Source: Planctomyces sp. (lineage in GTDB: Bacteria; Planctomycetota; Planctomycetia; Planctomycetales; Planctomycetaceae). Taken from it: a stretch of DNA of 64,000 bases. The notes beneath the pieces are model-generated. The model saw nothing but the letters and a program-made list of their open reading frames with translations. It was not told where the DNA came from and did not search any database. Made by a program: the position numbers and the translations under genes. Below, in pieces: positions 1 to 64,000 of the stretch (the first letter of the stretch is position 1; each line of letters starts with the position of its first letter). Location: NCBI GenBank assembly GCA_016795105.1, contig JAEUIH010000002.1:186001-250000 (forward strand). The letters are read 5' to 3'.

Positions 1-918
1 GCCGATCCTCTACCTCCCCTGTTTTTTGAAATTGCTGGTGATCAGTTTGAGATCCGGGCTCTGGAAGCTGACGGGGCGGTTGATAGTGGCTTGGTTTCGG
101 CGATTGTAACTTATGGACATCCTCTGATTGATGGAGCTGTCATGGATCGCTTTCCGAGCCTCAGGGTGATCAGTAATCATGGGGTGGGCGTTGATCATAT
201 TCACCTGCCAGCAGCTGCCGAACGCAATATCCCGGTTGGGAATACTCCCGGCTGTCTCGACGCATCCACTGCAGACATGACGATGGCCCTTCTTCTGGCG
301 GTCGCTCGCAATGTCGTTGTCGGTGATCACTTCGCTCGGGGGCCACAGTTCACGCACTATGATCCATCTGTCTTGATTGGTCAGGAAGTCACCGGCAGTA
401 CACTGGGAATCATCGGTCTGGGACGGATTGGCGCACAGGTTGCAAAACGAGCGGCGGCGTTCGATATGAAAGTGGTATATCACAATCGAAGCCGCAGAAC
501 GGACCTGGAACAGTCGATGGGAGTTGAGTATCGATCAATGCCGGAACTGCTGGCGGTATCGGATTTTGTATCACTCAACTGCCCCCTGACAGCGGATACT
601 CGAGGTCTGATCGGTTCAAAAGAGCTGTCGATGATGAAGCGGACCGCGATTCTCATCAATATGGCCCGGGGGCCGGTTGTGCAGACGGATGCACTGCTTG
701 AGGCCCTGAAACGCAGAACCATTGCGGCTGCCGGGCTGGATGTTACGGATCCCGAACCGTTGCCGAGGAATCATGAGCTGCTCACGCTCGACAACGTCGT
801 AATTGCACCGCATTTGGGAAGTGCTTCGAACGGAACTCGCCGACGCATGATGGAAATCACCGTTCAGAACCTCATCGCTGGCCTGAACGGTCAACCTTTG
901 CCGTTTCGCGTCGGATAA
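1..918 (+). CDS. D-2-hydroxyacid dehydrogenase, 5' end cut by window
   Basis: NAD(P)-dependent D-isomer-specific 2-hydroxyacid dehydrogenase, probably of the glyoxylate/hydroxypyruvate (D-glycerate) reductase branch. The frame is open from base 1, so the true start lies left of the window. Probably only a few tens of residues are missing, since full-length relatives have about 310-330 residues. Visible motifs are the Rossmann glycine motif GIIGLGRIG (near base 410), the catalytic Arg in INMARGP (about 655), the Glu in DPEPLP (about 750) and the catalytic His in APHLGSAS (about 808). This order is typical of the family. The substrate cannot be fixed from sequence; hydroxypyruvate, glyoxylate or 2-keto-gluconate are all possible. 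It ends about 195 bp before dnaJ, with a perfect TATAAT in between, so the two genes are probably transcribed separately. Confidence 0.9.
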   Translation, partial: ADPLPPLFFEIAGDQFEIRALEADGAVDSGLVSAIVTYGHPLIDGAVMDRFPSLRVISNHGVGVDHIHLPAAAERNIPVGNTPGCLDASTADMTMALLLAVARNVVVGDHFARGPQFTHYDPSVLIGQEVTGSTLGIIGLGRIGAQVAKRAAAFDMKVVYHNRSRRTDLEQSMGVEYRSMPELLAVSDFVSLNCPLTADTRGLIGSKELSMMKRTAILINMARGPVVQTDALLEALKRRTIAAAGLDVTDPEPLPRNHELLTLDNVVIAPHLGSASNGTRRRMMEITVQNLIAGLNGQPLPFRVG

Positions 919-960
919 CGTCGGGAAGGTGATGGGCGATAGAGGAGCAGCGTTGATCGG

Positions 961-966
961 TATAAT
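961..966 (+). promoter_or_regulatory. Candidate -10 box upstream of the DnaJ gene
   Basis: A perfect TATAAT lies in the gap between the dehydrogenase and the DnaJ gene, about 148 bp before the chosen start codon. No convincing TTGACA-like -35 is seen 16-18 bp upstream, so this is a suggestion only. It would give a 5' leader of about 140 nt. Confidence 0.35.
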
Positions 967-1113
967 GTTTGCATCGGCGGAAAATTGAAGACGCGTTGCT
1001 GCCAAATGTGCAGTCAACGCGTCACGAAACACCCTGCCGTTCTTGCAGTCTGCGTCACTGAGTCGTTAGAATTCCTGTCTGCTGATTTTCAACCATCCAA
1101 AGTAAACCTACCC

Positions 1114-2034
1114 ATGGCAAAGCGAGATTTCTACGAAGTCCTCGGGGTTCCTCGAACCGCATCACAGGAGGAAATCCGCAAGGCGTACAAGAAACTGGCC
1201 CGAAAGTACCATCCGGATGTGAAGCCGGATGATCCGGATGCACAGACAAAGTTTGCCGAAATCACAGAGGCGAACGAAGTCCTGAGTGACGAAGATAAGC
1301 GTCGCAAGTACGACCAGTTTGGCCATGGTTTCGCCGGTGGCGGTGGCGGTGGCGGTGGAAATCCGTTTGAAGGATTTAGCGGCGGAGCCGGGTTTGACCT
1401 GAACGACATCCTCGGAGGGATGTTTGGAGGCGGTGGATTTCAGCGCGGTGCAGGTGGTGGTCGAAGGTCAGGACCGCGCCCCCAGAAGGGGCAGGACGTT
1501 CAGACAGAGATCACGGTTCCGTTTCAGGTTGCGATTGAAGGCGGGTTCCATGAGATCTCTGTTCAGTCTGGCTCGAAGACAGATCGTCTGAATGTGCGAA
1601 TCCCGGCCGGAATTGAAGATGGGAAGACGATTCGTCTGGCTGGTCAGGGGAATCCGGGAGCTGGTGGAGCCCCGGCCGGCGATCTTATGGTGACGGTTCA
1701 TGTGGCTCCTCACCCCTGGTTTCGCCGTGAGGGAAAGAACCTGATGATTGACGTTCCTCTGACGCCCGCCGAAGCAGCGCTGGGAGCGAAAGTGGATGTG
1801 CCAACACTCACCGAAGGTTCTGTTGTTCTTTCGGTACCGGCAGGCTCATCCAGCGGTGCCAAATTGCGATTACGCGGCAAAGGAGTTCTGGATCAGAAGT
1901 CCGGCGAGCGAGGCGACCAACTGGTGGTCCTCAAAATTGTCATGCCGAGGCAATTGTCCGACGAAGCAAAAGACCTGATGGAACGTTTCGCTGCCGCTGC
2001 TCCGATGTCACCGCGAGCCGCTCTTTGGACCTGA
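1114..2034 (+). CDS. DnaJ-family co-chaperone, CbpA type (no zinc finger)
   Basis: Hsp40 co-chaperone of 306 residues that would stimulate DnaK ATPase activity and deliver substrates. An N-terminal J domain (about residues 4-70) carries the HPD motif at 33-35. A glycine/phenylalanine-rich linker with a run of eight Gly follows (about 74-130), then a C-terminal substrate-binding region (about 130-295). The four CxxCxGxG zinc-binding repeats of classical DnaJ are absent, so this is a type II (CbpA/DjlA-like) J protein rather than dnaJ proper. The ATG at 1114 begins the conserved [11 protein letters not shown]; in-frame sequence further upstream has no J-domain homology. No grpE or dnaK is adjacent. 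Confidence 0.93.
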
Positions 2035-2060
2035 CCTTGCGGGGCTTTGACCTCGTCGAC

Positions 2061-3677
2061 TTACTCGGGACTTCGAAGTTGAAACGGGCCGGATTCATAG
2101 ATCACGGGCAGATTCCAGGGAAACTCCGCTTCAGACATTGTCAGTGTTGTCGACATCGGCCGTTCATCAGCATTGGTCAGAACAAACTTGTGTCCACATG
2201 ATGCAACTGTATCACGGATTTCTTCACGGTGAGATGGAAAGAGCTCTGTGAGAATTGAAGCACATGGATAGCGGGTTGATGGTCTCAGATTCAGGCTGGT
2301 ATATGCATGGATCGAATGCACATTCCATGATGTGAATTCGCCTTGTTCGACATCTTTGTCCCTGAGGAACGAAACGACATTTTCAAGGTCGTTCCAGCTG
2401 GGTTGGCGTCCGTGTGAGAGGCGTGACCGAAGTTCGGTTGAGCTTCCATCGCGAAAGCACTGTGCCCAGAGCTGAACTCGTTCTGGTCGAAGCTGAGGTG
2501 AGGCCAGAAGAGCGATCGCAAGGAAACAGCCAACAGACACCAATCTGGGAATCGGATCTGACTGCCAGTTGCGTGCCGAGAGAAAGGCGATTCCCAGCAA
2601 AACCGGTGGCACCTGAATATAGTCCATGGCATGCTGAAGCAGAGATGCCTGAGCGAACCATGACAGATATGTGACGGCAAGGAGTCCGGGATGCGGTATT
2701 GGAACTCGGGAATTCTGTGTCCTAAAATCCCGAACCATTAAATCACGGATGGCAAGTGGCACTGAAAGAACATGAATCAGATACCAGGGATGAAATCGCT
2801 GAACGAGTTGAAAGACTTTCGCCCAGCTTCTCCGTTCGGCTCCGGCCTTGAGGTATTCGGGATTCCAGTCACTCTGCATTTCAACAAATGATGACCAGGC
2901 ATTTGTTTGCACGAGCCAGACAATGCCGGGAATCGCGCACAGAATCACTCCTGCCAGAACGAATAGTTCACGGCGAATTTGCTGAACTTTGTGGGCCGTA
3001 ATCCAGATTGACCATGCTGCGACGGCAATTACAGACAGCGCCACGTGAGGTTTGATCCAAAACGCAACGCCCCACAGGATTCCTTCGCCAATTGCCATGA
3101 GACGTCGCAACACCGCGTGCGGAGCCTGTTGTTGTGGCACGACCTGAAGGCTTCGAGATCGCAGAAGCAGAGCTCCGGCGATGGGAAGCAGCATCCAGGA
3201 ATCTCGCTGGCAATGGCACCACTCATTTCGAGACAGATAAAACGCAGCCATTGCGAGGAGCCCCAGGACTGAGGCTCGGTTGTTGGACGGATTTGTGCTC
3301 CGTACGAGCAGAATGCAGGCACATCCGACGAACAGGAGGTCCACGATGCGGATCGCTTCGGATGACCATCCGAGCAGAGACCGCAATGCGAGATGCAGCC
3401 AGACAACGCCCGGAAAATTCGGTTCGACAGCATCGCGATAGAGGACGCCACCATCGAGTACAGTTCTTGCCTGCAGATCGTAGAGTGCCGTATCAGACGT
3501 CAGTGGCATGCAGACCACCAGCGGTGCCGAAGTTCCAAGCAAAACGAGCAGCGCAATTATCGCAATTCGTTGTGTCAGAGTCTCAGGAGGAGCCGATTGC
3601 ACTTGTTTATCACTATCGCTGACAGAGGGAGATGCGATTGCAGAGGGAAAGACATCCCGCTGGAAAATTTGTGTCAC
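2061..3677 (-). CDS. Polytopic GT-C (family 39-like) glycosyltransferase
   Basis: Integral membrane protein of 538 residues resembling ArnT/dolichyl-phosphate-mannose-type glycosyltransferases, which move a sugar from a polyprenyl-phosphate donor to an acceptor outside the inner membrane. A short polar N-terminus precedes a first membrane segment (about residues 38-57). A loop with an acidic residue, TSDTALYDLQ, follows directly, as expected for the catalytic first loop of GT-C enzymes, and about ten more hydrophobic segments come after it. The C-terminal 130 residues look soluble. The chosen start is a GTG without a clear ribosome site, so it is uncertain. The gene is divergent from the methyltransferase/GT2/Ugd operon, which supports a shared role in envelope glycan synthesis. 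Donor and acceptor are unknown. Confidence 0.7.
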   Translation of the reverse strand: MTQIFQRDVFPSAIASPSVSDSDKQVQSAPPETLTQRIAIIALLVLLGTSAPLVVCMPLTSDTALYDLQARTVLDGGVLYRDAVEPNFPGVVWLHLALRSLLGWSSEAIRIVDLLFVGCACILLVRSTNPSNNRASVLGLLAMAAFYLSRNEWCHCQRDSWMLLPIAGALLLRSRSLQVVPQQQAPHAVLRRLMAIGEGILWGVAFWIKPHVALSVIAVAAWSIWITAHKVQQIRRELFVLAGVILCAIPGIVWLVQTNAWSSFVEMQSDWNPEYLKAGAERRSWAKVFQLVQRFHPWYLIHVLSVPLAIRDLMVRDFRTQNSRVPIPHPGLLAVTYLSWFAQASLLQHAMDYIQVPPVLLGIAFLSARNWQSDPIPRLVSVGCFLAIALLASPQLRPERVQLWAQCFRDGSSTELRSRLSHGRQPSWNDLENVVSFLRDKDVEQGEFTSWNVHSIHAYTSLNLRPSTRYPCASILTELFPSHREEIRDTVASCGHKFVLTNADERPMSTTLTMSEAEFPWNLPVIYESGPFQLRSPE

Positions 3678-3964
3678 AGGAAATCGATCGCGAGTAAGAA
3701 GACTGAATTCACATCGACGTCAGGCGAAATCCAAATCCGCTTTTACTGTTTCCTCCGAATGTACCGGCGTGTTGCATTCCGCTAACACATCTGGCACGAC
3801 CCGCACAGATTCCGCGCGATTCCTGGAGAAAGACGCGGGAATGAACCAACATGGACGCCCCGATTCTGCGGCATGATAGATTTTCGAGAATCTTGTGTGT
3901 TTCCACCAATTGTCTACAGGTGTCGGTCAGGCGTGATGACCGACTCATCGGAGTATCCAACGCG

Positions 3965-4690
3965 ATGGACCCCAGCCACCTTCAGGAACTGGTTGAGCTG
4001 GAAGACTCATATTGGTGGCATGTTGCCAAGAGGCAGCTGGTCACTCGCCTGCTGTTGCGCTACTGCCCTCCGCCGGGCCGATTGGTTGAAGGCGGAATTG
4101 GCTCTGGGAGGAACCTCGTTGAGTTCTCCTCACTCGGCTACGACGTCACGGGCTTTGATCTGATGCCCGAGTCCGTTGCGCATGTCCGACAACGAGGCAT
4201 TGAGGATGTGCGAGTACATGATCTCGGTCAGCCATGGCCCGTTGAGCCTGGCTCCGTGAAGGCTGTTGTTCTTTTGGATGTCCTGGAGCACGTGGAATTT
4301 CCAGTCGAGGTGCTTCAGCATGTCCATTCCTCCCTGTCAGAAGATGGAGCTGTAATAGTTACGGTTCCGGCTCATCCATGGTTGTACAGCCGATGGGATG
4401 AACAGCTCGGTCACTTTCGTCGATATACAGTCCGGGAGTTTCGATCTCATGCGAATGATGCCGGATTTCGAGTTCAGTGGCTGAACTACTGGAACAGCTT
4501 CACCTTGCCGGCCGCGCTGGCTGTTCGCAGCTGGGAGAAGATGTTTCCCAGCAGATCACAACCCGACTTTCCGGAAGTCAGCAGTCTGACGAACCGAGCT
4601 TTACTGACGGCGGCAGCAGCGGAACGCTGGTGCCTCAATCGATTCCCCCTGCCATCGGGGCTGTCGCTGGTGGGAGTGCTTCGAAAATGA
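3965..4690 (+). CDS. SAM-dependent class I methyltransferase
   Basis: Class I (Methyltransf_11/23-like) methyltransferase of 241 residues. Motif I is visible as GGIGSGRNLVEF, followed by the acidic end of strand 2 in VTGFD; the post-motif region VVLLDVLEHV is typical of this fold. The start at 3965 (MDPSHLQELVELE) is preceded by GGAG at 3950-3953. A longer reading from 3851 would add 38 residues without family similarity. Its stop overlaps the next ATG by four bases, so it is probably translationally coupled to the GT2 gene. The context suggests methylation of a sugar or polyprenyl-linked intermediate, but the substrate is not visible in the sequence. Confidence 0.82.
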   Translation: MDPSHLQELVELEDSYWWHVAKRQLVTRLLLRYCPPPGRLVEGGIGSGRNLVEFSSLGYDVTGFDLMPESVAHVRQRGIEDVRVHDLGQPWPVEPGSVKAVVLLDVLEHVEFPVEVLQHVHSSLSEDGAVIVTVPAHPWLYSRWDEQLGHFRRYTVREFRSHANDAGFRVQWLNYWNSFTLPAALAVRSWEKMFPSRSQPDFPEVSSLTNRALLTAAAAERWCLNRFPLPSGLSLVGVLRK

Positions 4691-5844
4691 ACACATCCGG
4701 CACTGTGACCCAGACTCACATTCAGCATGGACCGATGTCCTCTGTTCGTGATCGCAGGGCAATTCGAGTCTCGGCCGTCCTTCCCGTCTACAATGAGGCT
4801 GCCATTCTGAGGGAGCTGACCACTCAGCTGCGCCGAGTTCTGGAGCAGGAATGCAGCCATTATGAAATTGTCTATGTCAACGATGGATCGCGGGATGGAT
4901 CGCGAGAATTGTTGAACGAGCTTGCCGCTGAAGACGACCGGATCGTGATCGTGCATCTGGCCAGAAACTTTGGTCACCAGCCTGCCGTACATGCCGGAAT
5001 CGAACATGCATCCGGCGATGTGGTTGTTGTGATGGATTCTGACCTTCAGGACGATCCGTCAGCGATCGTTCGATTCCTTGATCAGTGGGAGGCCGGCTAT
5101 GATGTTGTGTACGCCTGCCGCACGAACAGAAAGGAATCTCTGGTCAAGCGGATTCTTTTTTATAGCTTCTATCGAGTTCTGAATTCTGTCGCAAATACTC
5201 GAATTCCACCGGATGCCGGTAACTTTGGGTTGATGGATCGGAAGGTCGTGGATGCCCTGCTGAAGTTACCGGAATACGATCGATATTTTCCGGGACTTCG
5301 CAGCTGGACCGGCTTCCGGCAGACCGGTATCCCGGTTGAACGCGGAGCTCGGCATGATGACCATCCTCGCGTCTCACTGCGAGGGTTGTTTCGACTTGCA
5401 AAGACCGCAATCTTCTCATTTTCTGCATTCCCCCTGACATTCTTCTATCTGATTGCTGCGGCGTCCGCGGTGGTGTGCGGACTTACAGTGGGATATGTGT
5501 TGTTCCATAAGTTGTTGACCGGTCTTGCGATTCCAGGCTGGGCATCGACCATGATTACGGCTTCTTTCTTTGGATCATTGAACGCATTGGGAATCAGTAT
5601 CCTTGGAGAGTATGTCATTCGGATTTATGATCAGGTTCGAAATCGGCCTGTGTACCTTGCGTCGGAAACCGTGAATTTCAGAAGTCGTCGTTCAAGGCGA
5701 CTCGCGGATCGACTCGCTGCAGAGCAGCAGCCGGCGGGAAATCGAAGTACGTTCGAATCAACGATCGTGCCGCAGGTTGACCTGCTGCTGGAGTCACTTG
5801 AGCGTCAATATTCTTTGCTTGTAACTGAAGAAAAGCTGCCATGA
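4687..5844 (+). CDS. GT2 polyprenyl-phosphate glycosyltransferase (GtrB/ArnC/DPM1-like)
   Basis: Family 2 glycosyltransferase of 385 residues that would transfer a sugar from a nucleotide donor to undecaprenyl phosphate at the cytoplasmic membrane face. The N-terminal GT-A domain has [11 protein letters not shown] at the nucleotide-binding strand, VNDGSRDGS, and the metal-binding MDSDLQDDP. Two C-terminal membrane segments lie at about residues 245-300, as in GtrB, ArnC and bactoprenol glucosyltransferases. The start at 4687 forms an ATGA overlap with the methyltransferase stop, and the stop overlaps the Ugd start in the same way. The tail after the last membrane segment is long (about 80 residues) and rich in Arg and Gln. 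Upstream in-frame codons back to 4477 lie inside the methyltransferase gene and were not used. Confidence 0.85.
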
Positions 5845-7160
5845 AGATCACGATGATTGGTACGGGCTATGTGGGCCTTGTGACCGGAACCTGTTTTGCG
5901 GAAAGCGGCAATGATGTCGTTTGCCTGGATGTTGATGCGAAGAAAGTGCAGATGCTTCGATCGGGGGGCATTCCAATCTACGAACCAGGCCTCGAGGAGC
6001 TTGTGCGCCGAAACGCTGCATCAGGTCGTCTGAAGTTTTCAACAAATTACGAAGAATCGATCCGCGATGCTCAGTGCATCTTTATCTGTGTCGGGACGCC
6101 GCAGGATGACAACGGTGCTGCAGACCTGAAGTATGTTCAGAGTGCCGCCGAGAATATGGCGCCGTTTTTGAAGAGTGGCGCAATTGTTGTCTGCAAAAGC
6201 ACCGTGCCGGTGGGTACGAATCGAAAAGTGGCGGAATGGATTCGCGCAAGAACCAATACAAGGTTTTACTCAGCATCAAATCCCGAGTTTCTGAAAGAGG
6301 GCGCGGCGATTGATGACTTCACCAAACCGGACCGTGTGGTTGTTGGAGTGGATGAAACCGAAGCGTCAGACGTTCTTCAGGAAATCTATCGTCCGTTCCT
6401 TCGAACAGAAAAGCCGTTCATTACTGTGGGCATCGAGAGTGCCGAGATGATCAAGTATGTGGCGAACTGCATGCTGGCCACGAAGATCAGCTTTATCAAC
6501 GAGATGGCCAACATTTGTGAACGGGTTGGAGCAGATATCAACGAGGTACGCAAAGGGATCGGCCACGATGCTCGCATCGGGTTTTCGTTTCTCTTCCCAG
6601 GTGTTGGTTATGGTGGTTCATGCTTTCCGAAAGATGTGCGAGCGCTTGCGTCTGTTGCAAACGAGCATGGTGTTGAAGCTCGAATCCTGCGAACCGTGGA
6701 CGAAACAAATAACGAACAAAAGCATGTGCTCTTTCGTAAGCTGATGCAGCACTTTGATAACGACCTGAAGGGACGAACAATTGCCGTCTGGGGTCTGTCA
6801 TTTAAGCCAAGAACAGACGACATCCGCGAAGCCCCATCGCTTGTGCTGATCGAGAGCCTTCTCGAGGCCGGTGCCATTGTTAAAGTTCATGACCCGGTGG
6901 CCGAGGAAAACGTAAGACACGTAATGGGCGATCGAATCACCTATTGTGTTCATCACTACGATGCATGTGACGGAGCTGATGCACTCGCGATTGTCACCGA
7001 GTGGAACGAATTCCGAAATCCGGACTTTGACTACATTCGGGTCAAGATGAAGACGCCGGTCATCTTTGATGGACGAAATCTCTATGATCGTCAGAAGATG
7101 GCCAAACGAGGCTTCTATTACTCCGGCATCGGCCTCAGCGCACTCCCGGTTTCAACATAG
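5841..7160 (+). CDS. ugd: UDP-glucose 6-dehydrogenase
   Basis: Oxidises UDP-glucose to UDP-glucuronate with two NAD+, supplying precursor for acidic surface polysaccharides. The protein has 439 residues, the usual length. The N-terminal NAD domain starts [14 protein letters not shown]. The central region has [10 protein letters not shown] and the catalytic Cys in [12 protein letters not shown]. The C-terminal UDP-binding domain includes [17 protein letters not shown]. The ATG at 5841 overlaps the preceding stop (ATGA), making this the third coupled gene of a methyltransferase-GT2-ugd operon. A repeat array and a terminator-like hairpin follow. The identification is firm; assigning its product to this operon's glycan is inference. 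Confidence 0.96.
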
Positions 7161-7174
7161 GATAACCATCCCCC

Positions 7175-7264
7175 AAATGTAGGATGGGCATTCCTGCCCG
7201 TCGCAAATGTAGGATGGGCATTCCTGCCCGTCGCAAATGTAGGACGGGCATTCCTGCCCGTCTA
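7175..7264. repeat. REP-like tandem array, three 30-bp units
   Basis: Three consecutive units of exactly 30 bp start at 7175, 7205 and 7235. The unit core is GTAGGATGGGCATTCCTGCC; one base differs in the third copy (T to C at the first G-tract), which lengthens its hairpin. Each unit can fold as GGGCA-TTCC-TGCCC. An inverted copy of the core lies at 7305-7319. There are no unique spacers, so it is not a CRISPR array. From memory, related GGGCATTCCTGCCC repeats are scattered through planctomycete genomes. Confidence 0.85.
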
Positions 7265-7300
7265 CGCGCTGGTTCGAGTCCTGGTGGCGCCGCAGGGCGT

Positions 7301-7330
7301 GCTCGGGCAGGAATGCCCAAGCTACGATTT
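7301..7330 (+). terminator. Probable intrinsic terminator after ugd, built from a repeat copy
   Basis: The inverted repeat copy forms a hairpin GCTCGGGCA-GGAA-TGCCCAAGC with one mismatch, followed a few bases later by five T. It lies about 140 bp after the ugd stop and before the convergent metallophosphoesterase gene. The T-run is short, so termination strength is uncertain. Confidence 0.45.
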
Positions 7331-7342
7331 TTGCAGTTACGG

Positions 7343-8950
7343 CTATTCAATTCGGATGATGCGTTCTCCGGTGAGAACCTGCCCATCCGGATTCGTTGCT
7401 CGTACCTGAATTGTATAGGTTCCGGGTTCAAGGCCTGCGCCGAGTGTTGCCTTCCAGAGATGGGGAGACACCATCGGCCTGGCCAGCTTTCTCCATGGAG
7501 CATTTTCGGCCGTGAATTTTTGTTCTTCGTCGTAAAGTGCCTGGAAGGTTGGATCGGTCTCCGCGACTTTATCCATCTTCAGCCATGCACTCGACTTTGC
7601 TTCAGCGAATTTCCATTCCACTTTGGCATCTGCAAACGCATTGAACACATTTGCATGAAATGCCTGTGTGGCAGTCTTGTCGGTCATGACGACTTCCGGA
7701 GCTGTGATTCTCATCTGGAATGACGATTCTCGGCGAGCCGCTCGGTATTCAAGCTGATACTTCCCGCCATCGAAGTGAAGGATCGTGTATCCGTTTGGAG
7801 TGCCGTCTGCACACATTGCATGAGGAATCCCCTGTTCATCAGGCTTGCCAGACCACCATGAGCCACAGACAGTGACATTGATCATGTGATGGTGGGGCTT
7901 CGCACCTTTCCAGCCATCCGCAGCACCGATCATGGTGTGTTCATGGTGATGAGTATGACCGGCCAGCGAAATGCAGTGATCGCGTGATTCAAGGATGCGG
8001 AACAGACGTTCGCGTTTTGGTTCGAGCCATGGTGTGGATCGGACGAAAGGAATGTGCATCATGACCACAACCAGTTTATCCTGAGGCACAAGCTTCAGAT
8101 CATTTTCGATGAAATCGAGCTGCTTATCGCTTAGTCCTGTGCGATAAAGTTTCTTGTCCCCATCCTTCATCCAGTGAACATCATCAATTGCGATGAAATG
8201 CACACCACCGTAGTTGAACGAGTAGTATGGCGGACCGTAAACCAGTTCAAAAGTCTCGTCGCTCAGTTCATCCGTGTCAGACGCATAATCAATATCATGG
8301 TTGCCAAGGACGTTGTACCAGGGTACCCCAATCTTTCCGATTGTTCGGTTCAGGCTGGCGAACAGGCTAAGGTCATCAAAAAGAATATCTCCCAGAGTCA
8401 CACCGAATGCGGCATCGGCATCAATCAGGCCTTCGACAACATCATGAGCGATGTAGTCAATTTCCTTCTGATCGCGAGGCTGAGGGTCCCCGAAGAACAG
8501 CACATCAAATGCTGAAGGCTCCTCCGATTTTGTCAGAGGAAAGTTGATTTCTTTCGGTAGTGCGCCTGTAGGGGGGACACCCGGAAACTTCAGCCCTTCT
8601 GGAGAGCCGGCTGGTTTATGGATATAGTAGAACCTGGACAGGTGGTCCTGATCCAGTGGTGGTCGATAACCGGACGGCTTTACAACAAAGACGATGGAAT
8701 CCGAATCGACGGGAAGCCGATAACGCCCCGAAGCATCTGTCGCGGTAACGTCTTTTCCATTGGAGACAGAAACACCTGCGAGCCCTTTTTCTCCGCTGTC
8801 GAAAGTGCCATTCTGATTTTGGTCAACAAAGACGGTCCCCTGAGCAATCAAGTCTTCTGCCGTATAGGCAGAGGCAATTTTCGTGGCACTCAGGGCAGCA
8901 ATGCATCCGGTCAGGAATGCGACTCTGTTGAGTAATGATTGACGTTTCAT
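7343..8950 (-). CDS. Exported calcineurin-like metallophosphoesterase
   Basis: Secreted phosphoesterase of 535 residues. An N-terminal signal peptide (about 1-28, ending near KIASA) is followed by an SdrD-B-like/MetallophosN beta domain (about 35-140, with a DQNQNGTFDSGEKG calcium-loop-like stretch). The catalytic domain (about 148-390) has metal-ligand motifs GDPQ (154-157), GDILFD (187-192), GNHD (216-219), MMHIP and GHTHHH. The C-terminal part fits a MetallophosC beta domain. The first ligand motif is DxQ rather than the common DxH, which occurs in some subfamilies. The start at 8950 (MKRQSLLNRV) is chosen because it begins the signal peptide; a longer reading to 9007 adds a non-signal leader. 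The substrate is unknown. Confidence 0.85.
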   Translation of the reverse strand: MKRQSLLNRVAFLTGCIAALSATKIASAYTAEDLIAQGTVFVDQNQNGTFDSGEKGLAGVSVSNGKDVTATDASGRYRLPVDSDSIVFVVKPSGYRPPLDQDHLSRFYYIHKPAGSPEGLKFPGVPPTGALPKEINFPLTKSEEPSAFDVLFFGDPQPRDQKEIDYIAHDVVEGLIDADAAFGVTLGDILFDDLSLFASLNRTIGKIGVPWYNVLGNHDIDYASDTDELSDETFELVYGPPYYSFNYGGVHFIAIDDVHWMKDGDKKLYRTGLSDKQLDFIENDLKLVPQDKLVVVMMHIPFVRSTPWLEPKRERLFRILESRDHCISLAGHTHHHEHTMIGAADGWKGAKPHHHMINVTVCGSWWSGKPDEQGIPHAMCADGTPNGYTILHFDGGKYQLEYRAARRESSFQMRITAPEVVMTDKTATQAFHANVFNAFADAKVEWKFAEAKSSAWLKMDKVAETDPTFQALYDEEQKFTAENAPWRKLARPMVSPHLWKATLGAGLEPGTYTIQVRATNPDGQVLTGERIIRIE

Positions 8951-9250
8951 GAATAGTTCTCTCAGCAATGGAGCATCTTTCCTGATCAGGTACCCTGGCC
9001 CGACCACGTTCCGTAGGTGGTCTGGCGATCAGCATCGTTGTCTGAGGAGACTGCATCAGCAAGTTTCAGCCGACTCCCTTCTCTGAATTTTCATCGACGT
9101 CGTGCTCTGCCTGAGAAAACGCGACCGCAGCGATCAAAACCAATCTTCCATGGACCGGCGGATTCTGCTACTTTTAGCTTGTGCGCGTAAATATCAATTG
9201 ATTTTCTCGCGTTTCTGCGAGTCGCAACTGTGGTGCGGGAAGGGATTCCC
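8951..9250. other. Divergent intergenic region
   Basis: About 300 bp between the divergently transcribed metallophosphoesterase and DUF11-protein genes. It should contain both promoters, but I see no convincing -35/-10 pair. The only clear signal is a purine-rich ribosome site (GGGAAGGGA, 9237-9245) before the ATG at 9251. Confidence 0.5.
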
Positions 9251-12200
9251 ATGCAAAGCTCGATCTGGAAACTGGTTACCGCTGTTGGCATCATTGGCAT
9301 TGGCACGCTTGTCGTGCTGGAGGTTCAGCATCGGCTGCCGCCACAGGGTGTCACAACAAATATTCCCGGCGAAGATGAGGGATTGACTCCCGGCAGCATT
9401 GGCACGCCAGGCGAAGAAACCCCAATGACTCCGGCTGCCGACTCCGAGTTTGATCGACTGTTCGCCGATGCGAGCGATTCGACGGGTGCGCGCGAGGCTG
9501 AAAATTCTGATGGGGGATTCAGCCTTCAGGAGCCTCCTGCGCATGAAGTTGCCGCAGGAAATGGCGGTGCTGGATTTGAAGATTCTGCCACAGGCAACAG
9601 CTCCGTCCTCCCCGGTGGTTCTGCAGAACTCATTGGAACCAGTGTTCCGGTCAATAAAGAGGTCCGAAAGGCATCGCTCAGCGAAGATGAAAATCCATTT
9701 GGAGCCAATCTGGACGTTCCTGCCGACAACTCAAATTCAGAAAACGGTTCGCAGGGACCTCCCATTCAGAATGTAGGCTTTCAGAGTGGTTCGCCATTTC
9801 CCGACGAGTCTACAGCAGCCGATGCTGGGAATCCGGCAGCCGATAGTGCAGGCAATCCTGAAGCTGCCGCGAAGTCCCCGTTCGCTCAGGAAGACCCGGC
9901 ACTCGGATCGCAACCTGGTGGGCAACCCGCCCCATCGGGGAATGGTCTGATATTCTTTGGGGGCGGAGATGAGACTGCGAAGCCGGAAGCTGCAAATCCA
10001 GCAGCGTCAGCGGCAACAGGAGGTGCATCCGCCCGCACAGAACCTGTTTCGGCACAGGCTGGCGATGATGTGCCGGCGTTTGAATTTGGAGGAGAGCCGT
10101 CATCACCATTTCCAGCAGAAACAGACGTTCCTGGAAGCGAAAGCAATCCGGCTGTTAACTCGCCAACTGGCAACCCTCAACCACTCATCCCAGGATTTGA
10201 CGGATCACCGGCACCCTTTGAGCGAGAAGATGCTGAACCCAGCTTTCCACCGGCTGGTATCCCGACGGAACGAGAAGCCTCGCCAGCTGAATCACCAGCT
10301 GCCGGTTCTGAAACTCCATTCTTTCCAGCTGATGAGAGTCCAGCAAACGAAACTCGGCCCAATGAGAATCCGACGGGACGCAGTCAGCCACGTGCGAATG
10401 AGCGAACCATCCCGGAGGCTCTACCTGATCGACGCTTTCCAGCAGAAAACAACAACTTCCCTGACTCGCCATCTCCTTTTGAATTTGAGAATCCACCTGC
10501 CCCAACACCCCGCAGCAGTCAACCGCCACGTGGTAGTCAACCGCCGGCAAATACACCGGAGTCAGGTCAGGGCGAAATCAATGGGCGAGCTCCTGAACCT
10601 GAAATGGAAGCACCAGCGTCGCCAGGTGCCGGAACCTTTGAAGGCGGTGCCCTGCCATTTGTTGATGATTCCAGCACGACAGGTCGACAACCTGAAACAG
10701 ACGTTCCGGATCGGCGGAATCCTCGAACACCGGCAACCAACCCTCCTGCGGGTGATGTGGATTTTCCGGAATTGCCTGGAATTGAAGTTCCGCAGCCCCG
10801 AAATCCGCGTAACCCGGTAGATGACTCTGGCGTTGATCCATTTCCGCCCGGAGATATTCTTCCCGGTACAGGAACACCGGGCGATGGATTTCCTGGTGAC
10901 GCACCTCCTTCGAGTGGATCGCCGCGGCCTGGCAATGGAGAAAGCCCGGGGAGCGCGTCCGGAGTCGTCCCAGGAAGAACTGAATCTGAGATTATGCGAC
11001 CTCACCTGACGGTGCAGAAGAAAGCACCGCAGACGGCCAGCGTTGGAGTTCCACTGGACTACGTCATTGTTGTTAGCAACGAGGGCGAGTCATCAGCGAT
11101 CGACGTGGTGGTTGAAGACGAGCTTTCGAGAGGCGTTGACCTTCAGTCGACGGCCCCGGTCGCTGATTATGACCGGACATCTCGAGTTATGACCTGGAGA
11201 TTCGATGAGCTGGGTCCTCGTGAAAGTCGCGAAATCAAGGTTCGTGTTGTTCCAACGGGTGAAGGCACACTGGACGGTGTTGCGACGGTTCGCTTCAAAG
11301 CTCAGGTCAAAGCCAGCACTGTGATCACTGCTCCGAAGCTGTCGATTCAGTTAACGGGCCCCGAGGAAGTGCGGGCGGGAGATCAGGTCGCGTTCCGTTA
11401 TGTTGTTCGCAACGACGGTACAGGAGACGCGCGTGGAATTATTCTGAGGAGCGTCCTTCCGGAGAATCTTCGTCATCCTGAAGGAAGCGACCTTGAATAT
11501 GAAATCGAAGTTCTGGCAGCAAACGAAGAGCAGGAGATTACGCTCACGGCTGTTGCAGCTGAAAAGGGCGAATGTGTCGCCACAGCTGAAATTGTTTCTC
11601 CAGGTATGCAGCCCGTGACCACGGAAGCACGCCTGAGTATTGTTGGAGAGCTGCTGAAGGTTGAGCGACTTGGGCCAGAGCGGCGTTTTGTCGGCCGGGC
11701 GGCTCAATTCCAGAACATCATCACCAACGTCACGAACTTTGAAGCGACAAACGTCGTAGTTATTGAACGAGTGCCTGATGGCATGAAGTTCATCTCTGCA
11801 AATGAAGCTGCCGAGTATAATCCGGCCGACAGATTGATCACGTGGAGGATCGACAGAGTTAAGCCGAATGAACAGGTGCTGCTCGATGTGGAACTAACTC
11901 CTGAAAAGTCCGGGTCCATGGACTCCATCGTGCAAGTGGTCGAAAGTGCCGGGTTTCGGACTCAGGCTGTAAAGACGGTGGCGGTGGAAGACCTTCATAA
12001 CATTGGGGCTGACATCAGCCATCTTGACGGACCAGTGGCGGTAGGCGAGCGATTTACATTTGCGATCACGATTGACAATCGTGGCACCGCCGTTGCGACA
12101 AATGTTCAGCTTGCCGTGCAACTGCCAAAGCAATTGAAAGTTCTGGCGGCGGGCAGCAAAGAGCAGGGAATCGAAGGTCGTCCGGCGGCTGGCAACATGG

Positions 12201-12376
12201 TGATATTCAAGCCAATCGCGGAAGTTGCACCGAATTCATCGAAAACGTTTCAGTTGATCCTGCAGGGACAGGAACCTGTCCGAAATGGAGTGGTAAAGGC
12301 GGAGCTTACGTATCGTGAAATGACGGAATCGTTGATTGTTTCTGAATCCGTCACAGTATTCTCTGACGCTCCATGA
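9251..12376 (+). CDS. Proline-rich envelope protein with four DUF11 repeats
   Basis: Protein of 1041 residues, predicted anchored by an N-terminal membrane segment (about residues 5-23) with the rest outside the cytoplasm. Residues about 30-575 are low-complexity, rich in Pro, Ser, Asn, Glu and Gly, and contain recurring PF motifs (NPFGAN, SPFPDE, SPFAQE, APFERE, SPFEFE). Residues about 583-1040 hold four DUF11-type immunoglobulin-like repeats of about 110 residues, each with the 'VSNEG/VRNDGTGDA' and 'V.DELP.G' pattern seen in OmcB-like and planctomycete wall proteins. A GTG at 9230 is possible, but the ATG at 9251 has a good ribosome site 6 bp upstream. The next gene follows after 68 bp and may be co-transcribed. 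A structural or adhesive role in the envelope is inferred. Confidence 0.75.
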   Translation: MQSSIWKLVTAVGIIGIGTLVVLEVQHRLPPQGVTTNIPGEDEGLTPGSIGTPGEETPMTPAADSEFDRLFADASDSTGAREAENSDGGFSLQEPPAHEVAAGNGGAGFEDSATGNSSVLPGGSAELIGTSVPVNKEVRKASLSEDENPFGANLDVPADNSNSENGSQGPPIQNVGFQSGSPFPDESTAADAGNPAADSAGNPEAAAKSPFAQEDPALGSQPGGQPAPSGNGLIFFGGGDETAKPEAANPAASAATGGASARTEPVSAQAGDDVPAFEFGGEPSSPFPAETDVPGSESNPAVNSPTGNPQPLIPGFDGSPAPFEREDAEPSFPPAGIPTEREASPAESPAAGSETPFFPADESPANETRPNENPTGRSQPRANERTIPEALPDRRFPAENNNFPDSPSPFEFENPPAPTPRSSQPPRGSQPPANTPESGQGEINGRAPEPEMEAPASPGAGTFEGGALPFVDDSSTTGRQPETDVPDRRNPRTPATNPPAGDVDFPELPGIEVPQPRNPRNPVDDSGVDPFPPGDILPGTGTPGDGFPGDAPPSSGSPRPGNGESPGSASGVVPGRTESEIMRPHLTVQKKAPQTASVGVPLDYVIVVSNEGESSAIDVVVEDELSRGVDLQSTAPVADYDRTSRVMTWRFDELGPRESREIKVRVVPTGEGTLDGVATVRFKAQVKASTVITAPKLSIQLTGPEEVRAGDQVAFRYVVRNDGTGDARGIILRSVLPENLRHPEGSDLEYEIEVLAANEEQEITLTAVAAEKGECVATAEIVSPGMQPVTTEARLSIVGELLKVERLGPERRFVGRAAQFQNIITNVTNFEATNVVVIERVPDGMKFISANEAAEYNPADRLITWRIDRVKPNEQVLLDVELTPEKSGSMDSIVQVVESAGFRTQAVKTVAVEDLHNIGADISHLDGPVAVGERFTFAITIDNRGTAVATNVQLAVQLPKQLKVLAAGSKEQGIEGRPAAGNMVIFKPIAEVAPNSSKTFQLILQGQEPVRNGVVKAELTYREMTESLIVSESVTVFSDAP

Positions 12377-12444
12377 TTGTTAGAATTGCCTCGTCCTGAA
12401 TCTGACGAACTGTGATAGGTTCGTTCCCGTCGGGGAGAGGTGAA

Positions 12445-15243
12445 ATGTGGAATGCACAAGGCACGTCCGGATACTTCGGAAAAACGATGTATGTCTTCCT
12501 TTGCGCTGTAGCCATCGCACTCAGCCATTGTTTTGATGCACGCGTTGACGCCGGACTGAAGTCTGCCGATTCTGAGATTCAGATTCGTGAGATTCGGTCC
12601 GGCTTTTTCAATCGCATTGATGGCAACCGTCAGTTGCGACTGGATTTGAAACTCGTCGTCCAAAACGATGGCGAGCAAACAGTGCAGCCATTGCGTGAAC
12701 AGTTTCGTCTTGAGTTTGATGGTGAATCGCTACCGGTACTCACGACGTCTTCATTGCGAGCTGTGCCGCCGGGAAAAGAGCAGGCGATTGAGCTGAGCTT
12801 TTCGGGAATCAACATTGATCGTGAGCAGTTGGGCGAGCCCTCTCTGATTTTGATCTGGTCCGGACCACATGCGGAACAACGGGTTGAACTGAATCAGAAG
12901 ATTCGAGAAACGTCGCCAGTTGTCATGCGTCGTCTTGGCCCCGATGGATCACTTGGATTGCTGCAGCTGGGGCGAGATTTCGACGTTCCGGCCGTGTGGA
13001 TACTGCGAGAACATATCCGGGAGCTTCACAAGGATGGATGCCGACGTCTGGTTTTGATCCCGGATCACGCCGATCGCCAAATGCAGACCGATGAACCTGT
13101 GGCGTGGCTCGAACGGCTGTTGACGGTTCAGGGAGCTTCCGCCCCGGATGCCATGCCATCAAATCAGACGGAAATTTCCGGAGGCGAAGCGTTTCTCGAT
13201 ATTCGATTGTGCTTTCATCGTCCTCATCGCGAATCGGTCGGTGGACCAGCATCTCAGGTCCCTCTCAGGCTTCGCTACCATGCGAGGACCGATGAAGCAG
13301 TGGTTGCAGCCCTGACCCCCGTCTATCAGTTTGTTGGGTCCGAGGTGATTCTCAGCGACTTGTTCGAATCTGATCGCGGTGTCTGTGAGGCAGCAGCGAC
13401 TGCGATCGATCGGCTCAATAGTTTGCAGCAGGAAGAGCTTTTTGAAAAGTTGCTGACGGCTTCAAACGGGAATCTGGATGTCGTCATTCCTCAACTACAT
13501 CGGATCACGAGTCCCAGGGCAATTTCAGTTCTCGGGCAAATGGCACTTGCCGGCGATGAACACATCTCTGCAGCCGCGATTCAGTGTCTCACACTCAGCA
13601 TGCAGACCGAAGCAGAACACAAATTGACTGAGCTCTGGAATTTCAGCGATGCATCGTTGCAGGAGCAGCTTCAGGACCGAATTGTAGCTTCTGCAATTGA
13701 AGCTGACGACCACAGATGGGGTGAGTTTGTTTTGAAGTATGCAGAGAAGCAACTGGAGGCGGCAGCACGTGGCAACATTCAGTTTGCAGTTGGGTTCATC
13801 GAAGCACAAAACGGCGACGTCGAAGCTGGAAGAGCAGCAGCTGCTGATATTCGTGGCGACGCAGCCGCTGAGTTACCTGCACCGGCCGAGCCACCTGCTG
13901 ATCCGGATGAACCGATTCCGTTCAAAGTGGTCAGCAATGAAGAACTTGGGCGATTGCGACTCGCTCTCGCTTATCTCAGGTCTCATGAGAATGAGCGGTC
14001 GCTTGAGATCCTCAGGCGGCATCTGCTGGCGATTTCAATTCCACAGCTGCAGGACATCGTCGCTGAAAGCATATGGACATGGCAGCGGGAGTCGGATGGT
14101 GAGTTGATTCGCACATTTCTTCGAAGCCGTCTGTCGAGCCAACAGATTACAGACACAATCAGAAACGCTGTTTTGATTTTTCCGGATACGGAATGGGCGC
14201 CATACCTGCTTCAGGATTTTCGGAACGAAGACACGAATCCTCGCTCGCGACAGCGTTCACTGCAGTCTGCGCTGCGATGTGCAAATCCAGAAATTCTGCA
14301 GCCGCTCATCGATGAATTTGAGGTTCTCGACAATCAGTCTCAACTGGTCATTCTGGAACATGTGGCTGCGGTGGATTATCCAGGCTGGCATGATCTTGCG
14401 GAAAAGAGTTTCTATGGAAGCAGTTCTCTATTCAATCAGGTGATGGATGTGCTGCATACAGACGGATCGGAGCGTGCGATATTGATTCTGTGTCGACGAC
14501 TGGACAAGTTGATCGAGCCTGCTCCGGGTACAAATGACGTTCGACCGGAAGATCGAGTGTTTGCTGAGCGGCTGATTTCGAGGGTTTCTCTGTTTGCTCA
14601 TCCGGAAGCACGAAGAATTCTGAATCGCTGTTCCCGTTGTCCGGATGCACTCATCCGTGGGCGAACTCAGGGTGCACTCAGTGCTGCGGCCCGTCGTTCA
14701 CCATCTGAAGACAGCTTCAAAGCAGCCATTGAATTGCTGGATTCCGGAGCCACGGATGAGGCATTGTCGATGGTGAATTCTGCGATCCGTAACGATGAAC
14801 TTCGGCCCGGCCTGTATTTGCTCCGGGGTCAGATTCTGCTGAAGAACGGACAGCCTGCTGAAGCAGAAGCCGACATTCGTCGAGCTGACCAGCTCAATCC
14901 GGAGTGTGCTGAAATCTGGTCTGGTATGGCGATGTTGTTTGTATTGCGCGGGGAGATTCAGAGAGGAATAAAACTTGCGGACGCTGCGGCAGACCTCGAC
15001 CCCACCGACACCATGAACCTTGTGAATGCCTCATCCGTATTCGCTCAGGCGATGACCTCCGATGTATCTGCAAATGCTCAGACACAAAGAGTTTATGCGG
15101 ATCGCGGTTTGTCTCTTCTGAATCAGGCAGTCGACCATGGTTTTTCAAATGGCAGGCGTTTGAGGCAGGGACCCGAGTTCTCCGCATTCAGAACTCAACC
15201 TGGCTGGCAAGAGCTGATCGATCGACTTCCCTCCGGAAAGTGA
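12445..15243 (+). CDS. Exported HEAT/TPR-type repeat protein of unknown function
   Basis: Protein of 932 residues that I do not recognise as a named family. It begins with a hydrophobic segment (about residues 15-28, YVFLCAVAIALSHC) that looks like a signal or anchor. A beta-rich region follows (about 40-290; 'VVQNDGEQTV' resembles an Ig-like fold). A long helical region with HEAT-like pairs runs from about 300 to 750 and is interrupted by an Ala/Pro/Glu-rich linker near 470-500. The C-terminus carries TPR-like repeats (about 770-925), ending in an 'AVDHGF..GRRL..GPEF' pattern that also occurs at the end of planctomycete kinase-TPR proteins. The ATG at 12445 has GGGGAGAGG just upstream. It is probably an operon partner of the DUF11 protein; a role in protein-protein interaction outside the cytoplasm is inferred. 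Confidence 0.65.
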   Translation: MWNAQGTSGYFGKTMYVFLCAVAIALSHCFDARVDAGLKSADSEIQIREIRSGFFNRIDGNRQLRLDLKLVVQNDGEQTVQPLREQFRLEFDGESLPVLTTSSLRAVPPGKEQAIELSFSGINIDREQLGEPSLILIWSGPHAEQRVELNQKIRETSPVVMRRLGPDGSLGLLQLGRDFDVPAVWILREHIRELHKDGCRRLVLIPDHADRQMQTDEPVAWLERLLTVQGASAPDAMPSNQTEISGGEAFLDIRLCFHRPHRESVGGPASQVPLRLRYHARTDEAVVAALTPVYQFVGSEVILSDLFESDRGVCEAAATAIDRLNSLQQEELFEKLLTASNGNLDVVIPQLHRITSPRAISVLGQMALAGDEHISAAAIQCLTLSMQTEAEHKLTELWNFSDASLQEQLQDRIVASAIEADDHRWGEFVLKYAEKQLEAAARGNIQFAVGFIEAQNGDVEAGRAAAADIRGDAAAELPAPAEPPADPDEPIPFKVVSNEELGRLRLALAYLRSHENERSLEILRRHLLAISIPQLQDIVAESIWTWQRESDGELIRTFLRSRLSSQQITDTIRNAVLIFPDTEWAPYLLQDFRNEDTNPRSRQRSLQSALRCANPEILQPLIDEFEVLDNQSQLVILEHVAAVDYPGWHDLAEKSFYGSSSLFNQVMDVLHTDGSERAILILCRRLDKLIEPAPGTNDVRPEDRVFAERLISRVSLFAHPEARRILNRCSRCPDALIRGRTQGALSAAARRSPSEDSFKAAIELLDSGATDEALSMVNSAIRNDELRPGLYLLRGQILLKNGQPAEAEADIRRADQLNPECAEIWSGMAMLFVLRGEIQRGIKLADAAADLDPTDTMNLVNASSVFAQAMTSDVSANAQTQRVYADRGLSLLNQAVDHGFSNGRRLRQGPEFSAFRTQPGWQELIDRLPSGK

Positions 15244-15277
15244 CCAATTCACACCTTCTCAAAGTGACCAATTCACA
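15238..15277. repeat. 16-bp direct repeat spanning a stop codon
   Basis: AAGTGACCAATTCACA occurs at 15238-15253 and again at 15262-15277, a 24-bp spacing. The first copy contains the TGA of the preceding gene. The core TGACCAATTCA is nearly palindromic. It lies about 190 bp upstream of the histidine kinase start, so it could be an operator pair or a small duplication. Confidence 0.6.
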
Positions 15278-15459
15278 ATGCGCTCCCGTCCGATTTATGG
15301 AATCGGTGACGTGATGAGGCTCCTGCCGGGAATCGAATCTATCTGCAGGCTTTCGGAGTGGCCCTCAGATCTGCTATTGTGACGATTGGGGCCAACTCCT
15401 TAGTTGAGGGATGGAGTCTCCTGTATGGGGTTCACTCTTCAGTCTCACGGATATTCTCC

Positions 15460-17226
15460 ATGTCATTGTCAGATCCCGTCAGTCAGTCGCTGAGAAAATA
15501 CCTCCCAAGGGCCATTGAAAGGTTGCTCAGCGTTCGACCGCGAAATTTGAGAGCCGTCGTTATGGAGGTGCTGTCAGAACTTGGAGGACGGACGAAACTC
15601 AGGCATGTCCATTTGTACTCAGTCCGCCAGATGCCGAGTATGACACGCAGTATATCGCTCGCTGTATCGTGGCAATCGGATGGTCCTGAATTTCGAAGTA
15701 ACGCCCTGCAGAAGATTTCGATTTCACTGTTGTCTAATCAGGTTGTCGAGCTGCTGGACCGCGGCAAGCCGGCCTTTGCGATTCGTCGTGACGACGATTC
15801 GAGCTGCAGTCGTGTGGTGAGTGCATTGTTAGTCGAGATTGACGCCCGCGGGTACCTGATGTGCCCAATTGAAGTGGGCGGCCGCCTTGCAGGTATCATT
15901 GCGTTTGCAACGTCTGACAACTTGGTTCCACTTGAGGGATCAGCATGTCAGGAGATTCAGACAATCGGAAAGCTGATCCTGACAGGAATCATTTATGCGC
16001 GTCGCGATGCACGAAGACTTCGAGATCAGAATCAGTGGAAGAAAATTGCAGATGCCGCGTGCGACTTCGCGATTTCACTCGACCAGTCGAAGGAAATCCG
16101 GGACGTCATGCGATTCGGAGCCAGCGAAGTTCCCGAAGTCCAGGGACTGCGACTGACAGACTTCGTCTCAAGGCCCTTCAAATCTGATGTGATTGCGATC
16201 GTGGATAAGTCTGTAAAAGATGGGTCTTCTGCAACCTGTGAGTTTCGCGGAACAGGTATTAAGGGTGGTGAATGCTGGTACCACGGACGCATCGAGCCTC
16301 ATTCGCGGGATTCCACAACACAGGCGACCATCTACCTCTCGAACAATGACGCTCTCCGAGCCCGCGAAGATGAAATTCGCACAATGAATGAACGGCTGAA
16401 TCGAGCAGCTCGACTCAGCCTGCTCGGACAGCTCAGCACTGAATTTGCTCATCAGCTGAATCAACCGCTTCAGGCGATGATGGCGTACTGCGATACGCTC
16501 ATTCGTCGTGAAGAAACCGGAACCGGCGATCGTGAACGCAATCTGAAAACGCTCAATAATGTGATGGAACTCGTCGATCATGCAGCGCAGATTATCGTCA
16601 GCATCAGAGACTTCGTTCGGTTTCGATCTCTGACCCTTGAAGTTGATGACCTCCGCTCAATCATCGATCGCGCAATTATGATGACCAGTCACACTGCGGC
16701 TATGGAGGGTGCCGAACTGGTACGGATCCCGATTGCCCCGGAACTCCTTATCGACGACACGCTGGATGTACTTGTCGATTCAGTACAGACAACTCACGTA
16801 TTGATCAATCTGATTGTGAATGCGATCGAAGCAGGAAGCGCGGCTCGAACAGAATCACTCAAAATCGAAGTTGCAGTGCGAGCAGCCCCGCAGGCGGGGA
16901 AAATCCTGGTTACGGTACGTGACAATGGTCCCGGTCTGCCGAGTGACCCTGAAAAGGTCTTTGAACAGTTCCACTCCACGAAAGAAGAAGGGTTGGGGAT
17001 TGGGTTGACGATCAGTCGGAACGTCATCGAAGCACAGGGGGGGCTGCTGACCGCGGCAAATCTCCCGACAGGCGGATGTGTCTTCACAATCCTTTTGAAA
17101 CGTGCCTCCGGAAACGAGGCGGATGAATACGACCTTATGGACGGTCGGGATCTGGCCAAAAGTCCGCACCGAACAAAAGAACCGCATGAGTCCGCGGAAT
17201 CCGGACTCTTTGGCGAGGGGATCTGA
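15460..17226 (+). CDS. FixL-like sensor histidine kinase (GAF-PAS-HisKA-HATPase)
   Basis: Soluble sensor kinase of 588 residues with no clear membrane segment. A GAF-like region (about 20-180) and a PAS-like region (about 190-295) precede the kinase core. The phospho-acceptor is His331 in TEFAHQLNQPLQAM, the 'H-x-LNQPL' box shared with FixL/DctB/TtrS-type kinases. The ATPase domain has an N box (NLIVNAIEAG), DNGPGLP (G1) and GLGIGLTISR (G2). The start at 15460 is chosen because homology begins near there; an in-frame GTG at 15358 would add 34 residues. No response regulator is adjacent, so it is an orphan; the NtrC-type regulator at 30374 is a possible but unproven partner. No haem-ligand motif was identified, so oxygen sensing should not be assumed. 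Confidence 0.85.
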   Translation: MSLSDPVSQSLRKYLPRAIERLLSVRPRNLRAVVMEVLSELGGRTKLRHVHLYSVRQMPSMTRSISLAVSWQSDGPEFRSNALQKISISLLSNQVVELLDRGKPAFAIRRDDDSSCSRVVSALLVEIDARGYLMCPIEVGGRLAGIIAFATSDNLVPLEGSACQEIQTIGKLILTGIIYARRDARRLRDQNQWKKIADAACDFAISLDQSKEIRDVMRFGASEVPEVQGLRLTDFVSRPFKSDVIAIVDKSVKDGSSATCEFRGTGIKGGECWYHGRIEPHSRDSTTQATIYLSNNDALRAREDEIRTMNERLNRAARLSLLGQLSTEFAHQLNQPLQAMMAYCDTLIRREETGTGDRERNLKTLNNVMELVDHAAQIIVSIRDFVRFRSLTLEVDDLRSIIDRAIMMTSHTAAMEGAELVRIPIAPELLIDDTLDVLVDSVQTTHVLINLIVNAIEAGSAARTESLKIEVAVRAAPQAGKILVTVRDNGPGLPSDPEKVFEQFHSTKEEGLGIGLTISRNVIEAQGGLLTAANLPTGGCVFTILLKRASGNEADEYDLMDGRDLAKSPHRTKEPHESAESGLFGEGI

Positions 17227-17397
17227 TCGGCAGCCTGAAGCCACACTCAGCAGATTCTCAGTGTCTGGAGCGAGACTTCAAAACATGGGACCCGCCGAAA
17301 TTCGCTGTTCGACGATTCTCAGAGTCTGGTGAGACCGTCCGGGGATGCTATCCTTCGCATCCTTGTGATCATTTGCTGGGACTGGAAGTATTCTCCG

Positions 17398-18312
17398 ATG
17401 ACGAATCTGGCCGTACAACTCAACAGGCTGCATCTGCAAAACCCGATTTTGGTTGCGTCCGGGACTTTCGGCTACGCAAAGGAAATGACAGCCTTTGTGA
17501 ATTTCCCGGCAATCGGGGGAATCATTCCCAAGACGGTGACTCCTCAGCCGCGACCGGGGAATCCCACTCCGCGAACCGTCGAAACGGCCAGTGGAATGTT
17601 GAATTCGATCGGTCTGGACAATGATGGCTTTGATCTGTTTCTCACCGATAAGCTTCCTTACCTCCTCAGCCTCGGAACATCGGTGATTGTCAACATCGCT
17701 GCGAAGTCGACAGAAGAGTTTCGGCTTATGGCCGAGCGCCTGAATGACTTCCCCGGAATTGCGGCCGTCGAACTGAACATTTCCTGCCCAAATGTGTCTG
17801 GAGGAGTGGATTTTGGAACGAACCCGGAGCAGGCGGCTCAGGTTGTTCGAACTGTTCGGGAATCCTGTGGCATTCCTGTGATCGCAAAGCTGACACCGAA
17901 TGTCACCAGTGTTGTTCCGGTCGCTCAGGCGGTCGCCGATGCAGGTTGTGACGCCGTCTCCCTGGTGAATACGTTTCAGGGCATGGCTGTGAACTGGAAA
18001 AAACAGCGGCCGGTATTGGGCAACATACTGGGAGGACTCAGCGGCCCGGCAATCAAACCGCTGGCACTGCGAATCGTGTATCAGGTGGCGCAGGCTGTCG
18101 ATGTACCGATCATCGGGATCGGCGGGATTCAGTCGATCGATGATGTGATGGAGTTTCTGGTGACAGGGGCGTCCGCCGTGCAGGTCGGCACTGCAAACTT
18201 CTATAATCCAGGGGTCTCCTGTGAACTTGTGAAACAGCTTCCCGCTGCTCTTGCTCAACTTAACGCATCAAGTGTTGCCGAAGTTGTTCGGACTCTGAAG
18301 ATTCAGAAATAG
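17398..18312 (+). CDS. pyrD: Dihydroorotate dehydrogenase, class 1B catalytic subunit
   Basis: Fourth step of pyrimidine synthesis, dihydroorotate to orotate with FMN, in the cytoplasm. The protein has 304 residues, usual for class 1B. The N-terminal [20 protein letters not shown] is followed by the FMN/substrate region [12 protein letters not shown]. The catalytic Cys is in [10 protein letters not shown]; a Cys (not Ser) at this place marks class 1. The C-terminal phosphate site is [10 protein letters not shown] and [12 protein letters not shown]. Class 1B enzymes normally work with the PyrK iron-sulfur/FAD subunit, which is not encoded next to this gene. The start is the ATG at 17398; the longer in-frame reading from 17329 has no homology. 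trpS follows after 12 bp, probably in one transcript. Confidence 0.93.
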
Positions 18313-18324
18313 GTACATCAGATC

Positions 18325-19311
18325 ATGAAAGTGCTTTCGGGAATTCAACCCACTGGACGATTTCACTGGGGAAACTACTTCGGTGCGATTCGCCAGTACA
18401 TCGCGCTGCAGGGCAATGAACAATCTTACTATTTCATTGCCGATCTTCACGCGCTCACGACGGTTCGTAACCCTGCTGAACTGGCTGGATACGTCCGTGA
18501 CGCAGCGATGGACCTTGTGGCACTGGGGCTTGATCCGGCGAAAGCCACTCTTTTCCGACAGTCGGACGTCCCGGAGGTCACTGAACTCACATGGTTGCTG
18601 ATGACAATCACTCAGATGCACCTGCTTGAAAAGTGCCATGCGTTTAAGGACAAAAAGGCGAAGGGTGTGGCAGCGGATGCGGGACTTTTCACATATCCGG
18701 TCCTGATGGCAGCGGACATCCTCATCTACGACAGCGACAAAGTCCCGGTCGGAGCTGACCAGATTCAGCACATCGAAGTGACTCGGGATATTGCTCAGCG
18801 TTTCAATTCTCTGTATGGCGAAACGCTCCACCTGCCCGAAGCCTATGTCCTTGACGCCTCGGCAAAAGTCCCGGGGCTGGACGGCGAGAAGATGTCGAAA
18901 AGTTATGGCAACACCATACCGATTTTCGACAGTCCAAAGAAGCTGCGTAAGCTGATCATGTCGATCAAGACGGACTCAACTCCAGTCGAATCTCCTAAAG
19001 ATCCGGAAACCTGCTCAGTGTATGAACTCTATAAGCTCCTTGCGACGCCGGAACAACAGGCGGTGCTGGCGGATCGGTATCGAGCCGGCGGCATGGGGTA
19101 TGGAGAGGCTAAGCAGGCTCTTTACGATGCTGCCATGGAGCACTTCGGAGCCGCATTCGAACGTCGTCAGCAGCTGGAGGCAAACCCGTCAATCGTTGAA
19201 GACATTCTGCAGCAGGGCGCTCAGACGGCTCGGCGAAAGGCCGTCGAAGTTGTTGAACGAGTTCGCGCAGCCTGCGGATTGTCCTCCAGCCCGGTACCGT
19301 TTGCTCGCTGA
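18325..19311 (+). CDS. trpS: Tryptophanyl-tRNA synthetase
   Basis: Class I aminoacyl-tRNA synthetase charging tRNA-Trp, 328 residues, the normal bacterial length. The HIGH-type signature appears as [10 protein letters not shown] near the N-terminus, and the KMSKS loop as [11 protein letters not shown] at about residue 190. The protein starts with the conserved [10 protein letters not shown]. It follows pyrD by 12 bp. Its last 91 bp overlap the 3' end of the convergent site-2 protease gene on the other strand; both reading frames appear intact there. Confidence 0.96.
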
Positions 19312-20507
19312 ATTTCGACAACATCGTTTGGGTCAACCTGAGATGGATCGATCCGCTGTTTGCGTTTGTCCTGTTCCGGCATTTCCAACTGAGTTTCTCC
19401 GCCCGGTATCATGATGGGCTGAGGAGTAAACCCGACAATCAGGAATGCCAGAGTCAACCAGCCCACGACATGTCGGAACCAGCCAATTGGAACTCTGTCA
19501 TTTGAGGTTGGCGGATGAACAACTCCCGTCATCAGCAGCAGGATGAGCAACAGCGAATACGAATAGATCCCACTGAGAATCATCAGTCCGGCTCCGGCAC
19601 CAACAGTGATCAGAGCCACTTTGTGGGCGTGTCGACCGATGAGTGTGTAGAGAATGTGACCTCCATCCAGTTGACCAACCGGCAGGAGATTCATGGCCGT
19701 TATGAACACTCCAACCCACCCGGCGAATGCGTAGCCGTTGAGCATGAATTCCATCCCTTCAGCGGGAGCCGGTTTCAGCCACTGAATCATCCATTGCAGC
19801 AACAGTGGTTCTCCCAGCTGCATGTTGGCTGCGACTTCGACTTTTGGAATCCATGTCGATTGCAAAATGCCGTAACAAAGCACTGGAATCGTTACGGCGA
19901 GACCTGCCAGAGGTCCTGAAACTGCGATGTCAAACATCTGTTTCCGATCAGCATGTCCACGACCCTGCAGAATCACGGCCCCCATTGTGCCGAGTGGTGG
20001 CAAAGGCAGTGGAATAAAGAATGGAAACGAGGCCGGAATTCGGTATCGGACTGACTGCAGATAATGGCCCATCTCGTGAGACAACAGTATCAGCATCAGC
20101 GGAGTCGCGTACTGAAGCCCGCGGACGGTTGTTTCCCAGAACAAATCATTGATTGTCTGAGGAGCGGCGTTCCGGCGTTCCGCATCCTCTCTTAATGCAC
20201 TTTCGACCACATTTCGATAGTCGGCATTGACGTATGCAGGCAGCAACTGCAGAGATGCGTAACCCGAGCCGACCAGAAACGTTGATCCAAATGTTGCGAA
20301 AAACAATGCAACGGACAGCATCAGCCGTTTGCGCTGGCTCTTGCGAAACTCCTCGAATGCAAATCGATTGAACGACTCAGGATCCACAAACTCGGGTTCT
20401 GAAAGCACCACAGGCGGTGGGCTGAAGCGGATCGGATCCGGGCCACGCTCGCTCTGAGGCTGACTGTTGTTCGGATCGTCAAAATCACCGGACGGGTTGG
20501 TTGTCAT
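19221..20507 (-). CDS. M50 family site-2 protease (EGY/S2P-like intramembrane metalloprotease)
   Basis: Multi-pass zinc metalloprotease of 428 residues that would cleave membrane-embedded substrates. The zinc-binding HExxH is in [10 protein letters not shown] (about residue 165), followed by the PSPxG-like [12 protein letters not shown] and SGPLAG. The second ligand motif is [12 protein letters not shown] (about 295). The N-terminal 55 residues are polar and cytoplasm-like; about six to eight membrane segments follow. No PDZ domain is seen, which makes it more like plant EGY proteases and cyanobacterial homologues than RseP. The C-terminal tail is polar, and its last 30 residues are encoded antisense to the end of trpS. 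The target is unknown. Confidence 0.88.
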
Positions 20508-20638
20508 CGTTCCTGTTTATTCTCTCGATTCCTGATTGCCTATATTCAGCAACATACTGATTTGTCACTCAAGCTGGCAACCGTAAGGAGTGAACTGCTG
20601 CCACGGTTCAAGAACTCGATCGGTAAAGTCCTGATGTG

Positions 20639-21388
20639 CTATTCGTCAATGGCGGCAATACATTCGGGACTGTCATTGCCAGGTTTGTTCACCAGCGTTG
20701 AAACTTTGTATCGGAGCAGTGTCTGATCAGGCAGCGGCTTCATGAGCGAGATTCGCTGGTCCATCGTCGATTCACCACTCAACCAGACATCGTAGTGTTC
20801 CGGATTCAGAATCACGGGCATTCGATCATGAACACCTGCCATCTCTGCGTTGGCACTGGTTGTCAGTATGGAACACGTTAATACGTCTTCGGTTCGATCA
20901 TGAACGGAATCCGCGGCCTTTGATTTCTTTGGGTTCCACGATTCCCAGAGTCCGGCCATCGCAAACGGCTCATTGTTCGGCATATGGATATACCATGGCT
21001 GTTTTTTGGTTGCAGTCAGCTTCTCCCACTCATAAAAGCCATCCGCAATGATCAGGCAGCGACGGCTTTTCATTGCATTTCGAAATGACGGCTTTTCTGC
21101 GGCTGTTTCGCTCCGAGCATTGATCATCCGACTTCCAATGGAGAGATCATCGGCCCAGAATGGCACGAGTCCCCATTTCATCATGACTGCCTCCCTCTGA
21201 ACACTCGACAGCGTTAATCCGGATGAACTCGTTTCGGTTTCTGACACCGGTTCCCGCATTGAACGTATACAAAGCACCATCGTTGTCGGCGCAATATTGT
21301 AGCGTGGAAAGAGCGTCGGAATTGTCAGGACATCAAACAACTCGATCAGACGACTTGCCGGAGTCTTCAGAGTGTATCGACCGCACAT
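20639..21388 (-). CDS. SOS response-associated peptidase, YedK/HMCES family
   Basis: SRAP-domain protein of 249 residues that forms a thiazolidine crosslink with abasic sites in single-stranded DNA. The N-terminal MCGRYTL exposes Cys2 after removal of Met. The conserved SRMINARSETAAEKPSF contains the DNA-binding Asn-Ala-Arg-Ser-Glu. GFYEWEK carries the catalytic Glu, and GVHDRMPVIL carries the catalytic His. All the key residues expected for the family are present and the length is normal. It is divergent from msrA across a 136-bp gap, in which I could not find a convincing LexA box, so SOS control is not shown here. Confidence 0.93.
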   Translation of the reverse strand: MCGRYTLKTPASRLIELFDVLTIPTLFPRYNIAPTTMVLCIRSMREPVSETETSSSGLTLSSVQREAVMMKWGLVPFWADDLSIGSRMINARSETAAEKPSFRNAMKSRRCLIIADGFYEWEKLTATKKQPWYIHMPNNEPFAMAGLWESWNPKKSKAADSVHDRTEDVLTCSILTTSANAEMAGVHDRMPVILNPEHYDVWLSGESTMDQRISLMKPLPDQTLLRYKVSTLVNKPGNDSPECIAAIDE

Positions 21389-21524
21389 TTGTATTCCTCA
21401 GCTGGCTGGTTACCATGAATTCGCCAAACGTGTTTTGAAATTCGCTTGAATTCTGCATAGAACATAGCATTGCGTATACCGACTTTCCGGCAACTTCCAT
21501 GGATCAGCAGGACGAATTGAAGCC

Positions 21525-22151
21525 ATGTTGCAAAATCAGGAAAAACCAGCGGACAAATCGACAGACAAACCGGTAGACAAATCAGGGGAAAAAGCTTCAA
21601 AAACGGAGACAGCCACCCTCGCGGCAGGCTGCTTCTGGTGTACAGAAGCTGTATTTCTGCGTCTGAAGGGTGTTCAGTCCGTGAAATCCGGTTATACGGG
21701 CGGTCAAGTAGCGAACCCAACTTACCAACAGGTATGCTCAGGTCGGACCGGGCATGCCGAAGGTATTCAGATTGTCTACGATCCTTCGGTCATCACATAC
21801 AAACAGCTTCTGGACGTGTTTTTTCATACTCACGATCCAACCACTTTGAATCGCCAGGGCGCAGACGTGGGTACTCAGTATCGCTCTGCCGTGTTCTATC
21901 ACAACGATGAACAGAAAGAGGCGGCAAAGTTGATGATTGAAGAAGTGAACAAGAGTGGAGTGTACGACGCTCCGATTGTCACGACGCTGGAAAAATTTGA
22001 GAAGTTCTACGTTGCGGAAGAGGACCACCAGAACTATTTCGCGTTGAACCCCAACGCTTCTTACTGCCAGTTTGTGGTCGGTCCGAAGGTGGAGAAATTT
22101 CAGAAGCGGTATAAGGCCCTCCTGAAGAAAGAGGAAGATTCGTCGAAGTAG
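21525..22151 (+). CDS. msrA: Peptide-methionine (S)-S-oxide reductase
   Basis: Reduces methionine-S-sulfoxide in proteins, repairing oxidative damage. The protein has 208 residues. An unusual N-terminal tail of about 28 residues (a Lys/Asp repeat, ADKSTDKPVDKSGEK) precedes the catalytic motif GCFWC at 35-39, with nucleophile Cys36. The core shows GYTGG, YDP and the C-terminal Cys in NASYCQF that can resolve the disulfide. No signal peptide is evident despite the odd tail, so it is probably cytoplasmic. The BatA/vWA gene begins 19 bp after its stop, so they may share a transcript. Confidence 0.95.
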   Translation: MLQNQEKPADKSTDKPVDKSGEKASKTETATLAAGCFWCTEAVFLRLKGVQSVKSGYTGGQVANPTYQQVCSGRTGHAEGIQIVYDPSVITYKQLLDVFFHTHDPTTLNRQGADVGTQYRSAVFYHNDEQKEAAKLMIEEVNKSGVYDAPIVTTLEKFEKFYVAEEDHQNYFALNPNASYCQFVVGPKVEKFQKRYKALLKKEEDSSK

Positions 22152-22169
22152 TTTCGACAATCAGGCCGC

Positions 22170-24476
22170 ATGCTGCAGTTCTTTCTGAATCCGTGGCTTC
22201 TCGCTGGCATCGCGGGAATCAGTCTGCCGATTGTCGCCCATCTCCTGAGCCGACGTCGGTACGATGTGGTTCAGTGGGCGGCAATGCAGTTTCTGAATCC
22301 CGCTCGGAAGACTCGACGAAGATTGCGCCTCGAAGAACTGTTGTTGCTGCTGATTCGGATCGGTCTGATTCTCCTCCTGACCTTTGCAGCGGCTCGCCCC
22401 TGGATCCCGGCCGGCTGGCTCAGCGGATTTCACTCTGCTGGCTCTCGCACGGTCGTGATTGTCATTGATGGATCGAATTCGATGGCCAGATCAGACGGTC
22501 TGAATTCGCTGCATCAAACCGCTCTACGTCGTGCAACGGAATTTTTGACGACGCTTGGTCCCGGAGACAGTTCGGCCCTTATTGACGCCCGCGACAAACC
22601 ACGATCTGTGATTGAGTCCCCTCTTCAGGATCAAAAGCTTGTCAGCGAAGCGATTGCTCAGCTACCGCCTCCCTCGGGTGCCGGGGACCTGCGTGCCGCC
22701 ACAGAACGTGCCATCGGAATTCTCTCCAGAAGCAGTAGTGCTGCGCGTGAAATTGTGGTCTTCACTGATCGGCACAGAACATCGTGGCAGGCTGACAATG
22801 ATGCTGCATGGATACGTGTTGATGAATTGATGGACTTTCCAGCCGTAAAGCCTCGTGTCTGGGCAGTCGATGTTGGAGAGCATCTTGCACCCCTGACTCA
22901 CAATGTGGCCGTTGGGCGAATTGAGGCATCAAGAGATCTGACGGTCCCCGATTTTCCGTTGCGACTTCGGACGGTAATCTTCAATTCGTCCGCGGCGGAC
23001 GTTCAGGTTCCGGTACGACTTCTTGCCGATGGCCAGCCGTTGGCAAGTCAGCAGAAGTCGGTGTTAGTGCCGGCCCATGGGAATTCCAGCGTTGAGTTCG
23101 AACACAGCCTGAGGGTCGAAGGAGCACATGTTCTGTCGGTCGAAGCGCTCGCAACAACGGATGCCATTCCCGCAGATAATGTGGCCCATGTTGCAGTGCA
23201 TGTGAAGGCTGCACTCCCGGTACTGCTTGTCCGCGGAACTGCGGGATTGAACTCTGCGGCCGATTCCACTTTCTTTGCGCAAATTGTGTTTGCCGCCGGT
23301 GGTCGAAAGGTCCCGTGGGTCAGCGCGACGTTGACGGATTCAGGTTCTGTCACCAGAGACCAGCTGCAGAAGAATTCCGTCGTCGTTCTGACAGATGTTG
23401 GAACGATTCCGGATCAAACACTTTCGGAGCTTCGAGAATATGTGACGGCTGGTGGAGGCCTGATTGTCGTCTGCGGACCAGCCACAACGCCGGACTCGTT
23501 TCGGAAACTCGCAGACGTCTACGGACTAGCGCCAGGTGTAGAACTCGTTCGAGCAAAGGAGTCCACCGTTGCCGGAACGGATGGAAATCAGGTGGCACAG
23601 TTGAGCCTTCAATCCGGCTGGCTTGAGCGTTTTCGCTCTGACCCATCTCGCAGCTTTCTGAAAACCCAGTATCAGCAATGGTGGCAAACAAAGCTGGGTC
23701 CAGCAGTCAGTACTTTACCTGCCCAGGCCTCTCCTGACGCACTGAACAACGCAGAGAATCCCGTAACGTCACAGCCAGTGGTGCTCGCCGAGCTGACCCC
23801 AGGCGATCCCCTTTTGATCCAGACTCGCTGCGGAGAAGGTACCGTATTTGTTTTTACCTCAACATGGAATCGTCAGTGGAACGACTTCCCTACACGGTCA
23901 GACTTTGTTCCGTTTCTTCACGAGATCGTCTTTCAGGCAGCAGCATCAAAAGTCAAACGCAATTTGGATTTTTCGTCGCCGATTGTGGCCGAAACTCTGG
24001 CAGCACAGACCGAGATTGCCGGAAACTCTGTTTACCGTTTTCGACTTCCCGGAGGAGCCCAGTCCGAACCTGTTCAGCCCGGTGGAATTCCCGCCTCAAC
24101 GATTCTGTTTGATTCCACATGGCAGCCTGGCGTGTATCGACTTGAACGGGAGACTCAGCCGGATGCACCTGAGACGCTGGATACATTTGTTGTCAACTAC
24201 GACCATGTTGAAGACAATATGGAAGAGCTGACCGAAAGCGATCGGGCGAAACTGGCCACGGGCAATCGCGTCAGGTTTGCGAAATCATTGAAATCTCTGA
24301 GTCAGCAAATGTATGGCAACGAGTCCCGCATGGAACTCTGGGCGATTCTGTTGTGGCTGTTCTGCGGAATGCTGCTTCTGGAACTCTGGCTGACTCGCAG
24401 AATCGTTCGACGCGGCTACGGGTCGATGTCATCGAGTCCGGCAGGAGAGGTTTCCCCGGTCTCTGCATCTCTGTAA
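22170..24476 (+). CDS. BatA-domain membrane protein with von Willebrand A domain
   Basis: Membrane protein of 768 residues. The N-terminus matches the aerotolerance/BatA region (TIGR02226-like): LNPWLLAGIAGISLPIVAHLL, then a basic stretch and a second membrane segment (about 50-72). A vWA domain follows (about 90-280) with a MIDAS-type DGSNSM. The region to about 690 is probably extracytoplasmic, with a glutamine-amidotransferase-like stretch (about 395-445, 'LREYVTAGGGLIVVCG'). A last membrane segment (about 725-745) and a short tail end the protein. Planctomycete BatA proteins are usually near moxR and DUF58 genes; here neither is seen. Its last 61 bp overlap the convergent GNAT gene. Function unknown, perhaps metal-dependent protein binding in envelope stress. 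Confidence 0.82.
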   Translation: MLQFFLNPWLLAGIAGISLPIVAHLLSRRRYDVVQWAAMQFLNPARKTRRRLRLEELLLLLIRIGLILLLTFAAARPWIPAGWLSGFHSAGSRTVVIVIDGSNSMARSDGLNSLHQTALRRATEFLTTLGPGDSSALIDARDKPRSVIESPLQDQKLVSEAIAQLPPPSGAGDLRAATERAIGILSRSSSAAREIVVFTDRHRTSWQADNDAAWIRVDELMDFPAVKPRVWAVDVGEHLAPLTHNVAVGRIEASRDLTVPDFPLRLRTVIFNSSAADVQVPVRLLADGQPLASQQKSVLVPAHGNSSVEFEHSLRVEGAHVLSVEALATTDAIPADNVAHVAVHVKAALPVLLVRGTAGLNSAADSTFFAQIVFAAGGRKVPWVSATLTDSGSVTRDQLQKNSVVVLTDVGTIPDQTLSELREYVTAGGGLIVVCGPATTPDSFRKLADVYGLAPGVELVRAKESTVAGTDGNQVAQLSLQSGWLERFRSDPSRSFLKTQYQQWWQTKLGPAVSTLPAQASPDALNNAENPVTSQPVVLAELTPGDPLLIQTRCGEGTVFVFTSTWNRQWNDFPTRSDFVPFLHEIVFQAAASKVKRNLDFSSPIVAETLAAQTEIAGNSVYRFRLPGGAQSEPVQPGGIPASTILFDSTWQPGVYRLERETQPDAPETLDTFVVNYDHVEDNMEELTESDRAKLATGNRVRFAKSLKSLSQQMYGNESRMELWAILLWLFCGMLLLELWLTRRIVRRGYGSMSSSPAGEVSPVSASL

Positions 24477-25006
24477 AGCACTTCAACGATTGAGAATCCG
24501 AGAGACCGATACAGATTTACGGCCGGACGATTGATGGATGTGACTTCAAGAAAGCCGGTCTCCATTCCGTTCTGTCGGAATCCATTGAGTGCCTGAACGA
24601 CAAGTGCCCGTCCAAGTCCCTGTCCGCGATGTTCGGGCACCACCCCGACATTCTGAATGGCTCCAACATTTCCTTTCCGACAAATGCCCTGAATACAGCC
24701 GCAGTCTTCCGGTGGCCATTCCGGTTCCGGCTGAAAGACGAGGAGCCATGTGGCGGAAGCACAAAAAGTCTGTTGAGTGGCGATGTCCTTCATCAGCCGA
24801 CGGCAACCTTCCAGATCACTCAGGCAGTTAAAGACCTGGCCGTCCAGATCCTGTCGAAATGCCCGCCACTTCGTCTGAGCATGTCGTTCAAGCAACATCA
24901 ACCGCCATGGGACCCAACAATATCCCGGCGGTAACTTTGCAACCATCGGCCGATAACGGCGAAGGTCGATGTGCATTCGATATCGTTTGAACTTTCGATC
25001 CGACAT
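24416..25006 (-). CDS. GNAT family N-acetyltransferase
   Basis: Acetyl-CoA-dependent acyltransferase of 196 residues. The core has IQNVGVVPEHRGQGLGRALV, the acetyl-CoA pyrophosphate loop, and near the C-terminus NRPAVNLYRSLGF, typical of RimI-like enzymes. The N-terminal RYRMHIDLRRYRP...GYCWVPW region is specific to a planctomycete group of GNAT proteins as far as I recall. The start is uncertain: 25006 (MSDRKFKRYRM) is preferred, 24976 is possible, and 25153 would add an unlikely leader. The 3' end overlaps the vWA gene on the opposite strand by 61 bp. The substrate is unknown. Confidence 0.78.
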   Translation of the reverse strand: MSDRKFKRYRMHIDLRRYRPMVAKLPPGYCWVPWRLMLLERHAQTKWRAFRQDLDGQVFNCLSDLEGCRRLMKDIATQQTFCASATWLLVFQPEPEWPPEDCGCIQGICRKGNVGAIQNVGVVPEHRGQGLGRALVVQALNGFRQNGMETGFLEVTSINRPAVNLYRSLGFSIVEVLYRDAETGETSPAGLDDIDP

Positions 25007-25168
25007 GAACTTCGGCTGTTGCGATAGAGTTGTTGGTGACGGCTTGAAAGCGACAGAGTCTTTTCGACAGGCTGATCGTGGCTGTATGGCGGTAACCCGG
25101 GACGATGCCTGCCCCACCCCGAATGGTATCATAAATGGATTGAGTTCATCCACGCCAGTGGATTTCCC

Positions 25169-26572
25169 TCACGTCAGAATATCGCTCACGACATGCCCAT
25201 GGACATCAGTCAAACTCACATCTCGTCCCCCAAACCGTACAGAAAGACTCCGGTGATCAATTCCAAGCTGGTGCAGGACCGTTGCATGAATATCGTGAAT
25301 CGTCAGCGGTGAACCCACAGCCGAGTTCCCGAATTCGTCGGTTTCGCCGAAAGTGATTCCTCCGCGGAAACCGCCTCCGACCATAAAAATTGTATAGCCG
25401 TTCACATGGTGATCGCGACCACAGGTTTCAGAAATCTGTGGTGTATGCGGCGTTCGGCCCATCTCGCCAGCCCAGATCACGATCGTCTCATCAAGCAACC
25501 CCCTTCGTTTGAGATCCACGATCAGCGCCGCTACGGACTGATCTGTGATGAGTGCATTTTCCGAATGGTACTGTTTCAGACTGCCGTGCTGATCCCATGG
25601 TGAATTGTTGGCATGAGTGAGCGGGCATGTAATTTCCACAAACCGTACGCCCGCCTCAACCAGTCGACGTGCTCTGAGACACTGCAGTGCATAATACTTC
25701 TGATGCTCGTGGCTGCTTGTAACGCCGTACAGCTCCTGAGTCTCTTTGGTTTCGCTGCTGATATCGGCAAGGTCCGGGATGGAGGTCTGCATTCGAAACG
25801 CGGTCTCATAATTTCGAATCGCTGATTCAATCAGCATATGCTCCGGCGTCGACCGAGCATACGTCTGATCCTGATCCCGGAGTAGCTGCAGCATTCGCGA
25901 CTGCCGAGCCGTACTCATACCAGGATGAATATTGTCGACCATCGGTTCTCGAGCCCGTAACAGTGTCGCAGAATTCACGGCCGGTAGAAATGCGCTTCCA
26001 AAGTTTTCAAAACCACCATTTGGAATCCAGTCGTTGTTCAACAGCACATACCCGGGCAGATTCTGATTCAGGGTGCCGAGTCCGTAACTTACCCATGACC
26101 CAAAACTAGGGGCAAGTCCCGTGACACGTCCAGTATGCAGCAGGAGATTCTGCTGACCATGCAGTGGCTGCTTTCCGACCAGTGATCGCACCACGCACAG
26201 CTCGTCCGCCAGTTTCGCCGTATGCGGAAGCAGATCACTTACCCAGAGACCACTCTCGCTTCGCTTCCTGAACGTCCATGGACTACCAAACCAAACCCGG
26301 CCGGCACTGCTTTGTGAGAGCTTTGAAACCTGAGAATCCCCGATGGCTTTACCCTGCTGCCGAGTCAGTTCCGGCTTGTAGTCGAATGTGTCCACATGAC
26401 TTGGACCACCATCCATAAAGCACAGAATTACGTTTTTTGCTCGTGCCTTTGGGACGGCGGCACGAGATTCCGATGCAGATACACCGTCGGCAATTGCTGA
26501 AAACGCCAGCATACCGAAGCCGTTTGAGACGCTGCGGAGAACATCCCGGCGTGAATATTCTGTGTGCTGCAT
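25169..26572 (-). CDS. DUF1501 protein, Tat-exported sulfatase-like
   Basis: Protein of 467 residues of the DUF1501 family, which belongs to the alkaline phosphatase/sulfatase superfamily and is abundant in planctomycetes. The N-terminus has a twin-arginine signal (YSRRDVLRSVSNG, hydrophobic stretch to about 30). The mature part begins AKNVILCFMDGGPSHVDTFD, where the Asp residues fit metal ligands. Later conserved stretches are WAGEMGRTPH and GRDHH, again probable ligands. It starts 12 bp after the PSD1 gene stop on the same strand, the usual pairing of these two families. No classical sulfatase CxPxR motif is seen. The reaction is not known. Confidence 0.9.
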   Translation of the reverse strand: MQHTEYSRRDVLRSVSNGFGMLAFSAIADGVSASESRAAVPKARAKNVILCFMDGGPSHVDTFDYKPELTRQQGKAIGDSQVSKLSQSSAGRVWFGSPWTFRKRSESGLWVSDLLPHTAKLADELCVVRSLVGKQPLHGQQNLLLHTGRVTGLAPSFGSWVSYGLGTLNQNLPGYVLLNNDWIPNGGFENFGSAFLPAVNSATLLRAREPMVDNIHPGMSTARQSRMLQLLRDQDQTYARSTPEHMLIESAIRNYETAFRMQTSIPDLADISSETKETQELYGVTSSHEHQKYYALQCLRARRLVEAGVRFVEITCPLTHANNSPWDQHGSLKQYHSENALITDQSVAALIVDLKRRGLLDETIVIWAGEMGRTPHTPQISETCGRDHHVNGYTIFMVGGGFRGGITFGETDEFGNSAVGSPLTIHDIHATVLHQLGIDHRSLSVRFGGRDVSLTDVHGHVVSDILT

Positions 26573-26584
26573 GGCATTGCCCGA

Positions 26585-29500
26585 TCACTGTAGGTACAGG
26601 AACTCTTTGGTGTTGAACATTGTATGACAAAGCACGGTCCAGACCTCAGCGTTTGTCAGGACATCCCCTGTAGCGTCTGGTGAAGCAGAGTGAAGATCCA
26701 TCGCTGCTTCCGTCCATCTTCGGCATTCTTCGTCCGTGGCTCGACGAAAGAAGGCTGTCTGAAACATCCGCTGAATTCGTGCGGTCGGGTCTGCGTCCGA
26801 TTCGACCATCAGCCGAGTGGCCCATTTGCCGGCCTGGTCAAGGACAAATGGATCATTCAAAAGCGAAAGTGACTGGGCCGGCGTATTCGTCACATCTCGT
26901 CGCCCTGTCGGGATCTTGGGGGCCGGCTGATTAAAAGTCTGTAAAAATCGAGGAGGCTCCATAATGGAGACCTGAGTGTAGATTGAACGACGGCGGTTGC
27001 CGTCCAGAGGCCCGGAATAGAGTCGCTTTTGAGGGTCTTCATTCAGGCGATGAGGATAGACGACAGGGCCAGCGACCGAGTTGTCCAGTTGTCCCGATAC
27101 CGCCAGCATCGCATCCCGCAGCGACTCCCCGTCCAGCCGCATTACAGGATAATGATGAAGCAGTCGATTTGACGGATCAACTTCTAATGCAGTTCCGGAT
27201 ACCTCCTGCGACTGTTGCCACGTTTGGCTCAGCAGGATCTCGCGAATCAGATATTTTGTGGACCAGCCATTCTCAGTAAACCTAAGTGCCAGTCGATCAA
27301 GCAATTCAGGATGACTCGGCAGTTCGCCCGTATGTCCGAAATCATCTGTGGTTGTGACCAATCCCTGCCCAAGCATCCAGTGCCAGACTCGATTTACGTA
27401 GACGCGTGCTGTCAACGGATTCTCAGGTGAGACCACAAGCTCGGCAAGCTGTCTGCGGGTGAAGTCTGATGCGCCATCACCTGTCTGCCCTGCACGCTCT
27501 TTGAGAAAACGGGGCGGTGCACGGCGAACCTCTTCTGCCAACTGATCGTAATCACCTCGAACGTTCAACCGGTAGTCAAATGGTGGATCCACATCGGCCA
27601 TCCCGTTTACAGTCTCGGGAACTTTCAGCATCGCTTCCAGATCGCGATACTCTTCCAGCAGTCGCTTCAGTTCTGTCGCTCGAGCGCCTGCGTCTGTGCG
27701 TGTTTCAGGTGTCTTTGTTGCTTCTGTTGCCTCAGGTGTATTTGTTGTATTCGTAAGGAGCCCACTACTGAGTGCCCAGTTCAGCCAGCGAACATCGTCG
27801 TCGGTGCACTCATTGCGTTCCCATGCAGCCACTGCCTGCAACAAAACGGCCCTGTAACGTTCCGCGACCGCTTCCCGAGTATCCGGAGATTCCACTGTCA
27901 GAAGCCGGCGACTTGCTGAGAGTTCGTCGAATGGTGAAAAAGGTGCCACGTGCCGGACGACTCGTGAGATCTGAAACCAGCTTCGCGGATCGGCTGCCTG
28001 CTCCTCACTGCAGGCTCCACCCAATCCAACGCGTGGTGGAAAGTTGGGGTTGCTCGTCTTGGTCGCGTATTCAACATACACATGACGATCGGTGACGCTC
28101 CCCATTCCATCGACCAACGCCCACGTTGGTGTCGGGTTGGCAACGTATGTCTGCTTCTCCGTGAGGAACGCATTGTCAACAACAACTCTGCGAGCAGCAA
28201 AATCACCGCCTGCGACCTCAAAACTCAGGTGCCCCGGCCCAAGATCACGAGTCCATGGAGATCGAAGTGCTCCGTTCATCTTTGAACTCAGAGTATTGGT
28301 ACACAGTCCTCCGTAGAGAACTGTCTCAATAATCTGCGGACCATTGACGGCAACAACGAATTCGCCTCGCGGAGTAATGTGGCTCAGACCTTCACCGCTT
28401 ACTGACCAGCCATGGGGAATGCCGTCACGAAAATCGGCAACCACAGAAAAATGGGCTTTGTTCTCCGCGGCTCGACGTTCCGATTCCTGCATATGCTTCA
28501 GAACAGTCGCCATCCATGAATTCCGGATCCCGTCAGTCGTTTCTCCTCCGGCACGAACGTCTCCCCAGACAGTCAGAAGATCCTCAATCGTGGTCGGTTT
28601 CGCCGAATCCAGCCGCTCATCAAGTTTTGATACGGTCAGGCTGGTAACATCATTCTTCCACTGTTCTGTCAACAGAGCCCGAAGTTTCACCTTTCGGTCC
28701 AGCAACTGCGTTCGAGTCGCTTCATTTCGCTGAGGAAGGTCAATCGTATTCGTGACCCACCTCGAGCTGAAAAAGACCCCCGCCAGCGCATAGTAGTCCT
28801 GCTGTGAAATCGGATCGAGCTTGTGGTCATGGCAGCGTGCACAGGAAAGTGTGGTTGCGAGAAACGCTTTTCCGAACGCGTCAATTTTGTTGTCCAGCAT
28901 CTCCTGATGGATACCGTTGAACTCCGAACTGTCCCCATGACGCTTTTCACCCATCTGATAAAACATTGGTCCGATGGCGGACTCATTGATTCCAAGTGAC
29001 AGGTTGACTCTTGCATCCGAAAGCAGATCGCCCGCAATTTGTTCCTTAAACAGAAGATTGACAGGCACGTCTTCATTGAAACCGCGAATCAGGTAGTCGC
29101 GAAACCGCCACGACCCCTTCGCCGGCATGTCCCATTCATAACCATATGTATCCGTGTAGCGAACAACATCCATCCAGTGTCGAGCCCATCGTTCGCCGAA
29201 GTGAGGCGACTTCAGGGCGTGTTCGACAACTTGCTGCCAATCGTCAGAAGTCAGCTCACGATCCAGTGCGGAAGCGGATAACACCTGATCCAGTTCCGAT
29301 TCGTTTGGGGGCAGGCCTGTTAACTGGAACCATAATCTGCGAATCAAAGGTCTCGGTGCTGCTGGAGCCGATCGTTGAAGGCCCGCCTGATGTAATTGAG
29401 TGTCGATCAGCAAATCGATTTCTTCATGCAGCGTTCCCCGAACCGTCTCCGGAGTCGGACTTGAGAGGGGTTGAAGACTCCACCAGCTCATTCGTTCCCG

Positions 29501-29956
29501 ATACACAGCTTCAAATGCTTCTGCGCCGACTTCTAATATGGAAGGCTCTATGGCGCGAGGGTCAAAGGCTCCGGATTGGACCCATAACTGCAGATCAACG
29601 AGCTCTTCCTTGCGAAGGGTTTTTCCCGGTGGCATTTCGAGTCCCTGATGAAGGACTGCCTGTATCAGTAAACTCTCATCCGGATTTCCGGGGGTGATGG
29701 AAGCTCCCGAGTCCCCGCCCTTGAGGAGGCCATCTCGAAAGTCGAGTCGAAGGCCCCCTTTGATCGCAGCACTGCTCCCGGAATGACACTCATAACAATG
29801 TCGTACAAGTACAGGCCGAATGCGTCGCTCAAAGAACTCATCGGGCGCAAGTCCATCAACGCGATCGTCTCCAACGCATCTCACGTCAGAAACAAAGTAA
29901 GTTGCCAGCATTGCTGCAAAAATCGAAACGGGAATCAAAGCGGCTTTACTGACCAT
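26585..29956 (-). CDS. PSCyt1-DUF1549-DUF1553 (PSD1) planctomycete protein
   Basis: Exported protein of 1123 residues. After a signal-like segment (about 1-22) comes the planctomycete cytochrome C domain (PSCyt1) with CYECHSG at 54-60. DUF1549 follows (about 155-360) and contains a second CxxCH in SCARCHDHKLDP. A beta-rich insert (about 470-680) separates it from C-terminal DUF1553 (about 830-1090, 'NPLTARVYVNRVWHW'). Two CxxCH motifs suggest haem attachment, but haem was not shown for most members. A Thr/Glu/Pro-rich linker lies near 745-765. The start at 29956 is preferred because it begins the hydrophobic leader; 30004 is also in frame. It pairs with the DUF1501 gene 12 bp downstream; a role in polysaccharide degradation is proposed for the family but unproven. 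Confidence 0.9.
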   Translation of the reverse strand: MVSKAALIPVSIFAAMLATYFVSDVRCVGDDRVDGLAPDEFFERRIRPVLVRHCYECHSGSSAAIKGGLRLDFRDGLLKGGDSGASITPGNPDESLLIQAVLHQGLEMPPGKTLRKEELVDLQLWVQSGAFDPRAIEPSILEVGAEAFEAVYRERMSWWSLQPLSSPTPETVRGTLHEEIDLLIDTQLHQAGLQRSAPAAPRPLIRRLWFQLTGLPPNESELDQVLSASALDRELTSDDWQQVVEHALKSPHFGERWARHWMDVVRYTDTYGYEWDMPAKGSWRFRDYLIRGFNEDVPVNLLFKEQIAGDLLSDARVNLSLGINESAIGPMFYQMGEKRHGDSSEFNGIHQEMLDNKIDAFGKAFLATTLSCARCHDHKLDPISQQDYYALAGVFFSSRWVTNTIDLPQRNEATRTQLLDRKVKLRALLTEQWKNDVTSLTVSKLDERLDSAKPTTIEDLLTVWGDVRAGGETTDGIRNSWMATVLKHMQESERRAAENKAHFSVVADFRDGIPHGWSVSGEGLSHITPRGEFVVAVNGPQIIETVLYGGLCTNTLSSKMNGALRSPWTRDLGPGHLSFEVAGGDFAARRVVVDNAFLTEKQTYVANPTPTWALVDGMGSVTDRHVYVEYATKTSNPNFPPRVGLGGACSEEQAADPRSWFQISRVVRHVAPFSPFDELSASRRLLTVESPDTREAVAERYRAVLLQAVAAWERNECTDDDVRWLNWALSSGLLTNTTNTPEATEATKTPETRTDAGARATELKRLLEEYRDLEAMLKVPETVNGMADVDPPFDYRLNVRGDYDQLAEEVRRAPPRFLKERAGQTGDGASDFTRRQLAELVVSPENPLTARVYVNRVWHWMLGQGLVTTTDDFGHTGELPSHPELLDRLALRFTENGWSTKYLIREILLSQTWQQSQEVSGTALEVDPSNRLLHHYPVMRLDGESLRDAMLAVSGQLDNSVAGPVVYPHRLNEDPQKRLYSGPLDGNRRRSIYTQVSIMEPPRFLQTFNQPAPKIPTGRRDVTNTPAQSLSLLNDPFVLDQAGKWATRLMVESDADPTARIQRMFQTAFFRRATDEECRRWTEAAMDLHSASPDATGDVLTNAEVWTVLCHTMFNTKEFLYLQ

Positions 29957-30004
29957 CTTCCAACAACCGTCCTGAGGAAACTGGCGGGGATACTGGCGGC
30001 CCAT

Positions 30005-30373
30005 GAGAGTACCAAAAGGAACTGAGTACGCGAAGTGTCAACACAGCATTGGCCGCTCCCACAGCTGAATTCAGGGATGGAATCGACTTTTACGGTTGCA
30101 TCGATCAAATCGGGAAGCACCCTTAAAGATTCACAGTGATGTTGGAGTTACACACCGCCTGAGCGCAAAACGCAACCTACTGTTGAGAGATCTCCTCGTG
30201 GTCTGGTTGATTTGTTGCCAGGGTGGGCAACACGAACGTTTCCGGCGGTACCCAATATCGCGGAACGTCAATCATCCAGCAAAGGTCGTTACGACAAAAA
30301 AACTGTGCCGAATGCCGCGCCCCGATTGGGCGATGGCCTGATCGGCTGCGTACACTCAGAGGGGATTCTTTAA
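30005..30373. other. Divergent intergenic region
   Basis: About 370 bp between the PSD1 and NtrC-type regulator genes. I see no gene and no convincing promoter; a sigma-54 site (TGGCAC-N5-TTGC) was looked for and not found. The only clear signal is GAGGGG at 30359-30364, a ribosome site for the regulator. Confidence 0.5.
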
Positions 30374-31771
30374 ATGGCACGTGGTACATCCGGCTCGCTT
30401 CTGGTTGTTGATGATGACCGCTATATCCAGAACGCGATGGCCGATTATCTGCGAAGTCTCGGACATCGAACCGAAACAGCTTCGAACTGTGACGAAGCAA
30501 TCGAACGAATGGGTGAATACCCATTTGAAGTTGTGATCTGTGATGTGAATCTTCCGGATCATGATGGCTTTCATCTGCTGAGCTGGGCTCGCGAACATTC
30601 ACCCGAAACGTCTGTCATCCTGCTGACCGGCTTCGGAACTATCGAAAGCGCAGTCGAAGCGATCCGTATGGGAGCCTTCGACTATCTCACAAAACCCGTC
30701 ATTGACGAAGAACTTCGATTCTCGATCGAACGCGCCATGGGTCAGCGTCAGATCATCGAAGAAAACAAAAAGCTCAAAGCTCAGCTCACTCAACGCTACG
30801 GACTCTCAAGCATCGTCGGCAAAGACTACAAGATGCTGCGAATGTTTGAGCTGATCGAGAGTGTTGCTGATACGCGAACGACAGTTCTTATCCTGGGTGA
30901 AAGCGGCACCGGCAAGACCATGACCGCACGTGCCCTGCATCAGCTCAGCAACAGAGCAGACCGTCCGTTTGTAGAAGTTGCTTGCGGTGCTCTGCCGGAT
31001 TCACTCCTCGAGAGTGAGCTCTTCGGACATGTGGCAGGCGCCTTTACGGGGGCCTCTCATGATAAAGTCGGAAAGTTCCTGCAGGCAGACGGCGGTACTC
31101 TGTTTCTTGACGAAATCGCAACCGCATCGCCTCAGTTGCAGGTGAAGCTATTGCGAGTACTCCAGGATCGTGAATTTGAACCGGTGGGCGGAAATACAAC
31201 CTTCAAAGTCGACGTAAGACTTGTACTTGCAACCAATCAGGATCTTGAAGAAGCAGTCGCTCGGGGCGAATTCCGCGAAGACCTGTACTATCGCATCAAT
31301 GTCATCACCATGACGCAGCCGCCGCTACGTGAACGAATCGGCGATATCCCTCTTCTCGTCGAGCACTACCTGAAACTCTTCACCGAACAAACCGGTCGAC
31401 GTATTCAGGAAGTTGACGAGATGGCGATCCAGGCAATGCAGCAGTACAACTGGCCGGGAAATGTACGAGAACTGGTGAACGTGATTGAACGTGCGGTCGT
31501 TCTGTGCCGCGAAAACCGTATCACCCTCGCAGACCTTCCCGATAAGCTGCTCGCTCATCATGAACATCGGAACGTGGAAGCGTCACTTTCCGGTGCCTCA
31601 CTCAAAGCTGCTCTCACCCAGCCCGAACGTCAACTGATTATTCAGGCTCTCGAATCCAATGGCTGGAATCGTCAGAAAACAGCCAAGGCGCTCGGCATCA
31701 ATCGCACTACGCTCTATAAGAAAATGCGGCGGTACGACATTGATTTTGAATCAGTGTACAAACATATCTGA
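30374..31771 (+). CDS. Sigma-54-dependent response regulator (NtrC family)
   Basis: Transcription activator of 465 residues. The N-terminal receiver domain has the acidic pair DDD at 13-15, phospho-acceptor Asp57 ([10 protein letters not shown]), Thr85 and Lys107. The AAA+ domain has Walker A GESGTGKT at 175-182 and the sigma-54 contact loop GAFTGA at 222-227, followed by Walker [11 protein letters not shown]. The C-terminal Fis-type helix-turn-helix (about 430-460) reads [22 protein letters not shown]. All key residues for phosphorylation and for opening sigma-54 promoters are present. No histidine kinase is adjacent, so it is an orphan regulator. A very strong intrinsic terminator follows 70 bp after the stop. 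Confidence 0.94.
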
Positions 31772-31842
31772 GTTCAAATCCGTAGTTTTGGTCCCAATGA
31801 CGGCTGAATGAACGGTAGTACCGTTAATCCGAATGACATCGA

Positions 31843-31881
31843 CAGGGACATGCGATTAGACGCATGTCCCTGTTTTTTTTT
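31843..31881 (+). terminator. Strong Rho-independent terminator
   Basis: Perfect 12-bp stem (CAGGGACATGCG at 31843-31854 with its complement at 31861-31872), a 6-nt loop, and then a run of nine T. It closes the regulator transcript before rfbA and is the clearest terminator in the window. Confidence 0.95.
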
Positions 31882-31903
31882 GGTGAAAACTGATTTGCTG
31901 CTT

Positions 31904-31912
31904 TGGTACAAT
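31904..31912 (+). promoter_or_regulatory. Candidate extended -10 promoter for rfbA
   Basis: TGGTACAAT (TGn plus TACAAT) lies just after the terminator and 75 bp before the rfbA start. The -35 region is weak, as is common for extended -10 promoters. Placement between a terminator and a gene start is the main support. Confidence 0.4.
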
Positions 31913-31986
31913 CCCGCCCCGATCACCGTCAGGGTGCTTCGGTTGTTTCGCTGTCGTTGTTTGGGTGAAAGAGAGACCGTATTGCG

Positions 31987-32874
31987 ATGAGCTCAATTCG
32001 TAAGGGAATCATTCTTGCCGGCGGTACCGGTTCGCGACTGTTCCCAATCACCATGGGTATCAGCAAACAGATGGCGCCGGTTTACGATAAGCCGATGATC
32101 TACTATCCGCTGTCCACACTGATGCTGGCTGGCGTTCAGGAAGTTCTCATCATCAGTTCACCCACCGACCTGCCTCCATTCAAACGACTTCTCGGGGATG
32201 GGTCTCAATGGGGAATGCGGTTCGAATACATCGAACAACCCCGCCCGGAAGGACTCGCTCAGGCATTTATTCTGGGTGCCGACTTCGTTGGAAAAGACCC
32301 GGTCGCACTGGTACTCGGTGACAACCTGTTCTACGGCCGCGGTTTCCAGGGCATCCTGATGTCTGCCGCCGGACAACAGTCAGGTGCCACGATCTTTGGC
32401 TATGAAGTCCGCGATCCTCAGCGTTATGGCGTGGTGGAATTTGATGAAAGCGGGCGAGCTCTGTCTCTGGAAGAAAAGCCTGCGAATCCCAAATCGAACT
32501 TCGCCGTTCCTGGCCTGTATTTCTACGACAATGATGTGGTCGCGATCTCGAAAGCCCTGAAACCCTCTCCGCGAGGTGAACTCGAGATCACCGACGTCAA
32601 CCGGGAGTATCTGCGTCGAGGCGACCTGAAGGTGGAGATGCTGTCACGCGGTTTCGCCTGGCTGGACACCGGAACACATGATTCACTGCTGGAAGCCGGT
32701 AACTTTGTCGCAGCCATTGAAAAGCGAATGGGGTTGAAGATTTCCTGCCCTGAAGAAATCGCATGGCGAAAGGGATTCATCGAAACTCCTCAACTGGAAG
32801 CCCTCGCTGCTCGCTTTCCTAATGAATACGGCGATTATCTGAAATACGTGGCCAAGGGTGTTCGCAAGTCATAA
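31987..32874 (+). CDS. rfbA: Glucose-1-phosphate thymidylyltransferase
   Basis: Makes dTDP-glucose from glucose-1-phosphate and dTTP, the first step to dTDP-rhamnose. The protein has 295 residues, typical of RmlA. The N-terminal pyrophosphorylase signature is [14 protein letters not shown] (with Ser in place of the usual Thr), then [20 protein letters not shown]. The active site continues with [32 protein letters not shown] and [13 protein letters not shown]. The next gene, 41 bp downstream, encodes an NRS/ER-like protein, so the two probably act in one rhamnose pathway. rfbB (4,6-dehydratase) is not in the window. Confidence 0.95.
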
Positions 32875-32915
32875 ACAATCACTTGCTTTTGTATCTCTAA
32901 CGGAACTCCGCAATC

Positions 32916-33791
32916 ATGATCGTTCTTCTCGGTGGGTCAGGGTACGTAGGACAGGCAATTCAGGAAGCACTGTCGCTCGCCGGACATCGGTGCTCTGTGC
33001 TGTCCCGCAAACAACTGGACTACACCAACGTTGATCTTTTGACCGCGTATCTCAGGGACAATCGTCCAGAGTTTCTGATCAACGCTGCTGGTTATACCGG
33101 GCGCCCGAACGTCGACGCCTGTGAACTTCACAAGACAGAATGCCTCACTGGAAATGCAGTCCTGCCCGGCGTCATTCGCAACGCCTGTGAAGCAGCGAAG
33201 ATTCCCTGGGGACATGTGTCATCAGGTTGCATCTTTACCGGTGCCCGCCCGGATGGATCCGGTTTCACAGAATCTGACCCACCCAATTTCAGCTTTCGTC
33301 AGAACAACTGCAGCTTCTATTCCGGCACCAAAGCACTGGGTGAAGAGCTTCTGGAAGGTGCAGAGCAGTGTTACATCTGGCGTCTGAGGATTCCGTTCAA
33401 CGAATATGAATCTCCCAGAAACTACATCACCAAACTGCTTCGATATGATTGCCTGCTCGAAGCCACCAACAGCCTCTCGCAGCTCAGTGAATTCGCCGCA
33501 AGTTGTGTGGCCTGCTGGACCAAGAAGGTCCCATTCGGACTCTACAATCTCACGAATCCCGGTTCGGTCACAACCCGAGATGTCGTCGAACTGATTGTTC
33601 GAAACGGTTTATCGAAAAAGCAGTTTCGATTCTTTGACAGTGAAGACCAGTTTATGCAGCTTGCTGCCAAAACTCCTCGATCAAACTGCGTGCTCGACAG
33701 CTCAAAAGCAATTGCAGCCGGACTGCCGCTTTCCCCAATTCACGATGCCCTGGAGAAGTCCATGAAGTCGTGGGTCCCTGCGCCAAAATAA
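32916..33791 (+). CDS. NRS/ER-like sugar-nucleotide epimerase/reductase (rhamnose synthase)
   Basis: NAD(P)-dependent extended short-chain dehydrogenase of 291 residues. It has the cofactor motif GGSGYVG (6-12), NAAG (56-59), and the catalytic YSGTK (135-139, YxxxK). The diagnostic string GRPNVDACELHK (62-73), GCIF (104-107), PRNYITK (167-173) and LTNPG are, from memory, those of plant nucleotide-rhamnose synthase/epimerase-reductase (NRS/ER, the C-terminal part of RHM). That enzyme does both the 3,5-epimerisation and the 4-reduction of the 4-keto-6-deoxy intermediate. Plain RmlD is the alternative but fits these motifs less well. It follows rfbA by 41 bp, supporting production of dTDP- (or UDP-) rhamnose. 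Confidence 0.78.
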   Translation: MIVLLGGSGYVGQAIQEALSLAGHRCSVLSRKQLDYTNVDLLTAYLRDNRPEFLINAAGYTGRPNVDACELHKTECLTGNAVLPGVIRNACEAAKIPWGHVSSGCIFTGARPDGSGFTESDPPNFSFRQNNCSFYSGTKALGEELLEGAEQCYIWRLRIPFNEYESPRNYITKLLRYDCLLEATNSLSQLSEFAASCVACWTKKVPFGLYNLTNPGSVTTRDVVELIVRNGLSKKQFRFFDSEDQFMQLAAKTPRSNCVLDSSKAIAAGLPLSPIHDALEKSMKSWVPAPK

Positions 33792-33951
33792 GATCCTGCG
33801 GTCGAAAGAATCGAACCGTCGAACCTGTCGAGATGCCCGAATGATGGCATCTGATCTCACTTCGGACTATGCTCCTGACATCCGTGCAGCCCTGAACAGG
33901 GATTCATCCGCACGGATTGCCGATCATCGTCCAGTCAACAGGAGATCACTC

Positions 33952-35238
33952 ATGTCGCTGAAAGCGAAACAGGTTCCTCGACGTCGGTTCCTTAAGGATG
34001 CCATAACCACGGTTGGTGCGGCCTTTGCCGCTCCAATGATTATTCCGGCATCAGCACTTGGTCGCAATGGCTCTGTTGCTCCCAGTGAGCGAGTCATCGT
34101 TGGTGGTATTGGAATTGGTAATCGAGGCACATACGACCTCGGCTGCTTTCTTGAGCAAAAAGACGTGCAGTTTGTTGCCGTTTGCGACATCAAGGAAGGT
34201 CGCCGCCTTGGGATCAAGAAGCGAGTTGACGACCAATACGGCAATGATCAGTGTGCAATGTATCGCGACTTCCGAGAGCTTCTGGATCGCTCAGACATTG
34301 ATGCTGTTCTGATCGCGACAGGCCCTAACTGGCATGCCACAATGGCGATGAACGCAGCCAGGGCCGGGAAGGATATGTACTGCGAAAAACCGGTGACCAA
34401 GAATATCTCGCAGAGTTTGATTCTGGCAGAGACGATGCGGCGAACAGGCCGGATCTTCCAGGCCGGAACACAACGACGCAACCTGCCACACTTCGCATTC
34501 GCCTGCGAACTGGCTCGCACCGGACGTCTTGGTAAGCTGAAACGTGTTTATGCACATCCTGCCGGAATGCAGGCCATGATGAGCGGCTGGCTGCCCGCAG
34601 AACAGGAACCGAATCCGGATTTGGTCGACTGGGACATGTATCTTGGTCCCGCCGCATGGCGTCCATTCAATGCCAAATTTCTGGACGGATTCAATTTTGA
34701 AAAGGGTGGTGGTCTCGTTGGTGGTGGAGTTCTCGAATGGGGCTCTCACTGCGTGGACCTCTGCCAGTGGGCGGTCAACGACTGTCCTCCACCAGTTGAA
34801 TACAACGCACCAAAAGATGGCGAACTGGTTGCTCGCTACGAAAACGGAACGGAACTTGTCTTTCGTGAAACCGGCTGGATCCCTCTGGGGTCATGTCCGG
34901 TCCGCTTTGAAGGTGAGAACGGCTGGGTGGAAGCGGGAGACAGCGGCAAGATGGTGCTCAGCTCTCCCGAACTTCTGGCCGGAAGAAAGGTCGAAGAAAT
35001 CGGTGGTTACCCTGCCACATTCCATGTCCGCGATTTTCTTGATTGCGTGAAAACGCGAAGTCAGCCAAAGGGTAATGCGCAGGCCGCATGCAACGCCCAC
35101 ATCGTCTGTCATGCTGCCAATATCGCTCTGTTTCTTGGACGAACGGTTCGATACGACGTGAACACCCACGAGTTCCTCAATGATGAAGCGGCCAATCGAC
35201 TTCGATCGGAAGCCCTTCGCGAACCGTGGCGCATCTGA
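33952..35238 (+). CDS. Tat-exported Gfo/Idh/MocA oxidoreductase
   Basis: NAD(P)-dependent oxidoreductase of 428 residues with a twin-arginine signal (RRRFLKDAITTVGAAFAAP, cleavage near 35-40). The Rossmann start is VIVGGIGIGNRG, and the conserved EKP motif is in MYCEKPVTKNIS. The C-terminal domain has WGSHCVDLCQWA, where His is the usual active-site residue. Planctomycetes encode many exported members; substrates are mostly unknown. The ATG at 33952 has AGGAG 8 bp upstream; an upstream in-frame ATG at 33841 would bury the Tat signal behind 37 residues. The HEAT-repeat gene starts 59 bp downstream, a pairing often seen in this phylum. Confidence 0.9.
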   Translation: MSLKAKQVPRRRFLKDAITTVGAAFAAPMIIPASALGRNGSVAPSERVIVGGIGIGNRGTYDLGCFLEQKDVQFVAVCDIKEGRRLGIKKRVDDQYGNDQCAMYRDFRELLDRSDIDAVLIATGPNWHATMAMNAARAGKDMYCEKPVTKNISQSLILAETMRRTGRIFQAGTQRRNLPHFAFACELARTGRLGKLKRVYAHPAGMQAMMSGWLPAEQEPNPDLVDWDMYLGPAAWRPFNAKFLDGFNFEKGGGLVGGGVLEWGSHCVDLCQWAVNDCPPPVEYNAPKDGELVARYENGTELVFRETGWIPLGSCPVRFEGENGWVEAGDSGKMVLSSPELLAGRKVEEIGGYPATFHVRDFLDCVKTRSQPKGNAQAACNAHIVCHAANIALFLGRTVRYDVNTHEFLNDEAANRLRSEALREPWRI

Positions 35239-35297
35239 CGTTGACTCTGCGTCTCTGACTTCGTTCAAACATATCCTCCATTTCTGGAGTTCAAATT

Positions 35298-37550
35298 ATG
35301 ACGTCCAATAACTTTCTAATGGAATCGTTCAGATTCCTGCCGGAATCGTGGTTTCACAAGGCTACCCAACGAGCCATCGCGGCAGTCCTCTGTGCATCGT
35401 TGGCAACTACTCAGTCTGGTCTCGCACACAGCTCTGCTTTCCTCATCGCTGCCGGTGAATCCTCAGCAGGACAGGAAACCGCTGCCGGAGACGGTGAAGC
35501 TGCTGTGATTGAAAATGAAATGATTGCGATCCTGCAGTCGGATGCTGCGTCCGGCGAGAAGGCAATTGCCTGCAAGCGTCTGGCAATCTATGGGAGCGGC
35601 AAGTCGGTCGCTCATATTGTTCCTCTGCTCTCAGACCCGCAACTCTCATCCTGGGCTCGTATTGCACTGGAGGTCATTCCTGGCAACGAAGCCGATGAAG
35701 CGCTGCGAACCGCGGCGCAGGGACTGCAGGGACGAATTCTGATAGGTGTGCTGAATTCCATTGGTGTTCGTCGGGATGCCGGAGCAGTTGACGTCCTTGT
35801 GACGCATCTCCGTGGTCAGGACAGCGATGCTGCGTCTGCCGCTGCGATCGCGCTTGGGAAGATTGGAAACGATAGTGCTCGTACCGCTCTGCTCGAAGCT
35901 TTGATAGACCCTGCCGATGCAGCATCCACCTCTGCCGTTGCAGAAGGCTGCATATTGGCAGCTGAACAGTTACTTGCTGACAATCGAGTAGAAGATGCTG
36001 CCACCACATATAATCTTGTGGTCAATAGCCAGGCTCCTAAACAGAGAATTCTCGAAGCGACCCGAGGAGCAATTCTTGCCCGCGGCGATGCCGGAATTCC
36101 TTTGCTGATCGAAAAGCTTCGGTCAGACGACAAAGCCATCTTTCAGATTGCCCTCAGCACAGCTCGCGAAGTCAAAGGAAATCAGGTTGATGTGGCACTG
36201 GCCGGCGAGCTATCCGGCGCCGATCCTGAACGTGCTGCTCTCATCGTTTACGCAATGGCCGACCGCCGCGACACCGTCAGTCTTGAGACAATGCTCGAGA
36301 CTGCAAAGAGCGGCGCACCACCAGTTCGGCTTGCGGCTGTTCAGGCACTGCGAAAGATCGGCAATGAAACGTGTGTCCCCACGTTGATTGAACTGGCCCA
36401 GGACTCGGACGGGGAATTGGCAGTTGCCGCACGAACAGCGCTGGCGGAGCTACCCGGCAAAGAAGTTGACGGCCAAATCGCATCACTGCTGTCAAAGGCC
36501 TCAGGTCCTCGATTCGTACTTTTGATTCAATTGGTTGGCGAACGACGGATCGATGCCGTTTCCACTCTCATCAAGGCACTCGAGAACCCGGACGCTTCAG
36601 TTCGTAAGGCGGCTGTCGTGGCACTCGGCGAAACTGTGCCGCTCGACAAGCTCTCGGTATTGATCCAGCAGGCAACATCTGCAAAGAACGACGCTGATTC
36701 AGATACTGCCTTTACGGCTCTCAAGACTGCCAGCGTGAGAATGGGTGATCGGGAAGCGTGTGCAGGTCAGCTGTCAGCTGCCCTGGACAGAACAGCTTCT
36801 GTACCTGCAAAGTGCAGCCTGCTGGAAGTTCTTGCCGCAGTCGGTGGAACAAAGTCGCTGGAGGCAATGAATAAAGCAGCCCGTACCAACACGCCGGAAC
36901 TGCAGGACACCAGTAGTCGGCTGCTTGGGGAATGGATGACCGAAGATGCTGCTCCAGTTCTGCTGGATCTCTCGAAGTCAGCTCCGGGGGAAAAATACAA
37001 GGTACGTGCATTGCGAGGATATATCAGAATCGCACGCCAGTTCGTTTTGCCCGAAGATCAGCGAGCCTCAATGTGTCAGCTGGCATTTGATAATGCTCGC
37101 CAGACAGCCGAGAAAAAGCTGGTCATCGACATCCTGAAGCGGTATCCAAACGTGGAATCGCTGAAGCTGGCCGTTCGGGCTCTTCAGTCAGCGGACGTGA
37201 AGTCTGAAGCAACTGAAGCCACATTGGTCATCGCTCAGAAAATTGGCAGTGGAAATCCCGCTGTTCAGGACTTGCTGAAGAACGCAGGTCTGGAGAAGTC
37301 AAAGGTTGAGATCATCAAAGCCGAGTATGGTGCCGAAGGCAGTATGAAGGATGTTACCGAGATTCTTCAGAAAGCCGCAAAAGACCTGCCACTCGTGGTG
37401 CTCGAACCTGAAAACTACAACGCCGCCTTCGGTGGTGACCCTGCTCCAGGAACCCCAAAACAGCTAAAGATTCAGTACCGACTCAATGGAAAAGAAGGCA
37501 ACGTGTCGCTTGCTGAAAATGCAATCGTGATCCTGCCAATTCCGAAATAG
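35298..37550 (+). CDS. Exported HEAT-repeat protein
   Basis: Protein of 750 residues with a signal peptide (hydrophobic segment about 25-45, ending near GLAHSSA). The mature part is almost entirely HEAT/PBS-lyase-like helical repeats, for example 'AASAAAIALGKIGNDSARTALLEAL', 'PVRLAAVQALRKIGNE' and 'SVRKAAVVALGETV'. The last 60 residues form a small non-repeat domain. No catalytic residues are seen; such proteins act as protein-binding scaffolds. It follows the Gfo/Idh/MocA gene by 59 bp and may serve it in the periplasm. Its stop codon abuts, with no gap, the stop codon of the convergent WD40 kinase. Confidence 0.8.
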   Translation: MTSNNFLMESFRFLPESWFHKATQRAIAAVLCASLATTQSGLAHSSAFLIAAGESSAGQETAAGDGEAAVIENEMIAILQSDAASGEKAIACKRLAIYGSGKSVAHIVPLLSDPQLSSWARIALEVIPGNEADEALRTAAQGLQGRILIGVLNSIGVRRDAGAVDVLVTHLRGQDSDAASAAAIALGKIGNDSARTALLEALIDPADAASTSAVAEGCILAAEQLLADNRVEDAATTYNLVVNSQAPKQRILEATRGAILARGDAGIPLLIEKLRSDDKAIFQIALSTAREVKGNQVDVALAGELSGADPERAALIVYAMADRRDTVSLETMLETAKSGAPPVRLAAVQALRKIGNETCVPTLIELAQDSDGELAVAARTALAELPGKEVDGQIASLLSKASGPRFVLLIQLVGERRIDAVSTLIKALENPDASVRKAAVVALGETVPLDKLSVLIQQATSAKNDADSDTAFTALKTASVRMGDREACAGQLSAALDRTASVPAKCSLLEVLAAVGGTKSLEAMNKAARTNTPELQDTSSRLLGEWMTEDAAPVLLDLSKSAPGEKYKVRALRGYIRIARQFVLPEDQRASMCQLAFDNARQTAEKKLVIDILKRYPNVESLKLAVRALQSADVKSEATEATLVIAQKIGSGNPAVQDLLKNAGLEKSKVEIIKAEYGAEGSMKDVTEILQKAAKDLPLVVLEPENYNAAFGGDPAPGTPKQLKIQYRLNGKEGNVSLAENAIVILPIPK

Positions 37551-40500
37551 TCAGCGTGCTCGAGGCGATGTCCACAGGATGACGGTTCCGTCGGCACCGG
37601 CGGAACCGATCATCCCGCTTCGGCTTACTCGAAGTGACTGAACCGGGGCAAGATGAGCAGTCTCGGCATCAGATCGAATCAATTGCCATGCTTCATAGGC
37701 AGTTGGCTCGGCTCCCGCCAGAGGGTGATGCCAGTTCCACGAGCAAATCCGGCCATCATATCCACCTGTGATCAGCCATGGAGTCTCTTCGATAAAGTCC
37801 GCTGCCAGAATCCCTCCGGAACTGTTTCCGCGAACCATACACTTCAAACGGCACGTCAGTCGCTGCGGGTCGTCAGAGTTTAACTCCATCACCCAGCCGA
37901 TGCTCTCTTCTGTTGAAGGTCGTATTCCTCCAGCGAACAACACATCCCCATCCGCAGTGATGGCACAACACGACAACTGAATTCCGCCGATTGTCTCCTC
38001 TGAATAACCTGCCTTGCTGAGCACCTGTGCAACAGTGGTTTGCATTGAATGATGTTGCTTTGTCTCGAATGCATTAACTTCAGCAACAAAAATTTTTCCG
38101 GTACCTGACACGGCCATCATTCGTCCACAGTTCGCAGCCCAGTGCAAGTCGGCAACTGGTCCATCCAACGGTTCAAACTCACACACCGATCGGACGATTT
38201 CGTCGTCGCAAAACTGCAGGACTTCGATTGCACCGGATGCTCGACCGACAGCACAAACATCAGGCGTCACACGAGAGAACTCCACCTGCAGCGGACGATC
38301 CTGCAGGTCATCCCTCAGTCTGGAGTAAACATTCCCAAAGCCGGATCCCTCTGCATCGGAGCCGTAAACTCGAGTCTGTGTTCCACACACAATCAGTGAA
38401 CTGTGCAGGTTATCCTGGCTGAGTCCAATATCCTGAACGACTGATGGTCCCTGGAATGCATCCAATTGCTGTCCATGTTCCAGGCTCCACAGCCGCGTAG
38501 TATTACCATCAAACGTGATAATCGTATTTTCCGCAGCTGACTTTCCGAAGCGGGCTGAGGACTCCCTGAGATTGGGCCCGGTCATGACGCGTTTTGTCTT
38601 CCAGGTCTCACCTTCCAGAAACACCAGATGACTGCCTGTAGAAACCAATAGTTGCTTGCCGTCGGCACTCCAGTCGGCGGAAATGATTCGTGAACGCTGG
38701 TCTTCATTGAACAGTGGCAGCCGAACCGCCTGAGATGCGCCCGAAACATTCAGACGGTGTTCGTCCAGGAACCATTCGGGAATCTGATTGTCGCCAGCTT
38801 TCGTCGAGATCAGGAGAAGGCGATTCCCGTCCGGATGAACAATCATCTGGTCGATTGGTAACCGCCGAGTCTCCAGTCGATCAAGAACCTTGAGTTTTGT
38901 ATGCCCTGGTGTGTTGGTCTGCCCCAAATTGACTGCGGGGCCGGATGTGCCTGGTCCCGTCGAATTCCTGCCAGACTCAAGGAGCAGCGTTCCGATGGAA
39001 CTGTCAATCTCCCAGTGAATTGCCTGCCCGTCGAGCCCGGCGGAGAGGATCGAGCCGTCCGGCAGGAAATGGACTGAAGTCACAATCGTCTTCGCACGAT
39101 GCTGATGGCCAGCCGCAATCAACGTCTGGCTTTCTCGAGACCAGACACCAACGACACCGTCACGGCCGCCAGTGACGATCTGCTGTCCGTCATCAGACAT
39201 TGCGATGGATGTGATGTCAGCCTGATGAAGTCCGGACAGACGCTGGATTGGTTTTCGATCTTCAGTTGCCCCATTCAGCAATTTGGAGACGCTCCACAGG
39301 TTGCAGAAGTATTCTCCAGAGTCTTCATCTGACCCCGATGTCACCAGCCATTCGCCCGATTTTGAAATCGCAAATGCGTGAACCAGGCCGAGATCTTCGA
39401 GTACCAGCTGCTGGACGTTCTTTGTGGGAGAACTCCCGAGTTCCCAGATTCGGAGAGTCCCGTCGTAACCGGTTGTAAACAACAGTGGCCTCTCACCCTC
39501 GACATATTGTAACCCTGCAATGTTGAACCGGTGACCTTCGGAGAAAAGTTCGGATGTTGGAACTTCAGCCTGATGACTATGCACGGGCTGCCCCAAGGCC
39601 ACATCCCAGAGTGCAACCGTTCCGTCCATCGACGCCGTCGCAATGATCTTTCCATCTCTGCTGAAATCGAGGCTCTTAATGGCACCTCGATGAATGTCTC
39701 GTTCGCCATTCAGAATGCGATACTGAGTCTCTGGTGGCTGAGCATCTGACGAACCGGCATTCTTGACTTGCATCGATGTCAAATGAAATGCGTCTCGAAT
39801 TTTTCTGCGATCCTCATCGAGTTCCTGCAGGTCCCACAAACGACTTGACTGGTCTGAACTGCTGGACGCCACATACCTGCCTTGTTCATCCAGAAAGACG
39901 ACCTTCTGGATGCTGTTTCCGTGGCCATTGAGTATCTTCTCAGGTATCAGTTGTTTGCCCTTTACCAACCAGACGATCACAGACCGATCATCCGAACCGG
40001 TGACCATCTTCATGCTGTCTCGGCTCCACGCCAGCGAATTCACTGGTCTCCGATGAGTCTTCAAAGCCGGACCGTCTACATCTGCATTGTCGGATTCGTC
40101 CGTGGGAGCATGCTGCTGCAGATGCAATGGATGTTCAAAGGGAAACGCATCGGTCCCCGGTCGGCCGGGATTGACTGCCTCGTCACCCGACTTGGAGTAC
40201 CGACGTGATAGAGCCAGCAGTTCACCGTTGTGACTGTTGGACACCACCAGCCAGCCGCCATCGGGTGAAACCGAGAGCTTCAAAGGCGGGAAATTTGCAT
40301 CACGCGGAAGTCGCAGTTGCCCGAGGCGATGAATTCGCTCACCAAACTCAGCCGAATCGCGAATCCCCCATGCCAGAATGTCGGACGACTGGCCTCCCCG
40401 AGAAGCGGCAGTGAGAAAGCTGGTAGCACCGGGGAGCAGGGCCACATCCTTTACTTCAGAAGGAAGCACCAGATGACACAACTCTTCGCCGGATGCTGCC

Positions 40501-43175
40501 CCAAAAACGCTGACACGGCCGTCGGAACAACCAGTGATGATATGCTCATCGACCAGATCCATTGCAACAATGCGTTCCGGATGATCAAACATCAGTTCCG
40601 GCTGGTCACGTTCAACGTTCCATTTCAGGAGTTGAGTTCCGGAGCAAACCATTAACGTGTGCGGATTGCTGAACTGCAGGGCCGACACCGGCTGATTGAG
40701 CTTTAGTCTTCGGGAAACCTCTGACCATTCCCCGTTCTTCGCAGGATTGCTGATCACCGTGACGTCTCCGGCCTGATTGCCCAGAGCAAGCCATTCCAGA
40801 TCAGGACTTACTGCCTGAGCCTGTATTGGTGATTCTTCCTGTCGAGTCTTCTTAAGCAACTGAGCCTTTTGAGTTTCCAGTTCACTCGTTCGCTCAAGCC
40901 GCATCTCTTCCGGGAGTTGCTTCAGCACATCACTGTTGAGTGTGCGGTCGATCGATCGCACTGCATCCGTATAGTTCTCATTCAGAGTCAGTCCCCGGAT
41001 TTCCTGAAACTGAATTTCCACCTCTGCCACGCGGGCAGCCACCTCAGCCGCCTGCTGGCGAACAATCGCCTGTTGAGACCTCTGTTCGGCCTGTTCTGCC
41101 TGAGTTGTCGCCATTGCGGCAATTTCTCTGGATGATGCCGCTTCGTTAGCTGCCAGCTTTGCTTCAGCGATCGCAACTTCCGTATCTTTTCGTGCCTGAA
41201 GGGCGGCGGCCTCTGCGGTACTCGCTTCCTGTAACGCTGCTGTCGCCCTTGCTTTTGCGCTATCGGCTTCGACTCGAGCAATTTCAGCATCTGACGCTGC
41301 TCTGGTGGCAGCCTCCACCGCTGTATGTGCCTCAGCCATAGCTCTTGCAGCGTCAGCTCGACGGGCAGCCACCTGAGTATTCAGGTCAACAATGATGCCA
41401 TTGTCATAGATCGACTTCGCCCCCAACAGCACCACCGCGATGACCGCCGACAATGCAGTCCACTTGATTCCGCTGCGCAACTGTTTTGCGGACCTAAGCC
41501 GGCGGGACAGCTCAACGAATTCATTCCCCGTCTCCAGCCCGGTAATCTGCAGACCGAGGTCAAAGTCACCTTTTCGACGAGCAAGTTCTGCATATTGAAA
41601 TCGAGTCGTTCGTAGTCCCGAGGATGACACCGAATTCCCTGGCCAGATTCGAATAGCCTCCTCGTGCAGAGCAGCGGCCGTTTGATAGACGCTGTAATCG
41701 GATCCAGTCGGCGGAATACTGGCAGTCAGCTCCTCAGCACGCTGGCTGAGTCGACGACTCTCCTCATGACGCTGAAAGTTTCTCACCGAGTGTTGAAATT
41801 CGAGCACACTGCCGTACCGATCCTTCGGAGCAGACATGATTGCTCTACAGGCAATCTCATACAGTTCGCCCGAACATTCCGTCTGCCGAATGATGTTGCC
41901 TCTCAACACTTCATCAAGTGACTTCCAGAAGTCTGCAGTTGTCTTGAGCGACTTTGCATCGGGAAATTCATGAGGCGGCAATCCAGTGACGATCTCAAAC
42001 AGAATTGCTCCCAAAAGATAAATGTCACTCCATTCTCCGATCAGCTCCGGAGGCCCTGTCCATAACTCCGGCGACATATACGCAGGTGTTCCCGCGCCAA
42101 ACGATGCGACAGGGGATCGGAAATTCGGATCGGCTGCGTTCGGAGCTGGAACTGCAAGTCCCCAGTCCAGAACAAGAACCTCGCCGAATTCACCCAGCAT
42201 GATGTTTTCCGGCTTCAGGTCTCTGTTAATGACCCCATGATGATGCGCATATGCTACTGCATCGCAGACCTTGTGCAGAACATCCAGGTTCTCTGCAAGC
42301 GTCATCGTACGAATCTGACGGTTCCACGGAATCCCATGGACGCGTTTCATCGCATAGTACGGTATTCCGTCCGAGGTCTCAGCAAGGTCATGAATCGGGA
42401 TGATGTTCGGATGAACAAGATTTGCTGTAACCAAAGCCTCAGAAAGAAACATCTCACGCCGCTGAATTTCGGCTCGCGACCTGTTCCTGCCGGTACTTCC
42501 TCCAGACGCATGTGTGGAACCCGTCCCCGTCGATGGCTTTAAGGTCTTGATTGCAAGTTCGCGATTTAGTGATCGCTGCCTCGCGATGTATACGACCCCC
42601 ATCCCTCCTTCGGCCAGCTTCTCAACGACTTCAAAGTCAGCATCGTCCGCGACTCCAAATGGTCCCTCCCCGGAAACCGCTCGACGCCGAATGGTAACGA
42701 GTTCATCAAACGCGACGTCTCCTCGAGCCATCCAGATCTGACTGCTGAGACTGATCCCCTGCACGCCTCGAGTTCCACCAGGGCCGGGAGAAGCCGCCGG
42801 AGTAACTGGTGCTGCCTGACCAACTACTGTTGCCGGGCCAGCCGGTGTTGCGAACCCCGGCGTACCTGCGAGCCCCGATGTACCTGTGGAACCAGACGTA
42901 CCTGTGGAACCAGACGTACCTGTGGAACCAGACGGCGCTGCCGGTTGAGGAGGGCGCACGATTGTTGCGGCTTCAAATGCAGATTGATCAGCCGATGCAC
43001 CGGTCGCATGATCTGCCGGTCCAATCAGTGTTGCATCCACCGCAGATGGTTGGGGTTGCTGGCCGGTCTTTTGCTCGTCGGGTCGCTGGGCAGGCTGCGG
43101 TACAAACGTTGCGTCGATATCAAAATCGTCGGGGTCTTCCGATCGGCCGGTAATCGTGGCACCTGGGTCAATCAT
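37551..43175 (-). CDS. Ser/Thr protein kinase with WD40 sensor domain
   Basis: Transmembrane kinase of 1874 residues. Residues 1-180 are low-complexity with five spaced 'AT' motifs (Thr7, 23, 49, 71, 116) and a Gly-Ser-Thr repeat (83-105). The kinase domain (about 181-460) has GGMGVVY, Lys210 in AIKTLK, and the catalytic loop NRDLKPEN, where the usual His is Asn. DFG is replaced by DWG. A membrane segment lies at about 578-596, an Ala-rich coiled coil at about 600-730, and at least ten WD40 blades fill 790-1872, probably outside the cytoplasm. The start overlaps the stop of the upstream Calx-beta gene (ATGA), so translation is probably coupled. NRD and DWG variants can still be active, so activity is uncertain. 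Confidence 0.88.
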   Translation of the reverse strand: MIDPGATITGRSEDPDDFDIDATFVPQPAQRPDEQKTGQQPQPSAVDATLIGPADHATGASADQSAFEAATIVRPPQPAAPSGSTGTSGSTGTSGSTGTSGLAGTPGFATPAGPATVVGQAAPVTPAASPGPGGTRGVQGISLSSQIWMARGDVAFDELVTIRRRAVSGEGPFGVADDADFEVVEKLAEGGMGVVYIARQRSLNRELAIKTLKPSTGTGSTHASGGSTGRNRSRAEIQRREMFLSEALVTANLVHPNIIPIHDLAETSDGIPYYAMKRVHGIPWNRQIRTMTLAENLDVLHKVCDAVAYAHHHGVINRDLKPENIMLGEFGEVLVLDWGLAVPAPNAADPNFRSPVASFGAGTPAYMSPELWTGPPELIGEWSDIYLLGAILFEIVTGLPPHEFPDAKSLKTTADFWKSLDEVLRGNIIRQTECSGELYEIACRAIMSAPKDRYGSVLEFQHSVRNFQRHEESRRLSQRAEELTASIPPTGSDYSVYQTAAALHEEAIRIWPGNSVSSSGLRTTRFQYAELARRKGDFDLGLQITGLETGNEFVELSRRLRSAKQLRSGIKWTALSAVIAVVLLGAKSIYDNGIIVDLNTQVAARRADAARAMAEAHTAVEAATRAASDAEIARVEADSAKARATAALQEASTAEAAALQARKDTEVAIAEAKLAANEAASSREIAAMATTQAEQAEQRSQQAIVRQQAAEVAARVAEVEIQFQEIRGLTLNENYTDAVRSIDRTLNSDVLKQLPEEMRLERTSELETQKAQLLKKTRQEESPIQAQAVSPDLEWLALGNQAGDVTVISNPAKNGEWSEVSRRLKLNQPVSALQFSNPHTLMVCSGTQLLKWNVERDQPELMFDHPERIVAMDLVDEHIITGCSDGRVSVFGAASGEELCHLVLPSEVKDVALLPGATSFLTAASRGGQSSDILAWGIRDSAEFGERIHRLGQLRLPRDANFPPLKLSVSPDGGWLVVSNSHNGELLALSRRYSKSGDEAVNPGRPGTDAFPFEHPLHLQQHAPTDESDNADVDGPALKTHRRPVNSLAWSRDSMKMVTGSDDRSVIVWLVKGKQLIPEKILNGHGNSIQKVVFLDEQGRYVASSSSDQSSRLWDLQELDEDRRKIRDAFHLTSMQVKNAGSSDAQPPETQYRILNGERDIHRGAIKSLDFSRDGKIIATASMDGTVALWDVALGQPVHSHQAEVPTSELFSEGHRFNIAGLQYVEGERPLLFTTGYDGTLRIWELGSSPTKNVQQLVLEDLGLVHAFAISKSGEWLVTSGSDEDSGEYFCNLWSVSKLLNGATEDRKPIQRLSGLHQADITSIAMSDDGQQIVTGGRDGVVGVWSRESQTLIAAGHQHRAKTIVTSVHFLPDGSILSAGLDGQAIHWEIDSSIGTLLLESGRNSTGPGTSGPAVNLGQTNTPGHTKLKVLDRLETRRLPIDQMIVHPDGNRLLLISTKAGDNQIPEWFLDEHRLNVSGASQAVRLPLFNEDQRSRIISADWSADGKQLLVSTGSHLVFLEGETWKTKRVMTGPNLRESSARFGKSAAENTIITFDGNTTRLWSLEHGQQLDAFQGPSVVQDIGLSQDNLHSSLIVCGTQTRVYGSDAEGSGFGNVYSRLRDDLQDRPLQVEFSRVTPDVCAVGRASGAIEVLQFCDDEIVRSVCEFEPLDGPVADLHWAANCGRMMAVSGTGKIFVAEVNAFETKQHHSMQTTVAQVLSKAGYSEETIGGIQLSCCAITADGDVLFAGGIRPSTEESIGWVMELNSDDPQRLTCRLKCMVRGNSSGGILAADFIEETPWLITGGYDGRICSWNWHHPLAGAEPTAYEAWQLIRSDAETAHLAPVQSLRVSRSGMIGSAGADGTVILWTSPRAR
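42880..42933. repeat. Three perfect 18-bp tandem repeats inside the WD40-kinase gene
   Basis: GTACCTGTGGAACCAGAC occurs three times without a mismatch (starts at 42880, 42898, 42916). It encodes the repeating Gly-Ser-Thr-Gly-Thr-Ser linker before the kinase domain. Perfect in-frame copies suggest recent slippage, so linker length may vary between strains. Confidence 0.9.
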
Positions 43176-46100
43176 CGGAAGTACTTTCGCATGAGACGGT
43201 CGCTCCGAGTCCAGCGATGAGATTCAATTTCGGTGAGTCGTACTGCACGATCGCTGAACGTCTCACCATTCAGACTTGTCGATGTTGTGTTGTCACCTCC
43301 ACCTTCCGGCAGTTCTGGTTCCGGCGGCTTCGGCTCCTCGTGTTCCTCAGGCTGTTGAAAAGGAACATCCCGAAGCTGAGGTGTTTCTCCCGAATTCTCT
43401 TCAACTTCGAATGCCGGCCCCGGTCGACCTCCCGTGATTTCAAATTCAACGATCGGACGTTCGACTCGCTGACCACCCGTCTCCGTGACGAGCCAGATCT
43501 CGTATCCGGACCCATCCTGCAGTTCGACGCGGCTGCGGACGAATCGTTCAAGAGCCTCTCGAGACCCAATCAAACGTCGATCCACAATTTTTTCGATTAC
43601 GATCTCGGCTGGTCCATCAATCTGAAACTGACGGCGAATCTGAAAATACACTTCCGTACCGAACGCACTCTCTACAGCACTACCACTTGTGAATTCAGAA
43701 ATCACAGGACGATCCGGCACTGCACTGGTTTCGGGCGGCGCAGGAACCGTCGGCCGATCGTTTCGCGGAACTGCTCCTGTTGCAAATAGAGCGGCTGGTG
43801 CTGGCGTAACGGTCGGAATTGTGAACACCACAACTCCATTCTCAAACTGGGAGTCTCCAGTCAACACATTATCCGAACTGGCAAGGTCTCGGCCGTCAAC
43901 GATCTCTGAAACCCCACCCTGCTGAATCACGATCCCGCGGACATTCACTGATGGATGATGCCCAACGCTGAAATCAACCGGAATCAAAGTCCGCTCCTGA
44001 ATTCTCTGGAACAGAGTGAAGTCCGCAGTCGTATAGATGTGACCAATCTGAACCGTCTGGTCGCCGTTCGGGATCAGGAACTGTTGAAGTCTTTCAGAAC
44101 TCACCGGGTGATCAATCCCCAGTCGTGCCACATGGTTCTGGGTTGCTCGGTCCTGTACGACCCCAGTCTCGTCTATCGGGTCCTGCCAGTCGATCGTGAA
44201 CAACAGGTTCTCTTCCCCGATCTGACCAATCAGGACTTCGAATGCATTCAGATACGCATTGAATCCTTCCCAGTTCCAAAGTCCATTGTCAGATGTGACT
44301 GCCAGTTGGTTCGATGCGAAGAGGAAAAACGCTGTCGACGCAACCCCTGGCTGCGGGCGAGGTCCGAACTGTCGAGCAACCCCGCCGTCAGTCCTGACCA
44401 CAATTTCACCCAGAATTCTGACCATGCCTTCGGTCAGGTTGTTTTGTGTCAGTTCGGGTTCTGCGGTTACGGATTCATCGGAATCCGCAATCAGTATGAT
44501 CTGGTCTCCAGTTTCATGATTTGATCGTGCCGCGTTCTCATCCGTCGATATCGTAATCGGAGCTGCCGATCCATCAATGGTCAGATGACCATCGCGCGAG
44601 CCAATCTGAATCAATTCGCCGGACGTTGAATCCACATCTTCGACACTATCACCTGCGTAAATCGAAGCCGTAATTAAGACATCTCCTACCGCATTCGCGA
44701 TAAACTCAAACTGAACAACGACTCCAACACCCCCGGCTGCTGTGCCAATTTCCAGATCATCAATGTCATTCCACCGGAAGCTCTCCGGGCCATTTGCGGC
44801 GAGTCGGTCAACATCGTTATCTGCGTTGATGAGATCGAATTGTCCGGTACCGGTAGCAAACAAGGCTGTCGACAGAATCTTCGAATTCTCCAAAGCTGAA
44901 ACGGCCTGCTGAGTCACTCTCGAGTCAGAAGTCAGGACGAGGTCATTGCCGTCGGTTTTGATTCCTGTTCCATCACAATCCAGATCGGCAACCTCCGTGT
45001 TACCACTGAGAGTCAGCAGCAGGTCACCTGTGACCGCCACGTCGATCTGTCCGAAATCAGGCCCTGATATTCCCGGCTCCGCTCCTGCCAGTCGATCCAA
45101 AGAGTGAAACAGGATGGCCTCGGACTGGTTTGACTTCAGAATGGTCCGTTGAGCAGAAATTTCTATCGGCGTCACGCTTGACAGGTCTGCGCCAACGAGT
45201 TTCATTTCCCCTGAAACGACTGTCTGCACTGGTAAAGTCAAACTACCAATGGTCACGATGGCAAGGTTTCGTACATCCGAAAGAACTGTCGAAATGCTGA
45301 TATCAAAACTGCTCTGGAAATACAGACTGTCGCCTCGAAGCGTACCGAGCTCTGTACTTCGAAGAAGTTGCACAGCGGTATCGTCTCCAGAACTGACTGC
45401 CAGAAAATTCGCGTCGATTTCAATTGAATCAACTGGACTTTCACGCAGGACGTTGTCATCCATAACGCCGACAGAACCACCTGCAGTGATCGAAACCACT
45501 CCTGTAGCAGAATACAGATTTGCCGAGTTCCCGTTCAGATCGACCACAGATCCTGCAGTGAAGAGTTCGATACTCCCCTCGGAAAGGATCTCCTCCAACT
45601 CAAGATCCACGACATTTCGAATCAGAACAGAGCCAGCATAAGCAGAAATCCGGCTAAGGTGATTCTGATCATTCGCCAATCGTACCTCTCCGATTCCGGC
45701 ATCAATGACCAGTGAGTTTTGGTCGGCATTAATTTCTTCAACGGTAATCGCTGCACCTTGAGAAAGACCATTCTGAGTTGTCGACAACCGCACGTTGTTA
45801 TGCAGTGTGACAAAAGCTTCAAACTGCTGACTGCCGCCGGTTGTAATCTCCAGGGCATGAATCCACACTTGCTCCGACTGAATTCGGAGGCTTCCAGAGA
45901 AGAGAATGTTGCCCTGAACTTCAGTCAGATCTGTACCGGAGCCCGCAATCAGCTCCAGACTTCTAATCTGATGTGCAGATTCAGCTGATACAATTGTAAA
46001 TCGATCTTCTCCATCGACAGTTGTTGTGGAAACCGTCAGAACACCAACTTCACGAATGCTGAGATCAGGCAGATCCACTCCACCAGAATTTGAGGTCAGC

Positions 46101-48868
46101 GTCAGCGCTTCCCCTGCTGCGGCATCGTGCAGGTCTGTGCCGTCTTCAATCCGGACCATATCATTGCCGTTTGCTGTCAGGACATCGACAGTGCTGAATG
46201 ACGATACAGCGATCTCCTCGACGCTCAGCAGACGAATCGTCGTCTGTCCTGAACTCGAGTCATCAATCACGACCGTTCCATGGTCCGCATTGACTGTGTC
46301 GGAATGAAACTCGAACGTCTGAAGCTGGTCACCACGGAACGCTACAACGTCGTTTCCATCCCTCATGTCAACGATCACCTGACCGGTCACCGAAGACAGC
46401 GGAACGCGCAGTGAGCTAACCGGTTCTGCTGAACCAGTAAAAAGATTCGCGACGTCAGATGTGATCACCAGCTCAATTGTCGACGTATCAATAGCGAATG
46501 TCAGCTTATGGTCTGCTCCACCCTGAGCTTCATCCGAGATCACCAGATCCCCACCCACATTTCGCACGAGAATCTCAGTATCGTCATTGATGATGAGATT
46601 CGTTGCTGGATGATTGATCTGCTGAATGAGCAAACCGGCATCAACGAATGGGTCACCTGCACTGAGATTGCTGAGTACAAGAGTGAAATCTTCTGACGTT
46701 TCCAGCCAGGTGTCTGCGATCACTGAGACCGTAACCGATTGGGTCTCACCAGCATTGCCCTGAAATGTAAGCACGCCGGAGGTCGCTTCAAAGTCCTGAA
46801 AAACACCAGGGGCCGATGTTGCAGATCCATCAACTGTGTTAAAGCTGACTGACAATCCCCCCTGAACCGCTTCTGAGAGAGTCACATCGATCTGAAACGG
46901 AGTTGTCGTTCCGTCGCCTTCTGCAGCGATGACACTCACAATCGAAAGGGACGAACGATCATCGTTCAGAATTACAAATTGTGCCTCGCCGTTCACTAAT
47001 GCAGCCTGCCCACCGGAGGAAAATCGCTCCAGAGTGAGGTTCAGTGACTCATTGCGTTCAACGGTTCGATCGCCATTGATTAATACCGAAGCGCTGGCGG
47101 AAGTCTGTCCCGCGGCAAACGAAACCAAAATTCGCTGAGCAACAAAATCGTTGCTCGAAGTTGTGTCACCTGGAAATTCGCTGACCACGATCTCCACAGA
47201 TGTACTGGCCTGAATGTTGCCGGATCGAAGGATGGTTATGGGATGAACAGAGGTCCCGACGTTGCCTTCTGCAGCCTGATAGACGCTATTCGAAAACTGA
47301 TAGATCGGAATACCGGCCGATAGAACAACATCATTTCCATCGCCGCCTTGATATGTCAAAACAAACAGTTGATTATTGATCGCCAGACTGGCACCTTCAC
47401 TCAGCCCCTGAAACGTCCCCTGAATCGGGTCGCTGCCATCATTTTCAATCAGCGTAAAACTTGTGTTGACGACCGGAACAAATCCGGGTTGCAGAGTCAG
47501 ATTCAGTATGCTGCCAATCGTCACCGTTCCATTTACAGTGATCAGTTGATCGGCGTCGGCTGGAAGTTGTGGTTGTAATTCAGCACGGAACTCTGAGTTT
47601 GGACTCAGAATCAAATCGCTTACAGACAGGCTCCCCGAGTCAGCCCCAGGAGCCAGAATGCCACTGCCATCGACGCGAAGATCTGAATCCAGAATTCCGG
47701 TTCCAGCAACAATGGCGTCACCCTGAACGATGAGCTCTTCAGCCGTTGCCTGACTCGAACTGCTGCTTTCTTCGGTAAACATAAAGAGCCCCGAATGGAG
47801 TTCTACGGTTCCCTGACTCGCAGTGATCGATTCCACATGAACGTCATCTGAGGCCGCCAGAAATTGGTCCCCGTCAGTCAAGGAAGTGCCACTGATGGTT
47901 GTCAGAGTGTCCACATCGAATCGAAATGGCTGATCACTACTGCCAATCTGGCCCCCCGCTTCAACTTGAAGTGTGTGACCGGCAATTGCAGGAGCTAACG
48001 AACCGCCGACGTTCGAAACAGAACCCGACGAACGAAGTTCCATGTTGTATCCTTCACTCGTGTTGTGAAGGGTCACGCTGGAATCCGACTCAATGGTTAC
48101 GTCACCCGATGCGATCCATTGAAGCGAGGATGTCTCGAACACATCGTTTGAAAAGGTTCCCAGATGGATTGAGGCCCCCTGAAGTACAGCACTTCCTGCA
48201 ACCCTGAAAACTGAACCTGCCTGCCCGGAGATTGCGTCGCTCGCATGCAGATGAGAATCTCCGGTGACAAGAATTCTTCCGGTAGTGAGATCATCCCGAT
48301 CCCGAAAGTTCAACTCGGTGACTTCTGCATTGAGTACATTCACATCGGTGAAGCTGGAATCGAATTCAACCGCTTCAACACCGATGATCGACAGCCGCGC
48401 AACCGAAAGACCGGATGGCCCGTCAACGACTCGACTTAACGGACCGGATTGTCCATCGATGACAATCTCCGCGATTCCTCCATTCCCACTGCCGACACCA
48501 TTTCCATTTCCAAATCCTGAAACTGTCAGTGTTCTGCGATCCTGAGACAAATCGAACAGTGAACCGTTTGATTCTTCCCAGATGCCGGATTCGAGTGAAA
48601 ACTGAAAACTGCCGGTGCTGGCGTCCGAAGACGCCTGCAGGACATCACCTGAGTCAAAGCCATCAAGAGTGAGTATCCCGGCAACAAGTCCGAAACTTGC
48701 ATCCGGCAGACGGCGGTCTTCGAGCCTCATCGCATGCAGCCGACGATCCGTACGGCGAGCAATCGAGGCCAGCCATTTTTTGAGTGACAAGGATGCCTTG
48801 CGAATTTCGAACTGAAGAAAGTTCATTTGGCAAGCAAAATCCGATCGGAAAATGAAAATCCGTAGCAT
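43172..48868 (-). CDS. Giant exported surface protein with Calx-beta domains
   Basis: Protein of about 1898 residues. The N-terminus is basic and contains MRLEDRRLPDAS, a version of the 'LE-R' motif that opens many giant planctomycete surface proteins. Residues about 60-520 look like autotransporter/haemagglutinin beta-helix sequence. Two Calx-beta domains follow (about 520-780, each with an acidic 'DD' end and 'AEGN/AEGD' start). More beta-rich repeats run to about 1600, then a Pro/Glu-rich tail (about 1845-1870) and a basic C-terminus. No dockerin, LPxTG or PEP-CTERM signal is seen. The start at 48868 has AAGGA upstream; 48826 is possible, and the longer reading to 48997 runs into an inverted repeat. 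It overlaps the WD40 kinase by 4 bp. An adhesive or structural surface role is inferred. Confidence 0.78.
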   Translation of the reverse strand: MLRIFIFRSDFACQMNFLQFEIRKASLSLKKWLASIARRTDRRLHAMRLEDRRLPDASFGLVAGILTLDGFDSGDVLQASSDASTGSFQFSLESGIWEESNGSLFDLSQDRRTLTVSGFGNGNGVGSGNGGIAEIVIDGQSGPLSRVVDGPSGLSVARLSIIGVEAVEFDSSFTDVNVLNAEVTELNFRDRDDLTTGRILVTGDSHLHASDAISGQAGSVFRVAGSAVLQGASIHLGTFSNDVFETSSLQWIASGDVTIESDSSVTLHNTSEGYNMELRSSGSVSNVGGSLAPAIAGHTLQVEAGGQIGSSDQPFRFDVDTLTTISGTSLTDGDQFLAASDDVHVESITASQGTVELHSGLFMFTEESSSSSQATAEELIVQGDAIVAGTGILDSDLRVDGSGILAPGADSGSLSVSDLILSPNSEFRAELQPQLPADADQLITVNGTVTIGSILNLTLQPGFVPVVNTSFTLIENDGSDPIQGTFQGLSEGASLAINNQLFVLTYQGGDGNDVVLSAGIPIYQFSNSVYQAAEGNVGTSVHPITILRSGNIQASTSVEIVVSEFPGDTTSSNDFVAQRILVSFAAGQTSASASVLINGDRTVERNESLNLTLERFSSGGQAALVNGEAQFVILNDDRSSLSIVSVIAAEGDGTTTPFQIDVTLSEAVQGGLSVSFNTVDGSATSAPGVFQDFEATSGVLTFQGNAGETQSVTVSVIADTWLETSEDFTLVLSNLSAGDPFVDAGLLIQQINHPATNLIINDDTEILVRNVGGDLVISDEAQGGADHKLTFAIDTSTIELVITSDVANLFTGSAEPVSSLRVPLSSVTGQVIVDMRDGNDVVAFRGDQLQTFEFHSDTVNADHGTVVIDDSSSGQTTIRLLSVEEIAVSSFSTVDVLTANGNDMVRIEDGTDLHDAAAGEALTLTSNSGGVDLPDLSIREVGVLTVSTTTVDGEDRFTIVSAESAHQIRSLELIAGSGTDLTEVQGNILFSGSLRIQSEQVWIHALEITTGGSQQFEAFVTLHNNVRLSTTQNGLSQGAAITVEEINADQNSLVIDAGIGEVRLANDQNHLSRISAYAGSVLIRNVVDLELEEILSEGSIELFTAGSVVDLNGNSANLYSATGVVSITAGGSVGVMDDNVLRESPVDSIEIDANFLAVSSGDDTAVQLLRSTELGTLRGDSLYFQSSFDISISTVLSDVRNLAIVTIGSLTLPVQTVVSGEMKLVGADLSSVTPIEISAQRTILKSNQSEAILFHSLDRLAGAEPGISGPDFGQIDVAVTGDLLLTLSGNTEVADLDCDGTGIKTDGNDLVLTSDSRVTQQAVSALENSKILSTALFATGTGQFDLINADNDVDRLAANGPESFRWNDIDDLEIGTAAGGVGVVVQFEFIANAVGDVLITASIYAGDSVEDVDSTSGELIQIGSRDGHLTIDGSAAPITISTDENAARSNHETGDQIILIADSDESVTAEPELTQNNLTEGMVRILGEIVVRTDGGVARQFGPRPQPGVASTAFFLFASNQLAVTSDNGLWNWEGFNAYLNAFEVLIGQIGEENLLFTIDWQDPIDETGVVQDRATQNHVARLGIDHPVSSERLQQFLIPNGDQTVQIGHIYTTADFTLFQRIQERTLIPVDFSVGHHPSVNVRGIVIQQGGVSEIVDGRDLASSDNVLTGDSQFENGVVVFTIPTVTPAPAALFATGAVPRNDRPTVPAPPETSAVPDRPVISEFTSGSAVESAFGTEVYFQIRRQFQIDGPAEIVIEKIVDRRLIGSREALERFVRSRVELQDGSGYEIWLVTETGGQRVERPIVEFEITGGRPGPAFEVEENSGETPQLRDVPFQQPEEHEEPKPPEPELPEGGGDNTTSTSLNGETFSDRAVRLTEIESHRWTRSDRLMRKYFR

Positions 48869-49440
48869 CGCATTGTTTCGTCCTTGACCCCCATAAGGCA
48901 AGCAAAAAAGCAGCAGACACTCTCCGAGTGCCGTCCGCCGAGGGCATCGAATCGTTGGTTGAATTCGAATCGCAGCCAGGGTTGGCGGTTTGACCACGGA
49001 AGACGCGGAAAAAACGGAAGAATCGCAGAAGCACCCGGTTGTGCTTTTCCGCGTCTTCCGTGTGTTCCGTGGTTACCCATCACGCTGGCTACGCGTTGGA
49101 TCCAGCCGGAATCAGCTCGCCCTATAAAACCTCTGCGGCTCAAGAAGAATTCAACCGTGAGTGGTACAGCAATGGTATCACGTCACAAGCTCGGTTCACG
49201 AGGCAAAACAGCAGCGGGTGTTCGGCTGGGTAGTGTTCAAGCGGCATTAAATCCCGGGAATTGCCATTGCGAAGCGTCTCCGCACAATCCGATCGATCGA
49301 TACTATTCAGAGAGTCTGCGGGAGGAAATTTTCCAGATTGGCAACTTGCCCGAGAGGGGTCTGGAATCAAAACTGAACGGAGGTTACTTTCCGTGCTTCG
49401 CGGAGGCCCCCCAATTCGGTTCAACCTTCAGGAAATCCTT
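48869..49440. other. Divergent intergenic region
   Basis: About 570 bp between the Calx-beta gene and uppP. It holds the inverted repeat at 48995-49062 and a TATAAA-like stretch near 49123. I see no gene in it; reading frames here are composed of the repeat or have no homology I recognise. Confidence 0.55.
48995..49062. repeat. 18-bp perfect inverted repeat (REP-like)
   Basis: CACGGAAGACGCGGAAAA (48995-49012) pairs perfectly with its complement at 49045-49062. An inner stem AAGCAC/GTGCTT (49029-49034 and 49041-49046) also forms. The repeat extends on the right into TGTTCCGTGG, so more than one fold is possible. It resembles a sequence I recall as dispersed in planctomycete intergenic DNA. 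Confidence 0.8.
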
Positions 49441-50367
49441 GTGATATTCCGTGCAATCACTTTGCTGCTGATTTTCTTTGTCGGATCAGCTGCAGAGGGA
49501 AAATCAACCAATGCGGGCGTCGATCCAATGGAGCCGCGTCCTACTCTCACACTGTTTCAGGCTGTGACACTCGGATTTGTTGAAGGAGCGACCGAGTATC
49601 TTCCGGTCAGTTCCACCGGGCATTTGTTAATTGTTGAGCATCTTCTGGGGATGGACAGTACCCCACAACAGCTTGAAGCCGCACATGCGCTGGCTATCTG
49701 CATTCAGGCGGGCGCCATTCTGGCCGTTGTCGTCCTGTACTTTGGCCGAATTCAGCAAATCCTTCGGGGAGCGATCGGCAAAGACGCGGACGGGCTTCGA
49801 ATACTCATCAACCTGTTCATTGCGTTTCTTCCCGCTGCAGTGATCGGTTTGCTGTTCAGTAAGTGGATTAAAGCACATCTATTTGGAGTATTACCGGTAG
49901 CGGCAGCTTTGTTTGTGGGTGGTGTGATCATTCTGCTCCAGAATAAAGACCGGGCTCGAGTCGATACAGACTCCGGGAAATCTCTGGCCGAAATGACCTG
50001 GCTCGATGCTCTGATTGTCGGAATTCTGCAGTGCCTCGCCTTCTGGCCTGGGTTTAGTCGCAGTCTCGCAACGATTTTGGGATGCCGTTACATTGGGATG
50101 CGGATGATGGCCGCGGTAGAGTTCAGTTTTCTGCTTGGTCTGATTACACTCTCCGCCGCAACTGCCTACGAAGGCCTGAAAAGTGGCAATCAGATGTTCG
50201 CTGACTACGGTCTACTGATGCCGTTTGTATCTCTCTTTTCAGCATTTGTCGCAGCACTTGTCAGTGTGCGGTTTATGGTGAGTTCGCTGGGTAGACTTGG
50301 GCTAAGGCCTTTTGGCTACTATCGAATTGGGCTGGCTCTGGCGTGTATTCTATGGTTGTGGATCTGA
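49441..50367 (+). CDS. uppP: Undecaprenyl-diphosphatase
   Basis: Membrane phosphatase of 308 residues (BacA/UppP family) that converts undecaprenyl diphosphate to the monophosphate, recycling the lipid carrier for peptidoglycan and polysaccharides. The two signature motifs are EGATEYLPVSSTGHLLI near the N-terminus and PGFSRSLAT in the middle. About eight membrane segments are visible. The start is GTG at 49441, with AGGA at 49430-49433. This gives an extra hydrophobic N-terminal stretch before MEPRPTLT; the ATG at 49528 is an alternative start and gives a standard-length enzyme. lpxA follows after 60 bp. Confidence 0.94.
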   Translation: MIFRAITLLLIFFVGSAAEGKSTNAGVDPMEPRPTLTLFQAVTLGFVEGATEYLPVSSTGHLLIVEHLLGMDSTPQQLEAAHALAICIQAGAILAVVVLYFGRIQQILRGAIGKDADGLRILINLFIAFLPAAVIGLLFSKWIKAHLFGVLPVAAALFVGGVIILLQNKDRARVDTDSGKSLAEMTWLDALIVGILQCLAFWPGFSRSLATILGCRYIGMRMMAAVEFSFLLGLITLSAATAYEGLKSGNQMFADYGLLMPFVSLFSAFVAALVSVRFMVSSLGRLGLRPFGYYRIGLALACILWLWI

Positions 50368-50427
50368 ACATCCACTGCAGCGGTTCTTTGACAGACGATT
50401 ACTGCTGCACGAGGCTTGAGAACGACT

Positions 50428-51246
50428 ATGGCGATTCACGCCACCGCGGTCATTGATTCCCGTGCAGAGGTGCATCCATCCTGTAACATCGGACCGTATG
50501 TTGTCATTGACGGATCAGTACGTATCGGCCCCGACTGTTCACTCGGTCCTTCTGTGATTGTTGTCGGCAACACGGAACTCGGTCCCGGATGCTTTATTCA
50601 CGCCCATGTTGTGATTGGGGATGTGCCTCAGGACCGGAAATTTCTAGGATTCTCCAGTTCATGCCGCGTTGGCGAAGGCTGTGTGATCCGGGAAGGAGTC
50701 ACAATTCATCGCGCGTCAATTGAAGGGCAGGCCACGGTTGTTGGTGATCGTTGCTACCTGATGACCAATTCGCACGTTGCCCATGACTGTGTGCTGGAGA
50801 ACGAAGTCACTCTGGTGAGTGGGGCATTGCTTGGCGGGCATGTTCATATTGGTCGCAAGGCGATCATTTCGGGGAACGTCGGCATTCATCAGTTTGTGCG
50901 TATCGGAGAACTGGCCATGATTGGCGGAGTTGCCATGATCAGCCAGGACGTTCCGCCGTTTACCATGACTGATCATCAGGGAACCGTTGTCGGATTGAAC
51001 TCTGTCGGCCTTGTGCGCGACGGCGTTTCATCAGCCGATCGCGATGAAATCAAAACTCTGTTCCGAATCATCTATCGCTCGGGAATGCCATATCGCCGAG
51101 CAGTACAACTGGCATCGGAGTTAGCGGTTACGAATTCAGGCAAGCGGTTTGCAGAATTCTTCAGAGCCGAATCCCGTCGAGGCGTCTGCAGATCCAGAGA
51201 CCGCGGGACATCCTCCGCAATTCCCGAACAACCAGGCATGGAGTAA
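50428..51246 (+). CDS. lpxA: UDP-N-acetylglucosamine acyltransferase
   Basis: First step of lipid A synthesis, moving an acyl chain from acyl carrier protein to UDP-GlcNAc; cytoplasmic, trimeric. The protein has 272 residues. The left-handed beta helix of hexapeptide repeats is clear (for example IGPYVVIDGSVRIGP), with the catalytic His in NSHVAHDC and the conserved GGHVHIG and GIHQFVRIGE. The C-terminal helical part (about 195-272) is normal, with a slightly longer polar tail. The start is the ATG at 50428. Its presence with uppP supports an outer membrane with lipid A. The other lpx genes are not in the window. Confidence 0.95.
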   Translation: MAIHATAVIDSRAEVHPSCNIGPYVVIDGSVRIGPDCSLGPSVIVVGNTELGPGCFIHAHVVIGDVPQDRKFLGFSSSCRVGEGCVIREGVTIHRASIEGQATVVGDRCYLMTNSHVAHDCVLENEVTLVSGALLGGHVHIGRKAIISGNVGIHQFVRIGELAMIGGVAMISQDVPPFTMTDHQGTVVGLNSVGLVRDGVSSADRDEIKTLFRIIYRSGMPYRRAVQLASELAVTNSGKRFAEFFRAESRRGVCRSRDRGTSSAIPEQPGME

Positions 51247-51395
51247 CCCACTTTGCACGAGTTGTCGATATTCGCTTGTCAACGAATTGATCGCGCCGAC
51301 TGCTGGACATTGTGACGATGGGATTCATCAGGGAAGCCCATTCAATGACCACCACCCAATGCTGCTACACCAACGTGTCTCAGCTCACCTCCTGC

Positions 51396-51515
51396 AAGTT
51401 TAACGGCAAGCCGGAGGCGTCTACGAAGTTTAACGGCAAGCCGGAGGCGTCTGCTAAGTTTTACGACAAGCCGGAGGCGTCGGTGCGCTGCGGCAACAAT
51501 CCCCAGGCGTCTGTG
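51396..51515. repeat. REP-like tandem array, four 30-bp units
   Basis: Four units with exactly 30-bp period start at 51396, 51426, 51456 and 51486; a strongly decayed fifth may reach 51545. The core is TTTAACGGCAAGCCGGAGGC. Divergence increases from left to right (first two nearly identical, fourth decayed). Because 30 is a multiple of three, the array reads as the peptide motif FNGKPEAS in one frame, without other evidence of coding. No spacers, so not CRISPR. Confidence 0.85.
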
Positions 51516-51645
51516 CGGCGCACTGACAATCCAACCACATGGCTGAACAATCAAAAAGCGACCATTCGGCGGTCTTAGCCGAACCAGTTCCTGCCGACGA
51601 ATTCAGTCGTCAACAAGAGGTCGAGGAAAAAGCCGACGGCAATCC

Positions 51646-51700
51646 GACGCCTGCGGCTAGCCGCTAAACTTCGCAGACGCCTGCGGCTCGCCGTTAAACT
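51646..51700. repeat. Two inverted copies of the 51396 array unit
   Basis: GACGCCTGCGGCTCGCCGTT and a close variant occur at 51646 and 51676, again 30 bp apart, as reverse complements of the array unit (with CCGCAGG in place of CCGGAGG). Together with the direct units about 130 bp to the left they could form a large cruciform. Confidence 0.8.
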
Positions 51701-51886
51701 GAGTGTGTTGCGGACCCTGACGCTGCTGGAGTTCTCATGCGGCTGAAGTCTGTCAAAGTGATTGCTTTCAGCACCCTCATGAATTGTCGTTGCCTTCTGA
51801 CCCGCTGATTCCAACCCAGTTTCGATTGAGATAGACTGCTCATGGTTCATTGAACTGGCTGACAATTGAAACAAAGAGTGCGAAAC

Positions 51887-53506
51887 GTGAAGAAGAATTC
51901 CTCCGACAGGCAAACTCACTCAAAACGAAAGATCACGGATTCCGACATTGTCGGCTTCCTGTCGGCGAAGAGTAAGGACGACCTGGTCAAGATTATCATG
52001 CAGGTCTGTCGGGATGATGCGAAACTCCGGCAGTCGTATGTGGACCGAATCATGCTGGAGACGGGCGACTACGCAGCGATGATTCGCGAGGCTCAGAACG
52101 AAATTCGTTCGGTCACTTCGGAAGATTCATGGGATGATTCGTGGGAAGGACACGATAGTTTGCCCGACTTTTCGCGTCTACAATCTCAGCTTCGATCGCT
52201 GGTCGATATCGAACAGTTCGACGCCGTGGTTCAGCTTGGACGCGAACTCATCGAACACGGAATGCAGCAATTAAAACAGTCGCACGACGAAGGGGAAACC
52301 GCCGTCCAGATCATGTCAACGCTTTCGATCATTGCCGAAGCGATCGTCCCGTGTTCCCTGACGGATGTGGAAAAGATCCTGTTCGTGATCGACTCCTTCC
52401 TGAAAGATGGCTATGACGTGTGCGATTCTTTCGGTCACGTTCTTGATCGGCGTTACCCGAGGTCTGTGTGGGCTGAAGTTGCGGAAATACTGAAGTCGCG
52501 GCTGTCATCCCAAATCGTCAGCAAGAAGGATCGGGCAACTGGTGACTACACTCTTTTCTACCAGCGCGAGAGGTTGTCTGGCTGGATCATACGAGCACTG
52601 GAAGCATCCGGAGACGAAGTCGCGGCGACGAATTTCTGTATCGATGAAGCGACCGAAGCGGGAAGCTATCAACGTGCCGTCGACCGCCTGATCGCAATGA
52701 AACGATACGACGAAGCGAAGGCACTGGCTTCGCAGGGACTGGAGAACACCGATCCAACCTATGCCGGGCTGATCAATCGACTGCAGGATTCACTGGCAAC
52801 GATTGCTGCCAAAAGCAACGACCATTCCGTTGCAGCCGCGATTGCTGCTGAACGTTTCGTCACGCATCCCGATGTTTCGTCTTTTCAGGAACTGCTGCTG
52901 GCTGCGAAGAAGACAAAGTGCGACGCTGCCACCAAGGCGGTCGCCATGCATTTTCTGGAAACCGGAGAACGCCCTTCATTTATAAATGCCTCAGGAACAC
53001 AGACCGAAAAGCCAAAGAAGGCAGTAGCGTCGCAATTGGATTGTTGGCCGTTCCTCGCCCCACCCAGCGGGAGGGCCAGAACCCAACGTCCTGTTCAAGG
53101 CGATGCAAGCAAGCCGAGTCCACATTTCGACGTGCTCATCCGACTGTCAATTCAGCAACGCGACCCCAAATCCGTGCTGCGATGGTACGACGAATTGCAG
53201 GCATCGCAGACACGGAATCGCTTCCGATTTAACCGCTTTGAAACGGAAGTCGCTGACGCCGTTTCTGCGACACACCCGGACCGCGCAGTTCAAATCTACT
53301 GCGCAGAAGCCGATCGACTGGCAGCGGAGACCAACACGAAGCTATATCCGCAGTCTGTTTCACTTCTGAAGAAGGCTCGTCAGGTGCTGAAATCAAATAA
53401 ACGCGAACACGAATTCGATGTGGTTCTTGCGAGCTTCCTCAAACGACATAATCGTAAACCTCGTCTCGTCGAATTGGTTCGCAGCCTTGGCCGCCAGCAG
53501 AGTTGA
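51887..53506 (+). CDS. Protein resembling the C-terminal part of SWIM zinc-finger proteins
   Basis: Soluble helical protein of about 539 residues. The N-terminal stretch ITDSDIVGFLSAKSKDDLVK, followed by DDAKLRQSYVDRI, resembles, from memory, the region that follows the SWIM zinc finger in long bacterial SWIM proteins. The rest is alpha-helical with TPR/SEL1-like pairs (for example 'YQRAVDRLIAMKRYDEAKALASQG'). The SWIM motif itself (CxC...CxH) is absent here and I could not find it in any frame upstream, where the repeat array lies. The start is uncertain: GTG at 51887 is chosen, with GTG 51878 and TTG 51866 as alternatives. It may be a truncated gene or a stand-alone form; function unknown. 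Confidence 0.6.
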   Translation: MKKNSSDRQTHSKRKITDSDIVGFLSAKSKDDLVKIIMQVCRDDAKLRQSYVDRIMLETGDYAAMIREAQNEIRSVTSEDSWDDSWEGHDSLPDFSRLQSQLRSLVDIEQFDAVVQLGRELIEHGMQQLKQSHDEGETAVQIMSTLSIIAEAIVPCSLTDVEKILFVIDSFLKDGYDVCDSFGHVLDRRYPRSVWAEVAEILKSRLSSQIVSKKDRATGDYTLFYQRERLSGWIIRALEASGDEVAATNFCIDEATEAGSYQRAVDRLIAMKRYDEAKALASQGLENTDPTYAGLINRLQDSLATIAAKSNDHSVAAAIAAERFVTHPDVSSFQELLLAAKKTKCDAATKAVAMHFLETGERPSFINASGTQTEKPKKAVASQLDCWPFLAPPSGRARTQRPVQGDASKPSPHFDVLIRLSIQQRDPKSVLRWYDELQASQTRNRFRFNRFETEVADAVSATHPDRAVQIYCAEADRLAAETNTKLYPQSVSLLKKARQVLKSNKREHEFDVVLASFLKRHNRKPRLVELVRSLGRQQS

Positions 53507-53696
53507 GGCGAATCGACGTCAGGAAAATGGCCGATTGAACTCGCCAGGTCGCACTGGACTAATACGCCTCCATCTGATTTGCTGAAGTCACTGAAAACCT
53601 TTGACCGGCCGGAACGCGAACCTTTTTGACTCGCCCCTTTTGACAGTGAGATCCGTATCCCTCATTCTGCCCGTTGCGATTCTAATCAGACGCGGT

Positions 53697-53724
53697 ATTC
53701 CCTCATCCGATCGGATGAGGGAAT
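53697..53724. repeat. 28-bp perfect palindrome
   Basis: The sequence centred between 53710 and 53711 is self-complementary over 14 bp on each side with no loop (half-site ATTCCCTCATCCGA). It lies in non-coding DNA, 70 bp before the REP-like hairpin. A dimeric protein site or a cruciform are possible. Confidence 0.9.
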
Positions 53725-53766
53725 GAGAGTGCGTTTGTTTTTCTCGTTCCAGTTGCCAAACCGATT

Positions 53767-53791
53767 CCCCTCTGGCACAGAGCCAGAGGGG
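53767..53791. repeat. REP-like hairpin, 10-bp stem
   Basis: CCCCTCTGGC and its complement GCCAGAGGGG flank the 5-nt loop ACAGA. No T-run follows, so it is not a standard terminator. It may belong to a dispersed repeat family. Confidence 0.75.
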
Positions 53792-54102
53792 TCTGCAGAG
53801 CGAGGGATGGTTGTTGATGCAACCGATCACCTCTTGCATGCCACACAAGCCGACTTACCAGCGGTGACGCAACCCCCGAGATTTTCCGAATTCTGTGTCT
53901 CTCCAACGTCGGTCGCGGGATTGCCGAAAGTTGTTCTAGTCCCATTCCTGCGTGATGACGGAGAGAGAAAAGGAAAAAAAGTGTGTCTGGTGACTGACAA
54001 AAACGTTGATCTGATCCATGAAGGTCGAGAATCCGCGGCTGGACAACGGAGCAAATCCACGCATGGCCTTCGATTCAGTGACGTTTTCTAAGGCATAATT
54101 TG

Positions 54103-54321
54103 ATGAGTTTTCACGAAAGCTATATGCAGGCCAGGTTCCTGCTCGGCTGCATCGCGTCTGCGATTCTGCCTTTTCTCCTGCTCGCGATGCCAGGGGTCGA
54201 ACGCTGGAGAGTTATTCCGGCGTTCGCTTTTAGCGGGATCCTGTTCTGGATTTACTTTCGAACAAAGTCGGGAACAACACCCCCAGAATCATCGGACGAA
54301 CCGCCAGTGATCTCCGGATGA
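54103..54321 (+). CDS. Small membrane protein, unknown
   Basis: Predicted protein of 72 residues with two hydrophobic segments (about 12-29 ARFLLGCIASAILPFLLL and 37-52 VIPAFAFSGILFWIYF), a basic loop and a polar tail. I do not recognise the family. TAAGG at 54089-54093 gives a plausible ribosome site. The large kinase gene begins 76 bp downstream. Short length and lack of known homology keep confidence moderate. Confidence 0.45.
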   Translation: MSFHESYMQARFLLGCIASAILPFLLLAMPGVERWRVIPAFAFSGILFWIYFRTKSGTTPPESSDEPPVISG

Positions 54322-54397
54322 GAATTGACGGACCTTGTGATCAATGCACTTGCCCGTTGTCAAAATTTTCCGAGCGCACAAATGCAGGATTCCCTGA

Positions 54398-57300
54398 ATG
54401 AGCAATTCAGCCGACACCGAAAGTCCGTTGCCGGGAAGCATTCTTGACGAATTCGAAATGGCGTGGCAAGAGTGCCCAGGTCCCGACGTCAGGTCGTTTC
54501 TTTCAAACCGTGGACACTCCGTCGAATTGGCGACAAAATCAGTCGATCCGGCTGCTGCGGCGCAGACCAGTATGCTGGTGGAAATCCTCCTGATTGATGT
54601 CGAACGCCGACTTCGATCCGGGATATTCTTCGATGAAACACCGCTCACAAACTCCTACCAGCGTCTGTTTCCCAGTCTGACACCTTACGAATTGCTCACA
54701 ATTGCAGTTGATGAATATACCCTTGGAAGCCGTCTGCGTTCTCAACGTTACGAACCGACTGTGTTTCTGTCAGCACTGGTTTGCATTCATCAGCCGGAGC
54801 GTCAATCCCTTGAACAGCAAATTCAAAATCTATCTCCTGGTGCGAACGCGTCCCGCGGTAGTATCAACGCGACTCCCGAATGGGGTTCACTTGTTGGTCG
54901 ATACCGCATCGTAAGGCGCATCGGCGCGGGCGGAATGGGGATCGTTTATGAAGCAGAGCAGGAATCAGATGTTCGGCGAAAGGTCGCGTTGAAAATCATA
55001 CAGATGGAGTTACTTTCAACCGAAGGACTCCGCCGATTTCACGCAGAACGTCAAGCGCTGGCAATGATGAACCATGAACATATTGCCAGGGTGCTTGATG
55101 CAGGGATCTCAAACAATGGGCACCCTTATTTTGCCATGGAACTCGTTGAAGGCTGGTCTTTGACGGAGTTCTGTGACCACCACAGATCATCAGTCAACGA
55201 ACGTCTCGCTCTGTTCATTCAAACTTGTGACGCGATTCACCATGCCCACCAAAAGGGAATCGTGCATCGCGACATCAAGCCGAGCAACATCCTCGCTGCA
55301 GTCCGTGAAAACGAACCTTCTGTCAAGGTGATTGACTTCGGGGTTGCCAAACTGCTCCAGACTGACGCTCAACAGGCAGCGGAGACAAATCCAACCAGAT
55401 CCGGGGATGTCGTTGGAACTCTGTTGTATATGAGCCCAGAGCAGGCAGCTTCAAGTTCTGACATCGATGTTCGCAGCGACGTGTATTCCCTCGGAGTTCT
55501 ACTCTACGAACTACTGACAGGCACTACCCCTGTCTCACGGGAAGAATTTGGCCGAATGGCAGTGTTGGAAGTTCATGCAGCCATTCAGAATCGGGAACCA
55601 CCTCGCCCCAGCACTCGACTTGAGAGTCTGACTGGAAACAATTCGTTGATTTCTTCGTTGCGAAAAGCCGACGCTCGTCGACTCAGACTCGAACTTCAGG
55701 GCGACCTTGACTGGATCGTGATGAAGGCTCTGGAAAAGGATCCAAATCGTCGCTACGACGGGGCATCCCAGTTTGCAGAAGACATCAAACGTTACCTTGA
55801 CGGACATCCCGTTATCGCAAGGCCACCTTCAACAACGTATCGGGTTCGTAAGTTTGTTCAGAGAAACAAAGGACTGGTCACAGCCCTTTCCGGAGTTTTT
55901 GGGATTCTGCTTGTATCAAGTGTGATATCAACAAAGCTCATGCTGTTGGCGAGGACGGCGACACAGAGTGCCGAAGGTGAACTCATACTCAGGAAGCAGG
56001 CTGAGCAGGCGATTTTGAAGGAGAAACAGGTTGCAGTCGATGAGCGAAAGTCTGCTGAAAATTACGCACGGATGACTCTCAACACTTTAATCAATGTGAT
56101 CCGCGAACAGCAGTCAGTGTTACGAAATGTCGAGGGCGCTGGTGAGATTCGAAGGCGGCTCTTATTGACCGCACTTTCTGATATCCAGCAAATCTCCCGA
56201 AATCACCTCGATGCTCAAGCCGCGGACCATACGACAATGCAGGGATTTCTCGAACTCGGTGATGTTGTCATGGAGGTGGGGTTGGAGAATCGTGAGTTGC
56301 CAACGGAATCCTTAAACGGGTCTGTGCTGCATACGAACGGCTCTGCTCTACCGACGAGCGACTCTGCTCTGCAAACTGCGGAACACCTCTTTCGTCGAGC
56401 TCAAACGATTGCCAGGGAACTTGATTCAACAAATTCGACCCCAGTTTCAAAGAGAGACCTGGCTGTTTCGATCTTCAAAACGGCACGCGTCTGTCGCATG
56501 CAGGGTCAGGCGCAGGAATCAGAAGTGCTCTATCGCAATGCACTCGAGATCGCCAATAACCTGAGGAGCTCTCGAATCTCTGCGGCAAGTTTGAGAAGTC
56601 TCTTCTTCAATTGCCATCAGACACTTGGGGACCTGGCCATGGAACGCGGCGATCTGTCATTAGCGATGGCTGAGTATGACCAAATGACGAGTGCCACTAC
56701 GGGTAGTGAAAAAGATGACAAGGTGTCTGACCTCCGATCGTACTCCATTGGTCTGGAAAGAATCGGCACTCTGGCACTGGAACGACGGGAATTCGAAGTC
56801 GCCAGGCACTCCTTTGAGTCCTGCGTGCAGGTCCGGCGTGAACTTCTGATGCGACAGGAGAATGGTGTTCAGGAGCAGCGAGATCTGGCAATCGTTCTTG
56901 CAAAATTGTCAGAAGTGCTGACTCTGCTCGACCTCCCGAATGACTCGATCCAGCCTGTCGTAGAAAGCCTGAGGATTCGACAAGAACTCAGGCAGGACAA
57001 CCCGGGAATGGAAGCCATTTCAGATTTGGCGAACGCCTATATTTTTCATGCCAACAGTCTGCGCACATGCGGACTCTTCAGAGAGTCGCTTGAATCTGCA
57101 GCTGAAGCGGAATCCCATTACAAGGTACTCCTTGAAACAGAGCGAACGAATCTCAAGTATGCCATTGCCCTTGGAGTTTCAATTCGCCTTCAGAGTCTCG
57201 CCGAACAATTCTCCGGTGACATCACTGCGGCGATTGCCACAATCAAACGATGTCAGAACTGGCGGAAAGAATGTCTAAACCGATTTCCCGATGACGAGAG

Positions 57301-57970
57301 TGCCCTCGCATGCTTCGCAAAAGGACAGGAAGAACTCGGTAAACTGCTGCTCGTTGCTGGACAAGCCCAACAAGCAGAACACGAATTTGACGCCGCATTA
57401 GAATCGGTGCAGCATTTCTTAAGCGACCATCCGTCCCACCGGCGTTTAAACAGTTTCCTGGAACCCCTGACCTGGAATCGAAATAGCTGCCGACTGGCAG
57501 ATGTTGCGACTGGCGATTGGGATTCGGTATTGAATTCACCGAAAGAGAGTCTTGCACAAACTCTCTCAGTTCGCTGTCAGCTGCTGATCCCGCAGAGACG
57601 AACGGAAGAAATTGCCCAGACTGCACGAAACCTGCTGCAACAACCCGGGATTGACGCCTACATGATTGACGATGCGGCTCGTGCAATCGCAGCTTGTTCA
57701 TTGCTGGAGCTCGGATGGGATGGCATCAGCGGACTTCCAGTCAACTCGGACAGATTTCGTTTCGATTCACTTGAATTGACCTCGGAGCAGAGTAGCCGCA
57801 GCCACGGTTTTCGTGACGAGGCACTACAAATTCTGCATCAGGCAAAGGCCGCCGGACTGAACGACTTTTCAGGGCATTGGTGGAGCATTGAGTTTAGTTG
57901 TCTGCGAGAACTTCCGGAGTTTAAACAGCTTTGTGGCCGCCCCACACCAAGCCACCCCACACAAAAATAG
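54398..57970 (+). CDS. Ser/Thr protein kinase with TPR tail
   Basis: Transmembrane kinase of 1190 residues. A helical N-terminal region (about 1-165) precedes the kinase domain (about 169-465): IGAGGMGIVYEAEQ, Lys in VALKIIQ, HRDIKPSN, VIDFGVAKL, GTLLYMSPEQAA. All the catalytic residues are present, so it is predicted active. A membrane segment lies at about 493-517, followed by a short coiled coil and TPR repeats (about 600-1180). A tandem of three 21-bp units (56315-56377) encodes a 7-residue repeat (NGSALPT-like) between membrane and TPR. Many planctomycete kinases of this form stand beside an ECF sigma gene; none is seen here. The next two genes are a GYF/TPR protein and a propeller protein. 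Confidence 0.92.
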   Translation: MSNSADTESPLPGSILDEFEMAWQECPGPDVRSFLSNRGHSVELATKSVDPAAAAQTSMLVEILLIDVERRLRSGIFFDETPLTNSYQRLFPSLTPYELLTIAVDEYTLGSRLRSQRYEPTVFLSALVCIHQPERQSLEQQIQNLSPGANASRGSINATPEWGSLVGRYRIVRRIGAGGMGIVYEAEQESDVRRKVALKIIQMELLSTEGLRRFHAERQALAMMNHEHIARVLDAGISNNGHPYFAMELVEGWSLTEFCDHHRSSVNERLALFIQTCDAIHHAHQKGIVHRDIKPSNILAAVRENEPSVKVIDFGVAKLLQTDAQQAAETNPTRSGDVVGTLLYMSPEQAASSSDIDVRSDVYSLGVLLYELLTGTTPVSREEFGRMAVLEVHAAIQNREPPRPSTRLESLTGNNSLISSLRKADARRLRLELQGDLDWIVMKALEKDPNRRYDGASQFAEDIKRYLDGHPVIARPPSTTYRVRKFVQRNKGLVTALSGVFGILLVSSVISTKLMLLARTATQSAEGELILRKQAEQAILKEKQVAVDERKSAENYARMTLNTLINVIREQQSVLRNVEGAGEIRRRLLLTALSDIQQISRNHLDAQAADHTTMQGFLELGDVVMEVGLENRELPTESLNGSVLHTNGSALPTSDSALQTAEHLFRRAQTIARELDSTNSTPVSKRDLAVSIFKTARVCRMQGQAQESEVLYRNALEIANNLRSSRISAASLRSLFFNCHQTLGDLAMERGDLSLAMAEYDQMTSATTGSEKDDKVSDLRSYSIGLERIGTLALERREFEVARHSFESCVQVRRELLMRQENGVQEQRDLAIVLAKLSEVLTLLDLPNDSIQPVVESLRIRQELRQDNPGMEAISDLANAYIFHANSLRTCGLFRESLESAAEAESHYKVLLETERTNLKYAIALGVSIRLQSLAEQFSGDITAAIATIKRCQNWRKECLNRFPDDESALACFAKGQEELGKLLLVAGQAQQAEHEFDAALESVQHFLSDHPSHRRLNSFLEPLTWNRNSCRLADVATGDWDSVLNSPKESLAQTLSVRCQLLIPQRRTEEIAQTARNLLQQPGIDAYMIDDAARAIAACSLLELGWDGISGLPVNSDRFRFDSLELTSEQSSRSHGFRDEALQILHQAKAAGLNDFSGHWWSIEFSCLRELPEFKQLCGRPTPSHPTQK

Positions 57971-58088
57971 TTACCGATTCGGACATTCTCCCGGAATTGT
58001 TTGTCCGAATCCATCATCAATGTTGACCTGTCTTCTGTACGCCCTTCCGAAAGCATCGCTGCGTTCAGGTCAGAAAGGTCTTTACAAA

Positions 58089-59921
58089 ATGAAGTCCACG
58101 GTCTCAATAACTCAATCCGCAGGTACAAATACCTTGATTCGCTTCTGTTTTTCCCGAAACAATGTCGAATTTGGGCCGTGCTCCGCCGAAGACCTCAGGG
58201 AACTCGTTAAAAAGGGACAGCTGAGCTCAAACGACCTGGTCTGGAAGGTTGGTTCTCGTCGGAAGCTGAGAGTCGCTGAAGTTTCGTGGCTCTCTCGCCT
58301 GGAACAACCAGGACTGGAAGCAAGCTCTGTTAAACCGATTCCCGTCTCAGAGTCGCAACCTTCGAATCGAACTGCCAATCACGCTCACCCAACTCATTGG
58401 CTCCTGGCAGCGTTTGTCACAACGATCACCTTCGTCGGCCTGCTGATCACTCATCTTCTAAAGACCGTTCAGGGGAAAGACTCACTCGACACACTTCGTC
58501 ACTTGTGGCCGAAGGAACCACGTGAACGCGGCCAATTGATTCAGAGCATGATCATTAGTTCGATGTTTCTGGCAGTTGGTGGATCTGTCTTGTCATGGTC
58601 TCATCGAGTTACCTCTCAGTCCTTTTCTTCGCCAAGTGGGTTTCAATTCGCGCGTTTCTCTCCAACGCAGTTCGGAACCTCTGATCTGCAGCGAATTCAG
58701 CAGGATGCTGAACAACGAAGTCTGACGTGGAAAGAGGAGCGAGAAGAAAAAGCCAGACAGGCGGAAATCGCCTGCAGGGAACTCGTTGATAAGGGACGTT
58801 CTCTGCTTAGTTCAGACAAGATTCACGCAGCAAAGACGACGATGGAACAGGCCGTCCAACAGTTCCCATCAACGGCAGAAGCTTATGTTGGGCTTGCGGA
58901 CGTGTATTTCCGAAGAGACGAGCCGGCAGAGGGGATTTCGACACTATGGAGGGCCGTCGGACATGCAGCCAATCGGCCAGAACTCAGAATCGAACTGCTC
59001 GTTCAAATCTCATCCCACTGCCTCGAGCACGAAGATTACAGCGGAGCCATCAAAGCGATGGAAAACGCCATTCAGCTAAAACCAGAAGAAGGTGCTTATC
59101 GATTCGCGGCGGGTGTTGCGAGCCTGAAAGGAAAAAAGTATCAGCAGGCCATTAGTTACTTCGAAGCAGCTCTCGAGTACTTCGAACTGGCTGGGTTGAC
59201 AGGAACCTGGGAGTATAAAGCGCGTAACCACATGGCAACAGCGTATCAGAGCCTGGGGAAGACGGATGCTGCGGTCAGCCTCTGTGACAGAGTCCTGGCT
59301 GACGATCCAGGGAATCTCGATGCTCTTTGTGTCCGAGGACTGATTTATGCACAATCCAACGATCCTCAGGCTGCACTCGAACACCTTCGAATTGTAGCCG
59401 CAATGCCGGAATGCGAACTCGCAGTCCTGACCAGTTACGCACAGGCGTTCCAGGACACGCAACAGTGGTCAGCAGCTGTTGAGGCCGGAACTCTGGTGAT
59501 GCAGAAAGAGCCCGCGGATGGCCGCTGGGTGTTTCGTCGGGCGTTTTCAGAAATGAGAGCAGGTCGGTTCGATCTCGCACAGTCTGATTGTGACACTGCA
59601 ATGAGAATGGCGGGCGAAGACCAGGCTCTTAGAAACTCGGTGAGCAGTCTCCGGGAAACTTTGGCCACATTGTTGGACCGCAGAATGACCTACGACGACT
59701 TAATCAAGGAACAGGAGATGGCCGAGATGGAACGAGCCGCTGCCGGTGACGCTGCAATCTTCGGCATTGGTAATTCCGGATGGTCATCAGGTGCTCCTGC
59801 TCATTCCGGCTCTGGCTCTACTGGTTCAGGCTCAACGTATGACTACCTGACACCACATCAGGCCGGCAAACTCGGTGCCATGGGAATTCGAATCGTCCCC
59901 GGTCACTACTTTCAGCGATAA
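58089..59921 (+). CDS. GYF_2-domain membrane protein with TPR repeats
   Basis: Protein of 610 residues. A GYF_2 domain (about 17-70, 'FCFSRNNVEFGPCSAEDL ... LSSNDLVWKVGS') lies at the N-terminus. Two membrane segments (about 103-125 and 152-170) form a hairpin, then a charged helical stretch (about 215-250) and about seven TPR units (about 250-530). The tail is rich in Gly, Ser and Thr. GYF domains bind proline-rich peptides in eukaryotes; GYF_2 is its bacterial relative with unknown ligands. With N-terminus and TPR region on the same side of the membrane, both are probably cytoplasmic. The ATG at 58089 is chosen. The kinase gene ends 118 bp upstream, so shared transcription is possible. Confidence 0.8.
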   Translation: MKSTVSITQSAGTNTLIRFCFSRNNVEFGPCSAEDLRELVKKGQLSSNDLVWKVGSRRKLRVAEVSWLSRLEQPGLEASSVKPIPVSESQPSNRTANHAHPTHWLLAAFVTTITFVGLLITHLLKTVQGKDSLDTLRHLWPKEPRERGQLIQSMIISSMFLAVGGSVLSWSHRVTSQSFSSPSGFQFARFSPTQFGTSDLQRIQQDAEQRSLTWKEEREEKARQAEIACRELVDKGRSLLSSDKIHAAKTTMEQAVQQFPSTAEAYVGLADVYFRRDEPAEGISTLWRAVGHAANRPELRIELLVQISSHCLEHEDYSGAIKAMENAIQLKPEEGAYRFAAGVASLKGKKYQQAISYFEAALEYFELAGLTGTWEYKARNHMATAYQSLGKTDAAVSLCDRVLADDPGNLDALCVRGLIYAQSNDPQAALEHLRIVAAMPECELAVLTSYAQAFQDTQQWSAAVEAGTLVMQKEPADGRWVFRRAFSEMRAGRFDLAQSDCDTAMRMAGEDQALRNSVSSLRETLATLLDRRMTYDDLIKEQEMAEMERAAAGDAAIFGIGNSGWSSGAPAHSGSGSTGSGSTYDYLTPHQAGKLGAMGIRIVPGHYFQR

Positions 59922-59968
59922 GCGGTCTCCAGCAATCAACCGCATTGATTTGTTCCGAGAGTTTAGTG

Positions 59969-60004
59969 CGGAGCGGCTGAATGACTGAGCGTTTCTCCGC
60001 TCCG
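59969..60004 (+). other. Hairpin between the GYF/TPR and propeller genes
   Basis: CGGAGCGG (59969-59976) pairs with CCGCTCCG (59997-60004) across a 20-nt loop. No T-run follows, so terminator function is doubtful. Confidence 0.35.
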
Positions 60005-60142
60005 GATCCTCTTGAAAACACCGCACCGCAGGCGACAGCACTGGCAACAACAGTGCGGTAAAAGTTTCCGAAAGGTGTGTCCGGATTTCTGCACACTGTT
60101 GATCTTCCTATTGAAGCGTCTCAATTTCTTTCAGGACAGGGT

Positions 60143-63100
60143 ATGGATATGCAGAGCACACTGAGCAATCTCTGGGCAGAACTTCGACTTCTTATTCGGC
60201 CTCAAGACTCTCGCCGGAGAAACAGCAGAGCTCAAAGGCATCTGAAGAGCAGCGCAGAGCAAATCGAAGCTCGAATTATGCCCGCCGTTGTTATGGCGCC
60301 CGTCACGGATATCAACACAACGACGACGGCCTACGTAAACCCTGAGAGCTTTCTGAAGATCGGGGACATTACGTACTTCGTTGCGACCAGCAATGGCGCA
60401 GGACGAGAACTCTGGCGAACGGATGGCACACCAGAGGGCACGAAAATCGTGCGAGATATCGCCCGAGGAGAAGCTTCGTCGTCTCCAGGCTGGCTTACAA
60501 GTTTCAATGGCTCCCTCTACTTCTCGGCAACATCGACCGAATATGGCAATGAACTTTGGAAATCTGATGGTACGGAAGCCGGAACGACTCTGGTTGTTGA
60601 TCTCAGTCCGGGAACAAGGTCTTCGAACCCTGGGAGTCTGACCAGCTTCAATGGGCAACTGATCTTTTCAGCAGACGATGGCAACTGGGGTAGAGAACTC
60701 TGGACCACAAACGGAACTCCGCAGGGTACATCGCTGCTTGCCAACATCAATTCGTCCGGAAGCTCCGGACCGGCATTGCTCACCCCCGTTGGCGATACGC
60801 TGTACTTTACCGCGAATGACGGGATCAATGGAGTCGAACTCTTTCGAACCAATGGAATAGAAAACGACGCACGGCGAGTCGTTGATATTCGTCCGGGTAG
60901 TGCGTCGTCCAGTCCTAAAGAGCTGGTCGCCTTCGGAGATCGGCTGTATTTTGTCGCCACAACTACGTCAGGGAATATGCTCTTTCGGACAGATGCGAAT
61001 GGAAACTCCGCTTCCTCAGTTGCCTTCCAAACCTCCGGTAAGCTTTACAGCAGTCCAAGCCAGCTAACGGTCGCAGGGAATCAACTCTACCTCTCGGCAA
61101 CAAGTACCGGTGCAGGGACGGAGCTTCATGTTGTGCGGACGCACACGTCGGGAGTTGAGATTGTCAAAGATATCCGAACTGGAACCAGTTCGTCGTCTCC
61201 CCTGAATCTCGTCTCAATGGGAGACATGCTCTACTTCACTTCGATCGACAGCAGCCTGAAATCTTCACTGTGGACGTCAGATGGCACACCGAATGGAACG
61301 CATTTCGTCGTCTCTGGCGACGTTGCTGCCAGCCCTGGCAACCTTACGACAATGAGCTCAACACTGTTTTTTACAGCCAGCGATTCTATCAACGGTCGCG
61401 AATTGTGGAAGTACTCGCCCCAACTCAATACATCCACTGTGGTGAGGCCCGTTTTTCAGGCAGCAAATGCAGCATTCAGCAAACTGACGAATGTCGCCGG
61501 AACACTCTACTTTGCCGCCGGGAATTCGATCAGCGAATCCACACTCTGGCGAAGTGATGGAACGGAGTCGGGAACCACCGAAGTCTTCCGAGTTACCGTC
61601 GATGCAAACCCGGGCTTCATAGTCAATGGTGGAATAAATGTTTCGTATCACCCCGAAAACGCCTATGCGGAAATGAATGGGATTCTCTATTTCGCAGCTG
61701 GAGAACGTGACAGCGGGATTGAGTTATGGAGATCTGACGGCACAGAGTCCGGAACGTGGATGGTTAAAGACCTGCGAACCGGAACACAGAACTCAAGCCC
61801 GAAGAACCTGACGAACGTGAATGGAACTCTGTTTTTCACAGCGTTCAGTGAATCCGGTAATTCAATCCTCTGGAAAAGTGATGGCACGTCGAATGGGACA
61901 GTCCCGGTTGCGCCGCCACTCGGTCAGGTCATGTCCTCTCCACAAAACCTGACAAACTTCAATGGTAAATTGTTCTTCATGGCGGACGCGGGAAACCTCA
62001 TCGGCCGAGAGCTCTGGGAGAGCGATGGAACCACCAATGGCACACGAGTGTTTAAAGACCTTGCAGCAGGAAGCGACTCATCTGCCCCATCTCAACTTAC
62101 GGTTGCAGGCGACAGGATGTACTTTGCCGCAGATGACCGAATGAACGGTGTAGTTCTCTGGCAAACTGACGGCACCGTGAACGGCACCTCTGTCGTTCCT
62201 GGGAATTTTGGTTCATTGACGTCACTCACTGTCATGGGGAACCGACTCTTCTTTATCAGTCAAACGGCTCTCTACACGACCCAGGGAAATGGAACCGTAA
62301 CCACGAAGCTCCATGCTGAAGTTACGAAGCAGCCAATGGCGGCCACGGAAAATGCCATCTACTTTGCCGGATTCAGTGGTTCAGGTGTCGAACTCTGGAA
62401 GACCGACGGAACATTAGGTGGTACGCGCCAAGTGGCCGACATCAACGACGGCCCTCCTCACTCAAATCTCTCTGAGTTGACGGCAGCTGGAAACCGCGTC
62501 TTCTTCAAGGCGACAGATACTCCCGGCCACGGTGAAGAACTGTGGGTATCGAACGGAACGTCTGACGGGACACACGAGGTTAAGGAGATCGCCCCTGGAG
62601 TCGCAACCTCTCACATTCAGAATCTCGTCGCAGACGGTGATGACATCTACTTTGTGGCGACGAACGGATCTCACGGACTGGAAGTCTGGCACAGCGACGG
62701 CACTGAAACTGGAACAGCAATGGTTCAGGATACACTCATTGGAAATGGCCCTGAACTGATGCGAAGTGCTGAATGGCTGATGCCTCGCCTGATGACCACA
62801 GCCGGCGGCAAGCTGTTTCTGAGTGCAACAAACGGAGTCTCGGGCCATGAACTCTATACCATCGGCGACGAGACAGGCCCCTCCGGACCACCGACGATCC
62901 TCTCTCCACTGGCAGATACAATCAGTCAAACTCCCGTCTTCTCGTGGAGTTCCGTACCCGGAGCCAGCACTTACGATCTCTGGATTTACAACGTTGCAAC
63001 TCGCGAAGAGATCTCGCTGTCAGGCCTGAATCAGACATCGTGGCAGCCAAATCGATCACTGGGGATCGCCGTCTTTCAGTTTCGCGTTCGGGCGGCTGGT

Positions 63101-63964
63101 GCAGGAGCTGTCGTCAGTGACTGGTCACCAATGATCGAATTCAACATTGACACAGCCGTCACGGTTCAGTCCGCGTCTCCCAATCAGAATACGTCTCGGC
63201 CAACGTTTTCATGGCAGAGTCTGCCCGGAGCTGTTCGGTACGATGTCTGGATTGATAATCTGTCGACCGGTGCCTCCCAGTACCTGCGAAACACGAACGT
63301 AACCGGCACTTCATGGATCGCTCCAAACGACTTTCCTGTGGGGCGTTTCCGAGCGTGGGTGAGAGGAGTTGACGCAGATGGCATTCCCGCTCGCTGGTCC
63401 AACCAGATCGACATCAACGCTGTTATGGCTCCTCAGCCAACCGGACCTGAATTTGCAACATTCAGTCGTCAACCGACGTTCTCATGGGGATCTGTACCAG
63501 GGGCGGCATCTTATGATCTCTGGCTTCAGAACCTGAATACTGGTGCCGTCACCATCTATCAAAAGAACATTGCTGCACTTAGCTGGACGACTTCACAACA
63601 ACTAACAGACGGTCACTATCGCTGGTGGGTCCAGGGCCGCAGTCCGCAGAATCAACTCACTCTGTGGTCACGTCCCGTCAATGTCTACGTCGGAGGACAA
63701 CCTGCAGTTCTCTCGCCCGTGGGGTCAACCACCAGCGTGAAACCAGTGTTCTCCTGGACTGCGGTTCAGGGAGCTGTACGTTATGAACTTTGGGTGTCGA
63801 ACAGTTCCAATGTCAGAGTCATTCACTCAGGATCAATCACTTCAGCTTCTTATACGGCTCAAACGACTCTGGCAAAGGGCACCTACCGAGCCTGGGTACG
63901 AGCATACAGCAGCACCGGAGAAGTCTCTGTCTGGAGCAATACCGCGTCGTTTACGATTGTTTAG
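60143..63964 (+). CDS. Giant exported ELWxxDGT-repeat beta-propeller protein
   Basis: Protein of 1273 residues. The basic N-terminus contains SSAEQIEARIMPAVV, a form of the 'LE-R' motif found at the start of many giant planctomycete surface proteins. Residues about 55-910 hold at least 12 recognisable ELWxxDGT-type repeats (ELWRTDGT, ELWKSDGT, SLWTSDGT, ELWESDGT), each about 45-60 residues and with LYFSA/LFFTA strands, as in hyalin-like/TIGR04534 proteins; they should fold as one or more beta-propellers. Residues about 910-1273 are four fibronectin-III-like repeats of about 90 residues, each with a 'P.FSW.SVPGA..YDLW' pattern. The ATG at 60143 has AGGACAGG just upstream. An adhesive or structural surface role is inferred; no sorting signal is seen at the C-terminus. 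Confidence 0.85.
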   Translation: MDMQSTLSNLWAELRLLIRPQDSRRRNSRAQRHLKSSAEQIEARIMPAVVMAPVTDINTTTTAYVNPESFLKIGDITYFVATSNGAGRELWRTDGTPEGTKIVRDIARGEASSSPGWLTSFNGSLYFSATSTEYGNELWKSDGTEAGTTLVVDLSPGTRSSNPGSLTSFNGQLIFSADDGNWGRELWTTNGTPQGTSLLANINSSGSSGPALLTPVGDTLYFTANDGINGVELFRTNGIENDARRVVDIRPGSASSSPKELVAFGDRLYFVATTTSGNMLFRTDANGNSASSVAFQTSGKLYSSPSQLTVAGNQLYLSATSTGAGTELHVVRTHTSGVEIVKDIRTGTSSSSPLNLVSMGDMLYFTSIDSSLKSSLWTSDGTPNGTHFVVSGDVAASPGNLTTMSSTLFFTASDSINGRELWKYSPQLNTSTVVRPVFQAANAAFSKLTNVAGTLYFAAGNSISESTLWRSDGTESGTTEVFRVTVDANPGFIVNGGINVSYHPENAYAEMNGILYFAAGERDSGIELWRSDGTESGTWMVKDLRTGTQNSSPKNLTNVNGTLFFTAFSESGNSILWKSDGTSNGTVPVAPPLGQVMSSPQNLTNFNGKLFFMADAGNLIGRELWESDGTTNGTRVFKDLAAGSDSSAPSQLTVAGDRMYFAADDRMNGVVLWQTDGTVNGTSVVPGNFGSLTSLTVMGNRLFFISQTALYTTQGNGTVTTKLHAEVTKQPMAATENAIYFAGFSGSGVELWKTDGTLGGTRQVADINDGPPHSNLSELTAAGNRVFFKATDTPGHGEELWVSNGTSDGTHEVKEIAPGVATSHIQNLVADGDDIYFVATNGSHGLEVWHSDGTETGTAMVQDTLIGNGPELMRSAEWLMPRLMTTAGGKLFLSATNGVSGHELYTIGDETGPSGPPTILSPLADTISQTPVFSWSSVPGASTYDLWIYNVATREEISLSGLNQTSWQPNRSLGIAVFQFRVRAAGAGAVVSDWSPMIEFNIDTAVTVQSASPNQNTSRPTFSWQSLPGAVRYDVWIDNLSTGASQYLRNTNVTGTSWIAPNDFPVGRFRAWVRGVDADGIPARWSNQIDINAVMAPQPTGPEFATFSRQPTFSWGSVPGAASYDLWLQNLNTGAVTIYQKNIAALSWTTSQQLTDGHYRWWVQGRSPQNQLTLWSRPVNVYVGGQPAVLSPVGSTTSVKPVFSWTAVQGAVRYELWVSNSSNVRVIHSGSITSASYTAQTTLAKGTYRAWVRAYSSTGEVSVWSNTASFTIV

Positions 63965-64000
63965 GAATCCGGACTCAATGTGCCGATCGTTTGTAGGAAG

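What the first reader, a model, noticed from the sequence alone, without database searches (positions are those of the whole stretch)
37551..48868. Giant Calx-beta surface protein translationally coupled to a WD40 receptor-like kinase
The stop of the ~1900-residue surface protein and the start of the 1874-residue kinase share four bases (ATGA, 43172-43175). Such overlaps usually mean coupled translation and related function. The kinase is predicted to cross the membrane once, with its WD40 part outside, so the surface protein could be its ligand or its client. I know of no described system of this shape.
Basis: partly seen in the sequence, partly recalled or inferred. Interest (0 to 1): 0.6.

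Follow-up and report, generated by a model that had tools for sequence, protein, structure and literature searches.

The report
Giant surface protein paired with kinase
Many planctomycete bacteria keep, side by side, a gene for a very large surface protein and a gene for a membrane-crossing signalling kinase, linked by an unnamed domain at the end of the surface protein, which looks like a cell-surface sensing system not yet described.

Summary
On the minus strand a surface protein of about 1,884-1,941 residues (43172-48997) ends in the ATGA that starts an 1,874-residue kinase (37551-43175). The pair is not local. The last ~350 residues of the surface protein form a domain with no Pfam or NCBIfam match in the window. 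Loci chosen by this domain alone have the same long kinase directly downstream in 34 of 34 cases from seven other families, 9 of 9 fresh loci and 19 of 19 named contigs (9 of them new). Calx-beta is incidental: it is absent from 6 of 6 other full-length partners. An exact four-base overlap occurs in 7 of 71 pairs; order and closeness are what is kept. Most likely the domain ties the giant protein to the kinase's outer WD40 propellers, so that the kinase reports on it; binding is inferred, not shown. Exceptions exist: five own-family loci have the domain without a kinase beside it. I found no printed description.

The parts
43172..48997 (-). giant surface protein gene (1,941 aa from GTG 48997; alternative ATG at 48868; best start by similarity ATG at 48826)
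48698..48745 (-). N-terminal RRLHAMRLEDRRLPDA, resembling the planctomycete export motif RRLxxExLExRxLLA
   Evidence: motif as quoted in PMC8567305; 9 of 12 partners with a listed start match an LExRx[LVM]-type pattern
46589..47305 (-). two Calx-beta domains (46589-46924, 46958-47305)
   Evidence: absent from 6 of 6 other full-length partners scanned
43394..44431 (-). conserved C-terminal domain (RTDGGVA, GEENL..IDW, HxS, IRR, GYEIWL, VERPIVEFEI); the stretch aligned across the wider family is 43409-44248
   Evidence: alignments A2, A3; no Pfam/NCBIfam match in the window protein
43172..43175 (-). ATGA overlap of stop and start codons
37551..43175 (-). WD40 receptor-like Ser/Thr kinase gene, 1,874 aa
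41808..42635 (-). protein kinase domain (residues 181-456), catalytic loop VINRDLKPEN, DWGLA
41418..41474 (-). single predicted transmembrane helix (residues 568-586); positive charges on the kinase side in the set
37554..40883 (-). predicted extracytoplasmic WD40 beta-propeller region, preceded by an Ala-rich, coiled-coil-like stretch (the latter by eye)

Best explanation
The window holds one copy of an old two-gene unit of the class Planctomycetia: first a very large surface protein with a variable body and a conserved C-terminal domain, then its dedicated transmembrane WD40 Ser/Thr kinase. Shown: gene order and closeness across families, the shared domain, the kinase architecture, correlated divergence of the two. 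Inferred: both are made from one mRNA; the surface protein leaves the cytoplasm by the planctomycete export motif while its C-terminal domain stays near the inner membrane; there it touches the kinase's WD40 propellers; the kinase thereby senses presence, load or loss of its surface partner and phosphorylates cytoplasmic targets (and perhaps Thr motifs of its own N-tail).
For: Loci chosen by the domain, blind to the kinase: kinase directly downstream in 19 of 19 named contigs (10 of the 19 have the contig length of loci already seen), 9 of 9 fresh loci, 34 of 34 loci in seven other families. Loci chosen by the kinase: 72 of 85 upstream proteins carry the domain (the 51 rows of that model come from this set), and 68 of 77 form one blastp cluster without any model. 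Controls: 0 of 19 distinct kinases. Kinase and C-terminal distances agree, Mantel r 0.718, highest of 2,000 permutations 0.226; nearest neighbour identical in 44 of 71; the window pair and the second pair of its genome have different relatives in both trees. Topology 81 of 81.
Against: No binding, expression or phosphorylation data. Five own-family loci carry the domain with no kinase in the stretch held (L187, L207, L349-L351; L207 has only about 2.1 kb of contig left), and 13 of 85 kinases lack the partner next door, one of them (L192) at a contig edge. The Mantel value is not corrected for the species tree, and 27 of 71 nearest neighbours differ. The C-terminal anchor is uncertain: 45 of 71 upstream proteins have both a hydrophobic stretch and a basic tail, the window protein only the tail. 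The model of the domain is weak (pLDDT 56).
Confidence: 0.5

Rival explanations
1. The kinase controls making, export or anchoring of the giant protein from the cytoplasmic side, and its WD40 part senses something else; the conserved C-terminal domain is a sorting or anchoring domain that does not touch the kinase.
For: 45 of 71 upstream proteins end in a hydrophobic stretch and a basic tail, as anchoring signals do. The domain occurs without a neighbouring kinase in five own-family loci. G058 has its related kinase on another contig.
Against: A general sorting domain should sit on many giant proteins of a genome; the genomes with a hit show one to four matches, mostly one, though only six first-look candidates per genome were scored. 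The domain's divergence follows the kinase.
Confidence: 0.3
2. The kinase phosphorylates the giant protein itself (its basic, Ser/Thr-containing C-terminal tail in the cytoplasm) as its main substrate.
For: 63 of 71 upstream proteins have at least six Lys/Arg in the last 45 residues; the window's tail reads RWTRSDRLMRKYFR.
Against: L231 and L244-L246 lack such a tail; whether the tail is cytoplasmic is unknown.
Confidence: 0.1
3. Ordinary neighbours: the adjacency is a relic without functional meaning.
For: Gene order can persist in closely related genomes.
Against: Kept in at least eight families while the bodies of the proteins scanned differ; control kinases show nothing similar.
Confidence: 0.03

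Closest known systems
PFNA operon of bifidobacteria (pkb2, fn3, aaa-atp, duf58, tgm); PMC8430577, passages seen
   Same: A transmembrane Ser/Thr kinase with a variable outer part encoded next to a secreted surface protein (FN3), proposed to sense at the cell surface.
   Different: Kinase first, five to eight genes, FN3 domains, bifidobacteria. Here two genes, surface protein first, much larger proteins, WD40 outside.
WD40 Ser/Thr kinases of Planctomycetota (Ca. Uabimicrobium, Gemmataceae and others); PMC11032199, passages seen
   Same: Kinase domain predicted in the cytoplasm, WD40 mostly in the periplasm, mostly single-spanning.
   Different: The passages seen describe no paired surface protein; 'neighbor', 'gene order', 'operon' and 'upstream' occur 0 times in its main text.
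Planctomycete giant genes and the export motif RRLxxExLExRxLLA (Studholme et al. 2004 as quoted in PMC8567305, passage; giant genes in PMC5177795, and PMC7717043, passages)
   Same: The partner is a large-gene product with a close version of this motif.
   Different: The passages seen link no giant protein to a kinase ('kinase' 0 times in PMC5177795).
WD40 gene neighbourhoods in Planctomycetes; PMC5587647, 12 of 19 passages seen
   Same: Reports kinases, sigma factors and DUF1501 around WD40 genes.
   Different: No surface-protein partner in the passages seen.

Membership tests
Hanks-type (eukaryote-like) bacterial Ser/Thr kinases | Pkinase domain with (H/N)RDxKPxN and DxG motifs | tested here: met
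   PF00069 1.3e-28; VINRDLKPEN and DWGLA. HRD reads NRD in the window's subfamily. Activity was not tested.
PASTA (PknB/Stk1) receptor kinases | NF033483 above its cut-off | tested here: not met
   163 bits against a cut-off of 450; WD40 in the outer part.
Planctomycete transmembrane WD40 kinases | N-terminal kinase, one membrane helix, C-terminal WD40 outside | tested here: met
   Prediction only.
PFNA operon | kinase + FN3 protein + AAA-ATPase + DUF58 + transglutaminase in one operon | tested here: not met
   No FN3 among the families shown for either protein (25 of 50 shown for the kinase); the gene after the kinase is on the other strand (35298-37550 +). The neighbours' own families were not searched.
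Calx-beta surface proteins | Calx-beta domains | tested here: met
   85 bits, two stretches; but 0 of 6 other full-length partners, so not a feature of the system.
Planctomycete exported giant proteins | N-terminal export motif RRLxxExLExRxLLA | tested here: inconclusive
   Close, not exact: 7 of 10 specified letters by eye (sequence; motif). NCBIfam gave no family.
PKD/Ig-like domains (C-terminal domain) | known fold or family | tested here: inconclusive
   No Pfam family in the window member; two families hit one member each of 51; Foldseek none at E<=0.001; best VIA Z 7.3, rmsd 3.7 over 103 residues, a generic sandwich.

The most novel reading that the evidence does not exclude
A bacterial receptor-and-surface-fibre signalling system: a class-wide unit in which a very large surface protein, through a new C-terminal domain, acts as the built-in ligand or mechanical input of a receptor kinase with (by my strand count) three WD40 propellers, roughly as a cell-matrix receptor does in animals, reporting adhesion or envelope integrity to the cytoplasm.
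Probability: 0.3. Interest if true: 0.85.

Novelty: new variant of a known kind. Interest (0 to 1): 0.63.

Why it matters
These bacteria have many kinases (the kinase query gave 49 to 123 matches in each of the four genomes of the genus; some are WD40 or partial matches) and many giant genes (PMC5177795), and the inputs of the former and roles of the latter are mostly unknown. This unit ties one kinase lineage to one giant-protein lineage across at least eight families, so one kinase with a likely partner, and a new domain to test, can be picked out of the crowd. If the two bind, a planctomycete WD40 receptor kinase would gain a defined input and a giant gene a function.

Tried and rejected
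Rejected: Calx-beta as the link (absent from 6 of 6 other full-length partners); the 4-nt overlap as the conserved feature (7 of 71); accidental adjacency (control). Left open: a known fold for the C-terminal domain (model pLDDT 56; Foldseek without a match at E<=0.001; VIA rows of Z 7.3 and below are generic beta-sandwiches; PDB sequence search 0 matches for A4 and 4 marginal ones for A3).

Weak points. TM calls are Kyte-Doolittle windows, not a trained predictor; at a threshold of 1.7, 3 of 19 kinases showed no helix, at 1.5, 1 of 82; the 82 include kinases without a partner. The genome scans with A3 scored only six first-look candidates per genome, so their tallies are lower bounds, and the match list was cut. 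Other families are numbered, not named; f2 is taken as Pirellulaceae only because one contig has the length of the Stieleria maiorica genome. Family f101 (two weak hits) was not fetched. L156, L191, L216 began inside the kinase and L192 at a contig edge, so their upstream gene could not be judged; L173, L209, L223 were not parsed (one search shows the domain in an ORF of L173 and of L223, none in L209). Not every kinase row was fetched. The Thr-motif pattern was chosen after looking at the sequences. Paper searches gave nothing on the pair; most subscription papers are not held.

Full report
What is there. On the minus strand two long ORFs overlap by ATGA at 43172-43175. The first in the direction of transcription codes for a surface-type protein (1,941 aa from a GTG; by similarity to L231 the start is more likely the ATG at 48826, 1,884 aa). 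The second codes for an 1,874-aa protein with a kinase domain, one predicted membrane helix at residues 568-586, an Ala-rich coiled-coil-like stretch (by eye) and a long WD40 part. The next gene (35298-37550) lies on the other strand and ends at the base beside the kinase's stop codon, so the unit has two genes.

The conserved part of the surface protein. A search of own-genus genomes found the C-terminal part of the protein beside a kinase in a relative. The twelve loci examined first all had a protein with this C-terminus directly upstream of a kinase (in L086 the kinase is in two frames). The alignment of 13 such C-termini has invariant columns in the motifs RTxGGVA, EENL, W, HxS, RR and WL. 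Pfam has no family for the window's domain and NCBIfam none for three partners scanned.

Kinase-centred test. A search with the kinase, from its kinase domain on, hit 83 of 120 genomes of the family at E<=1e-50. I fetched the upstream stretch of 77 further kinase hits plus three domain hits. Of these 80 loci, the first twelve and the window (93 in all), 85 gave both a kinase frame and an upstream frame. In 72 of the 85 the upstream protein carries the domain at E<1e-3; this is partly circular, since the 51 rows of the model come from this set. Free of any model, 68 of 77 upstream proteins fall into one blastp cluster. The 13 misses are L148, L149, L153, L157, L192 (contig edge), L193, L202, L204, L215, L217, L222, L224 and L227. 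In L148 and L149 a 3-oxoacyl-ACP synthase gene stands there instead; L227 has a large upstream ORF without a recognisable domain. For 71 loci with an upstream frame over 450 aa and a gap between -400 and 700 (L215 and L227 among them), the median gap is 97 nt, 69 are at most 300 nt, 14 overlap and 7 overlap by exactly 4 nt; starts are the longest possible, so some overlaps may be overstated.

Domain-centred tests. These choose loci by the domain, blind to the kinase. (a) One scan of named genomes: 19 loci, 19 of 19 with the kinase directly downstream on the same strand; 10 of the 19 have the contig length of a locus already seen, so 9 are new. (b) Phylum scan: hits in 28 of 392 genomes, namely 23 of 28 own-family genomes, 5 of 12 same-class genomes of other families, and none of the other 352 (the denominators assume that the 344 unlisted rows lie outside the class, as the order of the listed ones suggests). 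Nine of its loci were new: 9 of 9 have the kinase (L301 is a short contig with only the end of the partner). (c) Class scan, completeness 90 or more: 147 of 397 genomes have the domain, in families f1, f2, f4, f101, f105, f106, f108, f113 and f118. I fetched 40 of its loci, taken from the rows shown with room on the contig: 34 from f2, f4, f105, f106, f108, f113 and f118, where 34 of 34 have a 1,643-2,073-aa kinase starting -149 to +254 nt from the stop; and 6 from the own family, three of them picked because I suspected exceptions, where 3 of 6 have it. Own-family loci with the domain and no kinase match in the stretch held are L187, L207, L349, L350 and L351; L207 is a 5-kb contig with about 2.1 kb left. 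For L187 (G058) a related kinase lies on another contig, so the pair seems split there. How many of the unfetched domain hits are exceptions is unknown.

Control. I fetched 20 loci around other kinases of the window's genome, the next best matches to the kinase; they hold 19 distinct kinases. A codirectional ORF of 700 aa or more ends within 400 nt upstream in 2 of 19 (one is another kinase). No upstream protein is related to the giant partners; two distinct ones of about 215-233 aa matched only L222, itself a miss.

Co-divergence. Tree distances of kinase domains and of the C-terminal stretches over 71 loci (L227 included) correlate at 0.718 (highest of 2,000 permutations 0.226). The nearest neighbour is the same in 44 of 71. 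In the window's genome the two pairs (window and C44) have different relatives; for the window pair the three nearest are identical in both trees, as they are for L197 and L199, while L089 and L090 share only the nearest. Several second copies (L155, L203, L211, L182, L208, L225) do not agree. The species tree was not factored out.

Topology. In 81 of 82 kinases, partnerless ones included, a helix is found after the kinase domain, and in 81 of 81 there are more Lys/Arg on the kinase side (mean 6.0 against 3.0). This places the kinase inside and WD40 outside, in line with predictions for other planctomycete WD40 kinases (PMC11032199, passages). The WD40 part models as beta-propellers (pLDDT 75; Foldseek matches to WD40 proteins); about 21 four-stranded blades, hence perhaps three propellers, is my count of strands. 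The catalytic loop reads NRD in 17 and HRD in 47 of the 64 paired kinases where the pattern matched (7 did not match), and HRD in all control loci.

The giant partner. Of 12 upstream proteins with a listed start, 9 show an LExRx[LVM]-type motif after a basic stretch, resembling the export motif RRLxxExLExRxLLA attributed to Studholme et al. 2004 in PMC8567305 (passage; the original was not read). The body varies: Calx-beta in the window, DUF5649 in L087, a weak DUF7737 in L231, no family in L052, L197, L241 and L242. Of 71 upstream proteins, 50 have a hydrophobic stretch near the end, 63 a basic tail and 45 both; the window protein has the tail only, and L231 and L244-L246 lack the tail. How the end is held at the cell is therefore open.

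Mechanism. Shared order, class-wide conservation, one new domain kept while bodies change, and an outside WD40 face make direct contact between domain and propellers the simplest reading. The step from contact to signalling, and its output, are inference. The main rival is a domain for anchoring or export, with the kinase controlling that process.

Where it is found. Family f1 contains Thalassoglobus neptunius (Planctomycetaceae; contig length of G087:C20). Family f2 contains a genome with one contig of 9,894,293 bases, the genome size of Stieleria maiorica given in PMC7717043, a paper on the family Pirellulaceae (passage); this is an identification by length only.

Novelty. Transmembrane Ser/Thr kinases next to a surface protein are known (PFNA operon), WD40 kinases are known, giant genes are known. 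A dedicated, class-wide pair with its own domain did not appear in what the paper searches listed, nor in the passages read.

Noticed in passing
window 42640-43175 (kinase N-tail) and relatives: The N-tails of these kinases carry repeated Thr motifs (TFVP, TLIG, TIVR, TVVG in the window); 94 in 59 kinases against 24 (sd 4.6) in shuffles, at least one in 41 of 59 (pattern chosen after seeing the sequences). They could be autophosphorylation or FHA-docking sites.
   Followed up: partly
L052 (G000:C44): The window's genome has a second, diverged pair: a 2,964-aa partner and a 1,975-aa kinase 6 nt apart, related to the pairs of G001 and G003 of the same genus.
   Followed up: partly
L187, L148, L149, L351 (genus g56): In this genus the pair seems split: proteins with the domain stand without a kinase, and kinases stand behind a 3-oxoacyl-ACP synthase gene.
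   Followed up: partly
L162 (G019:C453): Two successive ORFs upstream of the kinase both match the domain model (135 and 27 bits), as if the domain had been doubled or the gene split.
   Followed up: no
window kinase, catalytic loop: The HRD motif reads NRD in the window's kinase and its subfamily (19 of 19), but HRD in all control loci.
   Followed up: partly
L086 (G119:C107): The kinase is in two overlapping frames (713 and 1,464 aa), so it is split by a frameshift or an assembly error.
   Followed up: no
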